Positions 1 to 64,000 of a DNA stretch of 64,000 nt are shown piece by piece. The stretch spans positions 186,001 to 250,000 of the forward strand of contig NZ_CP111037.1 in assembly GCF_026248685.1 (NCBI RefSeq), written 5' to 3'. How positions within the stretch are numbered: position 1 is the stretch's first letter; each line of letters opens with the position of its first letter. The notes beneath the pieces are model-generated. The model made no database searches and was not told where the DNA came from. It saw only the letters and a list, made by a program, of their open reading frames with translations. The DNA is from Haladaptatus caseinilyticus. GTDB taxonomy: Archaea; Halobacteriota; Halobacteria; Halobacteriales; Haladaptataceae. Both the position numbers and the translations under genes were made by a program.

Positions 1-131
1 CCCGCGCCTCCGAACAAGAGGGGAAGTGGAATTGGCGCGTCAAAACGCGTCGTGACACCATGGGCTGACGCGACGCCCGCGAAAAGCGACAGCGAAGCGA
101 GGGCGAGAAGGAGCGTCCGTCGAAGTCGCAT
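1..131 (-). CDS. N-terminal part of a signal-peptide membrane protein (cut by window start)
   Basis: The reading frame starts with ATG at 129-131 on the minus strand and is open to the window edge (43 codons). It begins MRLRRTLLLALASLSLFAGV, then an Ala-Ser-Ala-His signal-peptidase-like site, then a second hydrophobic Pro/Leu/Gly-rich stretch. That pattern is a signal peptide or first membrane helix with another helix beginning. It lies 39 nt downstream of the DUF7344-type regulator and in the same direction, so the two may be co-transcribed. The family cannot be named from this fragment. Confidence 0.6.
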   Translation of the reverse strand, partial: MRLRRTLLLALASLSLFAGVASAHGVTTRFDAPIPLPLLFGGA

Positions 132-170
132 ACCGGAAACTCGGGGGGCCGAGGAAAAGTGGCTGTTGGT

Positions 171-476
171 CTACGATTCGAACCGTTCGAGGATCGGTCG
201 AACATCCCTGAACCGGTCCCCCCGTCGTACTTCGTCAGTTCCCTCATGCCACTCGACGAGCTCGAGTTCGTCCAGTTTCGGCAGATGGATGGCGTACAGC
301 GCCAGTTCGATATGCTTCCGTTCACCCCCGTATTCCCCTTTCAACCGCCGGGTAAAGTCGTGAAGGTCACACTCCCCGTTCAGTAGTTCGGACAGGAGCC
401 GTCGTCGGTAGGCGCTCGAAAGGGCGTCGAATACCGTATCGAGTCTTGTTGACTTCCCGTGCAGTTCACTCTGCAT
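171..476 (-). CDS. DUF7344-type winged-helix regulator
   Basis: This 101-residue protein has the haloarchaeal DUF7344 layout: an N-terminal 'FDALSSAYRRRLLSELL' helix, then the recognition segment 'ERKHIELALYAIHLPKLDEL', then a short charged wing ending in 'RPILERFES'. Such proteins are predicted DNA-binding regulators related to ArsR-like winged helices; the operator is unknown. It lies upstream of a signal-peptide protein on the same strand. A second, broken DUF7344-like gene is at 28486-28803. Confidence 0.75.
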   Translation of the reverse strand: MQSELHGKSTRLDTVFDALSSAYRRRLLSELLNGECDLHDFTRRLKGEYGGERKHIELALYAIHLPKLDELELVEWHEGTDEVRRGDRFRDVRPILERFES

Positions 477-528
477 GTCTCCTGCTAGCGATGGCGTTGA
501 TAAAGAAATAGTCCCTACTCTGTTTGGG

Positions 529-1623
529 TTACGATTCGTCTAGTACGTCGTCCACTCGGTCCGCCGTCTCGCTCGCTCGAATGTTCGAGTAGCTTTCGTG
601 CGTCGTCGCAATCGATGCGTGTCGAAGTGCGGATTGGGCGAGTTCCGCGTGGCCCTCGCTGTACAACTGGTGTCCCAATCCACGTCGCGCGCCGTGTGGT
701 TTCAGATATTCGCCATCGATATCTAGTCCAGCACCCTCACAGAGCCGTTTCATGAGGTTGCGTGCGCCGCGAGTGGAAATCGCTGGGATGACGATTTCGT
801 GTTCGCGGATCACGTCGTCGATGTCGTTTTCGTCGAGAAGCGTTTCGATTCGACGCTCGCTGTAGTCGCCGTCTAACTGCTCGCGGACGGCGCGATATTT
901 CGACGGAGCGTGGTCGGTCGGAAACACCGGAAACCGTGGTGTTGGCGGGTCGAAAACCCGGTGATAGCGCTCCAATGCGTCGGCGGCTTTCTTCGGGAGT
1001 TGGGCGTGCTCGTACTCCCGTGATTTTCCGAAGACGCGAACCGCGCCACCCTCGATATCCACGTCCTCCCACGTGATGCCGGGTCGTTTGTCGTCGGCAG
1101 GGGCGCGGAACACTTCCGCGCCCCGAACGCCCGAGAGGGCGAGCAGACGAACCAGTGCTCGGTCACGGTAGGCGCGTTCGCGTGAGATACCTTCTCCGTC
1201 CAAAGCCCGCTCGACCCGCTTGTCCATGAACGCGAGGATCGCTTTCCGGTCGCGTTCCGACCAGAACTGGCGGTTCGCGTCGGCGGTATTTTCCGGCAGT
1301 TCGGCTTGTGCTCGTGAAACAGCGGCCGGGTTGGTCGTGATGAGTTCGTCGGCCTCGCAGAATCCGAGAAACGCCCGAACGTAGGCGTAGTACGTGTGAG
1401 CCGTCGATGATTTCAACTCGCCCTCGCGAACCCGACGTTTGAGATGGCGGGCGTATCGACGGCAGTCGATGACTTTCACGTCGTCTAACTGGGACACGCT
1501 TCGCTTCCGTTCGAGCCACTGTTGCCACTGCCGAAGGGCGGAGTTCGCGTTGGTGCGGTAGTTCCCAGCTTCGATACTGGACAGGTACTCGCCGATCGCT
1601 CTGGAAAGTGATGTCCCTGTCAT
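529..1623 (-). CDS. Tyrosine recombinase / phage-type integrase
   Basis: With the start at 1623 the protein has 364 residues. An N-terminal SAM-like core-binding domain occupies about residues 10-110 and the catalytic domain about 120-355. The visible catalytic residues are Arg167 (in SGVRGAEVF), Lys200 (GKSRE), His310 and Arg313 (PHGARR), His335 (LRHAS) and the nucleophile Tyr345 (SYSN), so the enzyme looks intact. I chose ATG 1623 over the longer frame at 1674 because it overlaps the stop of the upstream zinc-ribbon ORF as ATGA, and because the extra residues match the antisense of that ORF. Such haloarchaeal recombinases act in element integration or resolution. No tRNA or attachment site was recognised beside it. 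Confidence 0.9.
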   Translation of the reverse strand: MTGTSLSRAIGEYLSSIEAGNYRTNANSALRQWQQWLERKRSVSQLDDVKVIDCRRYARHLKRRVREGELKSSTAHTYYAYVRAFLGFCEADELITTNPAAVSRAQAELPENTADANRQFWSERDRKAILAFMDKRVERALDGEGISRERAYRDRALVRLLALSGVRGAEVFRAPADDKRPGITWEDVDIEGGAVRVFGKSREYEHAQLPKKAADALERYHRVFDPPTPRFPVFPTDHAPSKYRAVREQLDGDYSERRIETLLDENDIDDVIREHEIVIPAISTRGARNLMKRLCEGAGLDIDGEYLKPHGARRGLGHQLYSEGHAELAQSALRHASIATTHESYSNIRASETADRVDDVLDES

Positions 1624-1760
1624 GCCAACCGTGGGTCGAATGATCCGGGGAGTCCAGTCCCACACCGGGGACACGTCAGTTCTCGCTCTTCACCGACAAA
1701 ACGCCCGACTGGACCGAGGTAGCCGCATTCCGAACATCGCCGTATCGGTAGCTGAATCAT
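1620..1760 (-). CDS. 46-residue zinc-ribbon microprotein, coupled to the integrase
   Basis: A short frame starts with ATG at 1758-1760 and ends with TGA overlapping the integrase ATG (ATGA). It encodes 46 residues with two Cys-x2-Cys knuckles: Cys9/Cys12 (CSEC) and Cys30/Cys33 (CPRC, the archaeal CPxCG form). The spacing suits a single zinc ribbon. The 4-nt overlap suggests translational coupling with the recombinase, so it may help recombination or regulate its expression. Small CPxCG proteins are common in haloarchaea, but I do not recognise a named family. Confidence 0.65.
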   Translation of the reverse strand: MIQLPIRRCSECGYLGPVGRFVGEERELTCPRCGTGLPGSFDPRLA

Positions 1761-1798
1761 CGCATCTGTCGATTGGTGAGGGCGGGAAGGATAAAAAT

Positions 1799-2110
1799 CT
1801 ACGTCCCTTCGTCGGGTGGATGAATGGCGATGAGGCCGTTGCTCTGGACGTAGATGTGATACCCCTCGAACGTGAATCCGATGTGGCTCCCCGTTGGGGG
1901 ATGTCCACCGGGTCGTGAGGAGAACAACCCGTCCAATGCATCGGGGTCGAACTGATCATACAGAGGACCGATTTCCCGCGGATCTTTGTTCATCGCCTCC
2001 GCAACCGCCGTCATCACTGTCGTGCTGAGTGGTTCCGTATCGGTCCAGTCGTGAGTTGTATGGTACGCTGCCGGGGTCGCTCGCGATTGGGTCGTGTTTG
2101 ACTTGCTCAT
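1799..2110 (-). CDS. HalOD1 output-domain protein
   Basis: From ATG 2110 the product has 103 residues. It matches the HalOD1 domain: an N-terminal Ser/Thr-rich stretch, the helix 'LSTTVMTAVAEAMNKDP', the 'LYDQFDPDALDGLF' segment, and the closing beta strands 'IGFTFEGYHIYVQSNGLIAI'. HalOD1 is a haloarchaeal domain thought to act as a response output; its molecular role is unknown. A second family member is at 36090-36386. An inverted repeat lies immediately upstream at 2130-2149. Confidence 0.8.
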   Translation of the reverse strand: MSKSNTTQSRATPAAYHTTHDWTDTEPLSTTVMTAVAEAMNKDPREIGPLYDQFDPDALDGLFSSRPGGHPPTGSHIGFTFEGYHIYVQSNGLIAIHPPDEGT

Positions 2111-2129
2111 TGTGGGCACCTCTGAAGTA

Positions 2130-2149
2130 TGTGACTCGTGTGCGTCACA
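2130..2149. promoter_or_regulatory. Inverted repeat upstream of the HalOD1 gene (possible operator)
   Basis: TGTGAC and GTCACA form 6-nt perfect arms separated by 8 nt, 20-39 nt before the chosen HalOD1 start. The symmetry and position suit a dimeric regulator overlapping the promoter. No regulator has been linked to it, and a chance occurrence is possible. Confidence 0.3.
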
Positions 2150-2451
2150 CATAAGACCTGAAAAATCATAAAGCCCTGTCAGACGAAATATGGGTGAAAG
2201 TCATACGGTCGGAGTCAAAACAGCAAGAAGGGGGAACCGCACTGTTCACGATGTTTGTCTTACGTACTGCTGTCATGCGATTTTGCGTTTTGTGTGGCGA
2301 TCTACCCTCACTATTGACGTCGAAACCGAACCCTGCCGGGACCATACGGTTTGAGGACACGTTCGAACTCATCAGTCCGACAGTCGATTACTAATCAGTT
2401 AGATCAAGTTATCCGTCAATAGTATTCGTTTCAGTATATGTGGCTATTATC

Positions 2452-2664
2452 ATGTCGTTGACCGAAGTCGTTACATCGTTCAACGATCAGTTCATCGCTG
2501 CACCGGTTCAACTCGTTAGCTTCTGGCTCTCGGTCACTCTCCCGTTGTTCTACGTTCCACTGTGTGTCGAAGAAACTGACGGCACGACATGCATTCCATC
2601 CCTGCCAGCGGATCGTCTCGTCGTTGATACCGTAATCAGGCGCTGCGTCAGAATCCAGTTTTGA
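2452..2664 (+). CDS. Possible small membrane protein
   Basis: An open frame from ATG 2452 gives 70 residues. It starts 'MSLTEVVTSFNDQFIAAPVQ' and is followed by a hydrophobic segment (LVSFWLSVTLPLFYVPL) that could be one membrane helix. The tail after it is not hydrophobic and may be frameshifted or degenerate. An overlapping antisense frame exists, but its composition is less convincing. The rest of 2153-2705 shows no other gene. This is a weak call with no family assignment. Confidence 0.4.
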   Translation: MSLTEVVTSFNDQFIAAPVQLVSFWLSVTLPLFYVPLCVEETDGTTCIPSLPADRLVVDTVIRRCVRIQF

Positions 2665-2705
2665 GCCCGGGTGATGATGAATCCGTCGTTCGTTGAAACC
2701 GTTGA

Positions 2706-2861
2706 TCACTCCCAGTCGTCTCTTTCGATGGTGTACCCGCCACATTCGGGACAGACCTGATAGCGAACCGTATACGTGGTATCACATCCCTTGCATACGT
2801 ACACAAGGTCCGATACCGATTCCGAATCGGAATGCACACCGAGTCGGCGCATCAATCCCAT
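2706..2861 (-). CDS. Small zinc-ribbon protein
   Basis: From ATG 2861 the protein has 51 residues (an in-frame ATG at 2852 would give 48). It has a CKGC knuckle followed by CPEC ten residues later, then 'GGYTIERDDWE' at the end. This is a compact single zinc ribbon of the type widespread in haloarchaea, probably binding nucleic acid or another protein. The longer upstream frame is not needed and lacks acidic composition. Confidence 0.65.
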   Translation of the reverse strand: MGLMRRLGVHSDSESVSDLVYVCKGCDTTYTVRYQVCPECGGYTIERDDWE

Positions 2862-3022
2862 GCCCCGCGCTTCGAACGTGACAAGTATATAGTTCACCAG
2901 AGCGGAGTGAAAGTGAAATTTTTCGGACTTACCGTGACAGCCCAATGGGGCGATCTATTTTCACTCGGAGAATCGGTGTGGAGAGCCAAAAGGAGAACCA
3001 AACGGGTAGATCGCCGAGCTAT

Positions 3023-3220
3023 TCAAACGGTATTCATTCGCGTGCTTGTGGTAGTCCCGCAGAGAAGACAGTCAGTGACGCGATACGGTTCACGCGAGAA
3101 CGCAGCGTTTTCACCCTCGCTTTCCGCTCGCACTTCGATGCTGACCTGATGCCTGGTTCGTCGTCGGCACGTCGAACATTCCTCCGTTCGATTCCGAACG
3201 CCTGAATCTCGGGTTATCAT
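3023..3220 (-). CDS. DUF7835-type zinc beta-ribbon protein
   Basis: This protein has 65 residues from ATG 3220. It shows the DUF7835 pattern: an ECSTC knuckle, then 'HQVSIEVRAES', then 'FSREPYRVTDCLLCGTTTS'. The two Cys pairs should bind one zinc. The family is haloarchaeal and functionally uncharacterised. The gene stands alone, about 160 nt from the previous zinc-ribbon gene. Confidence 0.8.
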   Translation of the reverse strand: MITRDSGVRNRTEECSTCRRRTRHQVSIEVRAESEGENAAFSREPYRVTDCLLCGTTTSTRMNTV

Positions 3221-3368
3221 GGTTTCGTGTGGTTGGTCGTGTCGTTTGGCCGTGTCTCGCACGATCGTGTCAGTTGTCGATTTTCTCCGGGGAAGTGACG
3301 ATGAATTCCCCTACCATGTCCATCGTCGGTCGTTAAAAGGAGGTTATGACCAGTTTCTCGAAACCGAC

Positions 3369-4094
3369 TCAGTCGGCGTCGAGAGCGTCACGGACTGTGT
3401 TTGTGAGGCTCGTGACGACGGCGTTGCCGACGCGTTCCCGTTCGACGAGTTCGTCGTCAGCGAGTCGCTCCAGATGGTACGAAACGGTCCCTGGCGTCAG
3501 ATCGAGCGTGTCCGCGAGTGCGGACACGCTCACGGGCTCGTCGCGGGCGACTGCATCGAGCAGTGTGGCCGTCGAATCGTCAGAAAGGGACGCGGATAGG
3601 GCGGGGTTCTCGTTTTCGGCCGGATAGACACGGTGTTTGCCGCGAACCGTCGCGGTTTCTACCAACCGTTCTTCCTCCAAGATGCGGACGTGATAGCGGA
3701 CCGTAGAGCGAGGAATATTTGTTCGTTCGCTGATTCCCGAAAGCGACTGTCCGGGTTCGTCACCTACGGCGTCGTGAATCGTTGCGCGCGTCACGTTTTC
3801 GAGAGGGTTCGAACTATCATATCGACTGTAACTTCTGACGGTGTTTGCCGCGACCATCGAGTCGGGTTCGATGTACTCCGTGGATGCGAGGACGAATCCT
3901 GCGTATGGGTTGCTAAGGGAGTTCGACACGGTTAGTACGTCGATAGTTTGGAGGTCGTTCGAAGAGTGGTCTCCTGCCGTGGAATGATGAGCGGGGACGT
4001 TCGCGCTCACGGGGAGCACGAATCCGAATGGCACGGCCACTGCCACGAGGAGGGCGACGAACGTCACGAGGACCTGATTGACATGTGAATTCAT
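3369..4094 (-). CDS. Membrane-anchored double winged-helix regulator
   Basis: The protein has 241 residues. Residues 8-32 form a hydrophobic signal or anchor segment ending near SANVPA. Two winged helix-turn-helix units follow at about 105-165 (NIPRSTVRYHVRILEEERLV) and 175-235 (DLTPGTVSYHLERLADDELV). Both have the ArsR/IclR-like 'TVxYHxxxLxxxxLV' recognition pattern. A DNA-binding C-terminus behind a secretion-like N-terminus is odd unless the N-terminus stays in the membrane or a weak second helix near residues 63-80 returns the chain to the cytoplasm. Haloarchaea have such membrane-linked regulators; the signal sensed is unknown. Confidence 0.75.
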   Translation of the reverse strand: MNSHVNQVLVTFVALLVAVAVPFGFVLPVSANVPAHHSTAGDHSSNDLQTIDVLTVSNSLSNPYAGFVLASTEYIEPDSMVAANTVRSYSRYDSSNPLENVTRATIHDAVGDEPGQSLSGISERTNIPRSTVRYHVRILEEERLVETATVRGKHRVYPAENENPALSASLSDDSTATLLDAVARDEPVSVSALADTLDLTPGTVSYHLERLADDELVERERVGNAVVTSLTNTVRDALDAD

Positions 4095-4335
4095 GATACC
4101 ACGTCGATTTGGTCGGTCTGAGAGTGGGTCTGTGTTCTAAACGAGCATCACCTTTTTGGTGGAGTTCAGTATCAAACACGTGAATAAAGGTCGGAAAGGA
4201 TACGAACAATACGGAGCTTCGTTGTAGTGACCCCGGAGAGTGGTGGTTCGATCTGCCACCGATACTGTATGGGAACAACAGCAACGATGCAATACCGCTC
4301 GACGAACTTCCGCCAGTCGGGTGTTCGTCCGTCAG

Positions 4336-5373
4336 CTACAGGGTCCACACATCTCCGATTCGGTCACCGACGTCGAGTCCGGTTTCGAGCGCAGGAAGAA
4401 CGCGACCGTCCCCGACTATCCAATCACCGGCGAACCGGAGGTTTGCACCTTCCGCCTGCCGGAGAACCTCCTTGTCGGCACCCGAGTTTGGGAGTGCATC
4501 GCGCCAATGGACCACGTCGTACCAATCCGGCGCGGAGAGTGCGTGGTCGGAGAGCAAGTCAGCAACGAGGTCCGCTGTCGCAGCGACGATTTCCGACTGC
4601 TCGTCGTCGTAGTGTTCGGCTGACCAGTCCGGCGCCATCTGAACGACGAGAAGGCTTTCTCCCGCCGGAACGTGCCCCGGTTTACAGGACTCGCGGGCGA
4701 GCCACCCGATTTCGTGGTCTTTGTCCGTATTCACCAACGCATAATAGGGTCGGTCGAGTTCGAATGGATAGTGCAGTACGACCGAAAGGATCGTTCGGTA
4801 AGGTACGTGCCCGATATGTTCCCGAAGTTCCCGTCGCAGGTCGCCGTCCCACTCAGTGAGGTCCAGTAGGGACGCAGTGACCGGAGCCGGTGGAGTCAAC
4901 ACGAGTTCGTTCCATGGACCGTATTCCCGCCCATTTGTGTCCGTCACGTGCCAACTATCGTTCCGTCGGATTTCCGAGATTCTGGTGCCAGTTCGAACCG
5001 TTGCCCCGCTTGCGTCGAGCAGTTGTCGGCCCATCCGTTCGATACCCTCCCGATACGTCCATTTCGGAGCGTCCTCGTCTCTACCTTCGGAAATCTCCCC
5101 GTCAACATCGAACGTCCAAACCGGATCCTCGATATCGACGAGTCCATTCGAGTGCCCCTCTGCGAGTTCTCGAACGACGTGAGAGGCGCGTTCGCCGTCT
5201 CCTTTAGCGTAGTTTGCGCCGGTGTCGTATCTGCAACCAGCCTGCTCGCGCGTGGCGACGCGGCCGCCGACACGCTCAGTCCGTTCGAACAGGGTAACCG
5301 TCGCCTCGTCCCGCAACGCGTAGGCGACACCGAGACCTGCGACGCCAGCGCCGACGACGGCGACACGAGTCAC
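4336..5373 (-). CDS. FAD-dependent amine oxidase / renalase-like oxidoreductase
   Basis: The protein has 345 residues. The Rossmann FAD motif GAGVAG lies at residues 8-13, followed by 'ERTERVGGRVATR', the typical second FAD-contact segment of amine-oxidase and renalase families. A conserved C-terminal FAD loop, 'RFAGDWIVGDGRV', precedes the last helix. Length and order fit the renalase-like NAD(P)/FAD oxidoreductases found in bacteria and haloarchaea. The substrate cannot be inferred. It has no operon partner: the flanking genes are a minus-strand regulator and a plus-strand ATPase. Confidence 0.85.
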   Translation of the reverse strand: MTRVAVVGAGVAGLGVAYALRDEATVTLFERTERVGGRVATREQAGCRYDTGANYAKGDGERASHVVRELAEGHSNGLVDIEDPVWTFDVDGEISEGRDEDAPKWTYREGIERMGRQLLDASGATVRTGTRISEIRRNDSWHVTDTNGREYGPWNELVLTPPAPVTASLLDLTEWDGDLRRELREHIGHVPYRTILSVVLHYPFELDRPYYALVNTDKDHEIGWLARESCKPGHVPAGESLLVVQMAPDWSAEHYDDEQSEIVAATADLVADLLSDHALSAPDWYDVVHWRDALPNSGADKEVLRQAEGANLRFAGDWIVGDGRVLPALETGLDVGDRIGDVWTL

Positions 5374-5614
5374 GTTAACGCCCCTCCAACTGCCCTTGCA
5401 GACAACGTCTTCGTTCGATTTGACTGTGCAGATTCACGAGCAGAACGTTCGTCGGCCGGCAGGAAAGCGGTTGTGGCGAAGCAGTTCGGAACCGATTCAT
5501 CGAGCGAAGGATTGTATACTTCAACGGGAGCAGATCATCCGTCGTCAATAGTCAATTGTCCGACCTGTGATGCAAAAATTCAAGGAATCTCTGTCGAATC
5601 AAGCACGCAAGAAG

Positions 5615-7309
5615 ATGGACAACGAACAGCAACTGCCGGTCGGGCATCTCGTTGCAGACGACACCGAGGTGTCGATTCCCGTGGTCGAAATTCTGACGGG
5701 ACGCGGGTTCGTCACCGGTAAATCCGGGTCGGGCAAGTCGAACACCGCGTCGGTCATCGTCGAAAAGCTTCTGGATGCGGGCTATCCGGTCGCCATTATC
5801 GACGCGGACGGCGAGTACTACGGCCTGAAAGAGGAGTACGAGCTGTTACACGCGGGAGCGGACGAGGAGTGTGACATCCAAGTTGGCGCGGAACACGCCG
5901 AGAAGATCGCATCGCTCGCACTCGAGCAGAACGTTCCTATCATCGTGGACGTGTCCGGCTATCTGGATGACGACGAAGCGGACGAACTCATCCGCGAAAC
6001 CGCACGTCACCTGTTCGCCAAGGAGAAAAAACTGAAAAAGCCGTTCTTACTCGTCGTAGAGGAGTGTCACGAGTACATCCCGGAGGGTGGCGGAATGGGC
6101 GAAACCGGGAAGATGCTCATCAAAGTCGGCAAACGTGGACGGAAACACGGACTCGGTGTCATGGGCATCAGTCAACGACCTGCTGACGTGAAAAAAGACT
6201 TCATCACGCAGGCGAACTGGTTGGTCTGGCACCGACTGACGTGGGAAAACGATACGAAAGTCGTCAGTAGAATCGTCGGCGACGAATACGGTGATGCGGT
6301 TCCCGACCTCGATGCGGGTGAGGGGTTCGTCCAGACCGACTGGACAGACGGTGGCATTCGGCGAGTCCAGTTTAACCGTAAGCAAACGTTCGACGCTGGG
6401 GCAACCCCCGGATTGGATGATTTCGAACGGCCGGAGCTCAAATCGGTCAGCGATGCGCTGATGGGTGATTTAGAGGAAATCACCGAGATACAAGAACAGG
6501 AACACAACCGAGTTGCAGAACTCGAAAGTCAGTTAGAGCGCAGAGGCGAGCAAATCGCGGAGTTGGAAAACGAACTACAAACTGCCCGAGACGTCTCCGC
6601 CGCCGCGCGAAAGATGGCGAACGCCCTCGCGCACGGCGATGTCGGCGGACCTGAGGACTTCGAACAGCGATTGCGGGAGAAAAACGAGCGAATCCGCGAA
6701 CTCGAAGCGCGTATCACGGAGTTACAGGACGAACAAACCGATCTGAACGCCTTCGAGACTGAGCCCGAAACCGAGCGAGTGGAACCGTCGGCCGAATCAG
6801 CAGCGACGGATGAACAAGGGGAAACGGAGGATGAACCGGAATTCGAGACGGACGATACCACGACGGATGAGGAACCCACGGAAGGCGAGATAGGTCCTGT
6901 CGAAGCCTATCGAAAACGCCTTCGAAAACGTGGCTACGAACTCGGAAAGACGGTCTCACGATCATCGAACGACGAATCGACGTCCGTGGTCGAATTAGCC
7001 AACTCTGACTCCGTAGTCGTCCGAATCGATGCGGCGCGCCGCGAATCACTCTGTAACGACGACCACACGTGGGACATCATCGCCACTCTTGCGGCGGACG
7101 GCCCGATGACTGTTCACGAAATCGCGGACAACGTAACGGCATCCGTCGAACAGATTCAGAGCCTCCTTGCCGAACTTAGAAGTCGCTCGCTCGCCACGCG
7201 AGACGAAACTCGAAAGTATGCGCTCGACCGTGCAGGGATGATGGACATTATTACTGATCCCGATGAACGCGCACACGACACGGAACTCCATAGCCAGTGG
7301 CGAGAGTAG
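5615..7309 (+). CDS. HerA/DUF87-type ATPase with coiled coil and winged helix
   Basis: From ATG 5615 the protein has 564 residues. The Walker A motif is GKSGSGKS (about 35-42), and the Walker B region is 'KPFLLVVEECHEYIP' (near 150), followed by an Arg-rich 'GKRGRKHGLGVMGISQRP' segment as in HerA-like hexameric ATPases. After about residue 285 comes a long Glu/Gln-rich coiled coil, then an acidic linker, then a C-terminal winged-helix-like segment (PMTVHEIADNVTASVEQIQS). A 48-nt longer start at 5567 exists, but its extra residues are basic and unlike the rest. The protein is probably a DNA translocase or pump; no NurA nuclease gene is adjacent. Confidence 0.8.
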   Translation: MDNEQQLPVGHLVADDTEVSIPVVEILTGRGFVTGKSGSGKSNTASVIVEKLLDAGYPVAIIDADGEYYGLKEEYELLHAGADEECDIQVGAEHAEKIASLALEQNVPIIVDVSGYLDDDEADELIRETARHLFAKEKKLKKPFLLVVEECHEYIPEGGGMGETGKMLIKVGKRGRKHGLGVMGISQRPADVKKDFITQANWLVWHRLTWENDTKVVSRIVGDEYGDAVPDLDAGEGFVQTDWTDGGIRRVQFNRKQTFDAGATPGLDDFERPELKSVSDALMGDLEEITEIQEQEHNRVAELESQLERRGEQIAELENELQTARDVSAAARKMANALAHGDVGGPEDFEQRLREKNERIRELEARITELQDEQTDLNAFETEPETERVEPSAESAATDEQGETEDEPEFETDDTTTDEEPTEGEIGPVEAYRKRLRKRGYELGKTVSRSSNDESTSVVELANSDSVVVRIDAARRESLCNDDHTWDIIATLAADGPMTVHEIADNVTASVEQIQSLLAELRSRSLATRDETRKYALDRAGMMDIITDPDERAHDTELHSQWRE

Positions 7310-7316
7310 TGGGAAG

Positions 7317-7478
7317 CTATCGCCATTCCTCTTCGATACCGGCGTCGTGTTCCGCGTCCTGTAGCCCCCGCGGTTGCCACTCACCGGACGCTCGACATCG
7401 ATGGATGAGAATTCCGCCGGCCGACAGAAGCACGACTGCAACGAGGAGTTCGATGAAGAGGAATACACCGACGTTCAT
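7317..7478 (-). CDS. Small single-helix membrane protein
   Basis: The 53-residue product from ATG 7478 begins 'MNVGVFLFIELLVAVVLLSA', one membrane helix, and has a short charged tail ending in Glu-Glu-Trp-Arg. It starts 20 nt after the stop of the 80-residue membrane protein upstream, so the two likely form an operon. No family is recognised. The gene ends head-to-head with the HerA-like gene, 7 nt apart. Confidence 0.6.
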   Translation of the reverse strand: MNVGVFLFIELLVAVVLLSAGGILIHRCRASGEWQPRGLQDAEHDAGIEEEWR

Positions 7479-7498
7479 CGATGACAGTACGGGACGCG

Positions 7499-7741
7499 TC
7501 AGCCTCGTTCTTTCGGTCGTTCTTCTTTCTCGGTAGTAGTACGGAGGAACCGGAACACTCCGGCGAGCATCAGTCCAGCACCGAGCGTCATAGCAACGAA
7601 ATCGACGTTCGCACCATCTCCATGGAGCTCTGAGTAGCCGAGAAACGCCAGCCAGCAAACTCCTAGCAGGGGGAGGACGAGTGTGCTCCGGTGGCTTTCG
7701 GATGTTTCGGTGTTCGATTTGTCGTTTGTTCGTTGGTCCAC
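7499..7741 (-). CDS. Small two-helix membrane protein
   Basis: This 80-residue protein has a Ser/Thr/Glu-rich N-terminus, then two hydrophobic segments (LVLPLLGVCWLAFLGY and VDFVAMTLGAGLMLAGVFRFL), and a basic/acidic C-terminal tail. It is the first gene of a two-gene unit with the 53-residue membrane protein. A TATA box lies about 43 nt upstream. Its function is unknown. Confidence 0.65.
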   Translation of the reverse strand: MDQRTNDKSNTETSESHRSTLVLPLLGVCWLAFLGYSELHGDGANVDFVAMTLGAGLMLAGVFRFLRTTTEKEERPKERG

Positions 7742-7776
7742 TCCTGACCAGCCTGTATCGCCACTGTCTCCGCAAG

Positions 7777-7788
7777 GGTTATAAATTT
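7777..7788 (-). promoter_or_regulatory. TATA box for the small membrane-protein pair
   Basis: On the minus strand the sequence reads AAATTTATAACC, centred about 42 nt before ATG 7741. This spacing allows a short leader of roughly 15 nt. It is the only good TATA match upstream of this gene. Confidence 0.45.
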
Positions 7789-8075
7789 TTGTTAGATGTC
7801 GGCATCTGTATCAGAAACACACCGAAATCACCGACTCATAATTATCTCAAATGTTTTACTATGGATTAATCTATAAACTCAACCGGGATGCCATCGTCGT
7901 CGCTATCGTCCACGCTTTGATGTGTCCATCTGGCCGTACTGCGATGGATAGTGGGGCTGGGGAGAATGTCGCGTGTCGCTTGCCGCGTGCCATACGTATA
8001 GATGGTCAAATCCGTCGTTCTTGAAGCTTCCCATCTGTGTTCAATGCAGGAACAAAAACTTAAATAGTAGCTACC
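7789..8075. other. Intergenic stretch with no recognised gene
   Basis: This A/T-rich spacer lies between the membrane-protein pair promoter and the end of the asparagine-synthetase-like gene. I see no convincing coding frame, tRNA or repeat in it. Confidence 0.5.
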
Positions 8076-9857
8076 TTATCGCACCGGAACGCGCTGACCT
8101 GCCGAAGTACGAATCGCGTCGAGATGCTTTTGAATCCACAGCTCGAGTGTCGTCAACGCCGAAATCGGTTTTATGTGATCAGCGCGGCCATCCAAATGAT
8201 CACGCTGGAGGTCACGAATCGTGTTCGAATCGAAGATCTCACGACTGCAGGCATCCTCGAGCAATTCGTCGATGAAAGCCCGCATATCAGTATCGTTTCG
8301 ATACCAGAGACCCATTTGCGAGGTCGTTTGTCCGAGAACACGTTTCTTGACGTTGTCCGCGACGAACCCCAATGCATGCAGAGTGAGGGGCGACGTCGGT
8401 GGCCGTTTCGTTCGATTGTACGGGACGGTAGCAGCAGGTCCTGCGACTCGTCGAGCGACTTCGAGTTTGAGGGGTGCAACGGCGGACGGAACTTTGCCGC
8501 GTGTGCCGGGAATCGATCCGATTCGGTATCGGTCGTAGGGCATTTGAGCGACGTGGTTCATGAACTCTCCATCCGCAAACGGTACGCGAGTACCAGCCTG
8601 GCTCCGATAGAGCCGATTCGAACGGAAATGTGAATCCGCGAATATTTCCCAGAGTGCATCGAGCGTTCTGTGCTCACGCCGAGGTTGCGCGCTTCGTTCG
8701 ACCACGCGGCCCAGCGATTGTTCCGGGGAAACGTCCACGGAGAGGAGGTTCTGTACGTCAGCGGGGGATAACTGGCTTTTCAGGGAGGTGAGCGCATCCA
8801 CAGGCTGTTTGCCGGTGAGATACGACCGGTACATCACATCGCCGAAGAATTCGCCTTGGCTGCTTCCCTCGAACAGCACGTCCACCTGCCCGGAAACGCT
8901 GTTCAGCGAAGGAGCGAGATTGACGAAAAACGACCACTGCAGCATCCCGTCCATGATGTCCACGCCACGTTCGATGGCCTCCACGAACTCGGTGGAGGAG
9001 TAGTCGTGAAACTGGTTCGGCAGTTCGAGCGACTGGGCGACCCGTTCCGCGCCGATTCGATCCTCTTGTGTTGCGGAGTTATCGTAGGTGAACGTCTGAA
9101 CTGAACCGATTTCGTCCCTCAGCGCGGCGGCGAGCGTCCTGCTATCGAGACCGCCGGAAAGCCATACACCTGCCCGACCGTCGATGGTATCCGCGACGTT
9201 GCTGACGACCCGCCGATACCGGCGAACCGCTTCTTCGACGTATTCCTGCTGCGGGGCGACACCGAAATCGGGAGTCCAGTATCGAGACATTTCCACGTTA
9301 CTCGCCTCGTGACGCAGATACGAAGCTGGTCGAAGCGAGCGAATGTCGGAGACGAGCGTCTTGCGACCGAACACATACCCCATATGCAACATATCGCTCA
9401 CCGCTCGTTCGTCCACTCGTGGGTCTTGCAGTTGCGTGACCAGCGATTTGAGTTCGCTTCCGAAAAGAAACCCGTGAACGGTCGAATAGTAACACGGCCG
9501 CGTTCCGATTTTGTCAGTGGCGATGATAGTAGACGTCTCGTCGGCAACAACGAGCAAGAACGGACCGCTCAGTTCCGGAAGCGTGTGGTCGGGATTGGAG
9601 AGAACACGCTCAAAAATTTTGGCGGTCGAAAGCCCCAGCTCCGCGCGGTTCGAGATAACACCGTGGAGCACGCCGACTCGTTTTCCATCACGCCACGTCG
9701 TCCAACCGTTCGAATCTCGCTCGCCATGATGGACGAATCCGATTCGGCAGTCGCCAGCCGAAAGTTCGGCAGTCTCGTACCACTCCTCGTAATCCATCGC
9801 GTCGAACATCTCACCGAGAGATCGACTGCTGACAGTACCACCAGTTACGCCAGGCAT
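8076..9857 (-). CDS. Asparagine-synthetase-like protein lacking the N-terminal Cys nucleophile
   Basis: From ATG 9857 the protein has 593 residues, with class II glutamine amidotransferase fold features in the first 180 residues (for example 'GPFLLVVADETSTIIATDKIGTRP' in part) and an ATP-pyrophosphatase synthetase domain after residue 200. The PP-loop is WLSGGLDSRT. The family normally begins Met-Cys-Gly, with Cys2 as glutaminase nucleophile; here the chain begins Met-Pro-Gly. Ammonia release from glutamine is therefore unlikely, and the enzyme may use free ammonia or another nucleophile. Haloarchaeal AsnB-like proteins can occur in surface-glycan or secondary-metabolite contexts. The neighbour is a secreted, sequon-rich repeat protein, but no operon link is seen. 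Confidence 0.8.
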   Translation of the reverse strand: MPGVTGGTVSSRSLGEMFDAMDYEEWYETAELSAGDCRIGFVHHGERDSNGWTTWRDGKRVGVLHGVISNRAELGLSTAKIFERVLSNPDHTLPELSGPFLLVVADETSTIIATDKIGTRPCYYSTVHGFLFGSELKSLVTQLQDPRVDERAVSDMLHMGYVFGRKTLVSDIRSLRPASYLRHEASNVEMSRYWTPDFGVAPQQEYVEEAVRRYRRVVSNVADTIDGRAGVWLSGGLDSRTLAAALRDEIGSVQTFTYDNSATQEDRIGAERVAQSLELPNQFHDYSSTEFVEAIERGVDIMDGMLQWSFFVNLAPSLNSVSGQVDVLFEGSSQGEFFGDVMYRSYLTGKQPVDALTSLKSQLSPADVQNLLSVDVSPEQSLGRVVERSAQPRREHRTLDALWEIFADSHFRSNRLYRSQAGTRVPFADGEFMNHVAQMPYDRYRIGSIPGTRGKVPSAVAPLKLEVARRVAGPAATVPYNRTKRPPTSPLTLHALGFVADNVKKRVLGQTTSQMGLWYRNDTDMRAFIDELLEDACSREIFDSNTIRDLQRDHLDGRADHIKPISALTTLELWIQKHLDAIRTSAGQRVPVR

Positions 9858-10027
9858 AGCGGATAAGTTCACGACTGCCTATATTGTTATGAGACGCCTT
9901 CGGCGGAATTAGGCGACGTTTGCGCGAATCGTAGGACGACAAAACCCGATTTGGATCGGTCTAACGGGAAGTAGGCATCGCGTTCGGTCGAAAAAAGATT
10001 GCGAAACTGAAAGCCGCGGTCCGGTGT

Positions 10028-12265
10028 TTATCCGGAAGCGTTAGCCGGTGCCGTTGGTTCCGGCTGTGGCGGTTCGGTCGGTTGTGGTTCTGGTTGGGTT
10101 GGTTGTGGTGGTTCGGTCGGCTGTGGTTGTTCGGTTGGCTGTGGTTGTTCGGTTGGTCCTTCGGTTTGGGTTCCGGCCTGCGTTCCCGTCGCCGTCCCAT
10201 CGACTTCCGCGGTCTGCTCCGCGGTGTTTTGAATCTCTTGTAGGCTCGCACCGGTCGCGGCTGCATTGACGCCCTGCTGAGCGCCGTTTGCCGCGATGTT
10301 CTGGATGACGTTGATGTTGACGTTCTGGTTCACCGATGCCGTCTGTATCGCACCAGTTGCCCCACCGTTTGCCGCGGCTTGGACTTCCTGTGGCGAGACG
10401 TTGGGGTTCTCTGCGGCCGCGCCGACAGCGCCCTCCGCGCTACCGAGCACGGCGTTGAGGATGATGTTGATGTTCACGTTCTGATTCACTGCAGCGGAAC
10501 CGACGCCACCTTCAGCGGCACCGAGCGCCGCGTTGAGGATGACGTTGATGTTGACGTTCTGGTTCACTGCACCGGCCTGTCCAGCACCCAATGCAGCACC
10601 CTGCGCTGCGTTGAGAATGACGTTGATGTTGACGTTCTGATTGACCGCTCCCTGCACGGCACCCTGTGCGCCACCGAGTGCCGCGTTGAGGATGACGTTG
10701 ATGTTGACGTTCTGATTGACCGCTCCAACACCGACACCACCCTGTGCTGCACCGGCAGCTGCGTTGAGAATGACGTTGATGTTGACGTTCTGGTTCACTG
10801 CACCCTGCACGGCACCTTGCGCACCGCCGAGCGCGGCGTTCTGGATGACGTTGATGTTGACGTTTTGGTTCACCGCCCCTTGCTGCACGGCCCCACCAGC
10901 CGCGCCGAGTACGGCGTTCTGGATGACGTTCACGTTCACGTTCTGGTTCACTGCACCAGCTTGGACGCCCCCCTTCGCCGCACCGAGTGCGGCGTTCTGG
11001 ACGACGTTCACGTTCACGTTCTGGTTCGCGGCAGCAGCTTGCACGGCTCCGCTCGCGGCTCCGAGCGCGGCGTTCTGAATGACGTTCACGTTTGCGTTCT
11101 GGTTGATCGCCCCGGCCGCCGCGCCAAGTGCGGCGTTCTGGACGACGTTCACGTTCACGTTCTGGTTGACGGCGCTCTGAACTGCACCGGCGGCCGCCCC
11201 GAGCGCGGCGTTCTGGACGACGTTCACGTTCGCGTTCTGATTGACGGCTTGTTGCAGCGCACCCTTCGCTGCACCAAGCGCAGCGTTCTGGACGACGTTC
11301 ACGTTCGCGTTCTGGTTCGCGGCCGACACCGCACCGCCACCCGCTCCGAACGCTGCGTTCTGGACGACGTTCACGTTCGCGTTCTGATTGACGGCTTGCT
11401 GAAGCGCACCCTTCGCTGCACCGAGTGCGGCATTTTGGACGACGTTCACGTTCGCGTTCTGGTTCGCAACACTACCCTGAACACATCCGTTCGCAGCGCC
11501 GAGCGCGGCGTTCTGGACGACGTTCACGTTCGCGTTCTGGTTGATGCCCTGCTGAGCGGCACCGTTCGCCGCTCCGGAAGCAGCGTTCTGGACGACGTTC
11601 ACGTTCGCGTTCTGGTTGACCGCTCCAGCGGCCGCACCGAACGCCGCGTTCTGGATGACGTTGACGTTAACGTTCTGGTTGACTTGCTTCAATCCCAGTT
11701 TCGAGGCCGAACTCGCGTTACTGGTTGTCGTGTTGTTTCCGGAAGTCGTCGTTCCGACAGCTCCGTCGGTGAAGTTGCCGGTCGTCGCGTTCTCACTTGC
11801 GTTCGACGCACCAGTGAGGGCACCAAATGCTGCTCCTTGTGCGGACGCTGCGAGTTGTTCAGGGCTCGCATCTGCATTCTGGAGCGCACCGCCAACGGCG
11901 CCAGTGACTGCCGCCTCTCGCTCGGCGGAACTCACGTCAACTCCAGCGTCGGTCGCTTCCTGAACGCCCTGGAGCGCACCCTGGACGGCGGCCTGTCGGC
12001 TTTCGTTGCCCTGTGTCGCGTTGCCGACCGTCGTCTGGTTACCAGTTTGATTGCCGAGTTGTCGGCTACTGATCGCCAGTTTCGACGGGCCATCGAGCGA
12101 GTTTAGGCCATCGACTGGAGAAGCTTGCGAGAGATACTCCGGATTCGGTGTATCCTGTATTGCTACGCTATTCGACTGACCAAGCGCGACGAAGGGGACG
12201 CTCGTGCTAGCAATCAAGAAGATTGCGACGGTAGCGACAAGTCCTTGTTTTACGCTTATGGACAT
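10028..12265 (-). CDS. Secreted Asn/Val-repeat protein, probable surface or matrix fibre
   Basis: From ATG 12265 the protein has 745 residues. Residues 1-30 form a Sec signal peptide (VATVAIFLIASTSVPFVALG). Residues 70-190 are rich in N-glycosylation sequons (NQT, NAT, NES, NAS, NFT, NNT). From residue 195 come 18 tandem units with the core NQNxNVNVxxNA followed by an 8-13 residue Gly/Ala spacer. The tail is a (PQPTEQ/PEPT)-type Pro-rich stalk ending in ANASG, with no C-terminal membrane helix. Alternation of Asn with Val/Ile predicts amphipathic beta strands with stacked Asn faces, as in solenoids or functional amyloids; the GA spacers could pack closely. No known family is recognised. A longer start at 12361 would put a non-hydrophobic segment before the signal peptide. 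Confidence 0.8.
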   Translation of the reverse strand: MSISVKQGLVATVAIFLIASTSVPFVALGQSNSVAIQDTPNPEYLSQASPVDGLNSLDGPSKLAISSRQLGNQTGNQTTVGNATQGNESRQAAVQGALQGVQEATDAGVDVSSAEREAAVTGAVGGALQNADASPEQLAASAQGAAFGALTGASNASENATTGNFTDGAVGTTTSGNNTTTSNASSASKLGLKQVNQNVNVNVIQNAAFGAAAGAVNQNANVNVVQNAASGAANGAAQQGINQNANVNVVQNAALGAANGCVQGSVANQNANVNVVQNAALGAAKGALQQAVNQNANVNVVQNAAFGAGGGAVSAANQNANVNVVQNAALGAAKGALQQAVNQNANVNVVQNAALGAAAGAVQSAVNQNVNVNVVQNAALGAAAGAINQNANVNVIQNAALGAASGAVQAAAANQNVNVNVVQNAALGAAKGGVQAGAVNQNVNVNVIQNAVLGAAGGAVQQGAVNQNVNINVIQNAALGGAQGAVQGAVNQNVNINVILNAAAGAAQGGVGVGAVNQNVNINVILNAALGGAQGAVQGAVNQNVNINVILNAAQGAALGAGQAGAVNQNVNINVILNAALGAAEGGVGSAAVNQNVNINIILNAVLGSAEGAVGAAAENPNVSPQEVQAAANGGATGAIQTASVNQNVNINVIQNIAANGAQQGVNAAATGASLQEIQNTAEQTAEVDGTATGTQAGTQTEGPTEQPQPTEQPQPTEPPQPTQPEPQPTEPPQPEPTAPANASG
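10300..11683 (-). repeat. Array of 18 in-frame coding repeats (period about 63-78 nt)
   Basis: Each unit encodes a conserved 11-residue Asn/Val core and a variable Gly/Ala spacer; the last two units carry longer spacers. Units near the N-terminus use NANVNVVQN, those near the C-terminus NVNINVILN, a gradient expected from stepwise unit duplication. Neighbouring near-identical peptide units differ at synonymous positions (for example around 11246-11280 versus 11390-11430), so the protein sequence appears to be under selection. Confidence 0.85.
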
Positions 12266-12784
12266 CGTCCCACCTGTACGTCCCGAAGTCGTATTCGCTG
12301 TACAGTACGTTCGATGTTCGGTGTTGAAATCATGGTCTTTTGTAGCGGCAGTGCCGCTCAACAGGACAGTATCGCGAGACGCCGTTGTTAAGCCAGTATA
12401 GTGTTAATTACGTTCAACAAAAGTAACGGAAGTGACGATGGGGGGATCCGATCGGTATTCATCAAAACCGATAGTAGAGCTTATGAACGCAGGTATTTTG
12501 TACATTCGAAAAATCCGACCGATACTAACTGTACATTGGACCATATCATAGTTCTACCGCTACGGGCAACCAGTGTATCGTACGATAGAGCGCAGTAATT
12601 GACCGCTGCCCTCCATCTCCGAACAGACACGGAAAAGTATCGAACATAGAAACCCTAGAAACGCAATCGTATCCACTTTGCTTTCTGGACAATCAAATGA
12701 ACGGTTCGGCAATTTTCGTGTTTTGGAACGAAACCGACTTTGGATATCGACAGTACGCGAAAAAAGGACTCAACTTTCGATCGG
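12266..12784. other. Upstream region of the repeat gene, no gene recognised
   Basis: The first part is leader or promoter DNA for the repeat protein. The rest, 12400-12784, is A/T-rich with no coding frame that has haloarchaeal composition. No clear TATA box was found at the expected distance before 12265. Confidence 0.4.
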
Positions 12785-13024
12785 TTATTTCGTCGCGTCC
12801 CGTGCCGCCATGAGGTTGAAGGAATCACAGTCCGGTTCATCGTCCGGCATCAGGGTATCCCTCCACAAATGTATTGTATGCCCGTCCACCGTCCGTTCGA
12901 TGGCTGTTCGCACCGACGACTGCCGCCGAGCATAGCCAGTGTCCCTGCATATCCGATAGCATTTGTCGTCTCCCGTCGGCTCGTCTACGTCGATCACTAC
13001 GTCCTGATGACAAATGATCGACAC
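12785..13024 (-). CDS. Possible small acidic protein (GTG start)
   Basis: A frame from GTG 13024 gives 79 residues, with acidic composition and a patterned sequence (VIDVDEPTGDD, then CYRICRDTGYARRQ, then 'LMPDDEPDCDSFNL'). The Cys and acidic residues look protein-like, but there is no ATG and no recognised family. An overlapping frame on the same strand is also open, so this could be a decayed gene. It precedes the end of the LOV regulator gene only at a distance. Confidence 0.3.
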   Translation of the reverse strand: MSIICHQDVVIDVDEPTGDDKCYRICRDTGYARRQSSVRTAIERTVDGHTIHLWRDTLMPDDEPDCDSFNLMAARDATK

Positions 13025-13217
13025 TAACCGAGATCGACCAACTAGTTTGATCGGACTGCCCCTGAGTAATATTGATGGGTTTTCCACATATTACGTGATA
13101 AGTCGTTCTCACGGCTATTTCGGTCTCGTCGGTGCTCACCGCGATCGCGATGCTCGTGTGCGAAAAGAGGTAGTACTCTTCCGACACGGATGGTGCCTAA
13201 AAAACGAACGACGACTC

Positions 13218-15077
13218 TCAGACCACTTCGTCGCCGAAGAATTCACCGCAGAGTTTACGCTCCGCCGCTCTGAGATGTTCGTGGAACGTCGAACGTGAGA
13301 TCCGCATCGACTCGGCGAGTTCTTCGCCTGTCACCGGACGCGGCCAATCGAAAAACCCGCTAACGTAGGCGGTCTGGAGCGCAGTCAACTGCCGTTCGGT
13401 GAGATTGTCGGTCAGGTTTTTGATGAAGTCCTGCTTTGTCTTCGCTGGACGCTCCCGATGCCGGTAGGCGAGTAGTTCGGTTCCTGGATACGAATCCTTC
13501 AACCTCTCGACGAGTCCACGAACGTCCGCCGCCTGTGGAAATTCGACGACGACTCGCGACTCGCTCGGTGTCGCCGTAATCGCCTGTGTTTTCCCGCCGT
13601 ACTCCGACATGGTCGAAACGAGCGTCCCTGCCGGGAGAACGAACTCGAACAAGGCTTCACCATCGTGTTCGGCGACAAGTCGAGCCTCGGTCACACCCGA
13701 TTTGCTTTCGACAACGTTCAGTACGTCGTCCGTGGATGCATCACGAACCGAGAAGAACGAGACGACGGAGCCATCGTCCCGGTTAGTCGATTGCAGATAT
13801 TCGACGTTTCCCCCGGTACTGTCGGCGATATCTACGAAGAAGAGGTCGGAGCTTTGGAAGGCGAACTCGGTTTCGACCACGCTGTCGGCAATGAGAATAC
13901 GGCGTGTCTCGCGGGCATTGATGGCACTCGCGATGGCTCGGCTCAACGACCGAAGAACGACCTGTTCCCGTTCGTCGAACGCGTCCGATTCCGTCGCACA
14001 AATCGTGAGGACACCGTACTCCGTGTCGTCGTATGCGATGGGGAGCGCGGCGACTGCGGCACATCCTTCGATACCGAGTTCGTCGACCTGTAGTTCTCCG
14101 GTTTCGAGCGCCTCAGCGACGATCGGATGGTCCGGTTGAGGCTCGCAGTCGCCCGCCATCGCGCGCACTTCGACGCTATCCGTTCTGATGTCGTGCTCTC
14201 CGACCCAGGCAAAGTTGTACGGCTCGACGCTCGATATGCGGTCACAGACAGCCGTCTCGATCGCCTGTCTGGTGGGTGCCTCGACCACTGCGCTAGTCAC
14301 ATCGCCGAGAAGCCCCTCGATTCGTTCGAGCAAATGCTCCCGTTCCTCAGCACGCCTGCGGGCCGTGAACTCGGCGTTTTTACGTTCGCTAATATCCGTC
14401 TGGAAGCCAACGAAATGGGACACTTCGCCATCCTCGTCGCGTATCGGTGCGATATCGACGCGGTTCCAGAACTCTTTGCCGTCCTTCCGGTAGTTGCGTA
14501 GTTCGACCGAAACTGGTTCCTCCGCATCGATTGCGGCCCGCATTTTCGCGATGGAACCGGGGTCGGATTGCTCGCCCTGAAGGAATCGACAGTTGCGCCC
14601 GATCACGTTCGCAGAATCGTACCCGGTCAGCTCCTCGAACGCCTCGTTGATGTAGATGAGCGGTTCATCGTCGGATTCAGCATCGGCGATGGTGATGCCG
14701 ATGGGAGCCTCGTTGATCGCTCGCTCCTTTAGTTCGAGTTCAGCCGCCACATCCTCGAACGAGCCGACTTCACGGAACACGATCGTCACGCCGGAGTCGT
14801 CCGGATGGGTAGTCGCTTCGTAGCGTAAATCCCGAAACAGCATCGAAAACGTCCGGGATTGCCCATCCGCAATCGACGTTCGACAGCGTTTGTGGATCGT
14901 CTCGCCTGCAGTCGTCGGTAAGGCGTCGGGCAGTCGCTCGCCGATGCCGAGTGCAAAAACGTCGCGTGCAGGGTCGTTTAGATAGGTGACTCGCCACTCG
15001 TCGTCGAGCGCGAGCACCGGGTCGGTGAGACGCTCGACGGCGTGTCGCGCCGTGCGAGTCTGGTCAGCTGAATCCAT
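13218..15077 (-). CDS. LOV/PAS-GAF Bat-type transcription regulator
   Basis: The protein has 619 residues. The domains in order are a PAS-like domain (12-105), a LOV-type PAS domain (118-230), a GAF domain (245-390), the Bat/bacterio-opsin activator domain (400-540) and a C-terminal HTH_10 (555-610, TERQLTALQTAYVSGFFDWP then SRSTFHEHLRAAERKL). The LOV motif GRNCRFLQG spans 160-168, with the photo-adduct cysteine at Cys163. Asn195, Asn205 and Gln226 also match the flavin-contact positions of LOV domains. It should be a cytoplasmic blue-light or redox-responsive transcription factor. No retinal protein gene is adjacent; the nearest carotenoid enzyme is near 34 kb. Confidence 0.85.
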   Translation of the reverse strand: MDSADQTRTARHAVERLTDPVLALDDEWRVTYLNDPARDVFALGIGERLPDALPTTAGETIHKRCRTSIADGQSRTFSMLFRDLRYEATTHPDDSGVTIVFREVGSFEDVAAELELKERAINEAPIGITIADAESDDEPLIYINEAFEELTGYDSANVIGRNCRFLQGEQSDPGSIAKMRAAIDAEEPVSVELRNYRKDGKEFWNRVDIAPIRDEDGEVSHFVGFQTDISERKNAEFTARRRAEEREHLLERIEGLLGDVTSAVVEAPTRQAIETAVCDRISSVEPYNFAWVGEHDIRTDSVEVRAMAGDCEPQPDHPIVAEALETGELQVDELGIEGCAAVAALPIAYDDTEYGVLTICATESDAFDEREQVVLRSLSRAIASAINARETRRILIADSVVETEFAFQSSDLFFVDIADSTGGNVEYLQSTNRDDGSVVSFFSVRDASTDDVLNVVESKSGVTEARLVAEHDGEALFEFVLPAGTLVSTMSEYGGKTQAITATPSESRVVVEFPQAADVRGLVERLKDSYPGTELLAYRHRERPAKTKQDFIKNLTDNLTERQLTALQTAYVSGFFDWPRPVTGEELAESMRISRSTFHEHLRAAERKLCGEFFGDEVV

Positions 15078-15204
15078 ACGTGACCGTACGTCCTGCCGAA
15101 CAATAGTCGTTCAGTTATCGGTGACGTCTCGCCGATTTCTCCCAAGTAGCTGTAAGGCGTGCCGGGTTGCTGAGATTCTTGATGGTCCAGTTGGAGAGGA
15201 CACC

Positions 15205-16557
15205 ATGTCACGAATTCCCAAATCGGTCGCCGGTGACGCCATCACGAGCACTGAATCGTGGGAGACACTCGAAGCGCTCGTCTCGATCGGCAACCGAATG
15301 GCCGGACAAGACGGGGAAGCGAGCGGCGCACGGGTCGTCGCGGACACCTTCGAAAACGTTGGTGCGCGGGAGATCGAAATAAACGAGTTCCAGATTCCCG
15401 GATGGTGGCGCGAATCGTCCTCGCTCGCGGTCGAGGACGAGGATTTGTCTGGTGACCACGAAGTCATCGCACTTCCCGGAACGCCGAGCGGTGAGGAGAC
15501 AGGGGAACTCGTCGATGTCGGCTATGGTTTGGCAGCGGACTTCGAGGAACGAGATTTGGAGGGGAAGGTCGTCATGGCATCCAGCGAGACCCCCGACGAC
15601 CACGGTCGATGGATTCACCGGATGGAAAAGTACGCAAGCGCCGCGGATGCAGGAGCGGTCGGTTTCATCTTTCGAAATCACGTCGAAGGCTGTCTGCCGC
15701 CGACCGGCGAGGTCGGCTACCACAACCGTCCCGGACCGATTCCGGCAGTCGGCGTCTCCGCCGAAGTCGGGGCGCGGTTACTGCGTGAATATGGGGGAGC
15801 GAAAGCGGAAACGAAGGGTGAAAAAGGAACCGAGGCGACGATTTCGGTGGAGTGTCGAAACGAACCGACGAACTCCCGAAACGTCGAGGCGGTAATCGGA
15901 CCGGAAACCGAAACGGAAGTCCTCGTAACCGCTCACGTCGATGCCCACGACATTAGCGAGGGTGCCAACGACAACGGTGCGGGAAGCGCACTCGTCGCCG
16001 AAATCGGGCGACTGCTCTGCAACATAAACCTCGATACGCGGATCAGACTCGTCACGTTTGGTTCGGAAGAAATCGGACTCTACGGTGCGTACCACTGGGC
16101 ACAAACCCACGACTTGGACTCCGTAAAATGTGTCATCAACATCGATGGAGCAGGTAACTCCCGAAACCTCGGCGTCGGGACGAACGGGTTCGCCGAACTC
16201 GGCGAAACCTTCGAGGAAGTAGCTGACGACTTGCGGGTTCCACTGTCAACCCACGAGGGAATCAGTCCACACGGCGACCAGTGGGCGTTCGTCCAAGAGG
16301 GCGTTCCGTCGGTGATGGCCTACTCGCGGTCGGAGGGAAGCGGGCGCGGATGGGGTCACACCCACGCCGACACGCTGGACAAACTCGATATCCGAGACCT
16401 ACGGGCGTTGGCCATCGTTCTCTCGAACGCCGTCGTCGCGGTTGCGGAAGAGGGGCGCGAAATCCCACACAAATCACGTGAGCAAATTCGAAAGGAAATC
16501 GACGACGGGTACGTTGAGGAGTTGAAAATCGGCGGGCGATGGCCATACGACGAGTAG
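15205..16557 (+). CDS. M28-family zinc aminopeptidase with PA domain
   Basis: From ATG 15205, with a GGAGAGG ribosome-binding sequence 6 nt before it, the protein has 450 residues. A PA-type insert lies at about residues 90-200. The M28 metal-binding pattern is present: 'VTAHVDAHDISEGANDNGAG', then 'FGSEEIGLYGAYHWA', then 'INIDGAG', and 'GISPHGDQWAF' towards the end. There is no signal peptide, so it should act in the cytoplasm on peptides. The longer open frame upstream overlaps the divergent LOV regulator and is not used. Confidence 0.9.
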   Translation: MSRIPKSVAGDAITSTESWETLEALVSIGNRMAGQDGEASGARVVADTFENVGAREIEINEFQIPGWWRESSSLAVEDEDLSGDHEVIALPGTPSGEETGELVDVGYGLAADFEERDLEGKVVMASSETPDDHGRWIHRMEKYASAADAGAVGFIFRNHVEGCLPPTGEVGYHNRPGPIPAVGVSAEVGARLLREYGGAKAETKGEKGTEATISVECRNEPTNSRNVEAVIGPETETEVLVTAHVDAHDISEGANDNGAGSALVAEIGRLLCNINLDTRIRLVTFGSEEIGLYGAYHWAQTHDLDSVKCVINIDGAGNSRNLGVGTNGFAELGETFEEVADDLRVPLSTHEGISPHGDQWAFVQEGVPSVMAYSRSEGSGRGWGHTHADTLDKLDIRDLRALAIVLSNAVVAVAEEGREIPHKSREQIRKEIDDGYVEELKIGGRWPYDE

Positions 16558-16665
16558 TTCGAATCGGGTGGAAATCGTCCCTTCAACGGCGTCAGCGTAT
16601 CACCTACCGATATCCCTGCCCATTCATGCAAGGGGATTTTGAGGTGTCAGCTTCGTTTTTTAGAC

Positions 16666-16881
16666 ATGCCGAACACAGTCAGCCTCAGTGACAGCGAGAT
16701 CAATCGTCTCGTTTCGATACTCTCCGAGTACCAGATGCAGACGGGGAAGAGCGTCGAAGACCTCCTCGAAACGTTTCAAGAGTACGAACGAGAACCGGAA
16801 AAAGTGTATTCGACATCGATGAGACCGCCCGACGATGGCGACGAAGGCGAATCGTCGTGGGAATCGGAAACGAGGGAGTAG
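16666..16881 (+). CDS. Small acidic hypothetical protein
   Basis: The 71-residue product starts 'MPNTVSLSDSEINRLVSILS', has one predicted amphipathic helix region and ends in a Glu/Asp/Ser-rich tail. The composition is strongly haloarchaeal. It ends 6 nt before the convergent DUF6789 gene. No family or motif is recognised. Confidence 0.6.
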   Translation: MPNTVSLSDSEINRLVSILSEYQMQTGKSVEDLLETFQEYEREPEKVYSTSMRPPDDGDEGESSWESETRE

Positions 16882-16887
16882 TGCCGT

Positions 16888-17415
16888 TCACACGAGCGTC
16901 GTCGAGCGATTCGAGAGATAATCGAACACGGCACCGAGAGCGAACCCGTAGGCGAAGTGGGCGATGAGGGTGAGCACGAGATACAGTGCGAGCAACACCC
17001 CAGTGTAACCCTCGTAGAACGCGAGGGCGAACCCAGTCCAGAGGACGAACCCATACGGAAGCCCTTTCGTCGCGTATTTTTCACCCGGGAGATACGACCC
17101 GATGGAGGCGAACAGAAGCGGCCACGTCACCATGCCGCCGCCGAGGAAGATGAGGTAGCCGATAGCCGCGGGATTCGAGGGGAAAAACGTCTGCGTTCCG
17201 GTGAGTTCGGCAAGAACGGCGAACGAGTTCAAATCGAACGCCCCGAGCGTTGCCCCGACCAACAGTACAGCGGTCATAACTGCCGTGCCGACGAGGCCAC
17301 CGACAGCACCGATGAACCCGTCAACAACGATGCCAGTGATGCTGTCGTAATCCGGCTCTGTCGCTCCCTCGCTGACATCGACCTCCATGACCGTTTGTGT
17401 GTCATTATCTGCCAT
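16888..17415 (-). CDS. DUF6789-type membrane protein flanking the cytochrome oxidase block
   Basis: From ATG 17415 the protein has 175 residues, with an acidic N-terminus (about 25 residues) and four hydrophobic segments. Characteristic pieces are 'MVTWPLLFASIGSYLPGE', 'GFVLWTGFALAFYEGYTG' and 'LIAHFAYGFALGAVFDYL'. DUF6789 proteins are haloarchaeal integral membrane proteins that often lie beside cox genes. It is divergent from coxB with 87 nt between the starts. A paralog at 25904 bounds the other side of the respiratory block. Confidence 0.75.
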   Translation of the reverse strand: MADNDTQTVMEVDVSEGATEPDYDSITGIVVDGFIGAVGGLVGTAVMTAVLLVGATLGAFDLNSFAVLAELTGTQTFFPSNPAAIGYLIFLGGGMVTWPLLFASIGSYLPGEKYATKGLPYGFVLWTGFALAFYEGYTGVLLALYLVLTLIAHFAYGFALGAVFDYLSNRSTTLV

Positions 17416-17502
17416 GATAGATGCTACTGTGGGAAAGAGCAAAAACGTTCCCGACGTTTCCTCCGAAACACATAAGTAAATAGAGATCATTAATTATTAG
17501 GG

Positions 17503-18261
17503 ATGGTGGGGTTTGGTCGTCTAGTTCCACTACATGACGGCGCAAGCGGACTCATACCACGTGGGACGCGAGCAGAGGTGTTTGAGCAGATTTTCGGCGT
17601 GTTCCTCCTTCTTGGTATTCTCGTCACCGTCGTCGTCATCGGCTATATGCTGTTCACCGCGTACAAATACCGGGACGGCAACGGAACTCACGAATTCGAC
17701 CCACCCACACTCGGTGAACTCCCGACGGGCGACTCCCATGGCAGCAAAAAGCTACGATTGTCGTTTTTTTTGAGCGCTATCATTGTCGTTTCGCTCGTCC
17801 TTTGGACGTACGGGACGCTCCTGTACGTCGAAGACGACACCACGGTGGAGGCGAAAGACGCAATGCAAGTCGAGGTCGTCGGTTCACAGTTCAACTGGAA
17901 GTTTGTCTACCCGAACGGGCACGAGAGCACTACGCTCCGAGTACCGGAGGGGAAAACTGTCCAGCTCACCGTCACATCAACTGATGTGTTCCACACGTTC
18001 GGCGTCCCAGAGCTACGCGTAAAAACGGATGCGATACCGGGACAGCAGACCGATACGTGGTTTATCGCCGACGAGACGGGAACCTACGAAGTTCGATGTT
18101 TCGAACTCTGCGGAGCGGGCCATTCCTATATGACCGCGGACGTCGTCGTGATGGAGCGAGACGAGTACCGGTCTTGGTACGATGGTACCAACGAATCCGG
18201 GAGCGATTCTACGAACAACACTTCGAACAACTCGACGAATAGAACGGAAAATAGCTCATGA
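17503..18261 (+). CDS. coxB: Cytochrome c oxidase subunit II
   Basis: The protein has 252 residues with two N-terminal membrane helices (about 30-53 and 86-108) and an external cupredoxin domain. All CuA ligands are visible: His164 (DVFHTFG), Cys199, Glu201, Cys203, His207 and Met210 (CFELCGAGHSYM). A Thr/Asn/Ser-rich, sequon-rich tail ends the chain. It receives electrons from a soluble blue-copper or cytochrome donor and passes them to subunit I. The stop overlaps the coxA-coxC start (ATGA), giving a tight operon. Confidence 0.95.
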   Translation: MVGFGRLVPLHDGASGLIPRGTRAEVFEQIFGVFLLLGILVTVVVIGYMLFTAYKYRDGNGTHEFDPPTLGELPTGDSHGSKKLRLSFFLSAIIVVSLVLWTYGTLLYVEDDTTVEAKDAMQVEVVGSQFNWKFVYPNGHESTTLRVPEGKTVQLTVTSTDVFHTFGVPELRVKTDAIPGQQTDTWFIADETGTYEVRCFELCGAGHSYMTADVVVMERDEYRSWYDGTNESGSDSTNNTSNNSTNRTENSS

Positions 18262-20705
18262 CCGACGAACCTCACACTCACGGCGCCTTTCCGCCAACGA
18301 GTTCCGTCCGGCGATGGCTCGTCACGACGAATCACAAGGACGTTGGGATCCTGTATACGATAACCGCGCTCTTTTTCCTCGTCTTTGGCGGCGTACTCGC
18401 CCTGTTGATACGTCTCCAGTTGTGGACGCCGGGGACGGGAGTTCTCTCGGCCACGTCGTACAACCAGGCGGTCTCCACCCACGGTCTCATCATGATCTTT
18501 TGGTTTCTTTCCCCCTTCGCGTTCGGCTTTGCGAACTACGTCGTCCCGCTCCAGATCGGGGCGAAAGACCTCGCGTTTCCGCGACTCAACGCGCTTTCGT
18601 ACTGGCTCTACCTCTTTTCCGGTATCCTGCTCGGCGTCTCGTTCTTCCAAGGCGGTAGTTTAGCGGGCGGATGGACGATGTACGCGCCGCTCAACCTTCC
18701 AGTCTACACGCCGAACATCGGGGCATCAACCGGGATACTCGCGTTGATGCTGTTCGTCGCCTCGGTAACCGTGTCGTCCGTGAACTTCCTGACGACGATG
18801 CATCGAATGCGAGCGGAGGGGATGACCCTCTGGCGAATGCCACTCTTTTCATGGACGATTCTGCTTACGGTCTGGATGATGTTGTTCGCGTTCGCCGCAT
18901 TGCTCGCCGCGCTGCTCATTCTCGCCTCCGACCGACTACTCGGAACGACGTACTTTACCGCGACCGCGGGTGGGTCGATTCTTTGGGCGCATCTGTTCTG
19001 GTTCTTCGGTCATCCCGAGGTGTACATCGTCTTTTTCCCTGCGGTCGGGGTGATGGCAGAGACGTTCCAGACGTTTACCGGTAGGCGGCTCGTCGGGCGC
19101 AAATGGTTCATTTTAGCGATGATTCTCGTTGCTGTGCAGAGTTTCGCGGTCTGGATGCATCATATGTTTCTGACGAGCATCAACCTCCAGATCAAGACGT
19201 TGTTCATGGCGACGACGATCGGCATCTCGCTTCCCTTCGATCTAATGGTGTTCGCACTCATCTACACAACAATAAAGGGTCGCGTTCGGTTCGCTACGCC
19301 GTTTCTCTTCTCGTTCGGGGCGCTCTTGCTCTTCGTTCTCGGTGGAGTTACTGGCGTTTTCCTCGGTGCGGTCGTCCTTGACTACGAGTTCCGGGGGACG
19401 TACTGGGTGGTCGCTCACTTCCACTACGTGATGGTGGGCGGCGTGACGGCGCTGATCGGCGGTCTCTACTACTGGTTCCCGAAAATGAGCGGCAAGCAAT
19501 ACGACGAGTTCCTCGGGAAAGTCCACTTTGCGCTGTATTTCGTCGGATTCAACCTGCTGTATTTCCCCATGTTTCTCGCTTGGGAGACGCCACGCAGGGA
19601 TTTCGTCTACGATCCGGCGTTCATTCCGTGGCACCAACTCGCCACAGTGGGCGCGTTCGTCCTCGGTGCGTCCTTCCTGGTGATGTTCTATAACCTCTCG
19701 AAAAGCCTCGTCGTGGGCGAGCCAGCAGACGGCAATCCGTGGTCGTATTCGACGACAACCGAGTGGGCGATTTCCTCGCCGCCGCCGCTCGAAAACTTCC
19801 CCGGTATTCCGAGTTTCGCTGATGGAAAACTCCGATTCGAAAGCAAGGAGCACGGTACCTTGGAGGCCGGAGGTGCGGATGGAGCGACCGACGGGGGCGT
19901 AGTCACACACAAGAATATGCAAACGGTGCACGACGACCACGACGAAGACCATGCAAGCATCTGGCCGTTCATCGTGAGTATCGGGGCGTTTTTCACGCTG
20001 CTCGGACTGTCAGGGTTCGACCAAGGTCAGTTTACCGGCGGGACGACGTCTCTCCTTATTCTGGGCGGCGGGATCGTACTCATGGGATTCGCCCTCGTCT
20101 CGATGGCCAGGGAGAAGTTCAGCGGCCCTGAAGGGTCGTTCGATGAAAGCTGGCCGTTCGCGGACGTGGAGAACACGAAACTCGGGATGTGGATCTTTAT
20201 TGCTTCGGATGTGGTGTTGTTCGGGGCGTTCATCGGGTCGTATGCCTTCATCCGGGTCGCCTACGGGTGGACCGACTGGCATCCCGTTCCTCACGACCCG
20301 CTGCCCGGATTGGTGAACACCTACTTCCTGCTTACGAGCAGCTTCAGCGTCGTATTGGCACTCGTCGCAGCGGAACGGAACAGCAAGCGCGGACTCATAG
20401 CAAGTCTCGCACTCACGTTCACCCTCGGCGTCGCCTTCCTCATAAACAAGGGACTCGAATGGCAGGAGCTGTTCCACGAGGGGTTGACAGTGTCGAATGG
20501 CGTGCGCACCTCGACGTTCTATTTGACGACGGGACTTCATGCGGCTCACGTTATCGTGGGGCTACTCATCGTCCTTTACCTCATCGCGCGGGCATGGAAT
20601 GGGGCGTATCTCGACGACGAACGACCGGTGGAGTATTTCGGCCTCTATTGGCACTTCGTGGACATCGTTTGGCTGTTCCTCTTCCCGCTGTTTTACATCC
20701 TGTAA
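18258..20705 (+). CDS. Fused cytochrome c oxidase subunit I / subunit III
   Basis: The protein has 815 residues. Residues 1-560 are subunit I: low-spin heme ligand His75, CuB ligands His252 (with cross-link Tyr256 in HPEVY) and His301/His302, high-spin heme ligand His387 and the second low-spin ligand His389 (VAHFHYVMVGG). Residues about 600-815 are subunit III-like (seven helices; 'LGMWIFIASDVVLFGAF' to 'YWHFVDIVWLFLF'). The I-III fusion is known from haloarchaea and other prokaryotes. The gene overlaps coxB by 4 nt and is 2 nt from the next subunit, so the complex is made from one transcript. Confidence 0.95.
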   Translation: MTDEPHTHGAFPPTSSVRRWLVTTNHKDVGILYTITALFFLVFGGVLALLIRLQLWTPGTGVLSATSYNQAVSTHGLIMIFWFLSPFAFGFANYVVPLQIGAKDLAFPRLNALSYWLYLFSGILLGVSFFQGGSLAGGWTMYAPLNLPVYTPNIGASTGILALMLFVASVTVSSVNFLTTMHRMRAEGMTLWRMPLFSWTILLTVWMMLFAFAALLAALLILASDRLLGTTYFTATAGGSILWAHLFWFFGHPEVYIVFFPAVGVMAETFQTFTGRRLVGRKWFILAMILVAVQSFAVWMHHMFLTSINLQIKTLFMATTIGISLPFDLMVFALIYTTIKGRVRFATPFLFSFGALLLFVLGGVTGVFLGAVVLDYEFRGTYWVVAHFHYVMVGGVTALIGGLYYWFPKMSGKQYDEFLGKVHFALYFVGFNLLYFPMFLAWETPRRDFVYDPAFIPWHQLATVGAFVLGASFLVMFYNLSKSLVVGEPADGNPWSYSTTTEWAISSPPPLENFPGIPSFADGKLRFESKEHGTLEAGGADGATDGGVVTHKNMQTVHDDHDEDHASIWPFIVSIGAFFTLLGLSGFDQGQFTGGTTSLLILGGGIVLMGFALVSMAREKFSGPEGSFDESWPFADVENTKLGMWIFIASDVVLFGAFIGSYAFIRVAYGWTDWHPVPHDPLPGLVNTYFLLTSSFSVVLALVAAERNSKRGLIASLALTFTLGVAFLINKGLEWQELFHEGLTVSNGVRTSTFYLTTGLHAAHVIVGLLIVLYLIARAWNGAYLDDERPVEYFGLYWHFVDIVWLFLFPLFYIL

Positions 20706-20707
20706 CC

Positions 20708-20968
20708 ATGACCAACGCAAAACTGTACACGGTGGTTTACGTCCTGCTGTTCGTGATGGCGACCGCGCAGGTACTCGTGGAACTCGCGGGGCTCTCGTAC
20801 TGGACCGCCTTCGTGGGAATCATCGCGCTGTCGTTCGTGAAGGCACTGCTCGTCGCGGGCTACTACCAACATCTACGATACGAACCACGGGCGATTACGG
20901 CCGTCGTGTTGGTGGGGTTGCTCGCCGCGCTCGCGCTGACGCTCGCGGCGTCGTATTCGATCCTCTGA
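20708..20968 (+). CDS. Cytochrome c oxidase subunit IV-like protein
   Basis: The 86-residue protein has three hydrophobic segments and starts 2 nt after the oxidase I/III fusion gene. Size, helix count ('YVLLFVMATAQVLVELAG', 'FVGIIALSFVKALLVAGYY') and position fit the prokaryotic subunit IV / COX4-pro type. It probably stabilises the oxidase. Confidence 0.8.
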   Translation: MTNAKLYTVVYVLLFVMATAQVLVELAGLSYWTAFVGIIALSFVKALLVAGYYQHLRYEPRAITAVVLVGLLAALALTLAASYSIL

Positions 20969-20990
20969 ACCGTCACTCGACATCCCTCGA

Positions 20991-21449
20991 TTACGCCGTC
21001 ACGAGTTTGAGAACGACAGCCACGATGAAAAGGATCCCCCACACCCAGAGCGCTGCGAGGGTTGCCTGTGCACTGTCCAGACCTCGGTAGCGCGAGGACT
21101 GGTAGGTTCCCCAAAAGATGTAGCCCGCGACGAGTGCAATCGAGAGGGAAACGACCGAAAGCCACGCGTTTTGGCGAAGCGATGCCGGAACGGTGGTTCC
21201 GCTTACGAAGAGAACGGCACCGGCACCGATGCCAAGCGAGAGAAGAATAAACGAGAGCACCCAAACCGTCGAATTCGTTGCAACCGCTCGGAGCAGTTCG
21301 AATTCGGCCTCGCCATCCGACCAGTTTGCCCCTGGCTGCTTCGGTAGGATATACCTTTGCCAATCCCTCGCTCGAACAAGGGCGAGTCCGAGGACGGTGA
21401 GCAAGAACCCCATCACGAGGGCGCTTGCGACGTACTCCACCGGCGCCAT
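20991..21449 (-). CDS. Four-helix membrane protein of the cox cluster
   Basis: The 152-residue protein has four clear hydrophobic segments, from 'YVASALVMGFLLTVLGLALV' to 'LWVWGILFIVAVVLKLV', and a short hydrophilic loop (RYILPKQPGANWSDGE). Proteins of this kind are often annotated as cox-cluster proteins in haloarchaea; a role in oxidase assembly is a guess from position. It is convergent with the subunit IV gene. Confidence 0.7.
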   Translation of the reverse strand: MAPVEYVASALVMGFLLTVLGLALVRARDWQRYILPKQPGANWSDGEAEFELLRAVATNSTVWVLSFILLSLGIGAGAVLFVSGTTVPASLRQNAWLSVVSLSIALVAGYIFWGTYQSSRYRGLDSAQATLAALWVWGILFIVAVVLKLVTA

Positions 21450-21543
21450 ATGCTACCATTTATCATTACATTTCCAACAGCATAAACGTTCGTTCGACAG
21501 GATGAGGGATATGCTGAGGTGTCGGTCGAGTTTCGAAGCGAAA

Positions 21544-22290
21544 TTAGTCCACTTCGGCACATAGCTCTGGAAGTACCTCAGTTACGTCCCCACGAATATC
21601 GAAGTCTGCGAGGGGACTGAACGGCGTTTTGTCCAAATTGATAACTGCGGTGGTCGCCCCGTTTCTGTCGGCAGTACGAGGCAACGATGCCGCCGGTTCG
21701 ACCGAAAGGGACGACCCGATCGCGAGGAACACGTCTGCCTTTCGAGAAAGCTCACGGGCGCGACGAAGGTCGGTTCGGTTCAACTGTTCGCCGAACAGCA
21801 CCACGTCCGGTTTGAATACACCGCCGCATTCAGTGCAACTGGGTGGTCGCTCACCGGATGCGACACGCGACCGAATTGGGGCCGCATCGGTTCGGCGGCC
21901 GCAAGAATCGCAGACGACTCGATGGGCGTTGCCGTGGAGTTCGACGAGTTCCGCGGCCGTCGCGTCATCGTGGAGACCGTCGGTGTTCTGCGTGACGATT
22001 GCATAGAGGAACCCATCCCCGGCGAGTTCGTCGAGGGCGGCATGGGCGGGGTTCGGTTCGACGTTCCCGCTGAACATCGTCTCATGGAGTTCGACGCGGT
22101 CCGTCCAGAACCCCTCGGGGTCGTTGCAGAATCGATGATACTGAAAATCCTCCGGATCGAAATGGTTCCAGATGCCCGAATCGCTCCGGAAATCCGGAAT
22201 CCCCGACGCGGTGCTCATGCCTGCACCGGTGAGTGCTACCGCGGTTTCGGCACCTCGAATCGCCGCCGCGAGGGATGCGACCTGGTCCAT
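21544..22290 (-). CDS. cobB: SIR2-family NAD-dependent protein deacylase
   Basis: The protein has 248 residues with the sirtuin motifs in order: GAGMSTASGIPDFRS (22-36), QNTDGLH (101-107), catalytic His119 (ELHGNAH), the zinc site Cys127/Cys130 and Cys152/Cys155, and GSSLSVEPA near 200. It removes acyl groups from lysines using NAD+. The length is standard and the domain complete. It has no clear operon partner between the cox-cluster membrane gene and the stress-protein gene. Confidence 0.92.
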   Translation of the reverse strand: MDQVASLAAAIRGAETAVALTGAGMSTASGIPDFRSDSGIWNHFDPEDFQYHRFCNDPEGFWTDRVELHETMFSGNVEPNPAHAALDELAGDGFLYAIVTQNTDGLHDDATAAELVELHGNAHRVVCDSCGRRTDAAPIRSRVASGERPPSCTECGGVFKPDVVLFGEQLNRTDLRRARELSRKADVFLAIGSSLSVEPAASLPRTADRNGATTAVINLDKTPFSPLADFDIRGDVTEVLPELCAEVD

Positions 22291-22384
22291 ACGACTTTGT
22301 CAGGCGTGGCGGGGTTGAATAGTTGTGGAAGTTCGGCCGTCGAACTGTACTCGTGACCGAGTCGCAGGAATTTCCCCCGCCATC

Positions 22385-22396
22385 CACTTTATAATG
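22385..22396 (+). promoter_or_regulatory. TATA box for a leaderless universal-stress-protein gene
   Basis: CACTTTATAATG is centred 28 nt before ATG 22418, the distance expected when transcription starts at the AUG. This favours ATG 22418 over the in-frame ATG at 22394, which lies within the TATA box. Confidence 0.55.
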
Positions 22397-22417
22397 TCCC
22401 CTGCTCTCTCTCCGCAC

Positions 22418-22819
22418 ATGACGCACATCGTCGTCGGAACCGACAGCGACGAGACGAGCGAAAAAATCTGTGAGTACCTCGAGTCGCGACTCGACGGGGA
22501 CGAAACGGTTTCCGTTCTCAACTCGCTTCACGGTGGAAACGACGAGGAGAAAGTCCGTGATGGAAAGGAAGCGCTCTCTGTATTCGAGGAGCGACTGGCC
22601 GGGATGGTCACAGTCGAGACCGAGCAGAACACCGGAGCCAGCGATCCAGCACACGACATTCTCACGCTCGCGGATGCGGAAGATGCCGACGAAATCGTCA
22701 TCGGCCTCAGCCAGAAGCGGAGTCCGGCCCAGAAAGTACTGTTCGGCAGTATCACCCAATCAGTGCTCACCCAGACGACCCACCCTGTCGTCGGCGTTCC
22801 TCTTCGGGACGCCAACTAG
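22418..22819 (+). CDS. Universal stress protein family
   Basis: The 133-residue protein starts 'MTHIVVGTDSDETSEKI', has the UspA alpha/beta layout and ends with the nucleotide-loop pattern 'IGLSQKRSPAQKVLFGSITQ' and 'THPVVGVPL'. It probably binds ATP and acts in stress survival. The first strand-loop segment has D10 as in the family. A TATA box 28 nt upstream supports a leaderless start. It lies between the sirtuin and the second oxidase gene. Confidence 0.85.
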   Translation: MTHIVVGTDSDETSEKICEYLESRLDGDETVSVLNSLHGGNDEEKVRDGKEALSVFEERLAGMVTVETEQNTGASDPAHDILTLADAEDADEIVIGLSQKRSPAQKVLFGSITQSVLTQTTHPVVGVPLRDAN

Positions 22820-22952
22820 GCGGTAGTTGCCCGTTTTCACTCCATGGGAATGGCCCGGAGGATTAAGAGACGTCCGTCCTAACGTCGAGGTGAGAACCTG
22901 TATTGCCCGTTGACTATCGCCAGCATTCGACGACATCGCGTATTCGATCACA

Positions 22953-24683
22953 ATGAACCTCTTCGGTGAAGCCGCCGCTGGTGCAGGACTCGGAATCGCA
23001 CTGGTAGCGGTCGCACTCTGGCTGTCACGTTCGATAGATTATCAAACAAAAACCCCGACTGCCAAGGCTGACGGGGGGTACGTCACCGGCTTCGAGTCCG
23101 GTTACGGCAAACCGACCGGCCTCATTCGATGGATAACGACCGTCGATCACAAGGACATCGGTGCTCTCTACTTGTTACTCGGTGCACTAGCGTTCTTCTG
23201 GGGTGGTACCGACGCCATGATGATTCGGACCGAGTTGTTCACGTCACAGGTGGACGTGTGGAACGCCGAGACATACAACGGTCTGTTTACGATGCATGGA
23301 ATTACGATGCTCTTCTTTTTCGCTACGCCCGTACTGTTCGGGTTTGCGAACTACTTTCTGCCCCTCCTTCTTGGAGCCGACGACATGGCATTTCCCAGGC
23401 TAAACGCCATCGGGTTTTGGCTCCTCCCGCCTGCCCTGCTGTTGGTTCGATTCGGCCTCATCTCCGACGTGGGAGGGCATATAATCCAGCCGATTCTGGG
23501 GCAAGCAGCTGCACAGCCGTTTTTCGAGCTCAAACCGCCTGAGACGGGGTGGACGATGTACACGCCGCTTTCGGCGGAGCAGCCGAATCCCACGATCAAC
23601 TTGATGCTGCTCGGACTGCATCTATCCGGGGTTAGCACCACCATCGGCGCGATAAACATCATCGCGACAACATTCACACAGAAGGAAGTCGCGTGGGCCG
23701 AGATGGACATCCTGTCATGGACGTTCCTCACGCAGGCAGGGCTCATCCTCTTCGCGTTCCCGCTTTTGGGCAGCGCGCTCATTATGCTCCTGCTCGACCG
23801 TACCTTTGGAACTACCTTCTTCGCCCTCGACGGTGGTGGGCCCATCCTCTGGCAACATCTGTTCTGGTTCTTCGGCCATCCCGAGGTGTACATCCTCGTT
23901 CTCCCGCCGATGGGATTGGTCAGCCTCATCCTCCCGCGGTTTGCGAGCAGGCGGCTATTCGGATTCAAATTTGTCGTCTATTCGACGCTCGCCATCGGCG
24001 TCCTCTCCTTCGGCGTCTGGGCGCACCACATGTTCACCACGGGAATCGACCCGCGAATCCGGGCGAGTTTCATGGCCGTCTCGGTAGCGATCGCAGTTCC
24101 GAGCGCGGTGAAGGTGTTCAACTGGATTACGACGATGTGGAACGGAAACGTCCGCCTCGAAGCACCGATGCTATTCTGCGTCGGGTCGATTGCGACGTTC
24201 ATCATCGGCGGCGTGACTGGTATTTTCCTCGCGTCGATTCCGGTGGATCTGGTGCTTCACGACACCTACTACGTCGTCGGCCACTTCCACCTTATTATCA
24301 TGGGATTGATTCCGTTTGCCATGTTCGCCGCCGTCTACTACTGGTTCCCACTCTTTACGGGACGGATGTTCAACAGGACGTTAGCACGGGTTCACTTCTG
24401 GCTCACGTTCATCGGGGTGACCGTGACCTTCAACGTCCTCATCGTGCTCGGAATGCTCGGGCTACCACGCAGATATGCGGCATATCCGGCGGAGTTCCAA
24501 TTCCTTCAACAACTCGCCACCGTCGGTGCAGTCATCATCGCGCTAGGGACGCTCGTCTGGATGTGGAACATGTTGCAGTCGTTCCGAAAAGGGCCAGTCG
24601 TCACTGACGCCGACGTGTGGAACCTGAAAGAGCACGGCTTTTTCTCGGGCGAATGGCAGTGGTTCGAAAAGCGACTAGAGTAG
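22953..24683 (+). CDS. Second heme-copper oxidase subunit I (unfused)
   Basis: The protein has 576 residues, with an extra N-terminal membrane helix before the conserved 'TTVDHKDIGALYL' entry. The heme and copper ligands are visible: the low-spin His in 'YNGLFTMHGITMLFFF', the CuB site HPEVY, the HH pair in WAHHMF, and 'VVGHFHLIIMGL'. The E-containing HPEVYI motif marks an A-type enzyme. No subunit II or III gene is adjacent; a DM13 protein follows 147 nt downstream. It may use coxB at 17.5 kb or a distant partner. The C-terminus ends shortly after the last helix. Confidence 0.93.
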   Translation: MNLFGEAAAGAGLGIALVAVALWLSRSIDYQTKTPTAKADGGYVTGFESGYGKPTGLIRWITTVDHKDIGALYLLLGALAFFWGGTDAMMIRTELFTSQVDVWNAETYNGLFTMHGITMLFFFATPVLFGFANYFLPLLLGADDMAFPRLNAIGFWLLPPALLLVRFGLISDVGGHIIQPILGQAAAQPFFELKPPETGWTMYTPLSAEQPNPTINLMLLGLHLSGVSTTIGAINIIATTFTQKEVAWAEMDILSWTFLTQAGLILFAFPLLGSALIMLLLDRTFGTTFFALDGGGPILWQHLFWFFGHPEVYILVLPPMGLVSLILPRFASRRLFGFKFVVYSTLAIGVLSFGVWAHHMFTTGIDPRIRASFMAVSVAIAVPSAVKVFNWITTMWNGNVRLEAPMLFCVGSIATFIIGGVTGIFLASIPVDLVLHDTYYVVGHFHLIIMGLIPFAMFAAVYYWFPLFTGRMFNRTLARVHFWLTFIGVTVTFNVLIVLGMLGLPRRYAAYPAEFQFLQQLATVGAVIIALGTLVWMWNMLQSFRKGPVVTDADVWNLKEHGFFSGEWQWFEKRLE

Positions 24684-24755
24684 AAGTTTTCGACGGTTAA
24701 ATAACGTAATGATATAGATGACGCCGATTATCGTGCAAACCAATGTGATAATCAT
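24675..24755 (-). CDS. Possible 26-residue membrane peptide
   Basis: A minus-strand frame from ATG 24755 encodes one hydrophobic helix (MIITLVCTIIGVIYIITLF) with a basic end (NRRK). Its stop overlaps the end of the oxidase gene. It resembles the tiny subunits found with terminal oxidases, but no homolog is recognised and the orientation is antisense. It may be chance. Confidence 0.2.
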   Translation of the reverse strand: MIITLVCTIIGVIYIITLFNRRKLLL

Positions 24756-24830
24756 GGTTCCAATCACCCGACGGTGAGCAACTAACCATCTCGCTTATTA
24801 TTTACTCAGTCGTATAGGGAGTGAGATGCG

Positions 24831-25328
24831 ATGCGGCTGACTTCCACGAAAATCGCGGTTATCGGTATCGCCTTCGCTGTCGTAGTCGTGGGCGGTCCAG
24901 TGGTCGCCGACATCTTTTTGCCTGAACGGTCCACGACGGTAACCGAAGCGTCCATCCCAGCCGATGCAGAGGTCATCAAGACGGGAGCGTTCAGCGGCGC
25001 GGACGCCGCCCACAGCGTGTCCGGGACCGTTACGCTGTATCAGGACGGTGATGGCTACTTCCTGTATTTCGAATCGTATCAACAGACGCAAGGCCCGGAC
25101 GTGTTCGTATATCTGACTCCGTCCGAGAACCCGGAAACGGAGACCGACATCGCGGCCGGAACGAAAGTCCGGATCGACGGCGGAGCTGACGGCGGCGAAA
25201 GCACGAAAGAGGGTACGTTCATCCAACGGCTCCCCGCCGATTTCAAACCGGGACTGTACAACGGCGTGAGTATCTGGTGCGACGATTTCGGTGTTCCGTT
25301 CGGCTCGGCGACGCTCTCGGACGCATGA
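24831..25328 (+). CDS. DM13-domain protein, secreted or membrane-anchored
   Basis: The 165-residue protein has an N-terminal signal or anchor helix (IAVIGIAFAVVVVGGPVVA) and one DM13 domain. The characteristic pieces are 'GAFSGADAAHSVSGTVTLYQ', 'QGPDVFVYLTPSENP' and the end 'VSIWCDDFGVPFGSATL', including the conserved Cys. DM13 has been proposed to act in extracytoplasmic electron transfer. Its position right after an orphan oxidase subunit I is consistent with a redox role. Confidence 0.85.
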   Translation: MRLTSTKIAVIGIAFAVVVVGGPVVADIFLPERSTTVTEASIPADAEVIKTGAFSGADAAHSVSGTVTLYQDGDGYFLYFESYQQTQGPDVFVYLTPSENPETETDIAAGTKVRIDGGADGGESTKEGTFIQRLPADFKPGLYNGVSIWCDDFGVPFGSATLSDA

Positions 25329-25345
25329 GGCGACAGCGCGGACCG

Positions 25346-25729
25346 TCAGTGAACGCTGAGTTCGTCGTCTTCCTGGACCTCTTCGCTGGCCCATCGGAGC
25401 GTAAAGCTCACGCTTTCCTCAGCACCCGAATCCATCAGTGACGAGTCCGAATCGACAGCGACACCAAACGAGAGCGTCTCGGGAGGGTTTACGGTCGCGC
25501 TGTCGTTCCCGACGAGTATCGTCACCTTTTCTTGATCGCTTGTTTCGGTCGATTGCGACGAATCGTCGTCCGTCGTGTCGGTCGGAGGGGTCGTCTCTTC
25601 AGACCTTCGGGTTCGACCGCTCGTCCCCGAACGAAGCGTTCCGTTCGAGTCCAGTTTGTCAGCGAACTCACGGAGGTACGATGCGACGTCCGACCGGCTT
25701 TTCTCGAACTCGGCTTCAAGTTCTGCCAT
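25346..25729 (-). CDS. Amphi-Trp domain protein
   Basis: From ATG 25729 the product has 127 residues. The amphi-Trp hallmark is present at the start (MAELEAEFEKSRSDVASYLR then EFADKLD), followed by a long Thr/Asp/Ser linker and a beta-rich end with a Trp in 'SFTLRWASEE'. The upstream extension to 25846 is basic and unlike the family. Function is unknown. It is convergent with the DM13 gene. Confidence 0.75.
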   Translation of the reverse strand: MAELEAEFEKSRSDVASYLREFADKLDSNGTLRSGTSGRTRRSEETTPPTDTTDDDSSQSTETSDQEKVTILVGNDSATVNPPETLSFGVAVDSDSSLMDSGAEESVSFTLRWASEEVQEDDELSVH

Positions 25730-25903
25730 ACGAGTTCTTCCGTCACACTCCGAATACCTCCACTGGTTGCTGGAACAAGGTGCTTTTACCTTCCGTCCCG
25801 ACAGCCGTTGAAAATTCACTTCAGAATACATCCAGTTCGGGACCACTCAAACGCCGACGATACTTGAGGTCCGTCTTCGACTAGAAAGCCACCACAGCCG
25901 TCC

Positions 25904-26395
25904 TCAACGTGTGGTCGGCTGCCGTGTGAATCGTGCGTACAGAATACCGAGCGAGTAGCCGTACGCGAGATGGGCGAGTAAGGTAAAGACGAGGTAAAGA
26001 ACGAAAAACGGCCCGGCAAGTTGGAGTCCTGCCGACCCCAACAGCAGGAAAGCAGCCCAAAGAATCAGCGCGAAAACGATACCGCGGATGCCGACGTCTT
26101 CACCGCCCGGAATCGTCCTGAGATTATCGTCGATGGCCGCGAACAATAATGGCCAGACGATGACACCGGCGAAGACGAAGACGGCGAATCCGAGGTACAA
26201 CTGGCCGGGCATCCGGACGAATTCCGCGATAGCGGCAGGGACACCGAGCGCGAATCGAGTTTCAGCCTCCGCGATGAGAAAGATAAACAACATCAGGCCG
26301 GTGCTCAGAAAACCCGCCTTGACGGTCTGGAGGGCCTCCCAAACGGCGGGCGGGAGACCGGATTCATCGTCGAGTCCCGCGACTTCCTGTGACAT
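25904..26395 (-). CDS. Second DUF6789-type membrane protein
   Basis: From ATG 26395 the product has 163 residues and four hydrophobic segments. It shares with the protein at 16888 the order 'VIVWPLLFAAIDDNL', 'FALILWAAFLLLGSAG' and 'LLAHLAYGYSLGILYARF'. I chose 26395 rather than 26407 because a TATA box is centred about 28 nt before 26395, as for a leaderless start. It bounds the right side of the oxidase block. Confidence 0.7.
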   Translation of the reverse strand: MSQEVAGLDDESGLPPAVWEALQTVKAGFLSTGLMLFIFLIAEAETRFALGVPAAIAEFVRMPGQLYLGFAVFVFAGVIVWPLLFAAIDDNLRTIPGGEDVGIRGIVFALILWAAFLLLGSAGLQLAGPFFVLYLVFTLLAHLAYGYSLGILYARFTRQPTTR

Positions 26396-26418
26396 ACTAA
26401 CAGGCATGTTCGGAAAGA

Positions 26419-26430
26419 ATTTATAAGTAC
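26419..26430 (-). promoter_or_regulatory. TATA box of the second DUF6789 gene
   Basis: The minus strand reads TACTTATAAATT, centred about 28 nt before ATG 26395. This fits a leaderless transcript and decides between the two in-frame ATGs. Confidence 0.5.
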
Positions 26431-26518
26431 TGCCATTCTTCGCGTCGTCCCTTAACAGTTTCAGACACCCTACATTGTTTGCCACAAGACGTTACTCGGA
26501 GCTTCACAACCATCCAAT

Positions 26519-27364
26519 ATGGCACTCGAAAACCGGAGCGACACGTTCGACATCGGTGGCGACATGACCGTCCATCGACTGGGCTACGGTGCGATGCGAC
26601 TCACCGGAGAGGATATCATCGGCCGACCCGACAACGAGGAGGAGGCACATCGAGTCCTCCACGAAGCGGTCTCGCTCGGGGTGGATTTCATCGACACGGC
26701 GGACTCCTATGGCCCCTGCGTTAGCGAACGACTCATCGGAGAGGCCTTGCATCCGTATCCCGAGAATCTGGTGGTCGCGACGAAAGGCGGACTCCTCCGG
26801 AACGACGGCGGCGATTGGCTTCCCAACGGCACGCCCGATTACCTCAGAAATGCGGTTCTAGGGAGTCTTGACCGCCTCGGAACGGACAGCATCGACCTCT
26901 ACCAACTGCACCGTCCCGACCCGGACGTGGACTTTTCGGATTCGATACACGCGCTCGCGGAACTCAAAGACGAGGGAAAGATCGAACATATCGGGGTGAG
27001 CAACGTGGACATCGACCAACTCGACACTGCGCGCGATATCGTCGAAATCGCGACCGTACAGAACCAGTACAACGTCGCCAACCGGGAACACGAAGCCGTC
27101 CTCTCGACCTGTGAGGATGCCGGAATCGGATTCATCCCGTGGTATCCGCTCGGTGCGGGTGACTTGGGCGACAAAGCTGACGCGTTACGGGACATCGCGA
27201 ACGACCACGACGCCTCTCAGCGTCAGATCGCGCTCGCGTGGTTGCTCCACCATTCGCCGGTTACGCTCCCGATACCCGGCACGTCGAGCGTGGAACATCT
27301 ACACGCAAACATCGCATCCGCCGCCATCAACCTTTCTTCCGACGAAATGGAACGACTCGACTGA
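26519..27364 (+). CDS. Aldo/keto reductase
   Basis: The 281-residue protein has the AKR signatures: 'GYGAMRLTG', 'DFIDTADSYGPCVSERLIGE' with the catalytic Asp and Tyr, 'VVATKGGL' with the catalytic Lys, 'YQLHRPDP' with the His, and 'IPIPGTSSVEHL'-like NADPH loop (TLPIPGTSS). It should reduce carbonyl compounds with NADPH in the cytoplasm. Length is normal. The neighbours give no substrate clue. Confidence 0.92.
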   Translation: MALENRSDTFDIGGDMTVHRLGYGAMRLTGEDIIGRPDNEEEAHRVLHEAVSLGVDFIDTADSYGPCVSERLIGEALHPYPENLVVATKGGLLRNDGGDWLPNGTPDYLRNAVLGSLDRLGTDSIDLYQLHRPDPDVDFSDSIHALAELKDEGKIEHIGVSNVDIDQLDTARDIVEIATVQNQYNVANREHEAVLSTCEDAGIGFIPWYPLGAGDLGDKADALRDIANDHDASQRQIALAWLLHHSPVTLPIPGTSSVEHLHANIASAAINLSSDEMERLD

Positions 27365-27382
27365 CGTCCGCGGTGACCCGGA

Positions 27383-27790
27383 TTACACCGTCCGGCCCGT
27401 CGCGGTTCCGTCCGAATCGCCAGAAACCCCCCAAGAGATGATTCGTTTCGGGGTGATACGTATCCATGCCGCACCGAAACCCGGTCCGAATCGCTCGCCA
27501 CCTTCACCGAACGTTCGGGCACGGCCGCGTATCTCGATGCCACGCGGTCGCCACGGGTCGATGCTGGCCAAATCGTCCACGACGAAGGCGACGTGCGGAT
27601 CGTGTTCGACATCGCGGAATTTCTTCGTCTCGCTCAGATTGCGCCCGCCGATGTGGATCGCGTCATCATCGGCATCGTAGCGAAAGCCGACGGGGACGAC
27701 GTGTGGTTGGGTATTCGCGCCGACGGTAGCGAGACGCCCCAACCGTTGCTCGTTCAAGTATGTGATCTCCCTTTCAGTGAACACGCTCAT
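27383..27790 (-). CDS. PPOX-class flavin/F420-dependent oxidoreductase
   Basis: The 135-residue split-barrel protein starts 'MSVFTEREITYLNEQRLGRL' and continues with 'PHVVPVGFRYDADDDAIHIG', 'KKFRDVEHDPHVAFVVDD' and 'RGIEIRGRA', the usual order for the PPOX-class F420-dependent group. It reduces small substrates with F420H2 or FMN. It is convergent with the aldo/keto reductase gene. A broken gene of the wider PPOX superfamily is near 47.1 kb. Confidence 0.85.
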   Translation of the reverse strand: MSVFTEREITYLNEQRLGRLATVGANTQPHVVPVGFRYDADDDAIHIGGRNLSETKKFRDVEHDPHVAFVVDDLASIDPWRPRGIEIRGRARTFGEGGERFGPGFGAAWIRITPKRIISWGVSGDSDGTATGRTV

Positions 27791-27899
27791 GCTAGTTTCC
27801 CCATGATACAGTTACTCGTTCAACATCTAAACACCTCCGTGAGAGTCGAACCGATGCAAGAGGGGCAGTTATCACGCATCGGTGAGAACGCCACGACGA

Positions 27900-28442
27900 A
27901 TGGAGCCGACGACGCGCGAGGAACTGCTCACTGCCGCCGAACGCTATGCTAGGACCGTTCCAATCGAGGTTGACCTGTCGGGGATCGACTGGGAGTGCTC
28001 GGACCGTGCGGTTCGGCGTGCGGGGGCGTGTATCTACAACCGACGAACCGGAAACGTCACGATTCGATTGACGTGGAGCGCCTACCGTTCGTTCGGTTGG
28101 GAGGAGTTCACCGGTACGATACGTCACGAGCTGACACACGCGTGGGAATTCCAGCAGTTCGGCGAGTCGGGACACGGAGGGCGATTTGCCGAGAAAGCAC
28201 GGGAACTCGACGCACCACGACACTGCCGGTCGTTTTCGGATGCCAGACTTCGGCTATGCTGTTCTTCCTGTGATCGGGAAGCACGCCGATATCGTGCGTC
28301 GAAAGCGGTCAAGCGACCGGCGAAGCGTCGGTGTGGTTCCTGTGGGTCGCGATATCATGTCAAACACGTCGAGAGCGGACACAGCTGGCGAACGCACGCG
28401 GGATATCTAATTGCGCGCAAGAAACTCGATGAAGATTGGTAG
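27900..28442 (+). CDS. SprT-like zinc metallopeptidase-domain protein
   Basis: From ATG 27900 the protein has 180 residues. The active-site motif HELTH is at 76-80, with a third likely ligand His92 (SGHGGRF). A C-terminal zinc ribbon has Cys121/Cys124 and Cys145/Cys148. This is the SprT/Spartan-like arrangement, linked in other organisms to DNA-protein crosslink processing. The N-terminal 30 residues are acidic. It stands alone and is divergent from the PPOX gene. Confidence 0.85.
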   Translation: MEPTTREELLTAAERYARTVPIEVDLSGIDWECSDRAVRRAGACIYNRRTGNVTIRLTWSAYRSFGWEEFTGTIRHELTHAWEFQQFGESGHGGRFAEKARELDAPRHCRSFSDARLRLCCSSCDREARRYRASKAVKRPAKRRCGSCGSRYHVKHVESGHSWRTHAGYLIARKKLDEDW

Positions 28443-28485
28443 CCGACGTGCTGCGGTCGACGGTGAACAGTGACGATACTTGGTA

Positions 28486-28803
28486 TCACGTCGAAAGATC
28501 GTCCACGGATGAGAGCAGTTCGGCGATCGGCTCCGCATTCTCGCCCGGGTACAACGTTTTGCTCGGACCGTCCGGTGCTAAGAGCACTCCAGCGTCCTCG
28601 AGCACCGAAATATGCTGCTGTTAGAATGTCGTATAGACGGTCGTCCGTTGGTTACTGGTCGCATTCGAACCGAACTCCCGAACCGTCACCTCATCGACTA
28701 GCGTTCGCATCAGTATCGAGTCCTCCACCTCGGCCATGATGGAAATCGCGTGTCGGCGACGTTCGGCCCGGCAGAGGTTGAACAACTCGTCTTTTGGGCA
28801 GGT
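28486..28803 (-). pseudogene. Broken DUF7344-type winged-helix gene
   Basis: The minus strand still encodes 'KDELFNLCRAERRRHAISIM', then 'NQRTTVYTTF', an in-frame TAA (28621-28623), then QQHISVLEDAGVLLAPD and 'YPGENAEPIAELLSS'. The order and residues match DUF7344 proteins, with the stop replacing a residue between VYTTF and QQH. The 5' end has a TAA at 28804-28806 and no start codon before KDEL. At least two lesions make this a pseudogene, not a sequencing slip. It lies between an SprT-like gene and a stress-protein gene. Confidence 0.7.
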
Positions 28804-28901
28804 TTATGGGCCCTAAACCCGGCTTTCTACCGAGCAAACGTCCCACATTCAGTTGAATTGTCACTGGATTATCATCTTACCAATTGTGATTCGAATCGCC
28901 G

Positions 28902-29348
28902 CTATTCGGTGACGACGGTGACTGCACCGTCGAAATCAAGGATAACGGCCTGTGTTCTGTCGCCGAAGATGGCTTTCCCGGTCGGCGAGCGTTTACGGCC
29001 GGCGAGGAAGACGTGGTCGCAACCGTACTCCTCGGCGATGTTGAGGATCTCGTCGCGTTCGTCACCGACACGGCCCACAGCTTCGTATTCGATATCGACA
29101 CCCTCCAGAACCTCCCGGCCGATATCCTCTGCGAACTGCTGGGCACCATCGAACGCCTGACCAGCAGTGTAGGATGTCTCGAGATTCGGGATCCCCTCCA
29201 GTGACTTTCGTGTGTTTTCGTACTCCTCGTCGCTCGTAATGTGGAGTAAAACGAGGCTCGCCCCGACACCGTCAGCGAGTTCGCCCGCTTCCCGAACGAG
29301 TTCTTTTGCCGATTCGGATGCTTCAACGACAGCGAGTGCTCTGTTCAT
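28902..29348 (-). CDS. Universal stress protein family
   Basis: The 148-residue protein starts MNRALAVVEASESAKELV and ends with the ATP-binding loop 'GRKRSPTGKAIFGDRTQAV' followed by 'GAVTVVTE'. The G-x2-G-x9-G-like pattern is recognisable. A TATA box about 28 nt upstream suggests a leaderless mRNA. It lies next to an HTH_10 regulator on the same strand but has its own promoter. Confidence 0.88.
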   Translation of the reverse strand: MNRALAVVEASESAKELVREAGELADGVGASLVLLHITSDEEYENTRKSLEGIPNLETSYTAGQAFDGAQQFAEDIGREVLEGVDIEYEAVGRVGDERDEILNIAEEYGCDHVFLAGRKRSPTGKAIFGDRTQAVILDFDGAVTVVTE

Positions 29349-29370
29349 ACCAGAAATTGCCGCGGACAGA

Positions 29371-29381
29371 AGATAAATAAA
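29371..29381 (-). promoter_or_regulatory. TATA box of a leaderless stress-protein gene
   Basis: TTTATTTATCT on the minus strand is centred about 28 nt before ATG 29348, matching leaderless haloarchaeal promoters. Confidence 0.5.
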
Positions 29382-29403
29382 TTGCCTTTCGGAAACGGTT
29401 GTT

Positions 29404-30063
29404 CTAATCGACGTAGCCAGCGACCAGTTTCGCTTCGATTCGTTGGAAATGTTCGCTCACAGTCCCGGTAGAGAGGTTCAGTTTCTCGGCGAGTTCCCGA
29501 TGCGTCGTCTCACGTGGAACTTCGAAATACCCCTCACGAACGGCGAGTTCGAACAGTTCCAGTTGACGGTCCGTCAAAATCGAGGAGAGTTCTCCCGCGC
29601 TCGGTTCGTATTCACCCAGTCGTTCGAGGCGGAGGGTAATCCCGTCGGGAAGGTCACTCACGGCCCGTCGAATTGCCGAATTCGTACCGAGGACAGTCAG
29701 TTGAATCCCACGCGAACTACCGACGTCGATGTACCGTATCGGCCAGTCGAGCACGAGTTCGTGTTCGTGGAGTATCGAGAGCAGTTCATCGACGAGACCT
29801 GCGGTTCGACACTGGAGGTACGCCACACCGCGCCCCCCACTTCCGACGACATCGTATTCGATTGCGTCCGGCGAATGGTCCAGTAACGCCCGTGCGTGGT
29901 CTAGATCGCCGCGTAACTCGAGCAGTTCGACATACATTCCGTCGTGAACGGGACTCAGATACCGAATCGCTTCGACGATCACGGTCTCGTTTTCCGCGAG
30001 CAGTTCGTCGATGGGGTGGACCTGAACCTCATTCCACGTCAGTACGACCGTTGCAGACCTCAT
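29404..30063 (-). CDS. HTH_10 (Bat-like) transcription regulator
   Basis: From ATG 30063 the protein has 219 residues. The N-terminal part is an uncharacterised sensor domain (strand-rich, with 'YLSPVHDGMYVELLELRGD'). The C-terminal HTH_10 is 'LTDRQLELFELAVREGYFEV' followed by 'LAEKLNLSTGTVSEHFQRIE'. It is divergent from the cytochrome P450 gene with only 88 nt between the starts and a shared TATA region, so it may regulate that gene. The effector is unknown. Confidence 0.85.
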   Translation of the reverse strand: MRSATVVLTWNEVQVHPIDELLAENETVIVEAIRYLSPVHDGMYVELLELRGDLDHARALLDHSPDAIEYDVVGSGGRGVAYLQCRTAGLVDELLSILHEHELVLDWPIRYIDVGSSRGIQLTVLGTNSAIRRAVSDLPDGITLRLERLGEYEPSAGELSSILTDRQLELFELAVREGYFEVPRETTHRELAEKLNLSTGTVSEHFQRIEAKLVAGYVD

Positions 30064-30085
30064 GACCTCCCGTCGCATCCGCCGG

Positions 30086-30096
30086 CATATAAATAC
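30086..30096. promoter_or_regulatory. Near-palindromic TATA box shared by the HTH_10 and P450 genes
   Basis: CATATAAATAC reads GTATTTATATG on the other strand, so it can serve both directions. It is centred about 28 nt from the HTH_10 start (leaderless) and about 60 nt from the P450 start (short leader). Confidence 0.45.
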
Positions 30097-30151
30097 GCCT
30101 AGGATAGTCGGATATAGAGATAGAGGGAAGGGACGTCATGGAAAAACTAGA

Positions 30152-31504
30152 ATGAGTAGCGACACTCCACCGATCACGAACGAGACGCCGCCCGGTCCCA
30201 GCGGACTCCCAATAGTGGGAACTCGACTGGCATTCCTTCGAGACCCGTTCGGGTTCATGACTCGTACGGCACGTGAGTACGGCGACATCGCGTATATGGA
30301 GGAGCCACACGGGAGTATGTACCAGCTCAATCATCCGGACTATATCGAGCACGTCCTCGTGAAAAACAATCAGAATTACGTCAAAGGCGACATCTTTCAG
30401 GGTACCTTGAGCCCGATGACGGGTAACGGAATTTTGAACAGCGAAGGTGCCGTCTGGCGGCGAAATCGCCATCTCATTCAGCCCGCGTTCCATCCGCGTC
30501 GGATCGAAGCCTACGCGGAGATGATGACGGAGCTGACCGAGGAGCTACTGGACACGTGGCAAGACGGCGAAACGCGACTGATCCACGAAGATATGATGAC
30601 GTTGACGCTGAAAATCGTCGCTCGCGCGTTGTTCGGCGTCAATATCGACGAGCACGTTGAACCAATCGCCGAATCTCTCGAGGAGTTCATGGAAGCGACG
30701 GAAAGCCTCGCAAATATGGTTCTTCCACCGAGCATCCCGACGCCGTCGCGCCGACGAATAAGGGACGCTCGAAAGAAACTCGATACCGTCGTCTATCAAC
30801 TCATCGAGGAACGGCGAGCCAATCCGGGCGATCAGGACGTTCTCTCCACGCTACTCGAGGTCACCGATGACGATGGGAACGGGATGACTAACGAGCAGAT
30901 ACGAGACGAGGTCGTGACCCTCTTGCTAGCCGGACACGAAACGACTGCCCTCTCGCTGACACTGACGATGTACGTGCTCGGTGAGCATCCAAAAGTCGAG
31001 AGGAAACTCGTCGCTGAACTGGACGGCGTTCTCGACGGACGAACGCCGACGATGGAAGACCTCTCCGAACTGCCTTACACCGAACAAATAGCCAAAGAAT
31101 CGATGCGGCTCTACCCACCGGTGCCGGGAATCATCCGCGAACCGGTCAAACCGGATATCGTCGGCGGTTACGAGATTCCCGCCGGTTCGACGGTACAGAT
31201 GAACCAATGGGTCGTTCACCGTGACCCACGATGGTACGACGACCCGCTCGCGTTCCGACCGGAACGCTGGACCGACGAGTTCGAACAGTCACTTCCGAAA
31301 CTCGCCTACTTCCCGTTCGCGGCGGGTCCACGCCGCTGTATCGGCGACCGATTCGCCATGTTGGAAGCGCGACTCCTGCTTGCGACTATCTATCAACAGT
31401 ACCATATGGAACTCACACCGGAGACGGAACTCGACTTGATGGCGACAGTAACCGCCCGACCGAAGTCGGAGATTTCGATGACGATTCATCACCGAGGTGA
31501 TTGA
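30152..31504 (+). CDS. Cytochrome P450
   Basis: From ATG 30152 the protein has 450 residues. It has the C-helix WRRNR (102-106), the I-helix AGHETT (260-265), the ExxR pair Glu316/Arg319 and the heme-binding segment 'FPFAAGPRRCIGDRFA' with Cys396 as thiolate ligand. There is no membrane anchor. The family is similar in kind to haloarchaeal CYP174-like enzymes, but that assignment is from memory. The substrate is unknown; a carotenoid oxygenase gene lies 3 kb away and an HTH_10 regulator is divergent. Confidence 0.93.
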   Translation: MSSDTPPITNETPPGPSGLPIVGTRLAFLRDPFGFMTRTAREYGDIAYMEEPHGSMYQLNHPDYIEHVLVKNNQNYVKGDIFQGTLSPMTGNGILNSEGAVWRRNRHLIQPAFHPRRIEAYAEMMTELTEELLDTWQDGETRLIHEDMMTLTLKIVARALFGVNIDEHVEPIAESLEEFMEATESLANMVLPPSIPTPSRRRIRDARKKLDTVVYQLIEERRANPGDQDVLSTLLEVTDDDGNGMTNEQIRDEVVTLLLAGHETTALSLTLTMYVLGEHPKVERKLVAELDGVLDGRTPTMEDLSELPYTEQIAKESMRLYPPVPGIIREPVKPDIVGGYEIPAGSTVQMNQWVVHRDPRWYDDPLAFRPERWTDEFEQSLPKLAYFPFAAGPRRCIGDRFAMLEARLLLATIYQQYHMELTPETELDLMATVTARPKSEISMTIHHRGD

Positions 31505-31706
31505 TAGGAACCTTCGTGGACGAATTCGATGGAACCGGTATGTGAATCGAGCGCGACCAACCCCTTCCCGACCGCGAAAAGGATCTCGGCGAGGCAGTAC
31601 CGCCGGAAAACCCACTCGGGGTCCGACGCCATTTCTCTCGGACATCGTCTTTCGGCCCGGTCGCGTTCGGGTTGTAGCAGGTACCTGCGGCGTCATAGCG
31701 TGCCAT
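31489..31706 (-). pseudogene. Remnant of a PQQ-like beta-propeller protein
   Basis: The first frame encodes 'MARYDAAGTCYNPNATGPKD' and continues to a Trp-Arg segment, typical of the start of haloarchaeal PQQ-propeller (BamB-like) proteins. After a frame change near 31590 the minus strand reads EILFAVGKGLVALDSHTGSI, a classic propeller blade, then stops. Only about one blade of a normally 350-450 residue protein remains. The 3' end overlaps the P450 stop region on the other strand. Confidence 0.55.
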
Positions 31707-31709
31707 CGG

Positions 31710-31886
31710 CTAGTCGAAATCGGAATCGGATTCGAACGCACTGAAACCGACAGCAGCACCAGAAAGGACTGAGCTGCTCGAAACACCAGCGACAGCAAGA
31801 CCACCAAGACCGACGATGGAACCGATAGTGGAGAGAGCAAGCCCGCCGGAAGTTGTCGGGAACCATTCTAGGAACGTGTTGTCGAT
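31710..31886 (-). CDS. Small Gly/Ser-rich membrane protein without a normal start codon
   Basis: The minus strand encodes about 58 residues with a hydrophobic core 'LALSTIGSIVGLGGLAVAG' and an acidic end (FESDSDFD). The open frame begins after a TAG with ATC-GAC-AAC-ACG, where a family start Met-Asp-Asn-Thr might be expected. No ATG, GTG or TTG lies before the helix. Either AUC is used or the start has mutated and the gene is dead. The stop is 4 nt before the PQQ-like remnant. Confidence 0.45.
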   Translation of the reverse strand: MDNTFLEWFPTTSGGLALSTIGSIVGLGGLAVAGVSSSSVLSGAAVGFSAFESDSDFD

Positions 31887-31928
31887 CTATAATAGATGGA
31901 GACTTCTCGGACGAGTGACTCCCCGGAA

Positions 31929-32629
31929 TCACCATTCGACGATTTTCTTATCTCTCCACAGGCGACCGGTCGGATTTGATCGCTCGAACCGAGCGAGCCA
32001 AACAGGCGTTTCAGCCCTTTCTCGACGCTTCGAGGGGCCCCCGATCCGCCCATCTCGGTTCGAACCCACCCCGGACAGACGGCGTTCACGAGGAGGCCGG
32101 GATACTGTGATGCGAGGGAATTCGTAAACGCGTTCAAACCCGCCTTCGATACGCCGTAGGGAAGATGACCCGCATCGATACCGCCGCCGCTGAATTGCCC
32201 GGAACCGCTCGAAACGTTCACGATTCGGACACCCGCTCGCTCCGAAAGGAGGGTCAGCGCGTGTCTGCTCAGAATCATCGGCCCGTGGAGGTTCGTTCGG
32301 AGTGTCGTTTCGATATTCGGGGTATCGATGGTCCCGAGCCGTCCAGTTGGCCCGTAGACACCGGCATTGTTGACGAGAATATCGAGTCGTCCTCGGTCCT
32401 CCCCGATCGTCTCGATGACGTTTCGAATCGTCGATTCGTCCGTAATATCCAGTCGAATCGGAACGACTGACGACGTGCTGGTCGCCACGTCGTCGGGATT
32501 TCGTGCTCCGGCGTATACCGTCGCACCGTGGGCTGCAAGTCCCTCCGCAATTTCCGCGCCGATGCCTCGGTTCGCACCAGTAACGAGTGCGATCTGGCCT
32601 GAAAGCGATTCGTAGAGGTCGATGTTCAT
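31929..32629 (-). pseudogene. Short-chain dehydrogenase gene with a 1-nt frameshift near the end
   Basis: Residues 1-205 are a complete SDR core: TGANRGIG (17-24), NNAG (87-90), Ser140/141, Tyr158 and Lys162 (YGVSK). After the Gly205 codon (32015-32017, GGG) the original frame continues with unrelated residues, while the next frame reads AETPVWLARFERSNPTGRLW and ends 'KKIVEW', the normal SDR C-terminus. One missing G in the GGG run explains this. The restored protein would have about 233 residues. Activity may survive because the lesion lies after the catalytic residues. A read error cannot be excluded. Confidence 0.7.
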
Positions 32630-32652
32630 AGTCGATGTCCTCGTTTCGCGGA

Positions 32653-33192
32653 TTACCCGGTCGTGCGTTCGATCCTGAGCACGTCGATATCGGTTCCCGT
32701 ATCCGTCGTTCGTTCGGCGACGGCGTGCAGCGTCCGCCGGACGAGCGCCTCGGTAGCGTCCAAATTGTCGTCCGTCTCCGCCTCGTCGAGTAACCCGAAT
32801 GCGACGGGAGAGCCACTTCCGAGGGCGGCAGTTTCGGTTTCCAACGTTCGTCCGTCACTTCCAACCTCGTGGAGGGAGACCAACCCATCCCCATCCTGAA
32901 CCGCGACGAGCGCATCGATACCCGTTTCCTCGGCGATTTCGCTTGCGGTGCGAGCGACACGAACGGGCGACATTCGTTCGCCGTGCTCAGTTCGATACGT
33001 TCGGAGTTCGGAACCGAATCGGCGGTCGAACTCATCGATGGAACCGACCTCGCCCACGACCGCACATCCGGCGAAATCGTAGTCGAACACTCGCTGTACC
33101 ACCTCCGATGTAACGGTATTACTGTCCGTCTGTCGTCGGTCACCGGCGAGAACGGCCCCATCTGGACGGACGATTCCCAGTACAGTTGCCAT
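32653..33192 (-). CDS. Proteasome beta-like Ntn-hydrolase paralog without Thr1
   Basis: The 179-residue protein starts MATVLGIVRPDGAVLAGDRR, which aligns with the proteasome beta start TTTVGIVxxDGVVLAADKR. The propeptide is absent, and the catalytic Thr1 position is Met/Ala. Asp17-like and Arg19-like positions (GDRR) are kept. The C-terminus has 'TAALGSGSPVAFGLLDE', similar to the conserved GSG segment. It should fold like a proteasome subunit but is probably not a Thr protease. Catalysis by another residue cannot be excluded. Confidence 0.7.
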   Translation of the reverse strand: MATVLGIVRPDGAVLAGDRRQTDSNTVTSEVVQRVFDYDFAGCAVVGEVGSIDEFDRRFGSELRTYRTEHGERMSPVRVARTASEIAEETGIDALVAVQDGDGLVSLHEVGSDGRTLETETAALGSGSPVAFGLLDEAETDDNLDATEALVRRTLHAVAERTTDTGTDIDVLRIERTTG

Positions 33193-33239
33193 AATCGACC
33201 AACGATAGAAGACTAAAAGAGCGTTGTTGTAGACCGATT

Positions 33240-34222
33240 TTATTCGACCGATTCGAGAAATCGATCGACTCGATCGGAGACGGGACCGATTTTGCGACCG
33301 GTCCGGCCACTGTCGAGGTGGTCGGTAAGCGTTCGTCGGATCGTTTCTTCCAGTGGTGTCGATTACCATCCCAATGCGGTCAGTTTACTCGTACTTCCGA
33401 CGAATGGAACTGGTGTGTAGAGCGGAAAATCAGTAGGCGAAAGGTCGTAATCAGCGAGTTCGCGCTCGCTCGCATGAACGATTTCGAGTTCGGTATCGAG
33501 TGTTGCAGCCATTCGTGAAAGCGAACCTTTGAGTATCATCAACTGTCGGTCACCGACGTTCTACGCTTCACCAGGGGTCCCCATTTGGCGACGGTTCGAA
33601 TCGAGCTCGCAACATCCTCGACGTATACACGATGGAGAAGGCTGTCACCGTCACCGGGAACGAGAACACGGTCGTGGTTTGCTACGCGGTCGGTCCAATA
33701 GTCGGTTCGTTCGGTGTAATCGTACGGTCCGTAGACGAGAAACGGACGGACAGTCATCGCATTAACGCCACGTTCCGCGGCGGAGAACACCTCGCGGTCG
33801 CCCTCGGCTTTTCGGGCACCGTAGGTTTCCATCGAATCGTCCGTCGCCTGTTCGTCGGAACACGGTTCGAGTGGCGCCTCGTTTTCACGCTGTGGAATCA
33901 TCGGTTCTGCATAGGCGGACCCACTCGAAATGTACACGTAGGCATCGGCAACATCGAAAATATCGGTGGCACTGGCGACCGACTGTGGATGGTACGCGAC
34001 GCAGTCCACGACGATATCAGGGTCGGTGATTTTCGCCGCGTTTCGAAGGGCATCTTCGTCCGTTCGGTTCCCTTCGATGTAGGAGACGTCGTCGTTCTCG
34101 GCGAACGGATTCGAATGGTAGCCACGGTTGAACAGCGTCACACGATAGTTATCGTTCAGAGATTCGGTAACGGTGTGGTGACCGATAAATCGGGTACCAC
34201 CGATAACGAAAACGTGGTTCAT
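33240..34222 (-). pseudogene. NAD-dependent epimerase/dehydratase pseudogene
   Basis: The first 210 codons encode a normal extended-SDR start (MNHVFVIGGTRFIGHHTV, YxxxK-like YGARKAEGD, VYVEDVASSIRTVA). A frame change near 33580 breaks the gene. The other frame then reads GTPGEA, TAG (33561-33563), NVGDRQLMILKGSLSRMAAT, on to TALGW, TAA (33363-33365), and 'PLEETIRRTLTDHLDSG' to a final stop at 33240. Restored, the protein would be about 326 residues, normal for the family. Three independent lesions show a true pseudogene. The divergent neighbour is the carotenoid oxygenase. Confidence 0.85.
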
Positions 34223-34363
34223 ATCGGTATCAGTATGGGTGATACCCTAAAAATTCGGTTGTCGGACGAAAATGTAAGCACGATTCAACGTGATAGATTG
34301 TATTGATTTGCAGATAAAAACACGGGCGAAGGATTAGGTATCATCGAGTCGCAGTATCGAAGA

Positions 34364-35776
34364 ATGGAGCCACAGGAACCCCTCGGTTTTCACTCGCTTA
34401 CCGACGAGATCGTGACGGACCTGATAATAGAGGGGACCGTCCCGAACTGGCTCTCCGGAAGTCTCATTCGGAACGGACCCGCTGCGTTCGAAATCGGCGA
34501 CGTGGGAGTCGAACACTGGTTCGATGGACTGGCGATGCTTCACAAGTTCAGGTTCCGTGACGGAGAGGTGCAGTATCGAAACCGGTTTCTTCGTACCGAA
34601 GCGTACGAGCGTGCCCAAAATGGCTCCTTCGAGGGTGGGTTTGCGACGGGAACGACCACGCTGTTCGACCGTCTGAAACGGTATCTCTTCGATGCCCCCT
34701 ACGACAATACGAACATTATCGCCGAGCGTCTCGGTGGGCGATATTTCGCCCTGACAGAAACACCCAGATGGGTTGCGTTCGACCCCGAATCGTTGGCGAC
34801 GAGGGGCTACGTTCAGTACGAGGGGCCTGAACCATCTGGAAACCTCGCCTGCGCCCATATGCGACGCAGCTCCAAGACGGGAGAGATGGTGAACTTCGAA
34901 ATCGAGTTCGGTCGGACGAGTCAGTATCACGTCTACTCGATGACCGCTCCGACGGAGCGCGACCACATTTGTTCGGTACCCGTTTCGGAACCAGCGTACA
35001 TGCACAGCTTCGCGATGACGCCGAGCTACGTCGTTCTGACCGAATTTCCATTCGTGGTAAACCCCCTCGATCTGCTTCGTCCTGGGAAACAGGGGCCGTT
35101 TATCGAAAACTTCGAGTGGAAACCGGACCGGGGAACCCGGTTCATTATCATCGACCGAAACCGTGGCGAAGTCGTCGGAGAGCCACGGACAGGGGGGTTT
35201 TTCGGATTTCACCACGCCAACGCATACGAAGAAGACAACGAACTCGTCATCGACCTGGAAACCGTTCCCGACGCGCTCGCGATCGACACACTCTATCTTG
35301 ACCGACTTCGGGCGGGTGAACTCGATGTGTTTGCCGGGCGAATGGAACGGTTTCGTGTCCATCCGGGCCGTTCGGGGGAGACGACTATCGAACGCGAATT
35401 ACTCAGTGATGGAACTGCATTGCCAACCGTTTCACCGGCGAGGTGGTGTCAGGCGCATCGATATATCTACGCACAAGGGACGGAGCAGCCAATGGCCGAG
35501 TGGCCGCGAGAAATTCGAAAAATCGACACAGAAACCGGTGCCGTCACGGTGTTTAGTGATGGTGAGAACAACCTCAGCGAACCGATTTTCGTTCCCCGAC
35601 GGACAGGGGAAACGGAAGATGAAGGTGTGGTTCTCTCCGTCATGCTCGATGTTTCGGACGAACGTTCGTGGCTCGTAGTGTTGGATGGCGAGTCATTCAC
35701 GGAACTGGCGAGAGCGCGGATTCCACACGCGATCCCGTTCGATTTTCACGGCCGGTTTTTTTCGGAGCTGGACTGA
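34364..35776 (+). CDS. Carotenoid oxygenase (carotenoid cleavage dioxygenase family)
   Basis: The 470-residue seven-bladed propeller enzyme has four iron-binding His candidates in the family positions: His165 (ACAHM), His214 (YMHSFAMT), His283/284 (FGFHHANAYEE) and His462 (PFDFHGRFF). The conserved start 'VPNWLSGSLIRNGPAAFE' is present. It cleaves carotenoids or apocarotenoids with O2. Haloarchaeal retinal usually comes from Brp/Blh, so this protein may make or break other apocarotenoids. A P450 gene lies 3 kb upstream. Confidence 0.92.
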   Translation: MEPQEPLGFHSLTDEIVTDLIIEGTVPNWLSGSLIRNGPAAFEIGDVGVEHWFDGLAMLHKFRFRDGEVQYRNRFLRTEAYERAQNGSFEGGFATGTTTLFDRLKRYLFDAPYDNTNIIAERLGGRYFALTETPRWVAFDPESLATRGYVQYEGPEPSGNLACAHMRRSSKTGEMVNFEIEFGRTSQYHVYSMTAPTERDHICSVPVSEPAYMHSFAMTPSYVVLTEFPFVVNPLDLLRPGKQGPFIENFEWKPDRGTRFIIIDRNRGEVVGEPRTGGFFGFHHANAYEEDNELVIDLETVPDALAIDTLYLDRLRAGELDVFAGRMERFRVHPGRSGETTIERELLSDGTALPTVSPARWCQAHRYIYAQGTEQPMAEWPREIRKIDTETGAVTVFSDGENNLSEPIFVPRRTGETEDEGVVLSVMLDVSDERSWLVVLDGESFTELARARIPHAIPFDFHGRFFSELD

Positions 35777-36035
35777 TTCGAGTCAGTCACATCTTCGGCC
35801 TCCCGCACAACTGCTGAACAGAGGAGTTCCGGTGTTCGTTGGTGACGTGGCGTCTGTGCGAACTTTTTTATTTGCCTGAAATCGTCGTCTGTAAGCCCGG
35901 TTACCATACAGTAAACGCGTCTTTATTCAATATAAATATACCCTAAATAGACACAGAGATGAGTTATCAAAAAAGAAGGATGGGTCAGTAATCGAAATCG
36001 TAGTGGACCAACAATTTCAAGAGCGTCTGACGGGG
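35777..36035. other. Intergenic stretch without a gene
   Basis: This A/T-rich spacer follows the carotenoid oxygenase gene. I see no coding frame, RNA gene or repeat. A promoter for the next gene lies at its right end. Confidence 0.5.
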
Positions 36036-36048
36036 ATTTAAATATAAC
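36036..36048 (+). promoter_or_regulatory. TATA box upstream of the HalOD1 gene
   Basis: ATTTAAATATAAC predicts transcription from about 36068. The first in-frame ATG after that is at 36090, giving a leader of roughly 20 nt. Confidence 0.45.
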
Positions 36049-36089
36049 ATCGTTGCGAATGGTTGCAGACAACGCGAGTGAGGCAACAG

Positions 36090-36386
36090 ATGCTACCGAA
36101 TCACACGCCGATGCCAGAGACACCAGCAATGACCACGAGTGAACCGCCACAATTCTACACGATACGCCCCGACGAACGAGCGAGCGAAGCAGTCATTAGA
36201 GCAGTCACTGCGGAAGAGGGGACGGAGTTCCAATTGGACAGTCCGCTGTACGACCATATCGAACCGGACGCGCTCGACAGCCTCTTTCGTTCCGATCAGG
36301 AGCGACCCAACAGGCATATTTCGGTTGAATTCGACTACTGTGGGTACACAGTAGTCGTCAGCGCTAGAACAGTCGAGTTACACTAA
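36090..36386 (+). CDS. HalOD1 output-domain protein
   Basis: The protein has 98 residues from ATG 36090 (ATGs at 36111 and 36129 would shorten it). The HalOD1 pattern is present: 'ASEAVIRAVTAEEGTEFQLD', 'PLYDHIEPDALDSLFRSD' and 'ISVEFDYCGYTVVVSARTVE'. It parallels the protein at 1799. Such domains may be outputs of haloarchaeal signalling, but the mechanism is unknown. It precedes the PH-domain pair by 61 nt. Confidence 0.75.
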   Translation: MLPNHTPMPETPAMTTSEPPQFYTIRPDERASEAVIRAVTAEEGTEFQLDSPLYDHIEPDALDSLFRSDQERPNRHISVEFDYCGYTVVVSARTVELH

Positions 36387-36447
36387 CAGCAGGGTCGTTA
36401 CATCTAACGCTCCGAACAATTATCTCCTCCCGGTTTGACGATGGAGT

Positions 36448-37008
36448 ATGAACGAATCGTTCGACTGGTTTTCCGCGGACGAGGGCGAGGAAATACTGTG
36501 GGCGGGCAAACAGCACAGCTACAGCCTCGTTCCTGCATTCGTGGTCGGGGTCCCGCTTTCCATCGTCGTCGTCGGACTCGTCATCATCTCCTCCGCATAT
36601 CTCTCGTATCAGAACACGAACTATGTGGTTACGAATATGGCGCTCTACAAGAAAACGGGCGTCCTCTCGCGAAACGTCCAGCGTATCGAGTTCGACAAGG
36701 TACAGGATACGTCCTACCGCCAGAGCTTTTTCGGCGCGCAGTTCGGTTACGGAACCGTCGATATCAGCACCGCTGGAGGCAGTGGGGTCGAGATGAGTTT
36801 CGACGATATCGACGACCCCCAGGATTTGCAGTCGCTGATCAACGAACGGAGTAAGAAACGAGACGGGCCGAATACCGAAGGGGACAACAAAGCAGCCATC
36901 CTGGACGAAATATTGGTCGAGCTGCGAGCGATTCGAGAATTAGTCGAGGGAAATGAATCAACCACGATGGATACGACACGGAATCGAACGGCAGATGATC
37001 GGCGATGA
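36448..37008 (+). CDS. PH-domain (DUF304/YdbS-like) membrane protein, first of a tandem pair
   Basis: The 186-residue protein has an N-terminal soluble segment, two hydrophobic segments ('LVPAFVVGVPLSIVVVGLVI' and a short second one) and a bacterial-type PH domain with 'YKKTGVLSRNVQRIEFDKVQ' and 'FGYGTVDISTAGGSG'. The stop TGA overlaps the next start (ATGA). Tandem YdbS/YdbT-like proteins act at the membrane; their ligands are unknown. Confidence 0.85.
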   Translation: MNESFDWFSADEGEEILWAGKQHSYSLVPAFVVGVPLSIVVVGLVIISSAYLSYQNTNYVVTNMALYKKTGVLSRNVQRIEFDKVQDTSYRQSFFGAQFGYGTVDISTAGGSGVEMSFDDIDDPQDLQSLINERSKKRDGPNTEGDNKAAILDEILVELRAIRELVEGNESTTMDTTRNRTADDRR

Positions 37009-37553
37009 GTGAGGACGATTGGCTCGTTCTCGACGATCGAGAGACGGTGCGTTGGCGAGGAAGACCGAGAGTGGCGACCGTCCTCCCCGCCGTACTGGTC
37101 GGCATCGTGCTCGTCGTCTTGACACTCGCCGTCACCGTCATTACGGGTCAGCGGATAGTACTCGTTCTAGTCCCGTTCGGCGTCTCGGTTCCCCTCCTCT
37201 CGTATCTCATCGTGTCGAACACACGGTTCGTCGTCACTGACCGTGCACTGTACCGAAAGACGGGGGTTCTTTCCCGAAACGTTCAACGCCTCTCCGTAGA
37301 TCGGGTTCAAAACAGCAGTTTTCGACAAGGGATCCGCGGGTCACTGCTCGACTACGGTACCGTTGAAATCGAAGCGGCAGGAGGCGGACGCATTCGATTC
37401 GACAGCATCGAAAACTCACGTGACGTTCGGGCGATAGTGGACCAGCATTCGACACCGGAATCGATTCCCGGAACTCTCGACCAGTGGGAAGCAATCCTCA
37501 CGGAAGTGCGTGCACTTCGGTCGGCGATGCAGGGTAGAGAGACGAGTCGATAA
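37005..37553 (+). CDS. PH-domain (DUF304/YdbS-like) membrane protein, second of the pair
   Basis: The 182-residue protein is a clear paralog of the previous one: 'YRKTGVLSRNVQRLSVDRVQ' matches position for position, and 'LDYGTVEIEAAGGGR' follows. It has two membrane segments around residues 28-70. Translation is probably coupled through the 4-nt overlap. The two proteins likely form a complex. Confidence 0.85.
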   Translation: MSEDDWLVLDDRETVRWRGRPRVATVLPAVLVGIVLVVLTLAVTVITGQRIVLVLVPFGVSVPLLSYLIVSNTRFVVTDRALYRKTGVLSRNVQRLSVDRVQNSSFRQGIRGSLLDYGTVEIEAAGGGRIRFDSIENSRDVRAIVDQHSTPESIPGTLDQWEAILTEVRALRSAMQGRETSR

Positions 37554-37723
37554 CCACAGACCGCAGTAGTACGCCGTCGTCATTCGTCGGAAAAAGAGCT
37601 GCTGGTGTGCCCTAACTTCCCGACTGAGGAGTACATGGCTCGGGTTTGGCGTGCGAAACTGATCGATTAAGTAGCATATAAAAGAAAAATAGCACCATAG
37701 AAATATACAAAATTAATATAATA

Positions 37724-37735
37724 AGTTTATAAATA
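37724..37735 (+). promoter_or_regulatory. TATA box of the serine hydrolase gene
   Basis: AGTTTATAAATA lies 39-50 nt before ATG 37774, within an unusually A/T-rich 90-nt tract. Transcription would start near 37757. Confidence 0.4.
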
Positions 37736-37773
37736 ATAGTTATATGTGTGATCATGATTATAGATGGAGTGTC

Positions 37774-38988
37774 ATGCAACGTCGAACATACTTGGGGGCA
37801 TTCGCCGGTGTAGGGACGCTAACGTCTACGAGAAGAGCGCTCGAACCCGACGAAAGCGACCGTGAACCTCCGAAAGAAACGGCGACAAGAGACACGCTAC
37901 TCGATGAAAGCGAGCGAAAGAGAATAACGGAGTTCCTCGAAACACATGTCTCCGAGGGGACGTTCCCCGGAGCGGCCGTGGCAGTCGTCAACGAGGACGG
38001 ACAACTGTATCGAAACGCCGTCGGTGCGGCTCAGAACGTCCCAGTGGTGCGGGAAATGACCGAGGAAACCGTCTTCGACCTCGCGTCGGTGACGAAGGCG
38101 GTTGCGACGGCAACGTCTGTCGTCCAACTGATCGACCGCGGCGCGTTGCGCCTCGACGACTCGCTCTGTGGCATCTACTGTGGCGTCCCTGAAGAGGAGT
38201 ACGGAAAGTGCGATATCACCATCGAACATCTTCTCACGCACACGTCAGGGTATCCGGCGTGGTTACCACTCTGGACGGAAATGGACAGTCCTGACCACGT
38301 GATAGATCACATCCTTCGTGACACGCCGCTCGACGCCGAACCCGGAACTAAGGTCACCTACAGCGGTCTCGGCTATATCTTGCTCGGAGATATCGTACAC
38401 CGTGTGAGCGGTTCGCCCCTCGATGAATACGCCGACGAGAACATCTTCGAGCCGTTGGAGATGACGATGACTGCATACAATCCGCTCGATACGCTTCCGG
38501 ACGATCGCAGTTATGCGGCGACTGAAGATAGTGCGTACTATGGCGAAGTCGTCGTCGGGGAGGTTCACGACGAAAACGCCGCCTTCCTCGGTGGAGTCAG
38601 CGGAAACGCCGGGCTGTTTTCGACTATCGATGACCTCTCGACGTACGCGATGGCGATGCTCAACTGTGGAAAAGTGAACGGGACACAAATCCTCTCGAAG
38701 CAGGCAGTAAAAGAGATGACCGGAAACTGGACTGCCGACCTCGACGGGGAACGCGGTCTCGGGTGGGATTTGACCGAAATGTTCGGCCACCGTGACAGCG
38801 GAACCTCCTTCGATACGAGAACGTTCGGCCACAATGGGTTCACGGGGACCTCGATTTGGTTCGCACCGCAGATGGACTTCTCCGTCGTCACACTGACGAA
38901 CCGCGTGCATCCGAGCCGCGATAACTACGCTATCACCGACTTTCGTCCCGCGTTCCACAACCTCATCGCCTCACTTGTCTCGGGCTAA
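37774..38988 (+). CDS. Beta-lactamase-family serine hydrolase (esterase-like)
   Basis: From ATG 37774 the protein has 404 residues. Family motifs are Ser105-Val-Thr-Lys108 (nucleophile and base), Tyr196-Ser197 (TYSGLGY) and His-Asn-Gly in FGHNGFTG. The N-terminus carries a twin Arg (QRRTYLGAFAGVG) with only a weak hydrophobic stretch, so Tat export is possible but uncertain. Class C beta-lactamase-like proteins in archaea are usually esterases or peptidases; the substrate is unknown. Confidence 0.88.
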   Translation: MQRRTYLGAFAGVGTLTSTRRALEPDESDREPPKETATRDTLLDESERKRITEFLETHVSEGTFPGAAVAVVNEDGQLYRNAVGAAQNVPVVREMTEETVFDLASVTKAVATATSVVQLIDRGALRLDDSLCGIYCGVPEEEYGKCDITIEHLLTHTSGYPAWLPLWTEMDSPDHVIDHILRDTPLDAEPGTKVTYSGLGYILLGDIVHRVSGSPLDEYADENIFEPLEMTMTAYNPLDTLPDDRSYAATEDSAYYGEVVVGEVHDENAAFLGGVSGNAGLFSTIDDLSTYAMAMLNCGKVNGTQILSKQAVKEMTGNWTADLDGERGLGWDLTEMFGHRDSGTSFDTRTFGHNGFTGTSIWFAPQMDFSVVTLTNRVHPSRDNYAITDFRPAFHNLIASLVSG

Positions 38989-39119
38989 CCGATATGGGGG
39001 AGTGTAACGATTGGTTTGCGGTCGTCAGATCCCTATAGAGCCGGAATTCTCATGTGAAGAGTTCGGGGTTCGTAATCGCCCAATAGCTATTTTCTACAAC
39101 ATCCCCAAACACGAGTACA

Positions 39120-39572
39120 ATGTACGATCGAATTCTCATCCCAACAGACGGAAGTGAAGGGACACAGACCGCAATATCTCATGCGATTACGCATGCAAAA
39201 ACGTACGATGCGGAACTCCACGTACTCCACGTCATCGACCAATCGGCCGTCGAAGTTACGGCGCCGATGGCCGATGGAGTGCCCGTAGAAATAGTGCAGG
39301 AACAACTCGGTGAACAGGGACAAATGCTCGTAGAAGCGGTTACGGAGCAGGCGACAGCCGCAGGCGTCTCTACTACCACAGAGCTCGTAGAATACGGTCA
39401 ACCACACGAGAGGATTCAAGCGTATGCAAGCGAACACGGGATCGATCTCATCGTTCTCGGCACCCATGGACGATCAGGAATCCAACGCCACTTGTTAGGG
39501 AGCGTCGCCGAAAAAGTCATTAGAAGTGCGGAAATTCCTGTCTTAGCAGTACAACTCGACGAGGATGAGTGA
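39120..39572 (+). CDS. Universal stress protein UspA family
   Basis: The 150-residue protein starts 'MYDRILIPTDGSEGTQTAI' and has the full ATP-binding loop 'LGTHGRSGIQRHLLGSVAEK' followed by 'IPVLAV'. It is the most canonical of the three Usp proteins in this window (others at 22418 and 28902). It should be an ATP-binding stress protein. Confidence 0.93.
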   Translation: MYDRILIPTDGSEGTQTAISHAITHAKTYDAELHVLHVIDQSAVEVTAPMADGVPVEIVQEQLGEQGQMLVEAVTEQATAAGVSTTTELVEYGQPHERIQAYASEHGIDLIVLGTHGRSGIQRHLLGSVAEKVIRSAEIPVLAVQLDEDE

Positions 39573-39707
39573 GTCAATACTGACACGAACTCGGTCGAGA
39601 TTATTGCCTGAGATAATCGACAATACAGTCATAAAACGGGGCGATATGGGGTCCAAGTCGGGAGATACGTAGCTGTACCGTACCCCGCTGAGGATACGAT
39701 CGAGTAT

Positions 39708-40733
39708 TCACCGCTGGGACTCTCGAAGGATGAGCGGACCGATAGCGAGCGTTCGCTTCGCGACCGGAGCGATACGGAGGATGTAGGAGGTAAACAGGAG
39801 GAACGGAACGAGGGTCACAGTAAATGCCGCTACGACTATCCACGAGATGTGAGAAATCGTGAAGAGCTCTCCACTGAACGTTTCCGCCCCGACGAATATC
39901 AACATGCCACCGGCGATGATGAGGGCTGGAATCGCCGCGTAGAGGATATACTGCGAGAGATCTACGAGCGCCCATTGGAAATAGAGCGTCTTGACGTGCT
40001 CGCGCGCCGGACCAAACATCGTCAGTGCCGTTCGAAGATCGTCGAGCGCGGTCCGTTGCTCATCAGTCAACGAGTCGTCGAACTCGGACATGATCCGTTC
40101 GACCTGATAAATCTTCCATCCATAGTTGAAGTTCAATGCGGCAAACAAGACATCGAACGTCCCAAATTGTGATCCTTCGAGTTCGTCCTGTACTTCCTTT
40201 GCGTTTCCGTGGAGACTATCGACGAACTCCGAGACCTGTTCGACGAGCTCCGCATCGTCGCTCTCCCCGATCAGTCGGTCGAGCACCTCGGCTCGCCGTT
40301 CTGTTTCGTTTACGAGTTGGCTCAAAAATGCCGACGGGTCGGCTGGTACGACGGAATTGAATAGATCACTCGTATACGTTCGAAAGTCCATCGCATCGCT
40401 CATTCGCTTGCGTTGGTCTCCCAATGGACCGTTTTCTTGCGAGAGAACCAACTGACTGATCGTGACGACGAGTGTCGTTCCCGTGACGATAACACCGATC
40501 ATCGCTGAGAACGTCGTCTCAATGGTGTCCGTCGATTTGATTTCACTCGCAAGTGACGGGGTAAGTGTCGCACTGAATACGAGCAAAACGCTGAAGATGA
40601 GAAGCGCAAGCAACGCGGTGACGTAGAACCGATTCATACGGAACAACAACCACATTTTGAGACGGCTCTCTTCCGATCGTCCTCGCATCGTGTTCGCGGT
40701 GCCGATGTCGTCCGTTCCGGTGTCACTCATCAT
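39708..40733 (-). CDS. Multi-helix membrane protein of unknown function
   Basis: The protein has 341 residues from ATG 40733 (ATG 40730 is also possible), with membrane helices at about residues 36-60, 78-100, 255-280 and 295-325, and a cytoplasmic-like helical domain between. The start overlaps the end of the DUF4177 gene, so the two genes form an operon. The family occurs in haloarchaea, but no function is known to me. Confidence 0.75.
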   Translation of the reverse strand: MMSDTGTDDIGTANTMRGRSEESRLKMWLLFRMNRFYVTALLALLIFSVLLVFSATLTPSLASEIKSTDTIETTFSAMIGVIVTGTTLVVTISQLVLSQENGPLGDQRKRMSDAMDFRTYTSDLFNSVVPADPSAFLSQLVNETERRAEVLDRLIGESDDAELVEQVSEFVDSLHGNAKEVQDELEGSQFGTFDVLFAALNFNYGWKIYQVERIMSEFDDSLTDEQRTALDDLRTALTMFGPAREHVKTLYFQWALVDLSQYILYAAIPALIIAGGMLIFVGAETFSGELFTISHISWIVVAAFTVTLVPFLLFTSYILRIAPVAKRTLAIGPLILRESQR

Positions 40734-40938
40734 TCGACTCACTCCCACGATTACGGGGTCGTTTTAGAATCAAATATTTCGTCCCACCACCTGAATACTC
40801 GATCGTTTCGGTAAGCTCCCACCCTTCCGCACCGAGTTCGTTGAGTCGGTCTATCGGATCGCTCGCTTCTTTTTTGGTCTCTTCCCGTGGCGGTCGAAGA
40901 CTCCGGTACTCCCACCGGTCAGTGGATTGAATACTCAT
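40723..40938 (-). CDS. DUF4177-type small protein
   Basis: The 71-residue protein has the DUF4177 pattern: 'WEYRSLRPP', then 'RLNELGAEGWELTETIEY' and 'GGTKYLILKRP'. It overlaps the start of the membrane-protein gene by 11 nt, implying coupled expression. Its function is unknown. Confidence 0.85.
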   Translation of the reverse strand: MSIQSTDRWEYRSLRPPREETKKEASDPIDRLNELGAEGWELTETIEYSGGGTKYLILKRPRNRGSESNDE

Positions 40939-41062
40939 CGGAAATTAGTCGTCGCCCAAGTATAAGCATATTATCACCGTATGGCCGTTCCGGGACCGGA
41001 ACAGGCACAGGAGAACATTTCGGCCGGAAGCTACAGCAAGAAGGGGATACATAGATGAGTGA

Positions 41063-42373
41063 ATGCGTGAACTCCACGTCCGAGTCGCTGACGACCACGT
41101 CGACGAAGTCACGTCGATTCTTAATGAACACGATGCCGATTTCACGACCGTTCCGCAGAACGACGATACGCTCGTTCTGTGTCCATTGCCGACGGCAGCG
41201 GTTTCCCCGGTTCTCGATGAAATACGGGAATCGAATGTCGCCGATGACTCGTATACTGTCGTAACGAAAGCGGAACTGGTCGAAACGCCGAATTTTGCTG
41301 ATTTACGTCAACGGTATTCGTCGTCGCTTCGCAAGCTCGCAAAATCCGAAATGCACGCGAAAATCCGGGAGCTACAGTGGCCCTTTCAACTGTACTACCT
41401 GGGAACTATCCTGAGTGTCATTGCGGCGGCGGCCGGACTCCTTCTCGACCAACCAGCGCTCATCATCGGTGCGATGGTAATCGCACCGCAGGCGAGTTCG
41501 GCTCTCGCCGCCCCTGCTGGCACGTTACTGAGTGACTGGGAACTATTCGTCGAGAGTATCAAAGAGCAGATTCTCGGTCTCGGAGTCGCAATCGTGGGTG
41601 CTGCACTCTTTGGGTGGTTCGTTCGTTCGACGGGGTTCGTGCCGCCAGGACTGGCGATTACCGAAATCGAGTTGGTCGGAGTTCGTCTTGCCCCGACGTT
41701 TCTCTCAACGATCGGGGCCGTGACCGCGGGAATCGTTGGCGCGTTCGGCTACACGACTGAGCAATCGACCGCACTGATCGGGGTGATGATCGCCGCAGCG
41801 TTGATACCTGCGGCAGCAGCGACCGGGCTCGCGATCGCCTGGGTAGCCCCCATTTTCGGCCTCGGCGCATTGTTGCTTCTGTTAGTGAACGTCTTGGCGA
41901 TCAACCTCGGCGCGTTCATTACGCTGGTCGCAATGGGCTACCAACCCGACTGGCGGAGGTCTGGAACTTCGTTTCGGGAGTCGATCTCGTCCGGTCGTCG
42001 AACGGCTGTCTACGGAACGATTCTGTTACTTTTGGTAGCAACGATCGGAACCGGCTATCTAACTGCAGCGAATATCGTGTTCGCACGGTCAGTCAATCAG
42101 GAGGTCGAACTGACACTCGACCAACCAGCATATTCGAACCTCTCGATCTCGGGTGTGCAAGCGGCATATGGTGGTCCAAAGTGGCAGGCAGGTGCGACGA
42201 ACGTGACAGTGAGTGTGAGTCGAACGTCGAATCGTGAGTACGAAAACCTCGCGAGCCGGTTGGAACGGAGAATCGAGCGACGGACAAATCAGGACGTCCG
42301 TGTCACGGTCGAATTTACCGAGTCACGGACTGTCAAATCGAATGAAAAGACGACAGCGAGGGCTGCCATTTGA
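41063..42373 (+). CDS. DUF389 / TIGR00341 membrane protein
   Basis: The 436-residue protein has a soluble N-terminal ACT-like region (1-110) and the DUF389 membrane core: 'YYLGTILSVIAAAAGLLLDQ', 'IIGAMVIAPQASSALAAPAG', and further helices to about residue 335. The C-terminal 90 residues are soluble with an Arg/Thr-rich end. The family is broad in archaea and bacteria; its transport function is unproven. Confidence 0.9.
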   Translation: MRELHVRVADDHVDEVTSILNEHDADFTTVPQNDDTLVLCPLPTAAVSPVLDEIRESNVADDSYTVVTKAELVETPNFADLRQRYSSSLRKLAKSEMHAKIRELQWPFQLYYLGTILSVIAAAAGLLLDQPALIIGAMVIAPQASSALAAPAGTLLSDWELFVESIKEQILGLGVAIVGAALFGWFVRSTGFVPPGLAITEIELVGVRLAPTFLSTIGAVTAGIVGAFGYTTEQSTALIGVMIAAALIPAAAATGLAIAWVAPIFGLGALLLLLVNVLAINLGAFITLVAMGYQPDWRRSGTSFRESISSGRRTAVYGTILLLLVATIGTGYLTAANIVFARSVNQEVELTLDQPAYSNLSISGVQAAYGGPKWQAGATNVTVSVSRTSNREYENLASRLERRIERRTNQDVRVTVEFTESRTVKSNEKTTARAAI

Positions 42374-42635
42374 ACATCCCGAGTAGCAACCGCGTACTGT
42401 GGACTATCGATCATCACCCTTCGTATCCATAGAACACAATCGGCGGTCGTTCTGATCCGTCCCACGAAGACAGAGCGTCGGCATCGAGAAGTTCACGTCA
42501 TTCTTTCGTCGTTCGCGAGCGAACGGAATCGGTGCGTCCACGAACGGAGACGCGATACCGACCCGATCAACAGTGTCGTATCGAAGCTCGGCGATACCAG
42601 AATACGCTTACCATCGGGAGCCTATTGATTCGACT

Positions 42636-43211
42636 ATGGTCGATGTTAGTGGACATTTCGCGATGGCATTATTGTTCGCCACGCCGGCGTGGATTATCTG
42701 GGGGGGACGCGGTGCGTTGGCGTTTACGGCATTCACACTGGTAACCGCGATGCTCCCGGACGTCGATCTGGTTCTCCGACATTTCGTCCCGGTCTCACAT
42801 CATGGAGTGACCCACACACTGCTATTTGTCGTGGTTGTGAGTAGCATCATCGGGGCGATCTCGGCACGATACCTCACCAGTTATCTCAATGCTCATAGTC
42901 GGATTCGAAGCACTAGGATAAGCCGCGAAACGGTCTTCGTCTTCGCAACGGCCGGTTTTATCATCGGTGGTGTCAGTCACATTTTTGCGGACTTGCTTTC
43001 TGCCCCCGACATCGCAGCACCGCTCGCACCGTTTTGGCCGATCTACCGTCAACACATCGTAATCGACGTGATCTACTATGATTCGCCGATCTGGAACTTT
43101 GGATTGCTCGGTGTGGCGGTTGCGCTCCACTATCTTCTCGCCCGGCACAAGCGATATCCACTCCACACACGCTACCGAATTGGTGACCCAAAAAAAGGGA
43201 ACAAATCGTGA
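42636..43211 (+). CDS. DUF457-type membrane-bound metal-dependent hydrolase
   Basis: From ATG 42636 the protein has 191 residues. It contains 'MLPDVDLVLRHFVPVSHHGV' with the His/Asp metal-binding pattern, a later 'GGVSHIFADLLSAPD', and four or more helices. This is the YdjM/DUF457 layout. Position and composition are ordinary. Its substrate is unknown. Confidence 0.85.
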   Translation: MVDVSGHFAMALLFATPAWIIWGGRGALAFTAFTLVTAMLPDVDLVLRHFVPVSHHGVTHTLLFVVVVSSIIGAISARYLTSYLNAHSRIRSTRISRETVFVFATAGFIIGGVSHIFADLLSAPDIAAPLAPFWPIYRQHIVIDVIYYDSPIWNFGLLGVAVALHYLLARHKRYPLHTRYRIGDPKKGNKS

Positions 43212-43446
43212 GTGTTCAGGAACTGATCGTAGGATAGATCGTCCATGTGCTCACAGCAGTATACGTCATATGATAACTAATCAAACACCCCGTGAGATTG
43301 TTTGTCTACCCGGGAGTGCCTTTGGTCGTCGTTTGTTCCAAGTCGAGATCCTCCGCTAATCGAATCCCCTCCGTTTCCGTTATTGGCCTTCCCATCGTTT
43401 TCCATCTTCGTGTATCCGAAAAGCACAAAACGAAATCGATCGACAA

Positions 43447-44130
43447 CTACTCATCTTCCGTCTCGCCATCGATCAAGGGGCCCATCGATCGTTCGATGAT
43501 TTTCTTGTTCGCTCGTCGAAGCCGTTCGGATGCCGCTTGGTGGCTGATTCCAAGAAGCCGACTGATATCCTTTTGTGAAGCCTTTCGAGGAATTTCGTAA
43601 TAGCCTTGATTGTAAGCGGTCCGAATCGCTTCTAACTGCTCAGGGGTAAGACCGAGTCGAAACACATCGGGAGGATAGACGTCCCGTAATTTGTCGAGAG
43701 CGAACTGTATCTCGTGGTTTTGGCAGTAATTATCGAATCGAGAGAGATCCGCTTGCGTGCCGAATCGGAGACGAAGCGTCCAGATACCGTGCTCACCGAA
43801 TCCTTCGATGATCGTTCCCTTTGTCTGGCGTACACCGTCAAGCAGACTCGTACCCGATGGCTGCCACTGAAGACGGTAGAGTCGTTTTTCTTCAACGATG
43901 GTCAATAGCTCGAACTCCGCGATATCGTCACTACTGGCAAACGCTTCTTCTATACCTTCCGGGTCCGGCGTCGTCTGTGTACCTGCCACCCACACAAACG
44001 GGAGGAACTCATCTTCACGTCCGGTCGGAACGATGCGGTCAAATTCGATACGCAACGCGGACATCGTCTGAAAAACTTGCCCGAAAGCAAATTCATCAGC
44101 ATCGATACGAATATCGATTTCGATGGACAT
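43447..44130 (-). CDS. HTH_10 (Bat-like) transcription regulator
   Basis: From ATG 44130 the protein has 227 residues. A Bat-type sensor domain occupies the first 155 residues, followed by HTH_10: 'LTPEQLEAIRTAYNQGYYEI' and 'DISRLLGISHQAASERLRRA'. The upstream DNA has a TATA-like TATTTATAATTTATC near 44207-44221. No neighbouring gene clearly belongs to its regulon. Confidence 0.88.
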   Translation of the reverse strand: MSIEIDIRIDADEFAFGQVFQTMSALRIEFDRIVPTGREDEFLPFVWVAGTQTTPDPEGIEEAFASSDDIAEFELLTIVEEKRLYRLQWQPSGTSLLDGVRQTKGTIIEGFGEHGIWTLRLRFGTQADLSRFDNYCQNHEIQFALDKLRDVYPPDVFRLGLTPEQLEAIRTAYNQGYYEIPRKASQKDISRLLGISHQAASERLRRANKKIIERSMGPLIDGETEDE

Positions 44131-44335
44131 GAAGGGTGGTACGACCTCCGACCCACTGACCTTTTCGTCTCTGAAAGTCCGAGACGTGTCGCGTCGAATC
44201 TTTGATATCGATAAATTATAAATAGTTGCCGGCTCGGAGCCCCCAGCCACATATTTGGAAAGGAGTGTTACGCTACAGCGATATACGAATCACCCTGCCA
44301 CAACTCCTATTGGACAGTTCCTACAATTATCCGAC

Positions 44336-44470
44336 ATGGTACGACCCTCGACGTTGGTACTTCTCATTGGAATCGTCCTGTTGTTTGTTCCGATTCCTCC
44401 AATAGCGACGATTCTCGGTCTTATCGTGATCGTTATCGGTGTTGCACTCCGGCTGCTCACCGATCGATAG
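44336..44470 (+). CDS. 44-residue two-helix membrane protein
   Basis: From ATG 44336 the protein starts 'MVRPSTLVLLIGIVLLFVPI' and has a second hydrophobic segment 'TILGLIVIVIGVALRLL'. A Pro-Pro turn separates them. Small proteins of this kind are common in haloarchaea. The upstream extension to 44255 is less hydrophobic and not needed. Confidence 0.6.
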   Translation: MVRPSTLVLLIGIVLLFVPIPPIATILGLIVIVIGVALRLLTDR

Positions 44471-44662
44471 CCGAAAATACGGTATCAAGGTTTCTCATAC
44501 TCCGCCACTAGTACGAACTTCGAAACGCTCGTCAGCACCGGTACCTCTGACGAAATGGACAATGTCTTCGAACCGCTTCCTCAATCATCACGACTAGTGG
44601 TAGTTCGTTGGCACGAACCGGTGCCCGTAAAAACGTTGCATCCGAGCCGACTCCGGGGGAGG

Positions 44663-45841
44663 TCATCGGCCGCCGTCGGTGGCTTCACCGCCCGTCGCCG
44701 TGTCGTCGAAACTATCGTCCGTTTCTTGTGTCGTCGTGGGCCCGATATCGAATCCGGTCGTCGGCTCCTCGCCGCGAAGTCGGGGGACGACGACCTGAAG
44801 GAACTGGACGACGATGACCATGACCAGCGGCCCGAGAAAGATACCGTACCAACCGAACAGAATCGGTCCGAGCAGATAGGCGAACATGACGAGCGAGAGA
44901 TGGAACATTTTTCCCGAGAGATACGGGCGAATGTAGGTTCTAACGACGTTATCGAACGCGAGTGTCATGAACAGGAAGAACACGATGGGATACCAGAGGG
45001 CGGTCGGATCCCGTTGAATCGCCTGCACTGCGAGGACGGCAGCGATCGCGAGATAGACGACTGATCGGCCGACCAATGGAACTAATGTAAAGATACCCGT
45101 GATGACTGCCAGCAATATTGCCACAGGGATCAACAGGTTTCCTGGCGCGAAGAAATTGAAGACGTTGTAAATAACGGCGGTCAATATCATGATGACGAAG
45201 ATGGTGAGCGTGTAGCCAAAGTAAATCGAGTTGAGTCCTTCATCGACTGCCACGAGAAAATCGATCGATAGCGGATCGTTTCCGAGGATCTGTTCCTTGC
45301 TCCACCGAGCGAGGCGTTCGTCGTTGACCAAGAGGAAGAACCCTAACAAAACCGACAAGAACATCATGAACACGCTGGATGCGGCGGCACCGAGGAAAGC
45401 TTGTGCGCCAGTGAGTGCGGATTGCACTGAAGGGTCTTTGAGCGTAGTAGTCGCCGTGTCGAGCAACTGATTCGGATCGTTTGGGACCGTCCCAACGTTG
45501 ATCGGTAGCTGTTGTAGGAGTTGCGTCGCTGCGTTCGAGGTCGCAAATGCGGCTAATTGAGCGATCGCAATCGATAGGAAGACACCCAGGAAAAGGATGA
45601 TCGGCACGACGATGAGCAACAAAGAAATCGCGGCCGAAAGGTTTTCTCTCTTGACTCGAGTGCCGAGACGTCGGTTTATCGGCCGTGCGACGTAATAGAT
45701 GAACACCCCGAACACGACCCACGGAAGGAACGCAAATACGACTGCGGCGATAATCCCAAACACGATCAGACCGGCGATCCACCATTTCAAATTCGGTCGC
45801 ACGACACGAATTCGCGTCGCTTCTGACCTCTTCCCACCCAT
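44663..45841 (-). CDS. AI-2E family transporter
   Basis: From ATG 45841 the protein has 392 residues with seven to eight membrane helices and the family pieces 'VVFGVFIYYVARPINRRLGT', 'LGFFLLVNDERLARWSKEQI' and 'GPILFGWYGIFLGPLVMVIV'. An acidic Thr/Asp/Glu-rich tail of about 40 residues follows. Members include AI-2 exporters and Na+/H+ antiporters; the substrate here is unknown. Confidence 0.9.
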   Translation of the reverse strand: MGGKRSEATRIRVVRPNLKWWIAGLIVFGIIAAVVFAFLPWVVFGVFIYYVARPINRRLGTRVKRENLSAAISLLLIVVPIILFLGVFLSIAIAQLAAFATSNAATQLLQQLPINVGTVPNDPNQLLDTATTTLKDPSVQSALTGAQAFLGAAASSVFMMFLSVLLGFFLLVNDERLARWSKEQILGNDPLSIDFLVAVDEGLNSIYFGYTLTIFVIMILTAVIYNVFNFFAPGNLLIPVAILLAVITGIFTLVPLVGRSVVYLAIAAVLAVQAIQRDPTALWYPIVFFLFMTLAFDNVVRTYIRPYLSGKMFHLSLVMFAYLLGPILFGWYGIFLGPLVMVIVVQFLQVVVPRLRGEEPTTGFDIGPTTTQETDDSFDDTATGGEATDGGR

Positions 45842-46122
45842 GGCCATATGGTACCATAGGCCATCGGTGAGGTTAGCTTTGCCGACGGATGAGATGACGG
45901 GTGACAAAATGAGATGTTCCATCTTCACGACATCTTGAGCGATTATTTGTGAAACCACTCGTAAATTACTGCATTAACCCCGTCGACAGCGATTTTTCTC
46001 TATATTTATAAGGTCGAGGAGATAAGAATGGACCACTCGCTGGTGATGGAGGGTCTCGTGCTTTCCCGAGGGCATAGGACGACATAGGAACTCATAGACA
46101 CAAAGAATCCCGTTGAATGATT

Positions 46123-46470
46123 CTATTTTTCTCGTAGCCGTGTTTCGAGAGCGTCCAACACTTCCCAGAGAACTCCAACGACTGAAGTCGCGTGAAGGGT
46201 GAACTCGTCATAGACGCAGTTTTCGTCCGATGACTCCCGTTCTAGAAAATGGAAATGACCGCGAATATGCGGATTTGGTTCGAGATGCCATCCGCAATCG
46301 AATCCCGAGGACTCGCTGTAATGAAAGGCGAAGTTGGATGTTAGCGACGTACGTTCGCGGTCTTCGAGCCCAATCTCTGGTGGAAATGTAGGATTCGGTT
46401 GCCATGTCATTCGAAATGTCGCTTTGTCAGCGTTGCGTCCAAAATACCGAGGATCAACCTGTGCTTGCAC
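46123..46470 (-). CDS. Orphan His/Trp-rich protein, possibly N-terminally truncated
   Basis: The 115-residue frame from GTG 46470 has the pattern 'FAFHYSESSGFDCGWHLEPN' then PHIRGHFHF, and ends 'LLWEVLDALETRL'-like (GVLWEVLDALETRL). The same order (HY, GWH, PH or EH, HFH, LWE) occurs in proteins at 49295 and 54714. The open frame continues upstream without a start to a TGA at 46567-46569 (S-S-A-A-R-Q-L-D-R-H-P-A-I), so the 5' end may be lost by a frameshift; a frame starting near 46694 could be the original beginning. No HTH partner gene is adjacent. Confidence 0.6.
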   Translation of the reverse strand: MQAQVDPRYFGRNADKATFRMTWQPNPTFPPEIGLEDRERTSLTSNFAFHYSESSGFDCGWHLEPNPHIRGHFHFLERESSDENCVYDEFTLHATSVVGVLWEVLDALETRLREK

Positions 46471-46733
46471 TTCAGCATAGTACCCATCTGGAATGCCATG
46501 TGCGTTCGTGATCGCCGGATGTCGATCGAGTTGTCTCGCAGCGCTCGAAGGATGCGGTGAAGTTTCTCAGCTGCCTCATCCGGGTTGTGTGATCCACCAT
46601 CCGGTCGAAGACGTACCAATGATTCACTCACTGCTATACCTCGGTCTGATCGATAGTGAGTCGGCAGAACCGACCATTCAGACGAATCTGTCATGGCGAG
46701 GCGGATGGGTGAGCAGTGTAGCAGTGAGTACAA

Positions 46734-47071
46734 ATGCCTGAAACCACAGCAGTGAATATCGGCAGCCTACCTTCCTTGATATCGTGTCTGGATCGGTCGT
46801 ATTCGAGCGTTGAGTATTGGTTGAGATAGTTACTTGCACCCCATGGAGAATCCATTGGCAAGCAGGTTCGTGGTTCCGGGAATCTTACTCAGTAGATGAT
46901 TTCCGCGGTGTACCCGGCAACATCCTCGATATCATCCCCCGAACAATTGCTCTATCAAAGTGCAAAAATCCATCTATCGGAGTGGTTCGGATCAGCCTTC
47001 GGCAAAAAGGTCATATTTGTACGTATTATAATCAATATATCTTTTTCCACTTTTAGGTGGTTATTCATCAT
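46734..47071. other. A/T-rich spacer with no recognised gene
   Basis: No coding frame with haloarchaeal composition, no RNA gene and no repeat was seen. Several A/T-rich stretches near 47030-47055 could be a promoter for the following PPOX remnant. Confidence 0.45.
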
Positions 47072-47780
47072 ATGGGGGATATCACAACCATCCAGATGGA
47101 CGAGGAAGAACGAAACGAGCTTCTCATGACTGGAGGAACTGGCGTAATTTCGTTCTCGGCTGGCACCGAAGATTCACCGTACACACTACCGGTATCGTAC
47201 GGATATGACACGACTTCCACTCGCTTTCGGCCCAGACAGCAAGAAAGAAGAGTTGATCGATCGTCCTATCACGTTCGTCACGTATGACAAGACGGTAGAA
47301 GGGTGGTGTAACGTCGGCGTTACAGGACGACTGAAAGGAGTGGCGGAAGCTGACATCGACTCGAACATCGTGCAAGGAATACAGCACGTCGACGATTTCG
47401 AGGATCTCTTCGAATTTCCTTGTTTAGCGGCGATGGACGAACGCCTTCAGGAGAAAAAACCAGTTCGGAAAGACCTGTTTAATCTGGTGCGGATGGCATG
47501 GTGGCTACCCCAGTATCGAGACGCTAGCGCGGGAGAGTTTATCAAAGATATGAAAGACCTGTTCTCTCGGTGGCCCTGGTATGATGAAGAGACAACGGAG
47601 TACCAAATTCGATACGAACTTGCGAACAATATTGGCGGTGAGATCCTCCTCCCAATGAATTGTTCGAACGATGATATGAAGCGCTATTGCATCGGACGCG
47701 ACCAGTGTCCATACTCGATCTATGGCAGTCTTCCGTTCCCTAACGATATGTACGAGCAACTCGATAGTCGGTCAGAGTAG
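47072..47780 (+). pseudogene. Chimeric remnant: PPOX start, primase large-subunit-like end
   Basis: The first part, from ATG 47072, reads like a PPOX flavin oxidoreductase: 'MDEEERNELLMTGGTGVISF' and 'YTLPVSYGYD'. A frame change near 47215 follows; the next frame continues LAFGPDSKKEELIDRPITFV to 'VQGIQHVD'. Then the sequence changes character: 'EFPCLAAMDERL', 'PWYDEETTEYQIRYEL', MNCSNDDMKRYCIGRDQCPY. Four Cys at about residues 73, 153, 162 and 168 of the second frame resemble the 4Fe-4S C-terminal domain of archaeal primase large subunit (PriL). The two halves probably joined by deletion. It is unlikely to be functional as PPOX. Confidence 0.55.
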
Positions 47781-48725
47781 CCATCGTGATGACCTCCCGT
47801 TGGGGGTTGCTTTCCACTGTTGTATCATATTTGTTACCTACTGTTCGACTTCTTTCTTGGAGTGCTTGTACTACCGATTTTGCAAATACGAATGAGCTAT
47901 TCTGTGCAACGGATTCAGGCGTCTGAGCCGTTTTCCGACCTCTATTTTCACATAGCAAATCCAACTTTATTCATATAGCATGAGTAACAAGAATAGACAA
48001 TTCAACTTCAAACGCGAAATTCAAGGGCGAGAAGGCCCAAAACAGTGCATATATCTCTGAAAGAAGCCAAAATCAGTTGCATATAACAAATAACGGATTG
48101 AGAGAAGCCCTAAGTTATTATATGCAAACCTAACGCCGCCATATTGCTTTGCGTACCTCCAAAACCGTCCAAAGTAATAGGGGGGTACGAAGAACAAACG
48201 AGACTAGCGCGACCGGGGGAAAACAAGCGGAACAAGCAATCAGGGAAAACTGCCGAATTATCAGCAATCTAGAAGAGGTGATCCGAGCAATCTGGACGCT
48301 GAAAACGGAGTGGCATGCGATAGTGCAGAAGAAAGATGGGCAATCAAACGGCAGATGGTACTGATATGATAGTGACCACTGGATTTCCTCAATCAAGTTT
48401 TCAGGGTTTAGATGATTTGAGACGAGTGCGTGTATTGACTGCTGGACGATCAACGGATGCTACGATGGAGTGAATCGAGTGGAACCTCGTCTCGTGAGCA
48501 GCATGAAATTGCGATCTCTTTCCGTCGTCTATCAAAGTAAGCACCATAGATAGAATGCAAATAGTACGTCTCGAGAGGGAAGAAATACTGGGTCGTGAAT
48601 GAGGATTGAATGGCATGCGAAGTGACCGATCTATCACTATTGAGAGTTACTGTTCGGGTCCATCTGTGATATACCCATGAAGAATTGCTCTCTCGACCAA
48701 ACCGGAAATGATTCCTCGAAGTAAG
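47781..48725. other. Long A/T-rich spacer, no certain gene
   Basis: About 950 bases without a convincing gene. A minus-strand frame near 48130-48270 encodes a hydrophobic stretch (FPPVALVSFVLRTPLLLW) that could be a small membrane-protein remnant, but it has no supported start. Composition suggests degraded or transferred DNA. Confidence 0.4.
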
Positions 48726-48735
48726 AACTATATCC
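48726..48735 (+). promoter_or_regulatory. TATA box of the first HTH/partner module
   Basis: AACTATATCC is centred about 25 nt before ATG 48756, as expected for a leaderless transcript of the two-gene module. Confidence 0.45.
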
Positions 48736-48755
48736 TGCCAGCTCTAACACGTAAT

Positions 48756-49292
48756 ATGGCTAATTCAGATCCCACCGACGGGCCACCCCCCTTCGAGGAC
48801 GCATTCAGCGGCGACGACGTCGAACAACAAATCTATGGGACTGTCCTCCGGACGCGCGAGCCAGTAACGGCGAGTGCAATCGCAGATCAAATCAATTGTG
48901 ATCCGAAAACTGCTCGGAAATACCTCAACTGGTTTGCGGATCTCGGGATCGTCACCCAACACGACGGGCATCCAGCCACCTACAAGCGCAATAACGCCTA
49001 TTTCGAGTGGCGACGCATCAATCAGCTCGCGGCACGTCATTCACTTGAAGAACTCCAGCAGCGCGTGCGTACGTTGACGACAAAGATCAATAGTTACGAA
49101 GACGAGTATGACGCTGCGATCCCGGCAGACGTTGATGCACTAGCCGTTGTCGAGACAACCGTTGATCGATCGATCGATGACGTGTACAGTGATCTCGCCG
49201 ACTGGATGACTGCTCGCGAAGAGAGAACACGCTATGAACGAGCACGCCAGCAACGCGCGGGTACCGCCGACCACGAACAAGCTTCTGGATAG
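48756..49292 (+). CDS. DUF7342-like HTH/coiled-coil protein, module copy 1
   Basis: The protein has 178 residues from ATG 48756. An acidic N-terminus (1-25) precedes a winged helix at about 28-85 (PVTASAIADQINCDPKTARK, then YLNWFADLGIV). A helical, coiled-coil-like region follows ('SLEELQQRVRTLTTKINSYE'), and a charged tail. The partner gene begins 2 nt after the stop. The HTH protein probably binds its own promoter and the partner protein. The family name DUF7342 is from memory; the domain order is seen directly. Confidence 0.75.
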   Translation: MANSDPTDGPPPFEDAFSGDDVEQQIYGTVLRTREPVTASAIADQINCDPKTARKYLNWFADLGIVTQHDGHPATYKRNNAYFEWRRINQLAARHSLEELQQRVRTLTTKINSYEDEYDAAIPADVDALAVVETTVDRSIDDVYSDLADWMTAREERTRYERARQQRAGTADHEQASG

Positions 49293-49294
49293 CA

Positions 49295-49729
49295 ATGGTA
49301 CCGCCAACTGGTGATGGGGGCAGTCCTGCACCCATCGACCACCCAATCCTTGAGTTTCTACAGACCAGGCTCAGCGCCACACAGCAAGTCGAACAGGCAG
49401 TCATCACTGATGCCAACGAACATCTTGAGCTTCGCGTTACATTCGCCGAGCCATATTATCCGACGTGGGTAGATGAGGCGACGCTCGCTGTCCGGTGGTA
49501 CACGAACGGCGACTTCAAAATTCACTATCGAGAAGTACACGCCGATAGCGCCTGGGAGTGTCGCTGGGATCGCCATCGGAACCCGCACAATACTGGAGAT
49601 CATTTCCATCCACCACCCACTGCTCCGACGCTTGGTGAGGATGCCACATGGCCAATTGATCATCGTGATATCCTGACGCTCGTCCTTGACGAGATTGAAC
49701 AGCGGATCACGACGCTGTGGGACGAATAG
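49295..49729 (+). CDS. His/Trp-rich partner protein, module copy 1
   Basis: The 144-residue protein has an N-terminal helix (HPILEFLQTRLSATQQVEQA), then strands with 'LAVRWYTNGDFKIHYREVHA', 'WECRWDRHRNPHNTGDHFHP', and a final helix 'DILTLVLDEIEQRITTLWDE'. The core W...HY...W.x.H...PH...HFH recurs at 46123 and 54714. The distance to the HTH gene is 2 nt, as in toxin-antitoxin operons. The His-rich GDHFH motif is reminiscent of TumE-type (DUF6516) toxins, but overall similarity is weak. No enzyme activity can be stated. Confidence 0.7.
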   Translation: MVPPTGDGGSPAPIDHPILEFLQTRLSATQQVEQAVITDANEHLELRVTFAEPYYPTWVDEATLAVRWYTNGDFKIHYREVHADSAWECRWDRHRNPHNTGDHFHPPPTAPTLGEDATWPIDHRDILTLVLDEIEQRITTLWDE

Positions 49730-49825
49730 GTAGTGAGGTCGTCGACGGACAATTATAAAGTACGGCACACGTAGCACTGAACGATACGAGTGCGCCTAAG
49801 AGCTCACCCTAGAGCGTGAATTTCC

Positions 49826-50033
49826 ATTGCAGGTTCAGACGCAATTATTGAATTCAACTTTTCACGAACGGCACAAGTTCTGGTCGCAATCATCATTCTT
49901 GGCGCCGGTGGCATAGCTGTAAACGGCGTTATGACGCCAGATGATCTTTCTGATAGTGCTTTCGTCGATGGCGATCTTTGCGACAGTGGCGTTCTGGCTC
50001 GGGATGAAATACGGTGAACACCCGTCTCTCTAG
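49826..50033 (+). pseudogene. Remnant of a small two-helix membrane protein
   Basis: One frame encodes 'TAQVLVAIIILGAGGIAVNG' followed by VMTPDD. After a frame change near 49945 the sequence continues 'FLIVLSSMAIFATVAFWLGM' and KYGEHPSL to TAG 50031. Together they form a typical two-helix haloarchaeal membrane protein. There is no start codon in frame. The gene is therefore decayed. Confidence 0.5.
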
Positions 50034-50131
50034 TAATTTCTATTGCACATCACCACATAGATTGGCAAGGTGGGTTTGTCACACGGGCCTTCAAATTTCT
50101 GTCTTCATGAAGAAACAGAAAGGGTTTGACA

Positions 50132-51360
50132 GTGTTCCGAGAATCGAGTACACAGACTGTGAATGACCGACCAACCACAGAGGGTTCTCAACGCGAGACA
50201 CTAGGCCTGCTCATCGGTTTTTTCTTGCTTTCGACAGCGGCCGCAGCCTATGAGATCGCCCCGGCAAGCGTCTTGCCGGTGATTCAAGAATCACTCGAAC
50301 TCAAGGCGAGTACTGCAGGATGGCTTGTCAGCATTATGTATGCGACTGCGGTCGTCACCAGCGTCCCCGCTGGCATCGCTATCGACCGCTTCTCGGTGCG
50401 TCGGATGATCGTCTTCGGCACCGTCGCACTCGTCGTCGCGGGTGTCTGGGGCTGGTATGCGGCCACGGCCAGCGCGTTTCTCTGGCTGCTCGTTTCGCGC
50501 GTCCTCGGCGGTATCGCGTATGTCATCTTCTGGAACGCAGGTGCGAACGTTGTCGGAAGCGCCGTCGCACCTCGCCATCGGGCAACCGTAGTCGGCGTGT
50601 TTACCGCGAGCGCACCCGTCGGATTCGCGCTCGGCCAGTTCGGCAGTCCCCTCATCGCAACCGTTGCTGGGTGGCCAGCGATCCTCCCGCTGTATGCCGC
50701 CATGGGTGTCGTCGGTGTCACTATTTTCTTGCTCGCGACCCGCCACCACGTTCCTGGCGTTGACGCATCGGCACCGGATCGCACGGCGCTGCGCGGAATG
50801 TTCACTAATCAGGGGGTCTGGATGATCTGTGTGCTCTGTTTCCTTGCCTACTCGCTGTATCTCTTCGTCAACACATGGTTACCGAGCTATCTAGTCGACG
50901 GATTCGACATCTCGCTAGCGGCAAGCGGCCTGCTGACAGCGCTGTTCCCGGCGATTGGAGCAATTGGACGGTCAAGCAGTGGTGTCGTCTCTGATCGGAT
51001 GTTTAGCGGGAAACGTCGCCCCGTTGTAGCGTCGTCGTTCGTCGTCGCACACCCGCCGTCGTCGCCTTCGCGTTTGTCTCGCAGCTCGGGCTCGTCGGCG
51101 GGGCGGTGGTCGTCGTCGGCTTCGCTATCCAACTCGTTACTGGACTGCTCTTTTCGTACATCGCCGAACTCGTCCCGCCGGCGGTGCAGACTACGGCTGT
51201 TTCGTTGCTGACGAGTGTTGGCTTGTTAGGCGCGTTTGCTGCACCGATCGCCGGCGGAATCATTATCGACCGTGCAGGCTACAGCCCGGCGTTTTTCGTC
51301 GCCGGTGGGGTCGCCCTCGTCGGTGGGATCTTAGCTCTGCGGGCACCTGAACCCACCTAA
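50132..51360 (+). pseudogene. Major facilitator superfamily transporter with a frameshift
   Basis: The first frame (GTG 50132, or TTG 50126) encodes ten helices of an MFS transporter with 'GIAIDRFSVRRMIVFGTVAL' (motif A) and ends near 51050 in non-membrane residues. The next frame resumes with LVGGAVVVVGFAIQLVTG, 'LLFSYIAELVPPAVQTTAVS' and the last helices to TAA 51360. The break is around 51040-51055, in a CG-rich stretch. Restored length is about 410 residues, normal for MFS. A single lesion could be a read error; otherwise the gene is inactive. Confidence 0.75.
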
Positions 51361-51694
51361 GAGCACGTCTCTTCTGACAGCAGTTGGTGGGGTTGTTCTG
51401 ATGGTTGCCGGAGGGGTTTCAACGAGCATGCTGAATGTCGAGTATATTGGTCCGAGGCTTTCTGGATTATACTGTTTGAGATTGCGGTGCTTAGCTTGCG
51501 AGAGCAAGCTCTCACTGCTTCTCACTCGCTCACGTTCGTTCGTGGAACGTCGGCTCGCTCGACGAGCGCACGACCCTTTTCAATCCCACCCGGAGTGGAC
51601 TGTCGAGATTTGTACTCACTGTTTAACTGGTGATTCGTAAACGGCACGCCCCGATTGCGACCGATCAGTTAAGGCGTGCGGCGCGGGATGCTGG
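51361..51694. other. Intergenic stretch with no gene
   Basis: It contains imperfect short repeats (GCTTGCGAGAGCAAGC hairpin near 51498-51514, and CGCTC-rich tracts) but no coding frame. The hairpin may be structural or a remnant of an element. Confidence 0.4.
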
Positions 51695-52150
51695 GTGAGC
51701 ATTAGCTCATCAGAAACGATTATCGGGTGGCGTGAGAAAGCCAAGCGTGTGACTGACGACGTCGAGTATCCTTCCGTCGAGTTGATTCTCACCCTCCATG
51801 AACAAATCGTTGAGGAGGGCGACACTACGGAACCAGATGTTCAGTCAGAGGACTCGATTAAATCCGCATTGCAGTACGTTTCGGAGGGATTCTTCGGCGA
51901 AGTACCAGAAACACTCCACGAAAATGCGGTGCATCTGATGCGACTGCTCGTTGCAGACCATCCGTTTGTCGACGGGAACAAACGAACTGCACTCCGAACG
52001 GTGGTCATCTTCTACATGCTGAATGGATATACATTCAAGTATGGCGACGAAATTCGCGCATTACTCCATCGCTTCGCGATTGACGAAGCCACAGTCGACA
52101 TCGATACCGTAGTCATCTACTTCCGTGCCTGCGCTCGTCGCAACTGCTAA
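51695..52150 (+). CDS. Death-on-curing (Doc/Fic) family toxin
   Basis: The 151-residue protein (GTG start) has the Fic active-site motif HPFVDGNKR at 89-97, in the Doc form with Lys. The N-terminal part 'YPSVELILTLHEQIVEEGD' matches Doc-type proteins. Such proteins modify translation factors by phosphorylation (Doc) or AMPylation. A small acidic protein follows at 52181 and may be the antitoxin. Confidence 0.88.
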   Translation: MSISSSETIIGWREKAKRVTDDVEYPSVELILTLHEQIVEEGDTTEPDVQSEDSIKSALQYVSEGFFGEVPETLHENAVHLMRLLVADHPFVDGNKRTALRTVVIFYMLNGYTFKYGDEIRALLHRFAIDEATVDIDTVVIYFRACARRNC

Positions 52151-52180
52151 AGGGACACGATGAATATATTCAATCCAGCA

Positions 52181-52351
52181 ATGGCGTCCAGCACCGATTC
52201 CTCAGAGACGGTCGATGAAGAAGTTCGCCGACTGTACGAACGGTATCAGTCAGCGGAGAGTGACGAAGAACGTCAAGAGATCGCCCTCGAGATGGGGAAA
52301 CTCGATGGGCGTCGTCACGCCGATATTTACGCAGCACTTGAGGACGAGTGA
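52181..52351 (+). CDS. Small acidic protein, probable antitoxin of the Doc toxin
   Basis: The 56-residue product (ATG 52181; an in-frame ATG at 52160 adds 7 residues) is highly charged and helical: 'EVRRLYERYQSAESDEERQE' and ALEMGKLDGRRHAD. It begins 30 nt after the toxin stop. Order toxin-antitoxin is reversed from the classical phd-doc operon. The antitoxin role is inferred from position. Confidence 0.6.
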   Translation: MASSTDSSETVDEEVRRLYERYQSAESDEERQEIALEMGKLDGRRHADIYAALEDE

Positions 52352-52463
52352 ACTGCCTCAGGATCAAGATCCGTATCATCCTTCCACGAATTTCTGTGAG
52401 TCTTTGAGCAGGCACGTGGTAAACATTTAATTCACATTGAAGCGCAAATACTCAGTATCACCA

Positions 52464-53300
52464 TTAGTCCGCATTAGCGCTTGACAACCCACCGTCTGCC
52501 GCCAAGATACATGAACGAACGGATGAAGGTCTCGATTTATGGCTGCTGACAAAGCACTCTACAACGTTCGAGAGCAATCTGGAAACCCTGCCCACACGTC
52601 GGTTGAGGACGTGGTCGAACGTGTGTTTGAGCGAGCAAGGAACCCGCGTGAAGACTATCAGGACGCGCATTTCGACGGGATAATGGCTGACGTCGTTGAT
52701 CGATATGGAACTACTGTCGTTCGCACCGTCATCCATCGCGTCCTCGTCGAGCAGTACCCGTTTCGGACAGCCACGATTGGGCTTGATATGCGCACCGTTG
52801 ATGGCGTTCGAATCGGGACGACAGCTATCTGGTCCCTTCAAGAGTTGAACCGCAAGCAAGACGCCTGAGAGAGATATGGCCTTATTTTTGCTGTAAGTCT
52901 CTCCAATCATCAGTCCTTCTATCGGGAGAGAAACGGTGACTGGTTCGTCTTCGAGAAGCGGACGAAGTTCACTGTAATAGGCCTCTCCGGCGTGGATAAA
53001 GAGGTGGACGTCGTTGCGAAGGAATCCTCGGTCACCGAATTCGTCGACGATATCCGCTGCCCACGCTCTTCGGGTTGCAATAGATGCATTCGTCAACGTC
53101 TCGTCGTACGGTTCGATAGGCGGCCCGTCCGGGTCAAGGAGACCGTGTTTCGCCGAGAGGATATACCATTCATCGTACGTGCGCTCACAGTACTCGCGAG
53201 CGTTCTGAAAGAGCGTCGAGGGTTCAGAGAGGTCTCTTGGGGGAGCAGGCTCGTCCGTTTTGGACTTCGTACAGCTGATCAAGCCGGTCTCTCGAGTCAT
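52464..53300 (-). CDS. DUF6884-type protein with an abnormal C-terminal readthrough
   Basis: Residues 1-140 match the DUF6884 type: MTRETGLISCTKSKTDEPAP, 'YILSAKHGLLDPDGPPIEPY' and 'LEDEPVTVSLPIEGLMIGE'. From about residue 145 (near 52865) the frame continues with low-quality sequence that is antisense to the plus-strand gene 52539-52868. A typical family member would end soon after IGE plus a short Trp/Tyr segment. The natural 3' end is probably lost and the tail is readthrough. Activity is uncertain. Confidence 0.55.
   Translation of the reverse strand: MTRETGLISCTKSKTDEPAPPRDLSEPSTLFQNAREYCERTYDEWYILSAKHGLLDPDGPPIEPYDETLTNASIATRRAWAADIVDEFGDRGFLRNDVHLFIHAGEAYYSELRPLLEDEPVTVSLPIEGLMIGETYSKNKAISLSGVLLAVQLLKGPDSCRPDSNAINGAHIKPNRGCPKRVLLDEDAMDDGANDSSSISINDVSHYPVEMRVLIVFTRVPCSLKHTFDHVLNRRVGRVSRLLSNVVECFVSSHKSRPSSVRSCILAADGGLSSANAD
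52539..52868 (+). CDS. Acidic helical protein of unknown function
   Basis: The 109-residue protein starts 'MAADKALYNVREQSGNPAHT', contains 'DGIMADVVDRYGTTVVRTVI' and ends 'SLQELNRKQDA'. Composition is haloarchaeal and the frame is better than the antisense one. It occupies the 3' end region of the opposite DUF6884 frame. No family is recognised. Confidence 0.55.
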   Translation: MAADKALYNVREQSGNPAHTSVEDVVERVFERARNPREDYQDAHFDGIMADVVDRYGTTVVRTVIHRVLVEQYPFRTATIGLDMRTVDGVRIGTTAIWSLQELNRKQDA

Positions 53301-53530
53301 GTAACTATGAGCGATCTAGAAGTAGTAGGCGGTTATTCTTCCAGTATATACGTCATTAATTGAGAGTGTAGTGTCAGTCTCGATCTGATCTTTGTTCCGA
53401 GGATTGCAGTCAGTATCCATAGTGTTCCTAATTCGGTTTTCGAATCGATCCTTTGTTTAGGACAGAAATTGCACGCGCGCCGGAAATTCACAGGAACACC
53501 GATACTCACGAGCCGCAGTCCCGCAGGTGG

Positions 53531-53553
53531 TTTTTTCGCACCCTGAGGGTGCG
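53531..53553. repeat. T-tract followed by GCACCCTGAGGGTGC hairpin (copy 1)
   Basis: Six T residues are followed by an inverted repeat with 7-nt arms (CGCACCC/GGGTGCG, 3-nt loop) and a G-run. A similar arrangement is at 56718-56747. The 53301-53584 spacer shows no other feature. The T-tract could stop transcription. Confidence 0.45.
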
Positions 53554-53593
53554 GGGGGTTCCAGAACGAGCGTCTCGATGAGGAATGGTTTCG

Positions 53594-53770
53594 ATGATAC
53601 TCAGCGACAGCTACGCAACCGGCTTCGACGAAGATGTACCGAGCGAACCAACTTCCCAGTGTCCGAAATGCGACGGCCTGGTCACAACCAATGTGGTCGA
53701 AACAGTCTGCGAAGACTGTGGGCTCGTCATCAACGAACAACAAATCAATTACAGACCGGAGTTTGCATGA
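53594..53770 (+). CDS. TFB zinc-ribbon-only protein
   Basis: The 58-residue protein (ATG 53594; 53585 also possible) has the TFIIB-type zinc ribbon CPKCDG, then 'TTNVVETVCEDCGLVINEQQ', but lacks the cyclin folds that follow in full TFB (about 300 residues). The chain ends right after the B-reader region (NYRPEFA). It may be a truncated TFB gene or a real small competitor that binds RNA polymerase. Its stop overlaps the next start (ATGA). Confidence 0.7.
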   Translation: MILSDSYATGFDEDVPSEPTSQCPKCDGLVTTNVVETVCEDCGLVINEQQINYRPEFA

Positions 53771-53913
53771 AAGACCTCCTGATGCAACTTACTGGCCGGT
53801 CACACAGCACAGTCATTGCTGAGTGTCGGCAGTGTGGAACCACGGTCGAGGTCGAAACGAGCGAGTGTCCGGAATGCAACCACGATGGGATCGCGATTTA
53901 CCGATTCGACTAA
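53767..53913 (+). CDS. 48-residue zinc-ribbon protein coupled to the TFB-like gene
   Basis: The product starts 'MKDLLMQLTGRSHSTVIAE' and has CRQCG and CPECN knuckles separated by 10 residues, giving one zinc ribbon. ATGA overlap with the TFB-like gene suggests translational coupling. No named family is recognised. Confidence 0.65.
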   Translation: MKDLLMQLTGRSHSTVIAECRQCGTTVEVETSECPECNHDGIAIYRFD

Positions 53914-54133
53914 CCGACCTGGGTTCCTGTCGACCCTTGCTACGAGTGATCCCGTTCTGTACACGTAGAGAGCGTGTTATGTTGGTCCTATGAATGCAAT
54001 TAGCACTATTCATTCATACTGACCGATATCGGCACGTGAAATTTGCACCACTTGCCTCCATGAGCGTCGATCTCACTGCGATTTTCATAGAACGGTCTAG
54101 CTGTAGTGTTTCGATATAGAATGAATTACCCTC

Positions 54134-54145
54134 AACCTATATGAA
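54134..54145 (+). promoter_or_regulatory. TATA box of the second HTH/partner module
   Basis: AACCTATATGAA is centred about 28 nt before ATG 54168. The upstream ATG at 54141 lies inside the box, so 54168 is the likely leaderless start. Confidence 0.5.
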
Positions 54146-54167
54146 GATTCAACCCATACGTACAGAC

Positions 54168-54710
54168 ATGGACAAGGATTCAGAGGAACCAGACACAGGG
54201 CTCATGGAGCGTCACACGACAGGCGAAGACCGTGTCCGGATGGTGGCCCGCCAAGTGTCTGAACCCCGTACTGTGAATTGGATTGCCTCGGAGGCAGAGT
54301 GGTCACACGAGCCGACCAAACGCGTTCTTGAGCGACTCGTGGATGATGGCGTGCTCCGCCGCGATGAGAGTGGTGCTCACACGACCTACTCCCCAGACTA
54401 TCGTCGACAGGCAATGCAAGAGGCCGTCCGACTTCGCGATAGCCACCGGACAGTTGAAGAATTAACTGATCGGCTGTCCGAGATGAAAGCCCAGATCCGG
54501 GACTGGGAAAAGACATTTGCAATCGAGTCACCGAATCAATTGCGGGCGACGATTGCAGATGAAACTCTTAGCTCGGATGAAGAAGCCCAACGACGGGAAA
54601 TCGCCCGAGAGTGGGAGCATCTCCAACAACGAATCCAGATCGTCGGATTTGCAATTCGGGAATGGGACTTCTTGGCCCCAAGCGCAGACCGTGCCGAGGC
54701 AAGTAACTGA
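54168..54710 (+). CDS. DUF7342-like HTH/coiled-coil protein, module copy 2
   Basis: The 180-residue protein has an acidic N-terminus, a winged helix (VRMVARQVSEPRTVNWIASE, 'AEWSHEPTKRVLERLVDDGV') and a coiled-coil region ('SHRTVEELTDRLSEMKAQIR'), with a C-terminal helical segment not present in copy 1. The partner gene starts 3 nt after the stop. The arrangement repeats that at 48756, though sequence identity is low, showing an old, mobile or duplicated module. Confidence 0.75.
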   Translation: MDKDSEEPDTGLMERHTTGEDRVRMVARQVSEPRTVNWIASEAEWSHEPTKRVLERLVDDGVLRRDESGAHTTYSPDYRRQAMQEAVRLRDSHRTVEELTDRLSEMKAQIRDWEKTFAIESPNQLRATIADETLSSDEEAQRREIAREWEHLQQRIQIVGFAIREWDFLAPSADRAEASN

Positions 54711-54713
54711 CAG

Positions 54714-55157
54714 ATGTCCGTCCCACATCCAGGCGGAAATCCGAATGCACAGTTATACGAGCAGCTGAAACGAGATGTCCTCGAACGCGTTCCCCACATC
54801 ACAACGATCGAGTACGTTCCGGACGACGTGGAAGCCACACAGCTGCGGGCAACCTTCGATCCGAGCCGCATCAATCCACCCACTGGTCCAGAGGCACCCG
54901 AACTCGTCATCAAGTGGTATCGCCAAACACCGCATGATTGGTTTCGTATCAACTATAGCGACCCGAACACAGATTTCCATGCTGGGTGGCACCAGGACGA
55001 GGATCACGAAGACCTCGGACGAGAGCATTTCCAGTACTCGATTGACGAGGAAACGATGCACCAGCCAGTGACGTTTCAACACGAGACCCCATCGCTCATC
55101 CTCTGGGAAATTATTGAGAATCTTCTGGAGGAAATCCTTCCGACCTACCACCGCTAG
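54714..55157 (+). CDS. His/Trp-rich partner protein, module copy 2
   Basis: The 147-residue protein has an N-terminal helix, then 'LVIKWYRQTPHDWFRINYSD', 'DFHAGWHQDEDHEDLGREHF' and the end 'PSLILWEIIENLLEEILPTY'. Conserved points with 46123 and 49295 are the WY, the aromatic-Tyr pair before GWH, an acidic or polar loop, an HF or HFH, and the LWE-type helix. It has no known fold that I can name. It lies next to a Fic gene. Confidence 0.7.
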   Translation: MSVPHPGGNPNAQLYEQLKRDVLERVPHITTIEYVPDDVEATQLRATFDPSRINPPTGPEAPELVIKWYRQTPHDWFRINYSDPNTDFHAGWHQDEDHEDLGREHFQYSIDEETMHQPVTFQHETPSLILWEIIENLLEEILPTYHR

Positions 55158-55491
55158 TTACGCACACACTCATATTCACTAACTGACTCTACTATTCCCT
55201 CCGACACCTCACGTGTGAGAGCAAAGTAGTCTGGGGAGATCCTGCCTAAAGATCTCTGGGCATTGAGTTGAAAATCATCGTCGAAAACGTGTTTTTGTAC
55301 CTCCAAGGGATACAAACGATGTAATGATGTTCTCGACAGCACTCGCTGCATAGATTGAAGCTCAATATTAGTGCTGTAAAGTATACCTGCATATATATTG
55401 GTTGCACAGAGAGGCCGAATTGAGGGTTGGAAATATACAATCCGGGCTCGGTTTCCACGTAATACTCCCTTAGCGAGCCATTCGTATACCG
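55158..55491. other. A/T-rich spacer with no recognised gene
   Basis: No coding frame with haloarchaeal composition was found. The right end contains the Fic gene promoter. Confidence 0.45.
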
Positions 55492-55502
55492 AGTATAAAA
55501 AC
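55492..55502 (+). promoter_or_regulatory. TATA box of the Fic gene
   Basis: AGTATAAAAAC is centred 43 nt before ATG 55540, predicting a short leader of about 15 nt. Confidence 0.5.
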
Positions 55503-55539
55503 AACTATACCAATAGAGACATAGAGTGGTACTACAGAA

Positions 55540-56685
55540 ATGCCCACGAGAGAGCTTCCTGATAATGCACCGGGAACGTACGTCCCGTATCACCCGAATC
55601 CGTACTATTCTCCAGAAGCGCTCCCAGTAGAGCCGAAGCTCGAGATTTCTGATCAAACACGTGACCTCGTGGCCGATGCCGCGTATCAGATCGGCCGTGT
55701 CGACGGGATTAGCTCAACAGTCGACTTTTCCGCCGTTCTCTACACGTCTCTCATTCGTATCGAAGCTGTCGAATCTGCACGTATCGAAGGCGCAGACGTC
55801 GAGTATCAGGATCTCGAAGCGTATCACACACAGCACCCCACAGGAGAGACAGATCCAACAATTGAGAAAGATCTGAAAGAGGCACTCAACTACGAAAATG
55901 CACTCAACTACGGGCTCGACAGAATAGCGAACGGGGATTCGATAACGCTCTCACTCATTAAAGAACTCCGCTCGATGCTCCTTGAAAACGTCCGGAAAGA
56001 CGGTGACGTCATCGGCGACTTCCGTGACCACATGGTTCATCTCGCAAGTTCGCGGTCTGGACAACGTCCGTTCGTTCCCCCAACCCCAGAAGGCCTCAAT
56101 GGACTCATGCAGTCGCTCGAGTCATACATCCAGATGGGTGGACAGTACCATCCGCTCATCGACGCTGGCATTATCCACTATTTCTTCGAGACAGTACATC
56201 CCTTTTCAGACGGAAACGGTCGGCTCGGACGCCTTCTCATCATTCTCTACCTGACGAGTGAGGGCTATCTCGAAAGTCCGTACATTTACCCGAGTGCGTA
56301 TTTCAATCGCCACAAAGTCGAGTACATCGAGCGAATGCGTGCAGTGAGCGAGGAGGGTGCGTGGGACGAGTGGCTTACGTTCTTCATTGAAGGGCTTCGG
56401 AGTCAAGCCGAGACATCGTACACCCGGACACAACAACTCCGAGAACTCCAAGAGCGGTACGAGAACGAGTACTCGGGGAGTACAACCACGGACGCATTCG
56501 CTCGTCAGTTGCTCCAACATCCATATTTCACTGCGCCAGACCTGGTGGAGTATCTCGATGTTTCACGTCGAACCGCCTACAAGATCGTCGACAATCTCGA
56601 AGCAGATGGCCTCATCGAGGAAGTGACTGGAAAGGAACGCGGAAAAGAGTACAAAGTAGTCGATGTGTTCGACATCCTCGAGTGA
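55540..56685 (+). CDS. Fic-family protein with self-inhibitory helix and winged helix
   Basis: The 381-residue protein has an N-terminal Fic_N-type region with the inhibitory motif SARIEG (79-84; S/T-x3-E-G/N), the Fic core with active site HPFSDGNGR (220-228), and a C-terminal winged helix (about 315-381, 'YFTAPDLVEYLDVSRRTAYK'). It likely AMPylates a protein target and may bind DNA. The inhibitory motif in the same chain is the class II arrangement. A T-tract terminator-like sequence follows 32 nt downstream. Confidence 0.93.
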   Translation: MPTRELPDNAPGTYVPYHPNPYYSPEALPVEPKLEISDQTRDLVADAAYQIGRVDGISSTVDFSAVLYTSLIRIEAVESARIEGADVEYQDLEAYHTQHPTGETDPTIEKDLKEALNYENALNYGLDRIANGDSITLSLIKELRSMLLENVRKDGDVIGDFRDHMVHLASSRSGQRPFVPPTPEGLNGLMQSLESYIQMGGQYHPLIDAGIIHYFFETVHPFSDGNGRLGRLLIILYLTSEGYLESPYIYPSAYFNRHKVEYIERMRAVSEEGAWDEWLTFFIEGLRSQAETSYTRTQQLRELQERYENEYSGSTTTDAFARQLLQHPYFTAPDLVEYLDVSRRTAYKIVDNLEADGLIEEVTGKERGKEYKVVDVFDILE

Positions 56686-56717
56686 GGAGCGAGCGGACAC
56701 GAGACGACGTACAGCTG

Positions 56718-56747
56718 TTTTTTTTGAGCCCCCGAGGGGTGCGGGGC
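56718..56747. repeat. T-tract followed by G/C hairpin-like sequence (copy 2)
   Basis: Eight T residues are followed by GAGCCCCCGAGGGGTGCGGGGC. It shares T-tract, CCC-GAGGG and TGCGGGG with the sequence at 53531. Here it lies 33 nt after the Fic stop and may act as a transcription terminator. Confidence 0.4.
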
Positions 56748-56822
56748 ACACTTGCCTCGTGGAGTGAGTATGTCCAGTAAACCTAACCCACCCGTATACA
56801 AATCAACATTCGAAATCAAATC

Positions 56823-57410
56823 ATGAATCTCATGCGCCTCCTTGACGAGTTGCGTATCCTTAGTCAGAACGGGGTAAAGTACGCCGAAAACCCATACGAC
56901 AAACAACGCTACGAACGGATACTTACGCTGACGAATCAGTACTATGGAGAGGCACTCTCGCTTCCCCCGGCCGAAGTTCGTAACCGGTTTGCCGCCGAAC
57001 TCGGACATATTACACCAAAGGTCGGTGCAGAAGCTGCGATATTCAACTCCGCAGGAGATATCCTGTTGATGCAACGTGTCGACGATGGCACGTGGTGTCT
57101 GCCCTGTGGATGGGTTGACCCAAATGAATCGCCCGCCGATGCTGCAGTCCGGGAGACAAAAGAGGAGACGGGCCTCACCGTCGAAGTGGTCAAATTAATT
57201 GATGTATACTATCACGCACCGAGTGCCGAATTCGGTCCACACGGCCGCATCGACGTTCTCTATTACTGCTCCATCGTCGGCGGATCACTCGAATTATCGT
57301 ACGAAGGTGACGCGCTCGAATACTGGAACATAGACGATGTTCCGGTCTGGCACAAACAGCACGAAACGTATGCGCGAGATGCCGAGCATATGCGGAGCAA
57401 GAATGCGTGA
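56823..57410 (+). CDS. NUDIX hydrolase
   Basis: The 195-residue protein has an N-terminal helical extension of about 60 residues, often seen in ADP-ribose or nucleotide-sugar NUDIX enzymes. The Nudix box runs from Gly96 to Leu118, with R110-E-T-K-E-E-T-G-L. It hydrolyses a nucleoside diphosphate linked to another group; the substrate is unknown. Spacing to the next gene is 62 nt. Confidence 0.92.
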   Translation: MNLMRLLDELRILSQNGVKYAENPYDKQRYERILTLTNQYYGEALSLPPAEVRNRFAAELGHITPKVGAEAAIFNSAGDILLMQRVDDGTWCLPCGWVDPNESPADAAVRETKEETGLTVEVVKLIDVYYHAPSAEFGPHGRIDVLYYCSIVGGSLELSYEGDALEYWNIDDVPVWHKQHETYARDAEHMRSKNA

Positions 57411-57472
57411 CGAATATTTTATAATTTTGATGGCGGAACGGCTATGTTAATAGCACACATCTCTTCAGTGAA

Positions 57473-58228
57473 ATGGTTCGACCGGCGATTCAACTGTACA
57501 CGCTCCGTGATCTCGAAGAACCGTTGACTGAAACACTTCACCGTATCGCCAATACTGGATACGAAGGCGTTGAGTTCGCCGGATTTAGCGACGAGTCGCC
57601 CGAAGCTATCGCCGACGCTCTTGACGATACTAATCTCAAACCTATTGGTGGCCACGTCGGTCTCGATATACTTCAGACCGACTACGAGGAAACAGTTGAG
57701 TCATACCAAACGCTGGGTTGTGAGCGTATAGTTATTCCCTCCTACGGCGAGGATGGCTTCACTTCCAAGTCTGCCGTTTCAGAGCCTGCAAATCGACTCT
57801 TGACGCTTGCCGACCGCCTCGTCGACGACGGTTTCGAAGTACACTACCACAACCATACATACGAGTTTACAGAGTTAGGGGGCAGTTTTGACACCACATA
57901 TGACGCATTTGCTGCACAGACGGACGATCGGCTCGGTCTTGAGTTCGATGTTGGCCTTGCGCGTCACGGCGATATTGATCCAGTACTGTACCTCGATCGC
58001 TATTCCGATCGGATCTCGCTGATTCACCTGACTGATACGATCCCTGGTGACGACGACTCACTCCATGTTGACCTCGGTGAAGGTGTTGTCGACCTCAATG
58101 CATGTGTTCGTGCAGCCCTCAACGCCAATGCAGAGTGGCTTGTTTATGAAAATGGCCAGACAACAAATCCAATAGCGACGCTTACTTCAAGCAATACTCG
58201 TATTCAAGAACTGCTCGACACCGTCTGA
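57473..58228 (+). CDS. Sugar phosphate isomerase/epimerase (TIM-barrel, xylose-isomerase-like)
   Basis: The 251-residue protein starts 'MVRPAIQLYTLRDLEEPLTE' and has the family pieces 'GYEGVEFAGFSDESPEAIAD', 'FEVHYHNHTYEFTELGGSF' and 'LGLEFDVGLARHGDIDPVLY', with His/Asp/Glu metal-binding residues. It should interconvert sugars or cyclitols. It heads a sugar-metabolism cluster with Gfo/Idh/MocA dehydrogenases. Confidence 0.9.
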   Translation: MVRPAIQLYTLRDLEEPLTETLHRIANTGYEGVEFAGFSDESPEAIADALDDTNLKPIGGHVGLDILQTDYEETVESYQTLGCERIVIPSYGEDGFTSKSAVSEPANRLLTLADRLVDDGFEVHYHNHTYEFTELGGSFDTTYDAFAAQTDDRLGLEFDVGLARHGDIDPVLYLDRYSDRISLIHLTDTIPGDDDSLHVDLGEGVVDLNACVRAALNANAEWLVYENGQTTNPIATLTSSNTRIQELLDTV

Positions 58229-58296
58229 TCTCTCAGTCGCCGACCCCAAACCGACATAGCACGTGGGCAACTGACCCTACACCGGCTACGAGTTCA

Positions 58297-58308
58297 CAAT
58301 ACTTATCC
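58297..58308 (+). promoter_or_regulatory. TATA box of the first Gfo/Idh/MocA gene
   Basis: CAATACTTATCC is centred about 29 nt before ATG 58332, which supports that start over ATG 58317. Confidence 0.4.
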
Positions 58309-58331
58309 CAAGTGCTATGAGACGTATCCCT

Positions 58332-59303
58332 ATGTCTCGCATCGTCATGGTTGGAGAAAGGGCGGCGGTGCAAGCGCATGCTGAACGCTACAAACGGTTC
58401 GACGAGGCAACCGTCTGTGGGGCCGTCGAACCTACCGATAAGTCACTTGACGAACTCGACACACCGGTCTACGATTCATTAGCCCACGCCCTTCGGGACA
58501 ATAACGTAGATGGGGTGGACATCTGTGGACCGGGCGCAGCCTACGACGACTCGCTCAACGCAGCTCTTGATGCGGGAATACCGATTCGCTGCGATCCGCC
58601 ATTCGCGCTCAATGAGGCGCAGTTTGATCGACTTGTCTCAGGAGCGTCGAACGAGAAGGGGTGGTTGATGGCAGACTCCCCACACCGCTTCTCACGGCTG
58701 TACAGCCGACTCCGGTCGGACGTTGAAACAGGTGCTATTGGAACAATTGGCGTCGCCAGAATCAAGCGAACCGCACCATTTGGCGGCCCAGGATGGAACA
58801 CCTCGTATGACGGCGTCATGGCCGATACCGACTACGTGGAAGTGCTTTGTTCTGTTCTCGCGCACGATATTGACGTTCTTGATTGGACATTCGGTGCTGT
58901 CAGACGCGTCTTCGTTCGGGCTCGCTCTAGCGAGCGTTATGACCACGCACATGCTGTGCTCACGTTCCAGGACGGAGGACGAGCGACCATCGAAACGACG
59001 TGGAGCAAAGAATGTACTCCTTCGCCACGCGTCAATGTCGAGTATAGTGGCAATCACGGGCGTCTCGATTTCAATGAGCGTGATGCAACATCTGCGCTCC
59101 AAGAAAATTCAAAGTCGTTGAACGTAGATCGGCCGGAAGACGACTGTCGGGGTCGGGTGCTACGTGAGTTCGTTACCCAAATTCAGGACAGTGAAAAACC
59201 CCCATCGAATATCACTCCGATCAATCCCTCGCGAGTCACAATCGCTGTGCGCCAGTCTATCGACGAGGAACTACCGATTACGATTTCGGAGGATTCGTTA
59301 TGA
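58332..59303 (+). CDS. Gfo/Idh/MocA-family protein with altered cofactor and catalytic motifs
   Basis: From ATG 58332 the protein has 323 residues with the family fold: Rossmann start 'MSRIVMVGERAAVQAHAERY' and a C-terminal half with 'GTIGVARIKRTAPFGGPGW'. The normal GxGxxA/G nucleotide loop reads VGERAAVQA, and the EKP motif (Lys catalytic) reads CDPP. These changes suggest weak or lost NAD binding and catalysis, or a divergent subgroup. It overlaps the next gene by 4 nt (ATGA), so they are co-made and may form a heteromer. Confidence 0.8.
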   Translation: MSRIVMVGERAAVQAHAERYKRFDEATVCGAVEPTDKSLDELDTPVYDSLAHALRDNNVDGVDICGPGAAYDDSLNAALDAGIPIRCDPPFALNEAQFDRLVSGASNEKGWLMADSPHRFSRLYSRLRSDVETGAIGTIGVARIKRTAPFGGPGWNTSYDGVMADTDYVEVLCSVLAHDIDVLDWTFGAVRRVFVRARSSERYDHAHAVLTFQDGGRATIETTWSKECTPSPRVNVEYSGNHGRLDFNERDATSALQENSKSLNVDRPEDDCRGRVLREFVTQIQDSEKPPSNITPINPSRVTIAVRQSIDEELPITISEDSL

Positions 59304-60286
59304 CAGTTCCCATTGGTATTTGTTCAACCGCCCACGTTAACGCTGGGGTGTACGCAGCGCTTCTGTCGAAATTACCAGAAGTTGACCTTGTTGGAATCTC
59401 GGATCAGACGACTGACCAAGCGCGTAAACGAGCGAATGCCGTCGGCACGTCGATAATGTCACATCGAGAACTAATGCAGGTAGCCGAGGGAGTTATTATT
59501 TGTTCGACAACTGCTGCTCATGACAAGCTAATCGACCTTGCACTCCAGCATAACGTTGCTATTCTCTTGGAGAAACCGATCGCGACGTCACTTGCGGAAG
59601 CGAAGTCAATACAGAACCGGTGTGATGAGAGCGATGTCGTCACAGGAATGGCAATGCCGCTTCGTTACAGTCACCCGATGCGGCAACTCAAAGAGCGATA
59701 CGAAGCAGGATCAGTCGGCGAACTCGTCGCCGTCTCGGGAGTCAACCGCGGTCGAATGCCGGGGGGATGGTTTGTCAACCCTGGACTGGCCGGTGGTGGA
59801 GCTGTTGCCGACCACACAGATCATATCGTCGATATCGTGCGCTGGATTACTGGTGAGGAAGTTCGAGAGGTATATGCCGAAACGGATACTCGATTCTACG
59901 ATCTTCCGGTCGAAGACGTGAATTTGTTGTCGATGACGCTCTCAAACGGTGCCTCATTCTTTCTCGATGGGTCGTGGAGTACACCGCAGAAGAACTCTTT
60001 TTGGGGTGATGGTAGGGTCGAGCTCGTGGGGACAAAATCAACGTTTTCAGCAGACTGCTTCGGCGACCGGTACACACATGTCAAAGACACTGCTCAGGGA
60101 ATGCACAATGAATCCATTTACTGGGGTGCTGACCCGAACAACGCCCTCCTTCGGGATTTTGTCATGTCTATCCAGGGTGGGTCCGCCCCTGCGACAACCC
60201 TCGAAGATGCCGTCCGGACTGCTGCAGTTATTGATGCTGCATACGAGTCAGTCGAACAGGGTAAACCGGTCAAAGTCACATATTAG
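59300..60286 (+). CDS. Gfo/Idh/MocA-family oxidoreductase
   Basis: The 328-residue protein has the EKP motif in LLEKPIATS and the central 'PLRYSHPMRQLKERYEAGSV' and 'GGAVADHTDHIVDIVRWITG'. The N-terminal loop is GICSTAHVNAG. It should oxidise or reduce a sugar or cyclitol with NAD(P). It is a close paralog of the protein at 61101 ('GEEVREVYAETDTRFYDLPV' against GEEVQEVYAETDTRFHDISV). Confidence 0.9.
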   Translation: MTVPIGICSTAHVNAGVYAALLSKLPEVDLVGISDQTTDQARKRANAVGTSIMSHRELMQVAEGVIICSTTAAHDKLIDLALQHNVAILLEKPIATSLAEAKSIQNRCDESDVVTGMAMPLRYSHPMRQLKERYEAGSVGELVAVSGVNRGRMPGGWFVNPGLAGGGAVADHTDHIVDIVRWITGEEVREVYAETDTRFYDLPVEDVNLLSMTLSNGASFFLDGSWSTPQKNSFWGDGRVELVGTKSTFSADCFGDRYTHVKDTAQGMHNESIYWGADPNNALLRDFVMSIQGGSAPATTLEDAVRTAAVIDAAYESVEQGKPVKVTY

Positions 60287-60308
60287 GCCATATTAACATC
60301 TGGGAACC

Positions 60309-61076
60309 GTCTAGTTTAGCTCTTCTTTGACAGGAGCTTGATTGTCGAGCGATTGATGTGGTCACTGATGGTTACAGTAATGCACAAACTACTCAAGACA
60401 GCTCTGGACGCAGGGCCGACTGCCTACCCTGGACGTATGGAAGGGTCAATCCGGTGGTTGAGCGTTTGAAACCTTGTTTCGATCAGTGTAGCTGAGCTAA
60501 CCGTTCAATCCCATCTGAAGGGGGACAGTCCGATACCCATAGCCATCAGCGAGAAACACAGGGTCTGAAAGATTGTGTTTTTCGGCCAATTCAGCCAGAA
60601 ACGAAGTCACCGAGTCAGTGCCATGCCGATCAAACACGTTGACATCGAGTAACAGCTTAGTTTCGGTTTCTATTGCGATGTTTCCCCAAGACCATTCACT
60701 GTTGGTTTTGACAACGGTTTCGTCCACCGCGACCCACGTTGGCGTCGCCGACGGGTCAGAAAATATATTAGAAATTTTATATATTTATTGGATGATCGTA
60801 TGTTTCGGCTGTTCCACGCCAAGAAACGCAAGAATTGTTTTTATCTCTCTGAGAGAACAATTGGTCGCGTGGAGGCAGACGGTGAACGGCCTGACGGGCG
60901 TCCCCAGATATCTCCGATGTCTGGTGCGCGAACGAGACGCAACGCGTCTCATAAACGTCGCCGTCCGCTCATACTCCCAACATTCGCCGTCTCTAACGTC
61001 TCGCTGAGCAGTTCTTGGTTGAGCATAAACACCAAAACCACTGAACTTCTCGCTTCTCAAATTAGCTTAACTAGAC
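60309..61076 (-). mobile_element. Degenerate IS6-type insertion sequence
   Basis: Terminal inverted repeats are GTCTAGTTTAGCT at the left end and GTCTAGTTAAGCT at the right end (12 of 13 identical). Between them lies a broken DDE transposase frame. Length is 768 bp, typical of small haloarchaeal IS6-type elements. No clear target duplication was seen. The element sits between two inverted copies of a Gfo/Idh/MocA gene pair. Confidence 0.7.
60310..61060 (-). pseudogene. IS6-type transposase pseudogene
   Basis: The minus strand still encodes 'TVCLHATNCSLREIKTILAF' then a stop, 'ATPTWVAVDETVVKTNSEWS' with the first catalytic Asp, 'DPVFLADGYGYRT' with the second Asp, 'ETRFQTLNHRIDPS', and HQ-stop-PHQSLDNQAPVK at the end. 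At least three stops or frame changes interrupt it. It is dead. Confidence 0.75.
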
Positions 61077-61100
61077 AATGATGACATCTTCAACATCCAT

Positions 61101-62114
61101 TTAGTTTGTCGGAACCGTGGTTTCGACCGTTTCCACGGTGACAGACTTGGTTCGCTCTGCGGACTCATAAGCTGCTTCGATGACAGCGACGTCGTTGACG
61201 GCGTCTGCACCCGTTTTCAGTGGCGGTCGGTTTTCCGCAACAGCGTTGACAAAGTCGGCAACGAGCCCGTCGTCAGGATTTGACCCCCAATACACCGACT
61301 GAATCCCAGGGTCGCCAGTATCACGCGTCTGCTTTATTTTTTGGTCGAAACAGTCAATGGAGACGACTCCTTCTGTGCCAACAAGTCGAAGCGTCGCGTC
61401 CCCCCAGAAGTCCCACTCGTCGGGTTTGCTCCACGACCCGTCGAGGACGAACTCCGTTCCGTCGGTGAGTGTCATCGATAGGAGGTTCACATCCTCAACA
61501 GAAATGTCGTGGAATCGGGTATCCGTTTCGGCATACACTTCTTGGACCTCTTCGCCGGTAATCCAGCGCACGATATCGAGGATGTGTACCGAGTGATCCA
61601 TCACTGCGCCACCGCCGGACGCTTCGCAGTCGACGAACCACCCACCAGGCATTTGCCCGCGATTCGTTCCGCTGAGGAATTTCAACTCTCCAAGCACGCC
61701 ATTTTCCATCGCCGTTTTCGCGTTTCGAACCGGTTGGCAGAAGCGAAGCGGCATCGCGACACCAAGGTTGATGTCCGCTTCTTGGCAGGTATTGACCATC
61801 TCCTGCGCTTCGGTAACGGTCGGTGCCAGGGGTTTCTCGCAGAGAACATCAACGCCAGCGTCAGCGGCACGTTCAACCCACGCGACGTGATCAGCGTTCG
61901 TCGAACAGACGATAACGCCGTCAGCCTCGGCAAGCAACTTGTCAGGGTCAAGATAATCGACACCGTACTCATCAGCTTTCGAACGTGTGTTGTCGACATG
62001 GTCACCGACATCGGTAACACCGACGAGCTCGGTGTTCGTTCGATCAGATAGCGAGGCGGCATAGGAGTCAGCATGAAGATGCGCGGTCGAACAAATACCG
62101 ATTCGTACAGTCAT
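61101..62114 (-). CDS. Gfo/Idh/MocA-family oxidoreductase
   Basis: The 337-residue protein starts 'MTVRIGICSTAHLHADSYAA' and has CEKPLAPT and GGGAVMDHSVHILDIVRWIT. It is a clear paralog of the protein at 59300. It follows the 62111 gene with a 4-nt ATGA overlap. The gene order and overlap mirror those of 58332/59300. Confidence 0.9.
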   Translation of the reverse strand: MTVRIGICSTAHLHADSYAASLSDRTNTELVGVTDVGDHVDNTRSKADEYGVDYLDPDKLLAEADGVIVCSTNADHVAWVERAADAGVDVLCEKPLAPTVTEAQEMVNTCQEADINLGVAMPLRFCQPVRNAKTAMENGVLGELKFLSGTNRGQMPGGWFVDCEASGGGAVMDHSVHILDIVRWITGEEVQEVYAETDTRFHDISVEDVNLLSMTLTDGTEFVLDGSWSKPDEWDFWGDATLRLVGTEGVVSIDCFDQKIKQTRDTGDPGIQSVYWGSNPDDGLVADFVNAVAENRPPLKTGADAVNDVAVIEAAYESAERTKSVTVETVETTVPTN

Positions 62115-63112
62115 GCGCCCACCTCCATGGGTGAGACGGGTTCACCGCGTTCGCTTGACTCGATAGCCGCGAGAGCGATTCTGACCGCTTGACGCGCATC
62201 ATCCGGTGAGATATCTGGGTCGCGTCCATTCTCGGCACAGTCGATGAAGTGTTCGAGTTCCTTCGTGTATGGGCTCTTCGCCAGCGGACTGACAGGGGCA
62301 TTTGTTCCCTCTGCACCACCAGAGATACGAACGGCATTCTCGTCTCGTGCGTCGAACTCTAGCAGCCCCTCGTCACCGGCGAGTTCGTAGCTGGTAATAA
62401 AGGGTGATCCTTCTGGGTAACCCCATGACGCCTCAACATGAGCGGCCGTTCCATCTTCAAAGCGTAGTAGTACCGAAGAATGCTCATTCAGGTGGCCATC
62501 ATCCCACTCGGCAGTGCGGGCGAACACGTGGTCAACCTCACCCACGACCCAGCGGAGATAGTCGAAATCATGAATTGCCATATCGAGTAGTACACCCCCA
62601 CTTTGTTCTCTGTCACCGAACCATGAGTTAGTACCATATCGCGGCGGCGACGAGAGGCGTTCGGTGTGTAGAGTGCCTAGTATGCCGACTTCACCAGCGT
62701 CGATACGTCGTTTCGCCTCAACGTACTCGGGAAAGTATCGAAGTACATGACCAGTCATAAAAGTGATGCTAGTATTGCTCACTATGTCGACGATTGCGTC
62801 TGCGTCTTCTACAGTACGAGCAAGTGGTTTTTCACAGAATATATTCAGTTCGTGTTCGACGGCTGCCTCGACGAATGGTCGGTGCGTCGGCGTCGGTGTA
62901 CAAATATCGACGGCCGTGATGTCAGCTTCAGCCATCATCTTCTCGGCATCGTTGTAGACGTCGGCGTCCGGTGTTTTTTCCGCCGCGAAGGTCTCTCGAT
63001 CCTCATCAAGCGATGCGACCGCAACCACCTCGGCACACTCTATTTCTTGGTAACTGGTAGCGTGAGTCATGGCCATAAAGCCACTACCCACTAACCCGAT
63101 TCGTTGCATCAA
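62111..63112 (-). CDS. Gfo/Idh/MocA-family oxidoreductase
   Basis: The 333-residue protein starts 'MMQRIGLVGSGFMAMTHATS' with a normal GxG nucleotide loop and has 'FCEKPLARTVEDADAIVDIV' and 'GGVLLDMAIHDFDYLRWVVG'. It is the first gene of the minus-strand pair. It corresponds in position to the degenerate protein at 58332 but keeps both motifs. Confidence 0.92.
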   Translation of the reverse strand: MMQRIGLVGSGFMAMTHATSYQEIECAEVVAVASLDEDRETFAAEKTPDADVYNDAEKMMAEADITAVDICTPTPTHRPFVEAAVEHELNIFCEKPLARTVEDADAIVDIVSNTSITFMTGHVLRYFPEYVEAKRRIDAGEVGILGTLHTERLSSPPRYGTNSWFGDREQSGGVLLDMAIHDFDYLRWVVGEVDHVFARTAEWDDGHLNEHSSVLLRFEDGTAAHVEASWGYPEGSPFITSYELAGDEGLLEFDARDENAVRISGGAEGTNAPVSPLAKSPYTKELEHFIDCAENGRDPDISPDDARQAVRIALAAIESSERGEPVSPMEVGA

Positions 63113-63132
63113 CTCTAATGTGCGGAACTATC

Positions 63133-63145
63133 AGTATTAAAACTT
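63133..63145 (-). promoter_or_regulatory. TATA box of the minus-strand Gfo/Idh/MocA pair
   Basis: AAGTTTTAATACT on the minus strand is centred 27 nt before ATG 63112, as for a leaderless transcript. Confidence 0.4.
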
Positions 63146-63211
63146 CCCCAGCAAGAATTTGTGTGTAAACAACTACGGGTCACCTGACCAATGGAACTCT
63201 CACTATATTCT

Positions 63212-64000
63212 TTAGATATTCGACCAAGTAGTTGTAGTCGTACCGGCCGTAGTGCTGATCCGAGCAAATCGGTCGCTTTTCTCAAACGCTGAACGGATGA
63301 CCGACGGATCCTCAAGCAGGCGATGCCGGAGATAACTCCCACGAGCTCGTCCACCACCCGTCCGAGTGATTTCGAGCACTTCAAGGAACTCCCACTCCCG
63401 CAAGAGGTCATGGATGCGCCGCTTCGAGAGCGTCTCCAAGCCCAACTCAACGCAGATATCTTCGTAGGCAGCATACACTTCTGGTGTCCTAAACGTCCTT
63501 GTCTTCTCGACGAGTGCTAACGAGACGACTGCGAGTAGCGTTGCTTTCTGCTGAATCGTCGACCCAGCGAGAAGCGCATTGACTCGGTCACGCTCAGCTA
63601 AGTTATTGGCGCTATGCACGTGCTGGACAGTGATTTTATCTGCTCCGTTTGTTGTGGCGAGTTCACCAGCGTGGCGAAGCAGGTTAATCGCCTTTCGTGC
63701 GTCGCCATGTTCGTCTGCAGCGAGAGCTGCACACTTCGATACCACGTCGTCGGAAAGTACGTCGCTGTTGAAGGCGTTTGACCGACTTCGGATTATCGCA
63801 CGGAGTGCATCGCGGTCGTACGGTGTGAAGATGATTTCGCGCTCTTGGAGGCTGCTTTTAACACGTTCTTCGAGCCGATTCCGATATTTCATCTTATTGC
63901 TGAGACCAATGAGACCAACCGAACAGCGTTCGAGCTTGTTCGCTTCAGTTGCACGCGATAGTTGCATGAGAAAGTCCGTTCCTTCTAGCCGGTCGAGTTC
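63212..64000 (-). CDS. Orc1/Cdc6-family replication initiator, 3' part (cut by window end)
   Basis: The frame is open to the window edge. It contains 'TDFLMQLSRATEANKLERCS', 'GLIGLSNKMKYRNRLEERVK', 'SSLQEREIIFTPYDRDALRA', 'DEHGDARKAINLLRHAGELA' (sensor 2) and a C-terminal winged helix ('YEDICVELGLETLSKRRIHD'). The ATPase Walker A and B motifs would lie beyond the window. Such genes usually lie beside an origin of replication, which would be outside the window on the right. Confidence 0.93.
   Translation of the reverse strand, partial: ELDRLEGTDFLMQLSRATEANKLERCSVGLIGLSNKMKYRNRLEERVKSSLQEREIIFTPYDRDALRAIIRSRSNAFNSDVLSDDVVSKCAALAADEHGDARKAINLLRHAGELATTNGADKITVQHVHSANNLAERDRVNALLAGSTIQQKATLLAVVSLALVEKTRTFRTPEVYAAYEDICVELGLETLSKRRIHDLLREWEFLEVLEITRTGGGRARGSYLRHRLLEDPSVIRSAFEKSDRFARISTTAGTTTTTWSNI

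Follow-up and report, generated by a model that had tools for sequence, protein, structure and literature searches.

A nearly charge-free, Asn-rich secreted protein of Haladaptatus represents a genus-specific branch of a haloarchaeal repeat family not yet catalogued

What does a haloarchaeon build from a secreted protein whose body is a long tandem array rich in Asn and Val? The gene that raises this question lies in a window of 64,000 nucleotides from Haladaptatus caseinilyticus, where the initial annotation read it as a candidate archaeal fibre or functional amyloid. The span proposed for it, 10028-12265, is exact: on the minus strand, an ATG at 12265 and a TAA at 10030-10028 delimit a protein of 745 amino acids, with an SD-like AGGTG (12271-12275, minus strand) at -10, 5' of the start. 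Secretion, also proposed, is supported by a Sec-type signal peptide at residues ~1-30 (12176-12265), recognized by eye and not with a predictor. The linker that follows (residues 31-195; 11681-12175) is indeed the sequon-rich spacer that had been described, having 10 N-glycosylation sequons in 165 residues compared to 1 in the 475-residue repeat region (residues 196-670; 10256-11680). The protein ends in a predicted C-terminal helix and a tail, Pro-rich as claimed and rich in Glu and Gln as well; no hydrophobic anchor is seen in the sequence of this part (residues 671-745; 10031-10255). An antisense open frame of 575 codons (10379-12106, plus strand) runs through the repeats, and similar frames occur in relatives; it is probably a by-product of the codon bias of the array.

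The reported count of 18 tandem units stands, with one addition. The pattern NQN.N[VI]N[VI]..N matches the protein 18 times but not once in any of 1000 composition-preserving shuffles, and unit parsing adds a 19th, degenerate unit at residue 620 (NPNVSPQEVQAAANGGATGAI) to an array whose units span 21-26 amino acids. The degenerate unit (NPNVSPQEVQAAANGGATGAIQTASV; residues 620-645; 10331-10408) contains V-S-P-Q-E-V-Q, with the Ser at position 6 and a helix start of the type S-P-x-E in register with the Asn units; V-S-P and E-V are conserved across aligned orthologues. The repeat region is 20% Asn and 12% Gln (together 32%), 26% Ala and 21% Val plus Ile. Haloarchaeal proteins are mostly acidic, and the near-absence of charge here, where 3 Lys/Arg and 4 Asp/Glu account for all 7 charged positions among 475 residues, is thus unusual.

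Synonymous differences between units had been taken as a sign of selection on the protein, and this can now be quantified. Against the orthologue of a close relative, a further Haladaptatus member (G003; 85% identity), the repeats have a dN of 0.046 and a dS of 0.955 (dN/dS ~0.05), and the signal peptide has a dN of 0.42. Compared with one another within the gene, units show a median dS of ~0.95 and a mean dN of 0.18. Purifying selection on the repeats is strong. For many units, the best match in G003 is the one at the corresponding position, which argues that the array was inherited and not freshly copied.

Sequence comparison places the Asn-type protein as a homologue of a family whose repeats have the consensus QxQxVxVxQIQxAAxGAAxGAL, here called the Gln type, and a paralogue of this type is present in the same genome (G000:C1:61779-64295), where a second gene, with Gln units, maps to C1:62175-63404. 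The two types align in hhalign with a probability of 99.8% (E 9e-28), and a Gln-repeat profile recovers the window gene at 8.9e-38. In BLASTP they share 38% identity, the first unit aligning without a shift of register. NQNVNVNVIQNAAFGAA, an Asn unit, pairs ungapped with NQQASVKQVQAAARGAA, and the two N-terminal domains can likewise be aligned. With the register anchored on Gly at positions 16 and 20, position 6 is Ser, Thr, Asn or Asp in 89% of 196 Gln-type units, against a background of 14.6% overall. The same holds for 84% of 433 units in a wider set of loci, some of which begin with DPKK, a typical helix start. Both features, the N-cap-like residue at 6 and Gly at 16 and 20, are present in the Asn type, where position 6 is Asn in 76/76 units, one of several invariant columns. 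Gln at positions 1, 3, 9 and 11, a Gln-type feature, is retained in the Asn units only at 3 (100%) and 11 (62%), position 1 being mostly Val, Ile or Ala and position 9 Val, and for this reason we treat the Asn type as a separate branch.

The two types thus share a unit register, the glycines, the position 6 residue, a signal peptide and a homologous N-terminal domain, but the Gln-type proteins have Gln for Asn, net positive repeats and further C-terminal domains (DUF7282, TSP3 repeats and others), in place of which the Asn type keeps just its Pro-rich tail. Ten Gln-type repeat regions that we counted hold 20-34 Lys/Arg against 4-23 Asp/Glu (for example L009:7104-8306, L048 and L047), a net basic charge atypical of haloarchaeal extracellular proteins. 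In L056 and L059 (by Pfam) and in L112-L114 (by eye), the Gln-type repeats are fused to long TSP3 arrays, giving a different stalk to the same repeat head. L055, L057 and L058 contain inserted QxQxVxVx stretches of about eight residues without a second helix, a hint of an extended connector.

How widespread is this family? A repeat-only profile (A5), from which both of the following counts derive, detects Gln-type repeats in 83 of 292 sampled Halobacteria genomes (31/77 genera). In a phylum-wide sample of 295 genomes, it detects them in 13, all of the same order, and nowhere else in the sample. A first profile had returned 227/292 genomes, a count inflated by many weak matches at C-terminal model positions ~840-1130, and was set aside. 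Pfam, NCBIfam and PHROGs hold no model for the repeat family and give no match at the accepted cut-off; up to an E of 10, the sole Pfam match of the window protein is New_glue, at E 3.4. We found no published name for these repeat proteins and no paper on the repeat in a literature search of partial coverage.

Asn units, in turn, were found in H. litoreus, in H. pallidirubidus (on a plasmid) and in H. halobius (on two plasmids), in addition to G003, and had no match outside Haladaptatus in the genome contigs searched or in IMG/VR. The protein is archaeal, as proposed, and belongs as a genus-specific form with almost no charge to a family of haloarchaeal repeats that has not been catalogued. 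The export route seems to differ among orthologues, with a Sec-like signal in the window protein and G003 and a Tat-like RR signal (LKRRTILSG, LKRRTVLSG) in those of H. litoreus, H. pallidirubidus and H. halobius. Of the H. halobius copies, the second (L041:7900-8500, plasmid) has an in-frame stop between its Tat-like signal region and its repeats and is probably broken; another plasmid of the same species carries an intact copy. In the window, the gene is flanked downstream by an Asn_synthase-like protein (GATase_7 plus Asn_synthase; 8076-9872, minus strand) and upstream by a PAS/GAF/BAT/HTH_10 regulator (13218-15077, minus strand). This order is common to G003 only, and the plasmid copies have no shared neighbour cluster. 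An operon with an assembly machine was rejected, as none was recognized among the neighbours and the order is kept only in G003. The Asn_synthase-like gene lies directly 3' of the Asn-rich repeat gene both here and in G003; any functional link between the two is putative.

Our analysis establishes the gene, its repeats, the selection on them, their homology and distribution, and the common register kept by residues of N-cap type. Building on these, we propose with a probability of roughly 0.6 that this is a secreted surface protein of haloarchaea, with a body of some 20 helical units stacked in a row as a rod. Within each unit, positions 1-5 would form a short extended Asn/Gln connector, position 6 the helix N-cap and positions 7-23 an Ala/Gly helix. 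This helix would have an exposed stripe (8, 12, 15, 19, 23), a hydrophobic stripe (7, 10, 11, 14, 17, 18, 21, 22) and a stripe of small residues for close packing (9, 13, 16, 20); the exposed and small stripes are compatible with a helix. Helical domains would cap both ends of the stack. The Haladaptatus-only branch would then have left the wider Gln-type family by fixing the connector and several exposed positions as Asn and by losing nearly all charge.

AlphaFold2 (AF2) models of both proteins bear on this proposal. In the Gln-type paralogue, helices are predicted at residues 113-129, 136-153, 159-177, 182-202 and 208-226, with pLDDT up to ~90, and no strands appear in the repeats; confidence is high near either terminus, and the middle is poorly predicted. 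As units start at 107, 130, 153, 176 and 202, the helices begin at position 7, one past the N-cap. The window protein is modelled with a mean pLDDT of 44, its helices lying at residues 83-162 and 603-685, mostly at pLDDT 75-90. The former constitute a helical domain inside the linker (12019-11780), which includes a helix-capped repeat-like unit, NADASPEQLAASAQGAAFGAL. The latter include the last canonical unit (residues 646-670; 10256-10330), the only canonical Asn unit modelled with confidence, as a helix at 651-670 with pLDDT 74-88. These C-terminal helical units, the N-terminal domain and the same-genome paralogue go beyond the initial annotation. From the modelled relatives, we infer that the Asn units are helical too. 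Among solved structures, the Gln-type model comes closest to two designed helical repeat proteins, DHR18 (prob 0.98, E 0.036) and DHR10 (TM to target 0.42), but these are artificial and the match is weak (E 0.036 and worse), no Foldseek match having an E below 0.001. A sequence search for solved relatives gave, as the best among the matches listed, low-complexity Thr/Pro matches, which we rejected.

The main rival to the helical rod is close to what was first proposed, namely that the Asn units have departed from a helical ancestor to form a beta-solenoid with two strands per turn, possibly polymerizing as a functional amyloid. We regard this as unlikely, but it has real points in its favor. 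AF2 places two short strands per unit in residues 320-600 (such as 440-451 and 456-462, with a period of 25-26 residues), Chou-Fasman propensity over positions 1-11 favors strand (1.25 versus 0.95), and the composition, with 32% Asn plus Gln and 21% Val plus Ile, would suit it. Biofilms of Haloferax volcanii bind amyloid dyes, with HVO_1403 suggested by the authors as a possible determinant but no protein proven (PMC4180959). Against this, the strands are modelled at pLDDT 25-63, the Gln-type homologues are modelled as helices, the N-cap register is retained in the Asn units, and unit 646 is itself a modelled helix; neither beta strands with an Asn ladder nor a functional amyloid is supported. 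The amyloid reading is weakened by these homologues, which lay beyond the view of the initial annotation. Like curli CsgA and CsgB, the protein is secreted and Asn/Gln-rich with repeats of ~23 amino acids, but the curlin core motif (PMC10192328) is absent: N-x-psi-x-psi-x-Q occurs 0 times in the repeats against 3.3 expected in shuffles, and Qx10Q spacing 0 times against 6.2. Nor is there a match to the Pfam Curlin repeat or a recognized csg-type secretion or nucleation gene nearby, the neighbors being the BAT regulator and the Asn_synthase-like protein. Membership among the curlins was therefore rejected, and the unlikeness to curli noted at the outset stands. The Methanospirillum sheath protein SH is likewise an archaeal extracellular structural protein but is described as forming beta-arch rings (PMC10593813), and is set apart here by that description only. 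A viral or phage fibre was rejected, there being no relative in IMG/VR, no convincing PHROG and no structural match in the viral library.

Two further readings turn on the connector and on the poorly modelled middle of the protein. The alternation over positions 1-12, together with a helix at 7-23, would suit an LRR-like beta-alpha solenoid in which the QxQxV or NQNxN connector is a strand stacking into a Gln/Asn ladder, with the helix on the opposite face. This seems improbable, as the Gln repeats lack strands in the AF2 model and units of 21 amino acids would leave about five residues for the return along the helix. A pLDDT of 20-45 over most of residues 160-400 might instead reflect a largely disordered, prion-like low-complexity chain serving as a flexible spacer, but the columns invariant in 76/76 units and a repeat dN/dS of ~0.05 exceed what composition alone would need, and we give this reading the least credence.

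The helical rod is favored by the Gln-type homology, the AF2 helices, the N-cap register, the helix of unit 646, the DHR folds, selection and the signal peptides. Counted against it are the low-confidence AF2 strands, the alternation over positions 1-12, the Chou-Fasman values, the extra QxQxVxVx stretches and the weak Foldseek matches. In the Gln units, conserved and variable residues alternate over positions 1-12 with significant strand power (p 0.001) and non-significant helix periodicity; over positions 8-23, helix periodicity is only suggestive (p ~0.07-0.11), and in the Asn units entropy periodicity favored neither form clearly. We hold the helical reading near its present probability and no higher because the periodicity is only suggestive and the alternation strong.

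The Asn-type protein, then, is probably not an amyloid fibre but a structural protein of the cell surface that has yet to be catalogued. Its shape would be that of a rod capped at its ends, and once secreted it may act as such a rod, or as a spacer, in the envelope or the matrix, with a structural or adhesive role at the surface. The Gln-type relatives fit what would be expected of a surface stalk, since they carry DUF7282 or TSP3 repeats as C-terminal domains.

Beyond removing a tempting but weak amyloid claim, the analysis brings to light a repeat family common in Halobacteria, in 31 of the 77 genera sampled, for which Pfam and NCBIfam have no model. The presence of both types in one genome provides a matched pair in which to ask whether Asn enrichment alters a fold, and what keeps an extracellular protein with almost no charge in solution at high salt. 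It is tempting to speculate that a helical Gln repeat evolved into a polymerizable beta-solenoid Asn repeat, a natural fold switch in a tandem repeat. We think this improbable; if true, the Asn repeat would be a candidate sequence for the amyloid-staining matrix of haloarchaeal biofilms.

Follow-up and report, generated by a model that had tools for sequence, protein, structure and literature searches.

TumE-TumA, published in Nature in 2023, is a toxin-antitoxin superfamily (DUF6516, PF20126) in which, according to that paper, the toxin is mostly encoded by the downstream gene (PMC10584680). The paper gives TumE a fold in which a pair of helices packs against an antiparallel sheet of seven strands, for which the PDB offered no confident match; the toxin is said to inhibit translation, with an RNase activity that is proposed but unproven (PMC10584680). 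The system studied here, a DUF7342 winged-helix gene followed by a gene whose product we call the partner, resembles TumE-TumA as described there in being a two-gene unit with a DNA-binding protein and, putatively, a toxin encoded downstream (PMC10584680). It differs in that the neighbour of the partner belongs to the DUF7342 family, and in that the toxicity of the partner is a prediction. DUF7342 is named in no paper of the open-access literature that we searched, and DUF6516 in one.

The starting point was a broken copy of the partner gene in the haloarchaeon Haladaptatus caseinilyticus, on the minus strand of the window (the whole stretch of 64,000 nucleotides that was analysed). We consider it likely that this copy is what is left of a DUF7342-partner pair after recent decay, and as such a pseudogene of a TumE-like toxin-antitoxin module.

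The intact module

Two intact copies of the module lie in the window, one for each of two partner classes:

48708-49292, plus strand: intact DUF7342 winged-helix gene, an in-window relative of the gene lost at the broken copy
49295-49729, plus strand: intact partner gene of the RWDRH-type class, with an AlphaFold2 model of helix, seven strands, helix
54141-54710, plus strand: intact DUF7342 gene
54714-55157, plus strand: intact partner gene of the GWH-type class, to which the broken copy belongs

Directly upstream of intact copies, the neighbouring helix-turn-helix (HTH) genes of the window and of the rest of the genome exceed the Pfam cut-off of DUF7342 (PF24033); at the broken copy, in contrast, this gene is gone except for its last ten codons. 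The genome has 12 DUF7342 matches over the cut-off, none of them (0/12) on the 2.65 Mb contig, and a partner or partner fragment lies directly downstream of 11 of the 12, the exception (L020) being a partial match with no downstream partner. The first-pass annotation had counted the broken copy as the third member of its family, a count that proved too low: the same genome has 11 further partner genes or fragments adjoining DUF7342 genes. In the records examined, genes of the module are annotated as 'ArsR family transcriptional regulator', 'TrmB' or 'helix-turn-helix', together with 'hypothetical protein'.

Pairing was counted in 17 related genomes searched with both profiles, 13 of which have partner matches. 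DUF7342 lies upstream on the same strand of 66 of the 71 partner matches, and directly upstream of 58 of the 59 that are full-length (at least 116 profile columns) and without a stop. For the remaining shorter or interrupted matches the figure is 8/12, in a class that includes matches running past a natural stop (such as G000:C7:235027, whose 139-residue ORF is open) and so does not give the number of genes that are truly broken. Beside the sole long, unpaired and intact-looking partner (L164), DUF7342 was not found within the 3.5 kb read. Seen from the other gene, 64 of 70 full-length DUF7342 matches are paired; the six others comprise one with a divergent intact partner (L170), two with damaged partners found by profile (L168 and L172), one with a partner remnant recognised by eye only (L169), one that is itself split (L167) and one with no partner (L171). 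Solitary partners (1/59) are thus rarer than solitary full-length DUF7342 genes (6/70) by a small difference. Among 45 loci (L054-L098), 30 of them picked by score and the set therefore not a random sample, 44 have a partner ORF and DUF7342 is upstream of 43 of these; the exception, L094, lies at a contig edge. The contig of L094 is labelled Candidatus Nealsonbacteria and carries two copies of the otherwise haloarchaeal partner, perhaps as a misassigned bin. Several of the sequences compared are cut to match ranges and do not begin at true starts.

A sample of 292 genomes from the class, the genome of the window included, yielded a partner match in 260 (E up to 1e-5, with at most 13 candidates scored per genome), and 116 plasmid records hold at least one relative of the 49295 partner. 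The copies are not confined to secondary replicons; a genome of one contig (G010) has six partner matches on that contig. A viral home was considered and set aside: by short peptide patterns, viral contigs yielded one relative for the GWH class and none for the RWDRH class. A separate scan of viral contigs, for a TumE that could be modelled, returned none.

Similarity of the partner to TumE

No useful match to the partner was obtained from Pfam or NCBIfam, and none from PADLOC or PHROGs beyond one at E 0.08. We turned to TumE (PF20126) because its aromatic and histidine residues seem to be arranged much as in the partner. PF20126 itself recognised none of five partner sequences at E up to 10 in Pfam, the open stretch of the broken copy among them, and because of this the partner is not filed under that family; a PF20126 search of the same genome pointed to two other places, one of them over the cut-off. 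At the TumE locus of this genome (L027) the TumE gene precedes the HTH gene, the reverse of the DUF7342-partner order.

Profile comparisons reached further. In a first hhalign run, a profile of 60 partner sequences (some genes being represented twice) against one of 29 haloarchaeal TumE gave 9.6% with a score of 23.3, against at most 15.5 for 60 decoys. After the TumE set had been enlarged by 27 sequences from other genomes of the phylum, the wider profile gave 86.7% (P 4.4e-06, score 40.9, 108 columns), while 100 shuffled-column decoys scored at most 18.3. Against the wider profile the RWDRH class alone reached 67.0% and the GWH class, that of the broken copy, 6.5%; DUF7342 against TumE gave 0.1%. 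A HMMER profile of the partner, run on 1,159 ORFs of which 57 were TumE, retrieved five family members and then 48 TumE, ahead of any ORF belonging to neither group (the first at E 2.4), and of its 71 further matches beyond the family 54 were TumE and 17 were not. In the reverse search, the haloarchaeal TumE profile reached the partners weakly (best E 0.0079 among 60). On these comparisons, in which the motif region of aromatic and histidine residues is aligned, we claim a remote, profile-level homology of the partner to known TumE proteins, and a similar mode of action is likely.

The predicted structures are consistent with this. AlphaFold2 models of the DYF46 homologue (GWH class; mean pLDDT 83.7, low at residues 1-21) and of the protein encoded at 49295-49729 in the window (RWDRH class; mean pLDDT 84.4) both consist of a helix, seven strands and a helix, with two further short helices in DYF46. 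The likeness to the published TumE fold is one of secondary-structure content, drawn from two models (PMC10584680). Solved structures searched by sequence at E up to 10 gave no match to the partner, and Foldseek with the DYF46 model found no relative in the PDB or BFVD at E up to 0.001. The best VIA-align hits of the same model (a CCAN chain at Z 7.0, then CapZ, Atg10 and ubiquitin-conjugating enzymes) were not retained, as by the tool's own caution they may reflect a common arrangement only.

A conserved two-gene unit with a DNA-binding protein, by which TumE-TumA is recognised, is also found in this module (58/59 and 43/44 in the two sets of loci). Such a unit could in principle have nothing to do with toxicity: DUF7342 might be a repressor of the usual kind, with the partner serving as co-regulator or as an accessory protein that binds a ligand or a metal, in which case the window copy would be a dead one of that kind. 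The annotations as regulator and 'hypothetical protein' fit such a role, the conserved histidines could bind metal, and we found no toxicity data. The remote similarity to TumE over 108 columns, the many divergent copies per genome and the near absence of unpaired full-length partners all argue the other way, and we regard this explanation as unlikely, though it deserves to be kept in mind.

The broken copy and its surroundings

The broken copy comprises the following features:

46123-46694, minus strand: broken partner gene, a probable pseudogene of TumE-like type, recognised from its two frames and from homologue alignments
46694-46533, minus strand: N-terminal part of the partner; the remainder, 46533-46123, is in another frame
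46520-46545, minus strand: frameshift region, where the window is a single base shorter than three homologues that stay in frame
46691-46720, minus strand: remnant of the DUF7342 winged-helix gene, the last ten codons including the stop, overlapping the partner start as in intact operons
46721-46722: junction, where homology to intact DUF7342-partner operons ends (46721) and the VIT1/PNPOx region of H. pallidirubidus begins (46722)
46722-46936, minus strand: surviving 5' part of a VIT1/CCC1 transporter gene, joined to what remains of DUF7342

Read on the minus strand, 46694-46123 is a single gene in two frames that meet near 46533. The frame opened by the ATG at 46694 carries NPDEAAEKLHRILRALR, and the second carries RQLDRHPAI, HYSESSGF, GWHLEPNPH, HFHF and LWEVLDALE before a TAG at 46123. 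The last four of these motifs had been assigned to this strand and frame in the first-pass annotation, together with a TGA at 46569-46567 and an overlapping frame from the ATG at 46694, and all are present as described. Its proposal that one inserted or deleted base would join the frames also holds on homologue alignment, the window being one base short. Three homologues cover the stretch in a single frame, namely a paralogue in the same genome, one in H. halobius PSR5 and one in Haladaptatus DYF46, so that the frameshift is real when measured against the family. The paralogue, a 193-residue ORF on the minus strand of contig G000:C3 (L005 10848-11429), has the whole stretch in one frame and matches the window DNA with 82% identity over 604 columns and a single one-base gap (E 6e-173), its protein match in the own-genome search being at 80% identity. 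Residues 1-53 of the DYF46 protein align to 46694-46533 and residues 54-187 to 46533-46132 in a different frame. With a frame change at about 46533, the window copy lacks the unbroken frame from start to stop expected of a functional gene.

The broken copy had been judged closest to the partner at 54714. This is so between the two other members in the window (BLASTP E 6e-07, 27% over 132 columns for the 54714 partner; E 2e-05, 38% over 52 columns for the 49295 partner), but closer copies exist elsewhere in the genome, at 80% (query residues 3-114) and 51% (residues 44-113).

Upstream, the end of the DUF7342 (PF24033) gene overlaps the partner start by four bases in all three in-frame homologues, and in H. 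halobius PSR5 and Haladaptatus DYF46 that gene is intact. The four-base overlap is kept in the window, where the remnant reads YTAHPSASP and a stop (46720-46691), which is too short to be scored by Pfam. Alignment to the homologues thus establishes both lesions, the frameshift and the reduction of DUF7342 to its last ten codons. The broken partner had been called an orphan without an HTH neighbour; no intact HTH gene is indeed present, but the ten codons persist, and judged from the sequence 'orphan' is its present state and not its original design.

Beyond the remnant, starting at 46722, the window aligns with VIT1 and pyridoxamine-oxidase genes carried by a plasmid of H. pallidirubidus. A match to a primase-associated gene, at its 3' end, begins at about 47361-47385. 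The junction at 46721/46722 is sharp, and the sequences on either side of it each occur elsewhere in another setting. Since several gene pieces are joined in this way, the stretch is a mosaic of gene fragments, with most of the HTH gene missing at one join; this join may have come from a deletion or from recombination between replicons. Among the pieces are a remnant of the pyridoxamine 5'-phosphate oxidase family in two frames and truncated at its 3' end (47072-47393), and a 3' fragment of a primase-associated protein (47361-47750, residues 360-488 of 488), the full gene for which sits in H. pallidirubidus between a DNA primase and a DUF7342-type pair. A weak similarity to the C-terminal part of the partner family at 47820-47906 (42% over 31 residues, E 0.01) may be a remnant or chance. 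Farther along the window, a transporter gene assigned by eye to an MFS-like family (50126-51360) is apparently split into ORFs 50126-51211 and 51106-51360, likely by another frameshift, and two Fic-domain genes (51695-52150 and 55540-56685) lie near DUF7342 modules. A related AI-2E transporter gene is also found downstream of the module in DYF46; synteny with this gene was dropped as evidence, since in H. halobius and H. salinisoli the most similar AI-2E genes have no annotated module next to them. As to another assembly of the region, no plasmid record covered 80% of 43000-49400 in the collection searched, which may omit records of the same genome.

Age and recurrence of the decay

After the lesion, the window copy and its paralogue differ by dN 0.107 and dS 0.554, and the three intact copies differ pairwise by dN 0.112-0.127 and dS 0.766-1.358. 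The dN of the window copy is 0.114 to PSR5 and 0.148 to DYF46, as compared with 0.112 and 0.114 for the intact paralogue. These values point to purifying selection on the protein for most of its history and to a recent decay of the window copy, the amino-acid divergence of which is near that among the intact copies.

Decay has occurred elsewhere in the same subfamily. Plasmid copies in YSMS36 and QDMS2 are like the window copy in having a broken partner frame and an unannotated partner. They differ in their lesions, an in-frame stop and a later one-base deletion at other positions, and because these are common to both they represent one further event or lineage. The DUF7342 gene, lost in the window, is still open in QDMS2; in YSMS36 it is matched in its C-terminal part only, plus a 17-residue piece. 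A third plasmid copy, in DYSN1, is in two pieces. Two further loci show disturbed modules of other kinds: at L085 4187-4679 in H. halobius, a further module is decaying, its DUF7342 gene divided between two ORFs and a fragment of the partner coming after them (G002:C4:413785-413904), and at L087 5747-6292 a 181-residue ORF has the HTH part of DUF7342 and the partner core in one frame, like a fusion by internal deletion.

A single one-base difference, in a frame of which the rest is still marked by purifying selection, might be thought an error of sequencing or assembly, so that the locus would encode an intact partner without an antitoxin gene. We consider this improbable, given that DUF7342 is truncated regardless, that a mere 1 of the 59 full-length, stop-free partner matches is without a DUF7342 neighbour, and that the surroundings contain other truncated genes. 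Programmed frameshifting, for which the exact meeting of the two frames might be invoked, is rejected as extremely improbable on the strength of the three single-frame homologues and of two other broken copies with lesions elsewhere. Hardly more credible is a short protein from the GTG at 46470 as a real product, despite an open frame of 115 codons: no intact homologue with its start read begins there, which the first-pass annotation had named as what would refute its reading. All of them begin farther upstream, by about 30 to 75 residues, in a portion that includes the N-terminal helix and the first of the predicted strands, and the short form would be without these.

Discussion

How the pseudogene arose can be sketched as follows. 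A rearrangement joined the DUF7342 remnant to the VIT1 fragment at 46721/46722, and one frameshift near 46533 broke the partner. In the intact copies, most likely a type II toxin-antitoxin system, DUF7342 would be both the antitoxin and the repressor of the operon, binding operator DNA and the partner, and the free partner would block translation as a remote toxin of TumE type, perhaps by RNase activity that depends on conserved aromatic and histidine residues, among them Y125, W135 and H148 of the DYF46 protein. That the antitoxin gene was lost could have been tolerable if the toxin frame was broken before this loss or with it, or if another DUF7342 protein covers for the lost one. Encoding neither protein whole, since both the antitoxin gene and the toxin frame are damaged, the window copy should therefore be inert.

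The module has a two-gene layout, is closely paired, is present in many copies and decays. On balance, we lean towards seeing DUF7342 and its partner as a toxin-antitoxin family found across the haloarchaea, a branch of TumE that has diverged deeply and uses a distinct type of antitoxin. A genome would carry as many as a dozen or so copies of it, frequently on plasmids or other secondary replicons, and these would have decayed repeatedly, with the window copy as one dead example. The toxicity of the partner would follow from its likeness to TumE.

The broken copy itself is a case of ordinary gene decay. Its follow-up suggests functions that can be put to the test, both for DUF7342 and for a protein of haloarchaea annotated as hypothetical, a partner matched in 260 of the 292 genomes sampled and usefully recognised by none of four family libraries. 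If the intact pairs are toxin-antitoxin systems, such systems would be very common in haloarchaea, with a bearing on the upkeep of their large plasmids.

What the first reader, a model, noticed from the sequence alone, without database searches (positions are those of the whole stretch)
48756..55157. Candidate undescribed two-gene module: HTH/coiled-coil gene plus His/Trp-rich partner, present twice
At 48756-49729 and 54168-55157 an HTH protein gene is followed after 2-3 nt by a gene for a 144-147 residue protein with the same pattern (W..., HY or NY, GWH or RWD-H, PH/EH, HFH or HF, final LWE/TLW helix). Both modules have a TATA box 25-28 nt before the HTH start. They lie in an island with Doc and Fic proteins. 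The layout is like toxin-antitoxin or small defence modules; the GDHFH motif weakly recalls TumE, but the remainder differs. The function is inference.
Basis: partly seen in the sequence, partly recalled or inferred. Interest (0 to 1): 0.8.

Follow-up and report, generated by a model that had tools for sequence, protein, structure and literature searches.

The report
Haloarchaeal TumE-like toxin–antitoxin modules
These gene pairs look like selfish "poison and antidote" cassettes, found in most salt-loving archaea and often in many copies; the poison is a distant, unannotated relative of the translation-blocking toxin TumE, paired here with a DNA-binding antidote that carries the label DUF7342.

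Summary
The two modules are real and placed as described: HTH genes 48756-49292 and 54168-54710, partners 49295-49729 and 54714-55157, each with a TATA box about 25 nt upstream. A third copy at 46119-46721 (- strand) is a wreck. The HTH proteins are Pfam DUF7342. The partners match no curated family, but they form one family of at least two sequence types. By profile comparison, whole-genome search and predicted fold this family is a distant branch of the TumE toxin superfamily, whose tested members inhibit growth and are neutralised by an adjacent antitoxin (PMC10584680). The pair behaves like a type II toxin-antitoxin system: in 28 genomes, 102 of 104 near-full-length partners sit just behind DUF7342; antitoxins with lost or broken toxins occur, while an intact partner without antitoxin was seen once; the two proteins co-diverge (r = 0.96). 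Each type has its own conserved dyad just upstream of the TATA box. Type A occurs in 234 of 292 haloarchaeal genomes searched; this genome holds 12 partner copies. The TA layout was read correctly and the TumE hint was the right lead; 'undescribed' holds only for this branch. Toxicity, RNase activity and operator binding are inferred. New variant of a known kind.

The parts
48704..48715 (+). Type A dyad GGAA-N4-TTCC just upstream of the TATA box; candidate DUF7342 operator
   Evidence: GGAA-N4-TTC[CT] in 24 of 28 type A upstream regions while flanking intergenic DNA is not conserved; dyad plus TATA pattern has 1 exact match in the window, 0 expected. Binding is inferred.
48729..48733 (+). TATA box of module A (leaderless-type spacing to the ATG)
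   Evidence: sequence, conserved across loci
48756..49292 (+). hA: DUF7342 winged-HTH protein, predicted antitoxin A
   Evidence: Pfam PF24033 E = 2.7e-21, above cut-off
49295..49729 (+). pA: type A TumE-like predicted toxin (R90-W-D...H103-F-H105)
   Evidence: profile-profile with TumE; AF2 model pLDDT 89.5
54110..54125 (+). Type B dyad TTCG-N8-CGAA (here TTCGATATAGAATGAA, one mismatch); candidate operator
   Evidence: conserved across genera in type B upstream regions while flanks are not. Binding is inferred.
54138..54142 (+). TATA box of module B
   Evidence: sequence, conserved
54168..54710 (+). hB: DUF7342 winged-HTH protein, predicted antitoxin B
   Evidence: Pfam PF24033 E = 4.2e-52
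54714..55157 (+). pB: type B TumE-like predicted toxin (GWHQDxDH...HFQ)
   Evidence: same family as pA; relatives on 68 plasmids, annotated hypothetical in the rows shown
46119..46694 (-). Third partner gene, type B-like, broken by a frameshift
   Evidence: 82% DNA identity to the intact copy L039 with a 1-base gap in the coding region
46691..46721 (-). Last codons of a deleted DUF7342 antitoxin, ATGA-overlapping the relic toxin
   Evidence: alignment to L039 begins here

Best explanation
Each pair is a type II toxin-antitoxin operon. The downstream protein is a TumE-superfamily toxin: an antiparallel beta sheet plus helices, carrying a cluster of His and acidic residues at the W[DH]...[DP]H...HF[HQ] motif. 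By analogy with experimentally tested TumE it would stop translation, possibly by cutting RNA. The upstream DUF7342 protein is its TumA-equivalent antitoxin. Its N-terminal winged HTH is predicted to bind the type-specific dyad next to the TATA box and repress the operon. Its C-terminal helical part is predicted to bind and silence the toxin. The modules would stabilise plasmids and genomic islands, and may also serve stress or antiviral responses. Shown here: gene pairing, co-divergence, loss asymmetry, homology to TumE, predicted fold, conserved promoter dyads. Inferred: toxicity, neutralisation, RNase chemistry, operator binding, biological role.
For: Homology to TumE: hhalign P = 3.3e-6, probability 88%, score 38 against a maximum of 16.6 in 200 column-shuffled controls. 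Searching 18 non-haloarchaeal genomes that carry TumE with the partner profile gave hits in 8, and in 7 of these the only hit lies on the TumE gene (best E = 4.5e-6). TumE is the most frequent Pfam match among 52 partners (11 members, best 7.8e-4). Fold: pA model a-b-b-b-b-b-b-a, pLDDT 89.5; own-genome TumE model has six strands then a helix in a matching order, pLDDT 90.7. TumE was published as two helices on an antiparallel sheet with no PDB match, mostly downstream of its bicistronic partner, toxic, neutralised by its neighbour and translation-inhibiting (PMC10584680). Pairing: 102/104 near-full-length partners have DUF7342 directly upstream; 108/122 DUF7342 have a detected partner and 5 more a diverged one. 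Co-divergence: Mantel r 0.96 within each type, permutation maximum 0.31. Loss asymmetry: 12 of 122 partner matches carry stops, none of the 122 full-length DUF7342 matches does. Promoter dyads. Plasmid carriage, 68 and 116 records.
Against: Neither window partner hits Pfam TumE, and the best of 52 family members reaches only 7.8e-4; type A or B alone gives only weak profile similarity to TumE (P = 0.03 and 8e-4), so the signal needs the combined profile. The TumE Arg, Asp and second His of the motif are changed in type B. One intact partner lacks an antitoxin (L021), and one antitoxin beside an open partner frame looks interrupted (L176). Homology of the DUF7342 C-terminus to archaeal TumA is only suggestive (P = 0.0015-0.003). 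No expression data.
Confidence: 0.82

Rival explanations
1. The pair is a non-toxic regulatory unit: a DUF7342 repressor or activator whose partner is a ligand-binding or co-regulator protein on the TumE-like scaffold, controlling itself and perhaps neighbouring genes.
For: HTH plus conserved promoter dyads; no toxicity data; several DUF7342 genes stand alone, and in some plasmids a tyrosine recombinase gene follows in the same operon.
Against: About 12 divergent copies in one genome, plasmid carriage, more breakage of partner than of HTH genes and homology to a validated toxin fit a TA system better.
Confidence: 0.12
2. A dedicated antiviral (abortive infection) module in which the HTH protein senses infection and releases the effector; defence rather than addiction is its main role.
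For: Lies near Doc and SoFic-type Fic genes; TA toxins are often used in defence (general knowledge).
Against: No PADLOC match for the partners and only generic HTH matches for the DUF7342 proteins; enrichment in defence islands was not tested. Not exclusive with the best explanation.
Confidence: 0.12
3. The His/Trp-rich partner is unrelated to TumE and only converged on a metal- or nucleic-acid-binding motif.
For: Single-type profiles give weak scores; no individual window partner hits Pfam TumE.
Against: Genome-wide searches land on TumE genes in 7 of 8 genomes with a hit; matching strand order; shuffled and reversed controls far lower.
Confidence: 0.07

Closest known systems
TumE-TumA toxin-antitoxin superfamily (TumE = DUF6516 / Pfam PF20126; PMC10584680)
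   Same: Toxin gene directly downstream of a small antitoxin gene; antiparallel sheet plus C-terminal helix; motif core [RG][WYF][DH]...[DP]H...H[HF][KHQ] in the same strand context; detectable profile homology.
   Different: Not recognised by the Pfam model; extra N-terminal helix and strand (about 145 versus about 100 aa); antitoxin is a winged-HTH DUF7342 protein instead of the short helical archaeal TumA seen or the RelB-like one in the paper; type B replaces the R-x-D and the final His.
DUF7342 (Pfam PF24033)
   Same: Both HTH proteins match above the curated cut-off.
   Different: No function is given by Pfam; here it is proposed to be the antitoxin and autorepressor of a TumE-like toxin.
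Canonical haloarchaeal TumE (e.g. own genome C5:547504, L034)
   Same: Same superfamily, same genome.
   Different: About 102 aa, passes the Pfam cut-off, no DUF7342 gene immediately upstream in the loci examined.

Membership tests
TumE (PF20126) | Match to the curated Pfam model above its gathering score | tested here: not met
   pA and pB: no hit; own-genome TumE search rings above cut-off only at the canonical TumE; best of 52 members 7.8e-4. So it is filed as a sister branch, not as PF20126.
TumE superfamily (wider) | Homology by profile and genome-wide search | tested here: met
   P = 3.3e-6 with controls; 7 of 8 genome hits on TumE genes
TumE superfamily (wider) | Alpha+beta fold, antiparallel sheet with helices | tested here: met
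   AF2 models pLDDT 89.5 and 90.7 with matching element order
TumE superfamily (wider) | Conserved R-[WY]-D-N ... H-x-H motif | tested here: inconclusive
   Type A keeps R-W-D...H-F-H; type B has G-W-H...H-F-Q
TumE-TumA | Bicistronic, toxin predominantly downstream of its antitoxin | tested here: met
   102/104; all 14 close pB relatives have DUF7342 sequence directly upstream, one of them broken
TumE-TumA | Growth inhibition neutralised by the neighbour; loss of methionine incorporation | not testable with these tools
   needs expression assays
TumA (archaeal, short helical type) | Antitoxin C-terminal domain homologous to DUF7342 C-terminus | tested here: inconclusive
   P = 0.0015-0.003, above shuffled controls but helical composition bias possible
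DUF7342 (PF24033) | Match above Pfam cut-off | tested here: met
   2.7e-21 and 4.2e-52
Known anti-phage systems (PADLOC) | Match of the pair to a defence family | tested here: not met
   partners: none; HTH proteins: weak generic HTH matches only

The most novel reading that the evidence does not exclude
Haloarchaea carry a large, so far unrecognised toxin-antitoxin network: up to a dozen divergent DUF7342/TumE-like modules per genome. Each subtype would have its own operator dyad and matched toxin, forming insulated circuits. On some plasmids a tyrosine recombinase joins as a third gene, making a combined addiction and replicon-resolution cassette.
Probability: 0.3. Interest if true: 0.75.

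Novelty: new variant of a known kind. Interest (0 to 1): 0.56.

Why it matters
If right, one of the commonest anonymous gene pairs of haloarchaea (type A partner in 80% of genomes searched) gets a testable function. Plasmid records annotate it as hypothetical protein and Pfam has no family for the partner. It extends TumE-TumA, tested so far (in the paper found) only with gammaproteobacterial examples, to a large archaeal branch with a DNA-binding antitoxin. It supplies ready candidates for studying plasmid addiction, persistence and virus resistance in Haloferax and relatives.

Tried and rejected
Pfam, NCBIfam, PADLOC and PHROGs gave no confident family for the partners. PDB sequence search of pA: nothing. 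Foldseek against PDB and BFVD: no confident match. VIA-align: best Z 7.0 (actin-capping protein) for pA, 5.2 for the TumE model; both align sheet and helix to the same part of capping protein (Z 7.0 and 4.3), too weak to count. IMG/VR scan with pB: no relatives. A1 could not be used for the genome-contig scan; the single protein was used instead. Idea that DUF7342's C-terminus is homologous to archaeal TumA: kept as suggestive only. Idea that a tyrosine recombinase is a regular third gene: only a minority of loci. My text patterns for the type B dyad failed; conclusions rest on the column-conservation lines of that call and the alignment. No paper in the held library mentions DUF7342; DUF6516 appears in one.

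Full report
What is there. The window holds two intact two-gene modules, hA-pA (48756-49729) and hB-pB (54168-55157), with 2 and 3 nt between the genes and a TATA box about 25 nt before each first ATG. The HTH proteins belong to Pfam DUF7342. The partners match no curated family. A third copy on the minus strand (46119-46721) has lost its antitoxin except the last codons and its toxin frame is shifted; an intact sister of it lies elsewhere in the genome (L039). The genome has 12 DUF7342 genes above the Pfam cut-off and 12 partner genes, the relic included; nearly every DUF7342 gene is followed at once by a partner.

One partner family, at least two types. pA-like (type A) proteins read ..DF.IHY.E....W.CRWDRH.N.HN..DHFHPPP.., pB-like (type B) ..F.I.Y.D....F..GWH.D.DH.DLG..HFQ... 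Pairwise BLAST is weak, but iterative profiles started from either end collect the same 96 sequences and the two type profiles match at P = 5e-13. A further diverged set turned up behind DUF7342 genes that at first seemed solitary (L203-L207).

Relation to TumE. In the iterative search, almost all sub-threshold hits beyond family fragments were canonical TumE proteins. Among Pfam families TumE is the most frequent match (11 of 52 members; best E 7.8e-4). Profile against profile with an archaeal TumE alignment gives P = 3.3e-6, score 38, against a maximum of 16.6 in 200 column-shuffled and 10.8 in reversed controls. The strongest test is genome-wide: the partner profile, run over 18 non-haloarchaeal genomes known to carry TumE, found something in 8, and in 7 of them the only hit coincides with a TumE gene, best E 4.5e-6. 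In a sample not chosen for TumE, 48 of 53 haloarchaea but 1 of 242 other members of the phylum hit at E <= 1e-3, and that one (G451) is a TumE gene. AlphaFold2 models agree in strand order: pA H16-27 E32-40 E43-50 E59-69 E74-82 E86-93 E102-105 H123-143 (pLDDT 89.5); own-genome TumE E9-17 E21-29 E40-48 E53-58 E70-73 E77-80 H86-101 (pLDDT 90.7). The partner thus looks like TumE plus an N-terminal helix and strand. Since Pfam's model does not recognise it, I call it a TumE-like sister branch rather than a PF20126 member.

Does it behave like a toxin-antitoxin pair? Counting over 28 genomes of the same family: 102 of 104 near-full-length partners have DUF7342 directly upstream; the two exceptions are the relic in this window and one gene (L021). 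Of 122 full-length DUF7342, 108 have a detected partner; of the other 14, five have a diverged partner, four have a broken or truncated one, five have none (for L198). Twelve of 122 partner matches carry stop codons, none of the 122 full-length DUF7342 matches does. Loss of the toxin with the antitoxin kept is what a TA system predicts. Distances among partners and among their HTH proteins correlate at r = 0.96 within type A and within type B, permutations at most 0.31.

Regulation. Upstream regions of type A modules share GGAA-N4-TTCC and those of type B TTCG-N8-CGAA, each a short distance upstream of the TATA box, conserved across genera while the surrounding intergenic DNA is not. I infer that each DUF7342 subtype binds its own dyad and represses its operon; this was not tested.

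Mechanism. TumE from Allochromatium tepidum blocks methionine incorporation, and six gammaproteobacterial TumE toxins are neutralised by their neighbours; RNase action was proposed, not proven (PMC10584680). By homology I expect the same here: shown are pairing, homology, fold prediction and conservation; inferred are toxicity, target and neutralisation. The DUF7342 C-terminal half resembles the short archaeal TumA-like proteins found next to TumE outside the haloarchaea, P about 0.002, which would make the whole module a TumA-TumE pair with an added DNA-binding domain; this needs structures.

Distribution. Type A occurs in 234 of 292 haloarchaeal genomes searched and 71 of 77 genera. pB relatives lie on 68 and pA relatives on 116 plasmids, labelled hypothetical protein in the rows shown that have a listed gene. 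The nearest relatives of pB are in Haladaptatus. Verdict: ordinary in kind (type II TA), new as a branch and as a toxin-antitoxin combination.

Noticed in passing
window 50126-51360 (+): MFS-type transporter gene split over two overlapping frames (361 aa and 84 aa), apparently a frameshifted pseudogene inside the island.
   Followed up: no
window 52464-53300 (-): ORF beginning like a small 'SCTKSK...AKHGLLDP' protein whose second half looks out of frame; probably decayed.
   Followed up: no
window 53650-53770 (+): Short zinc-ribbon fragment (CPKCDGLVTTNVVETVCEDCGLV) resembling a TFIIB N-terminus, without the rest of the gene.
   Followed up: no
L167 3416-5694, L168 3458-5700, L009: On some haloarchaeal plasmids the module's toxin gene overlaps the start of a tyrosine recombinase gene, giving a three-gene operon; remnants of it in L010 and L193.
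   Followed up: partly
L195, L196, L197: Three genomes carry the same solitary DUF7342 gene followed after about 30 nt by a short unrelated helical protein gene; possible partner swap.
   Followed up: no
L191 3707-4174 (-): A canonical TumE gene lies next to a DUF7342/type B module in Halostagnicola.
   Followed up: no
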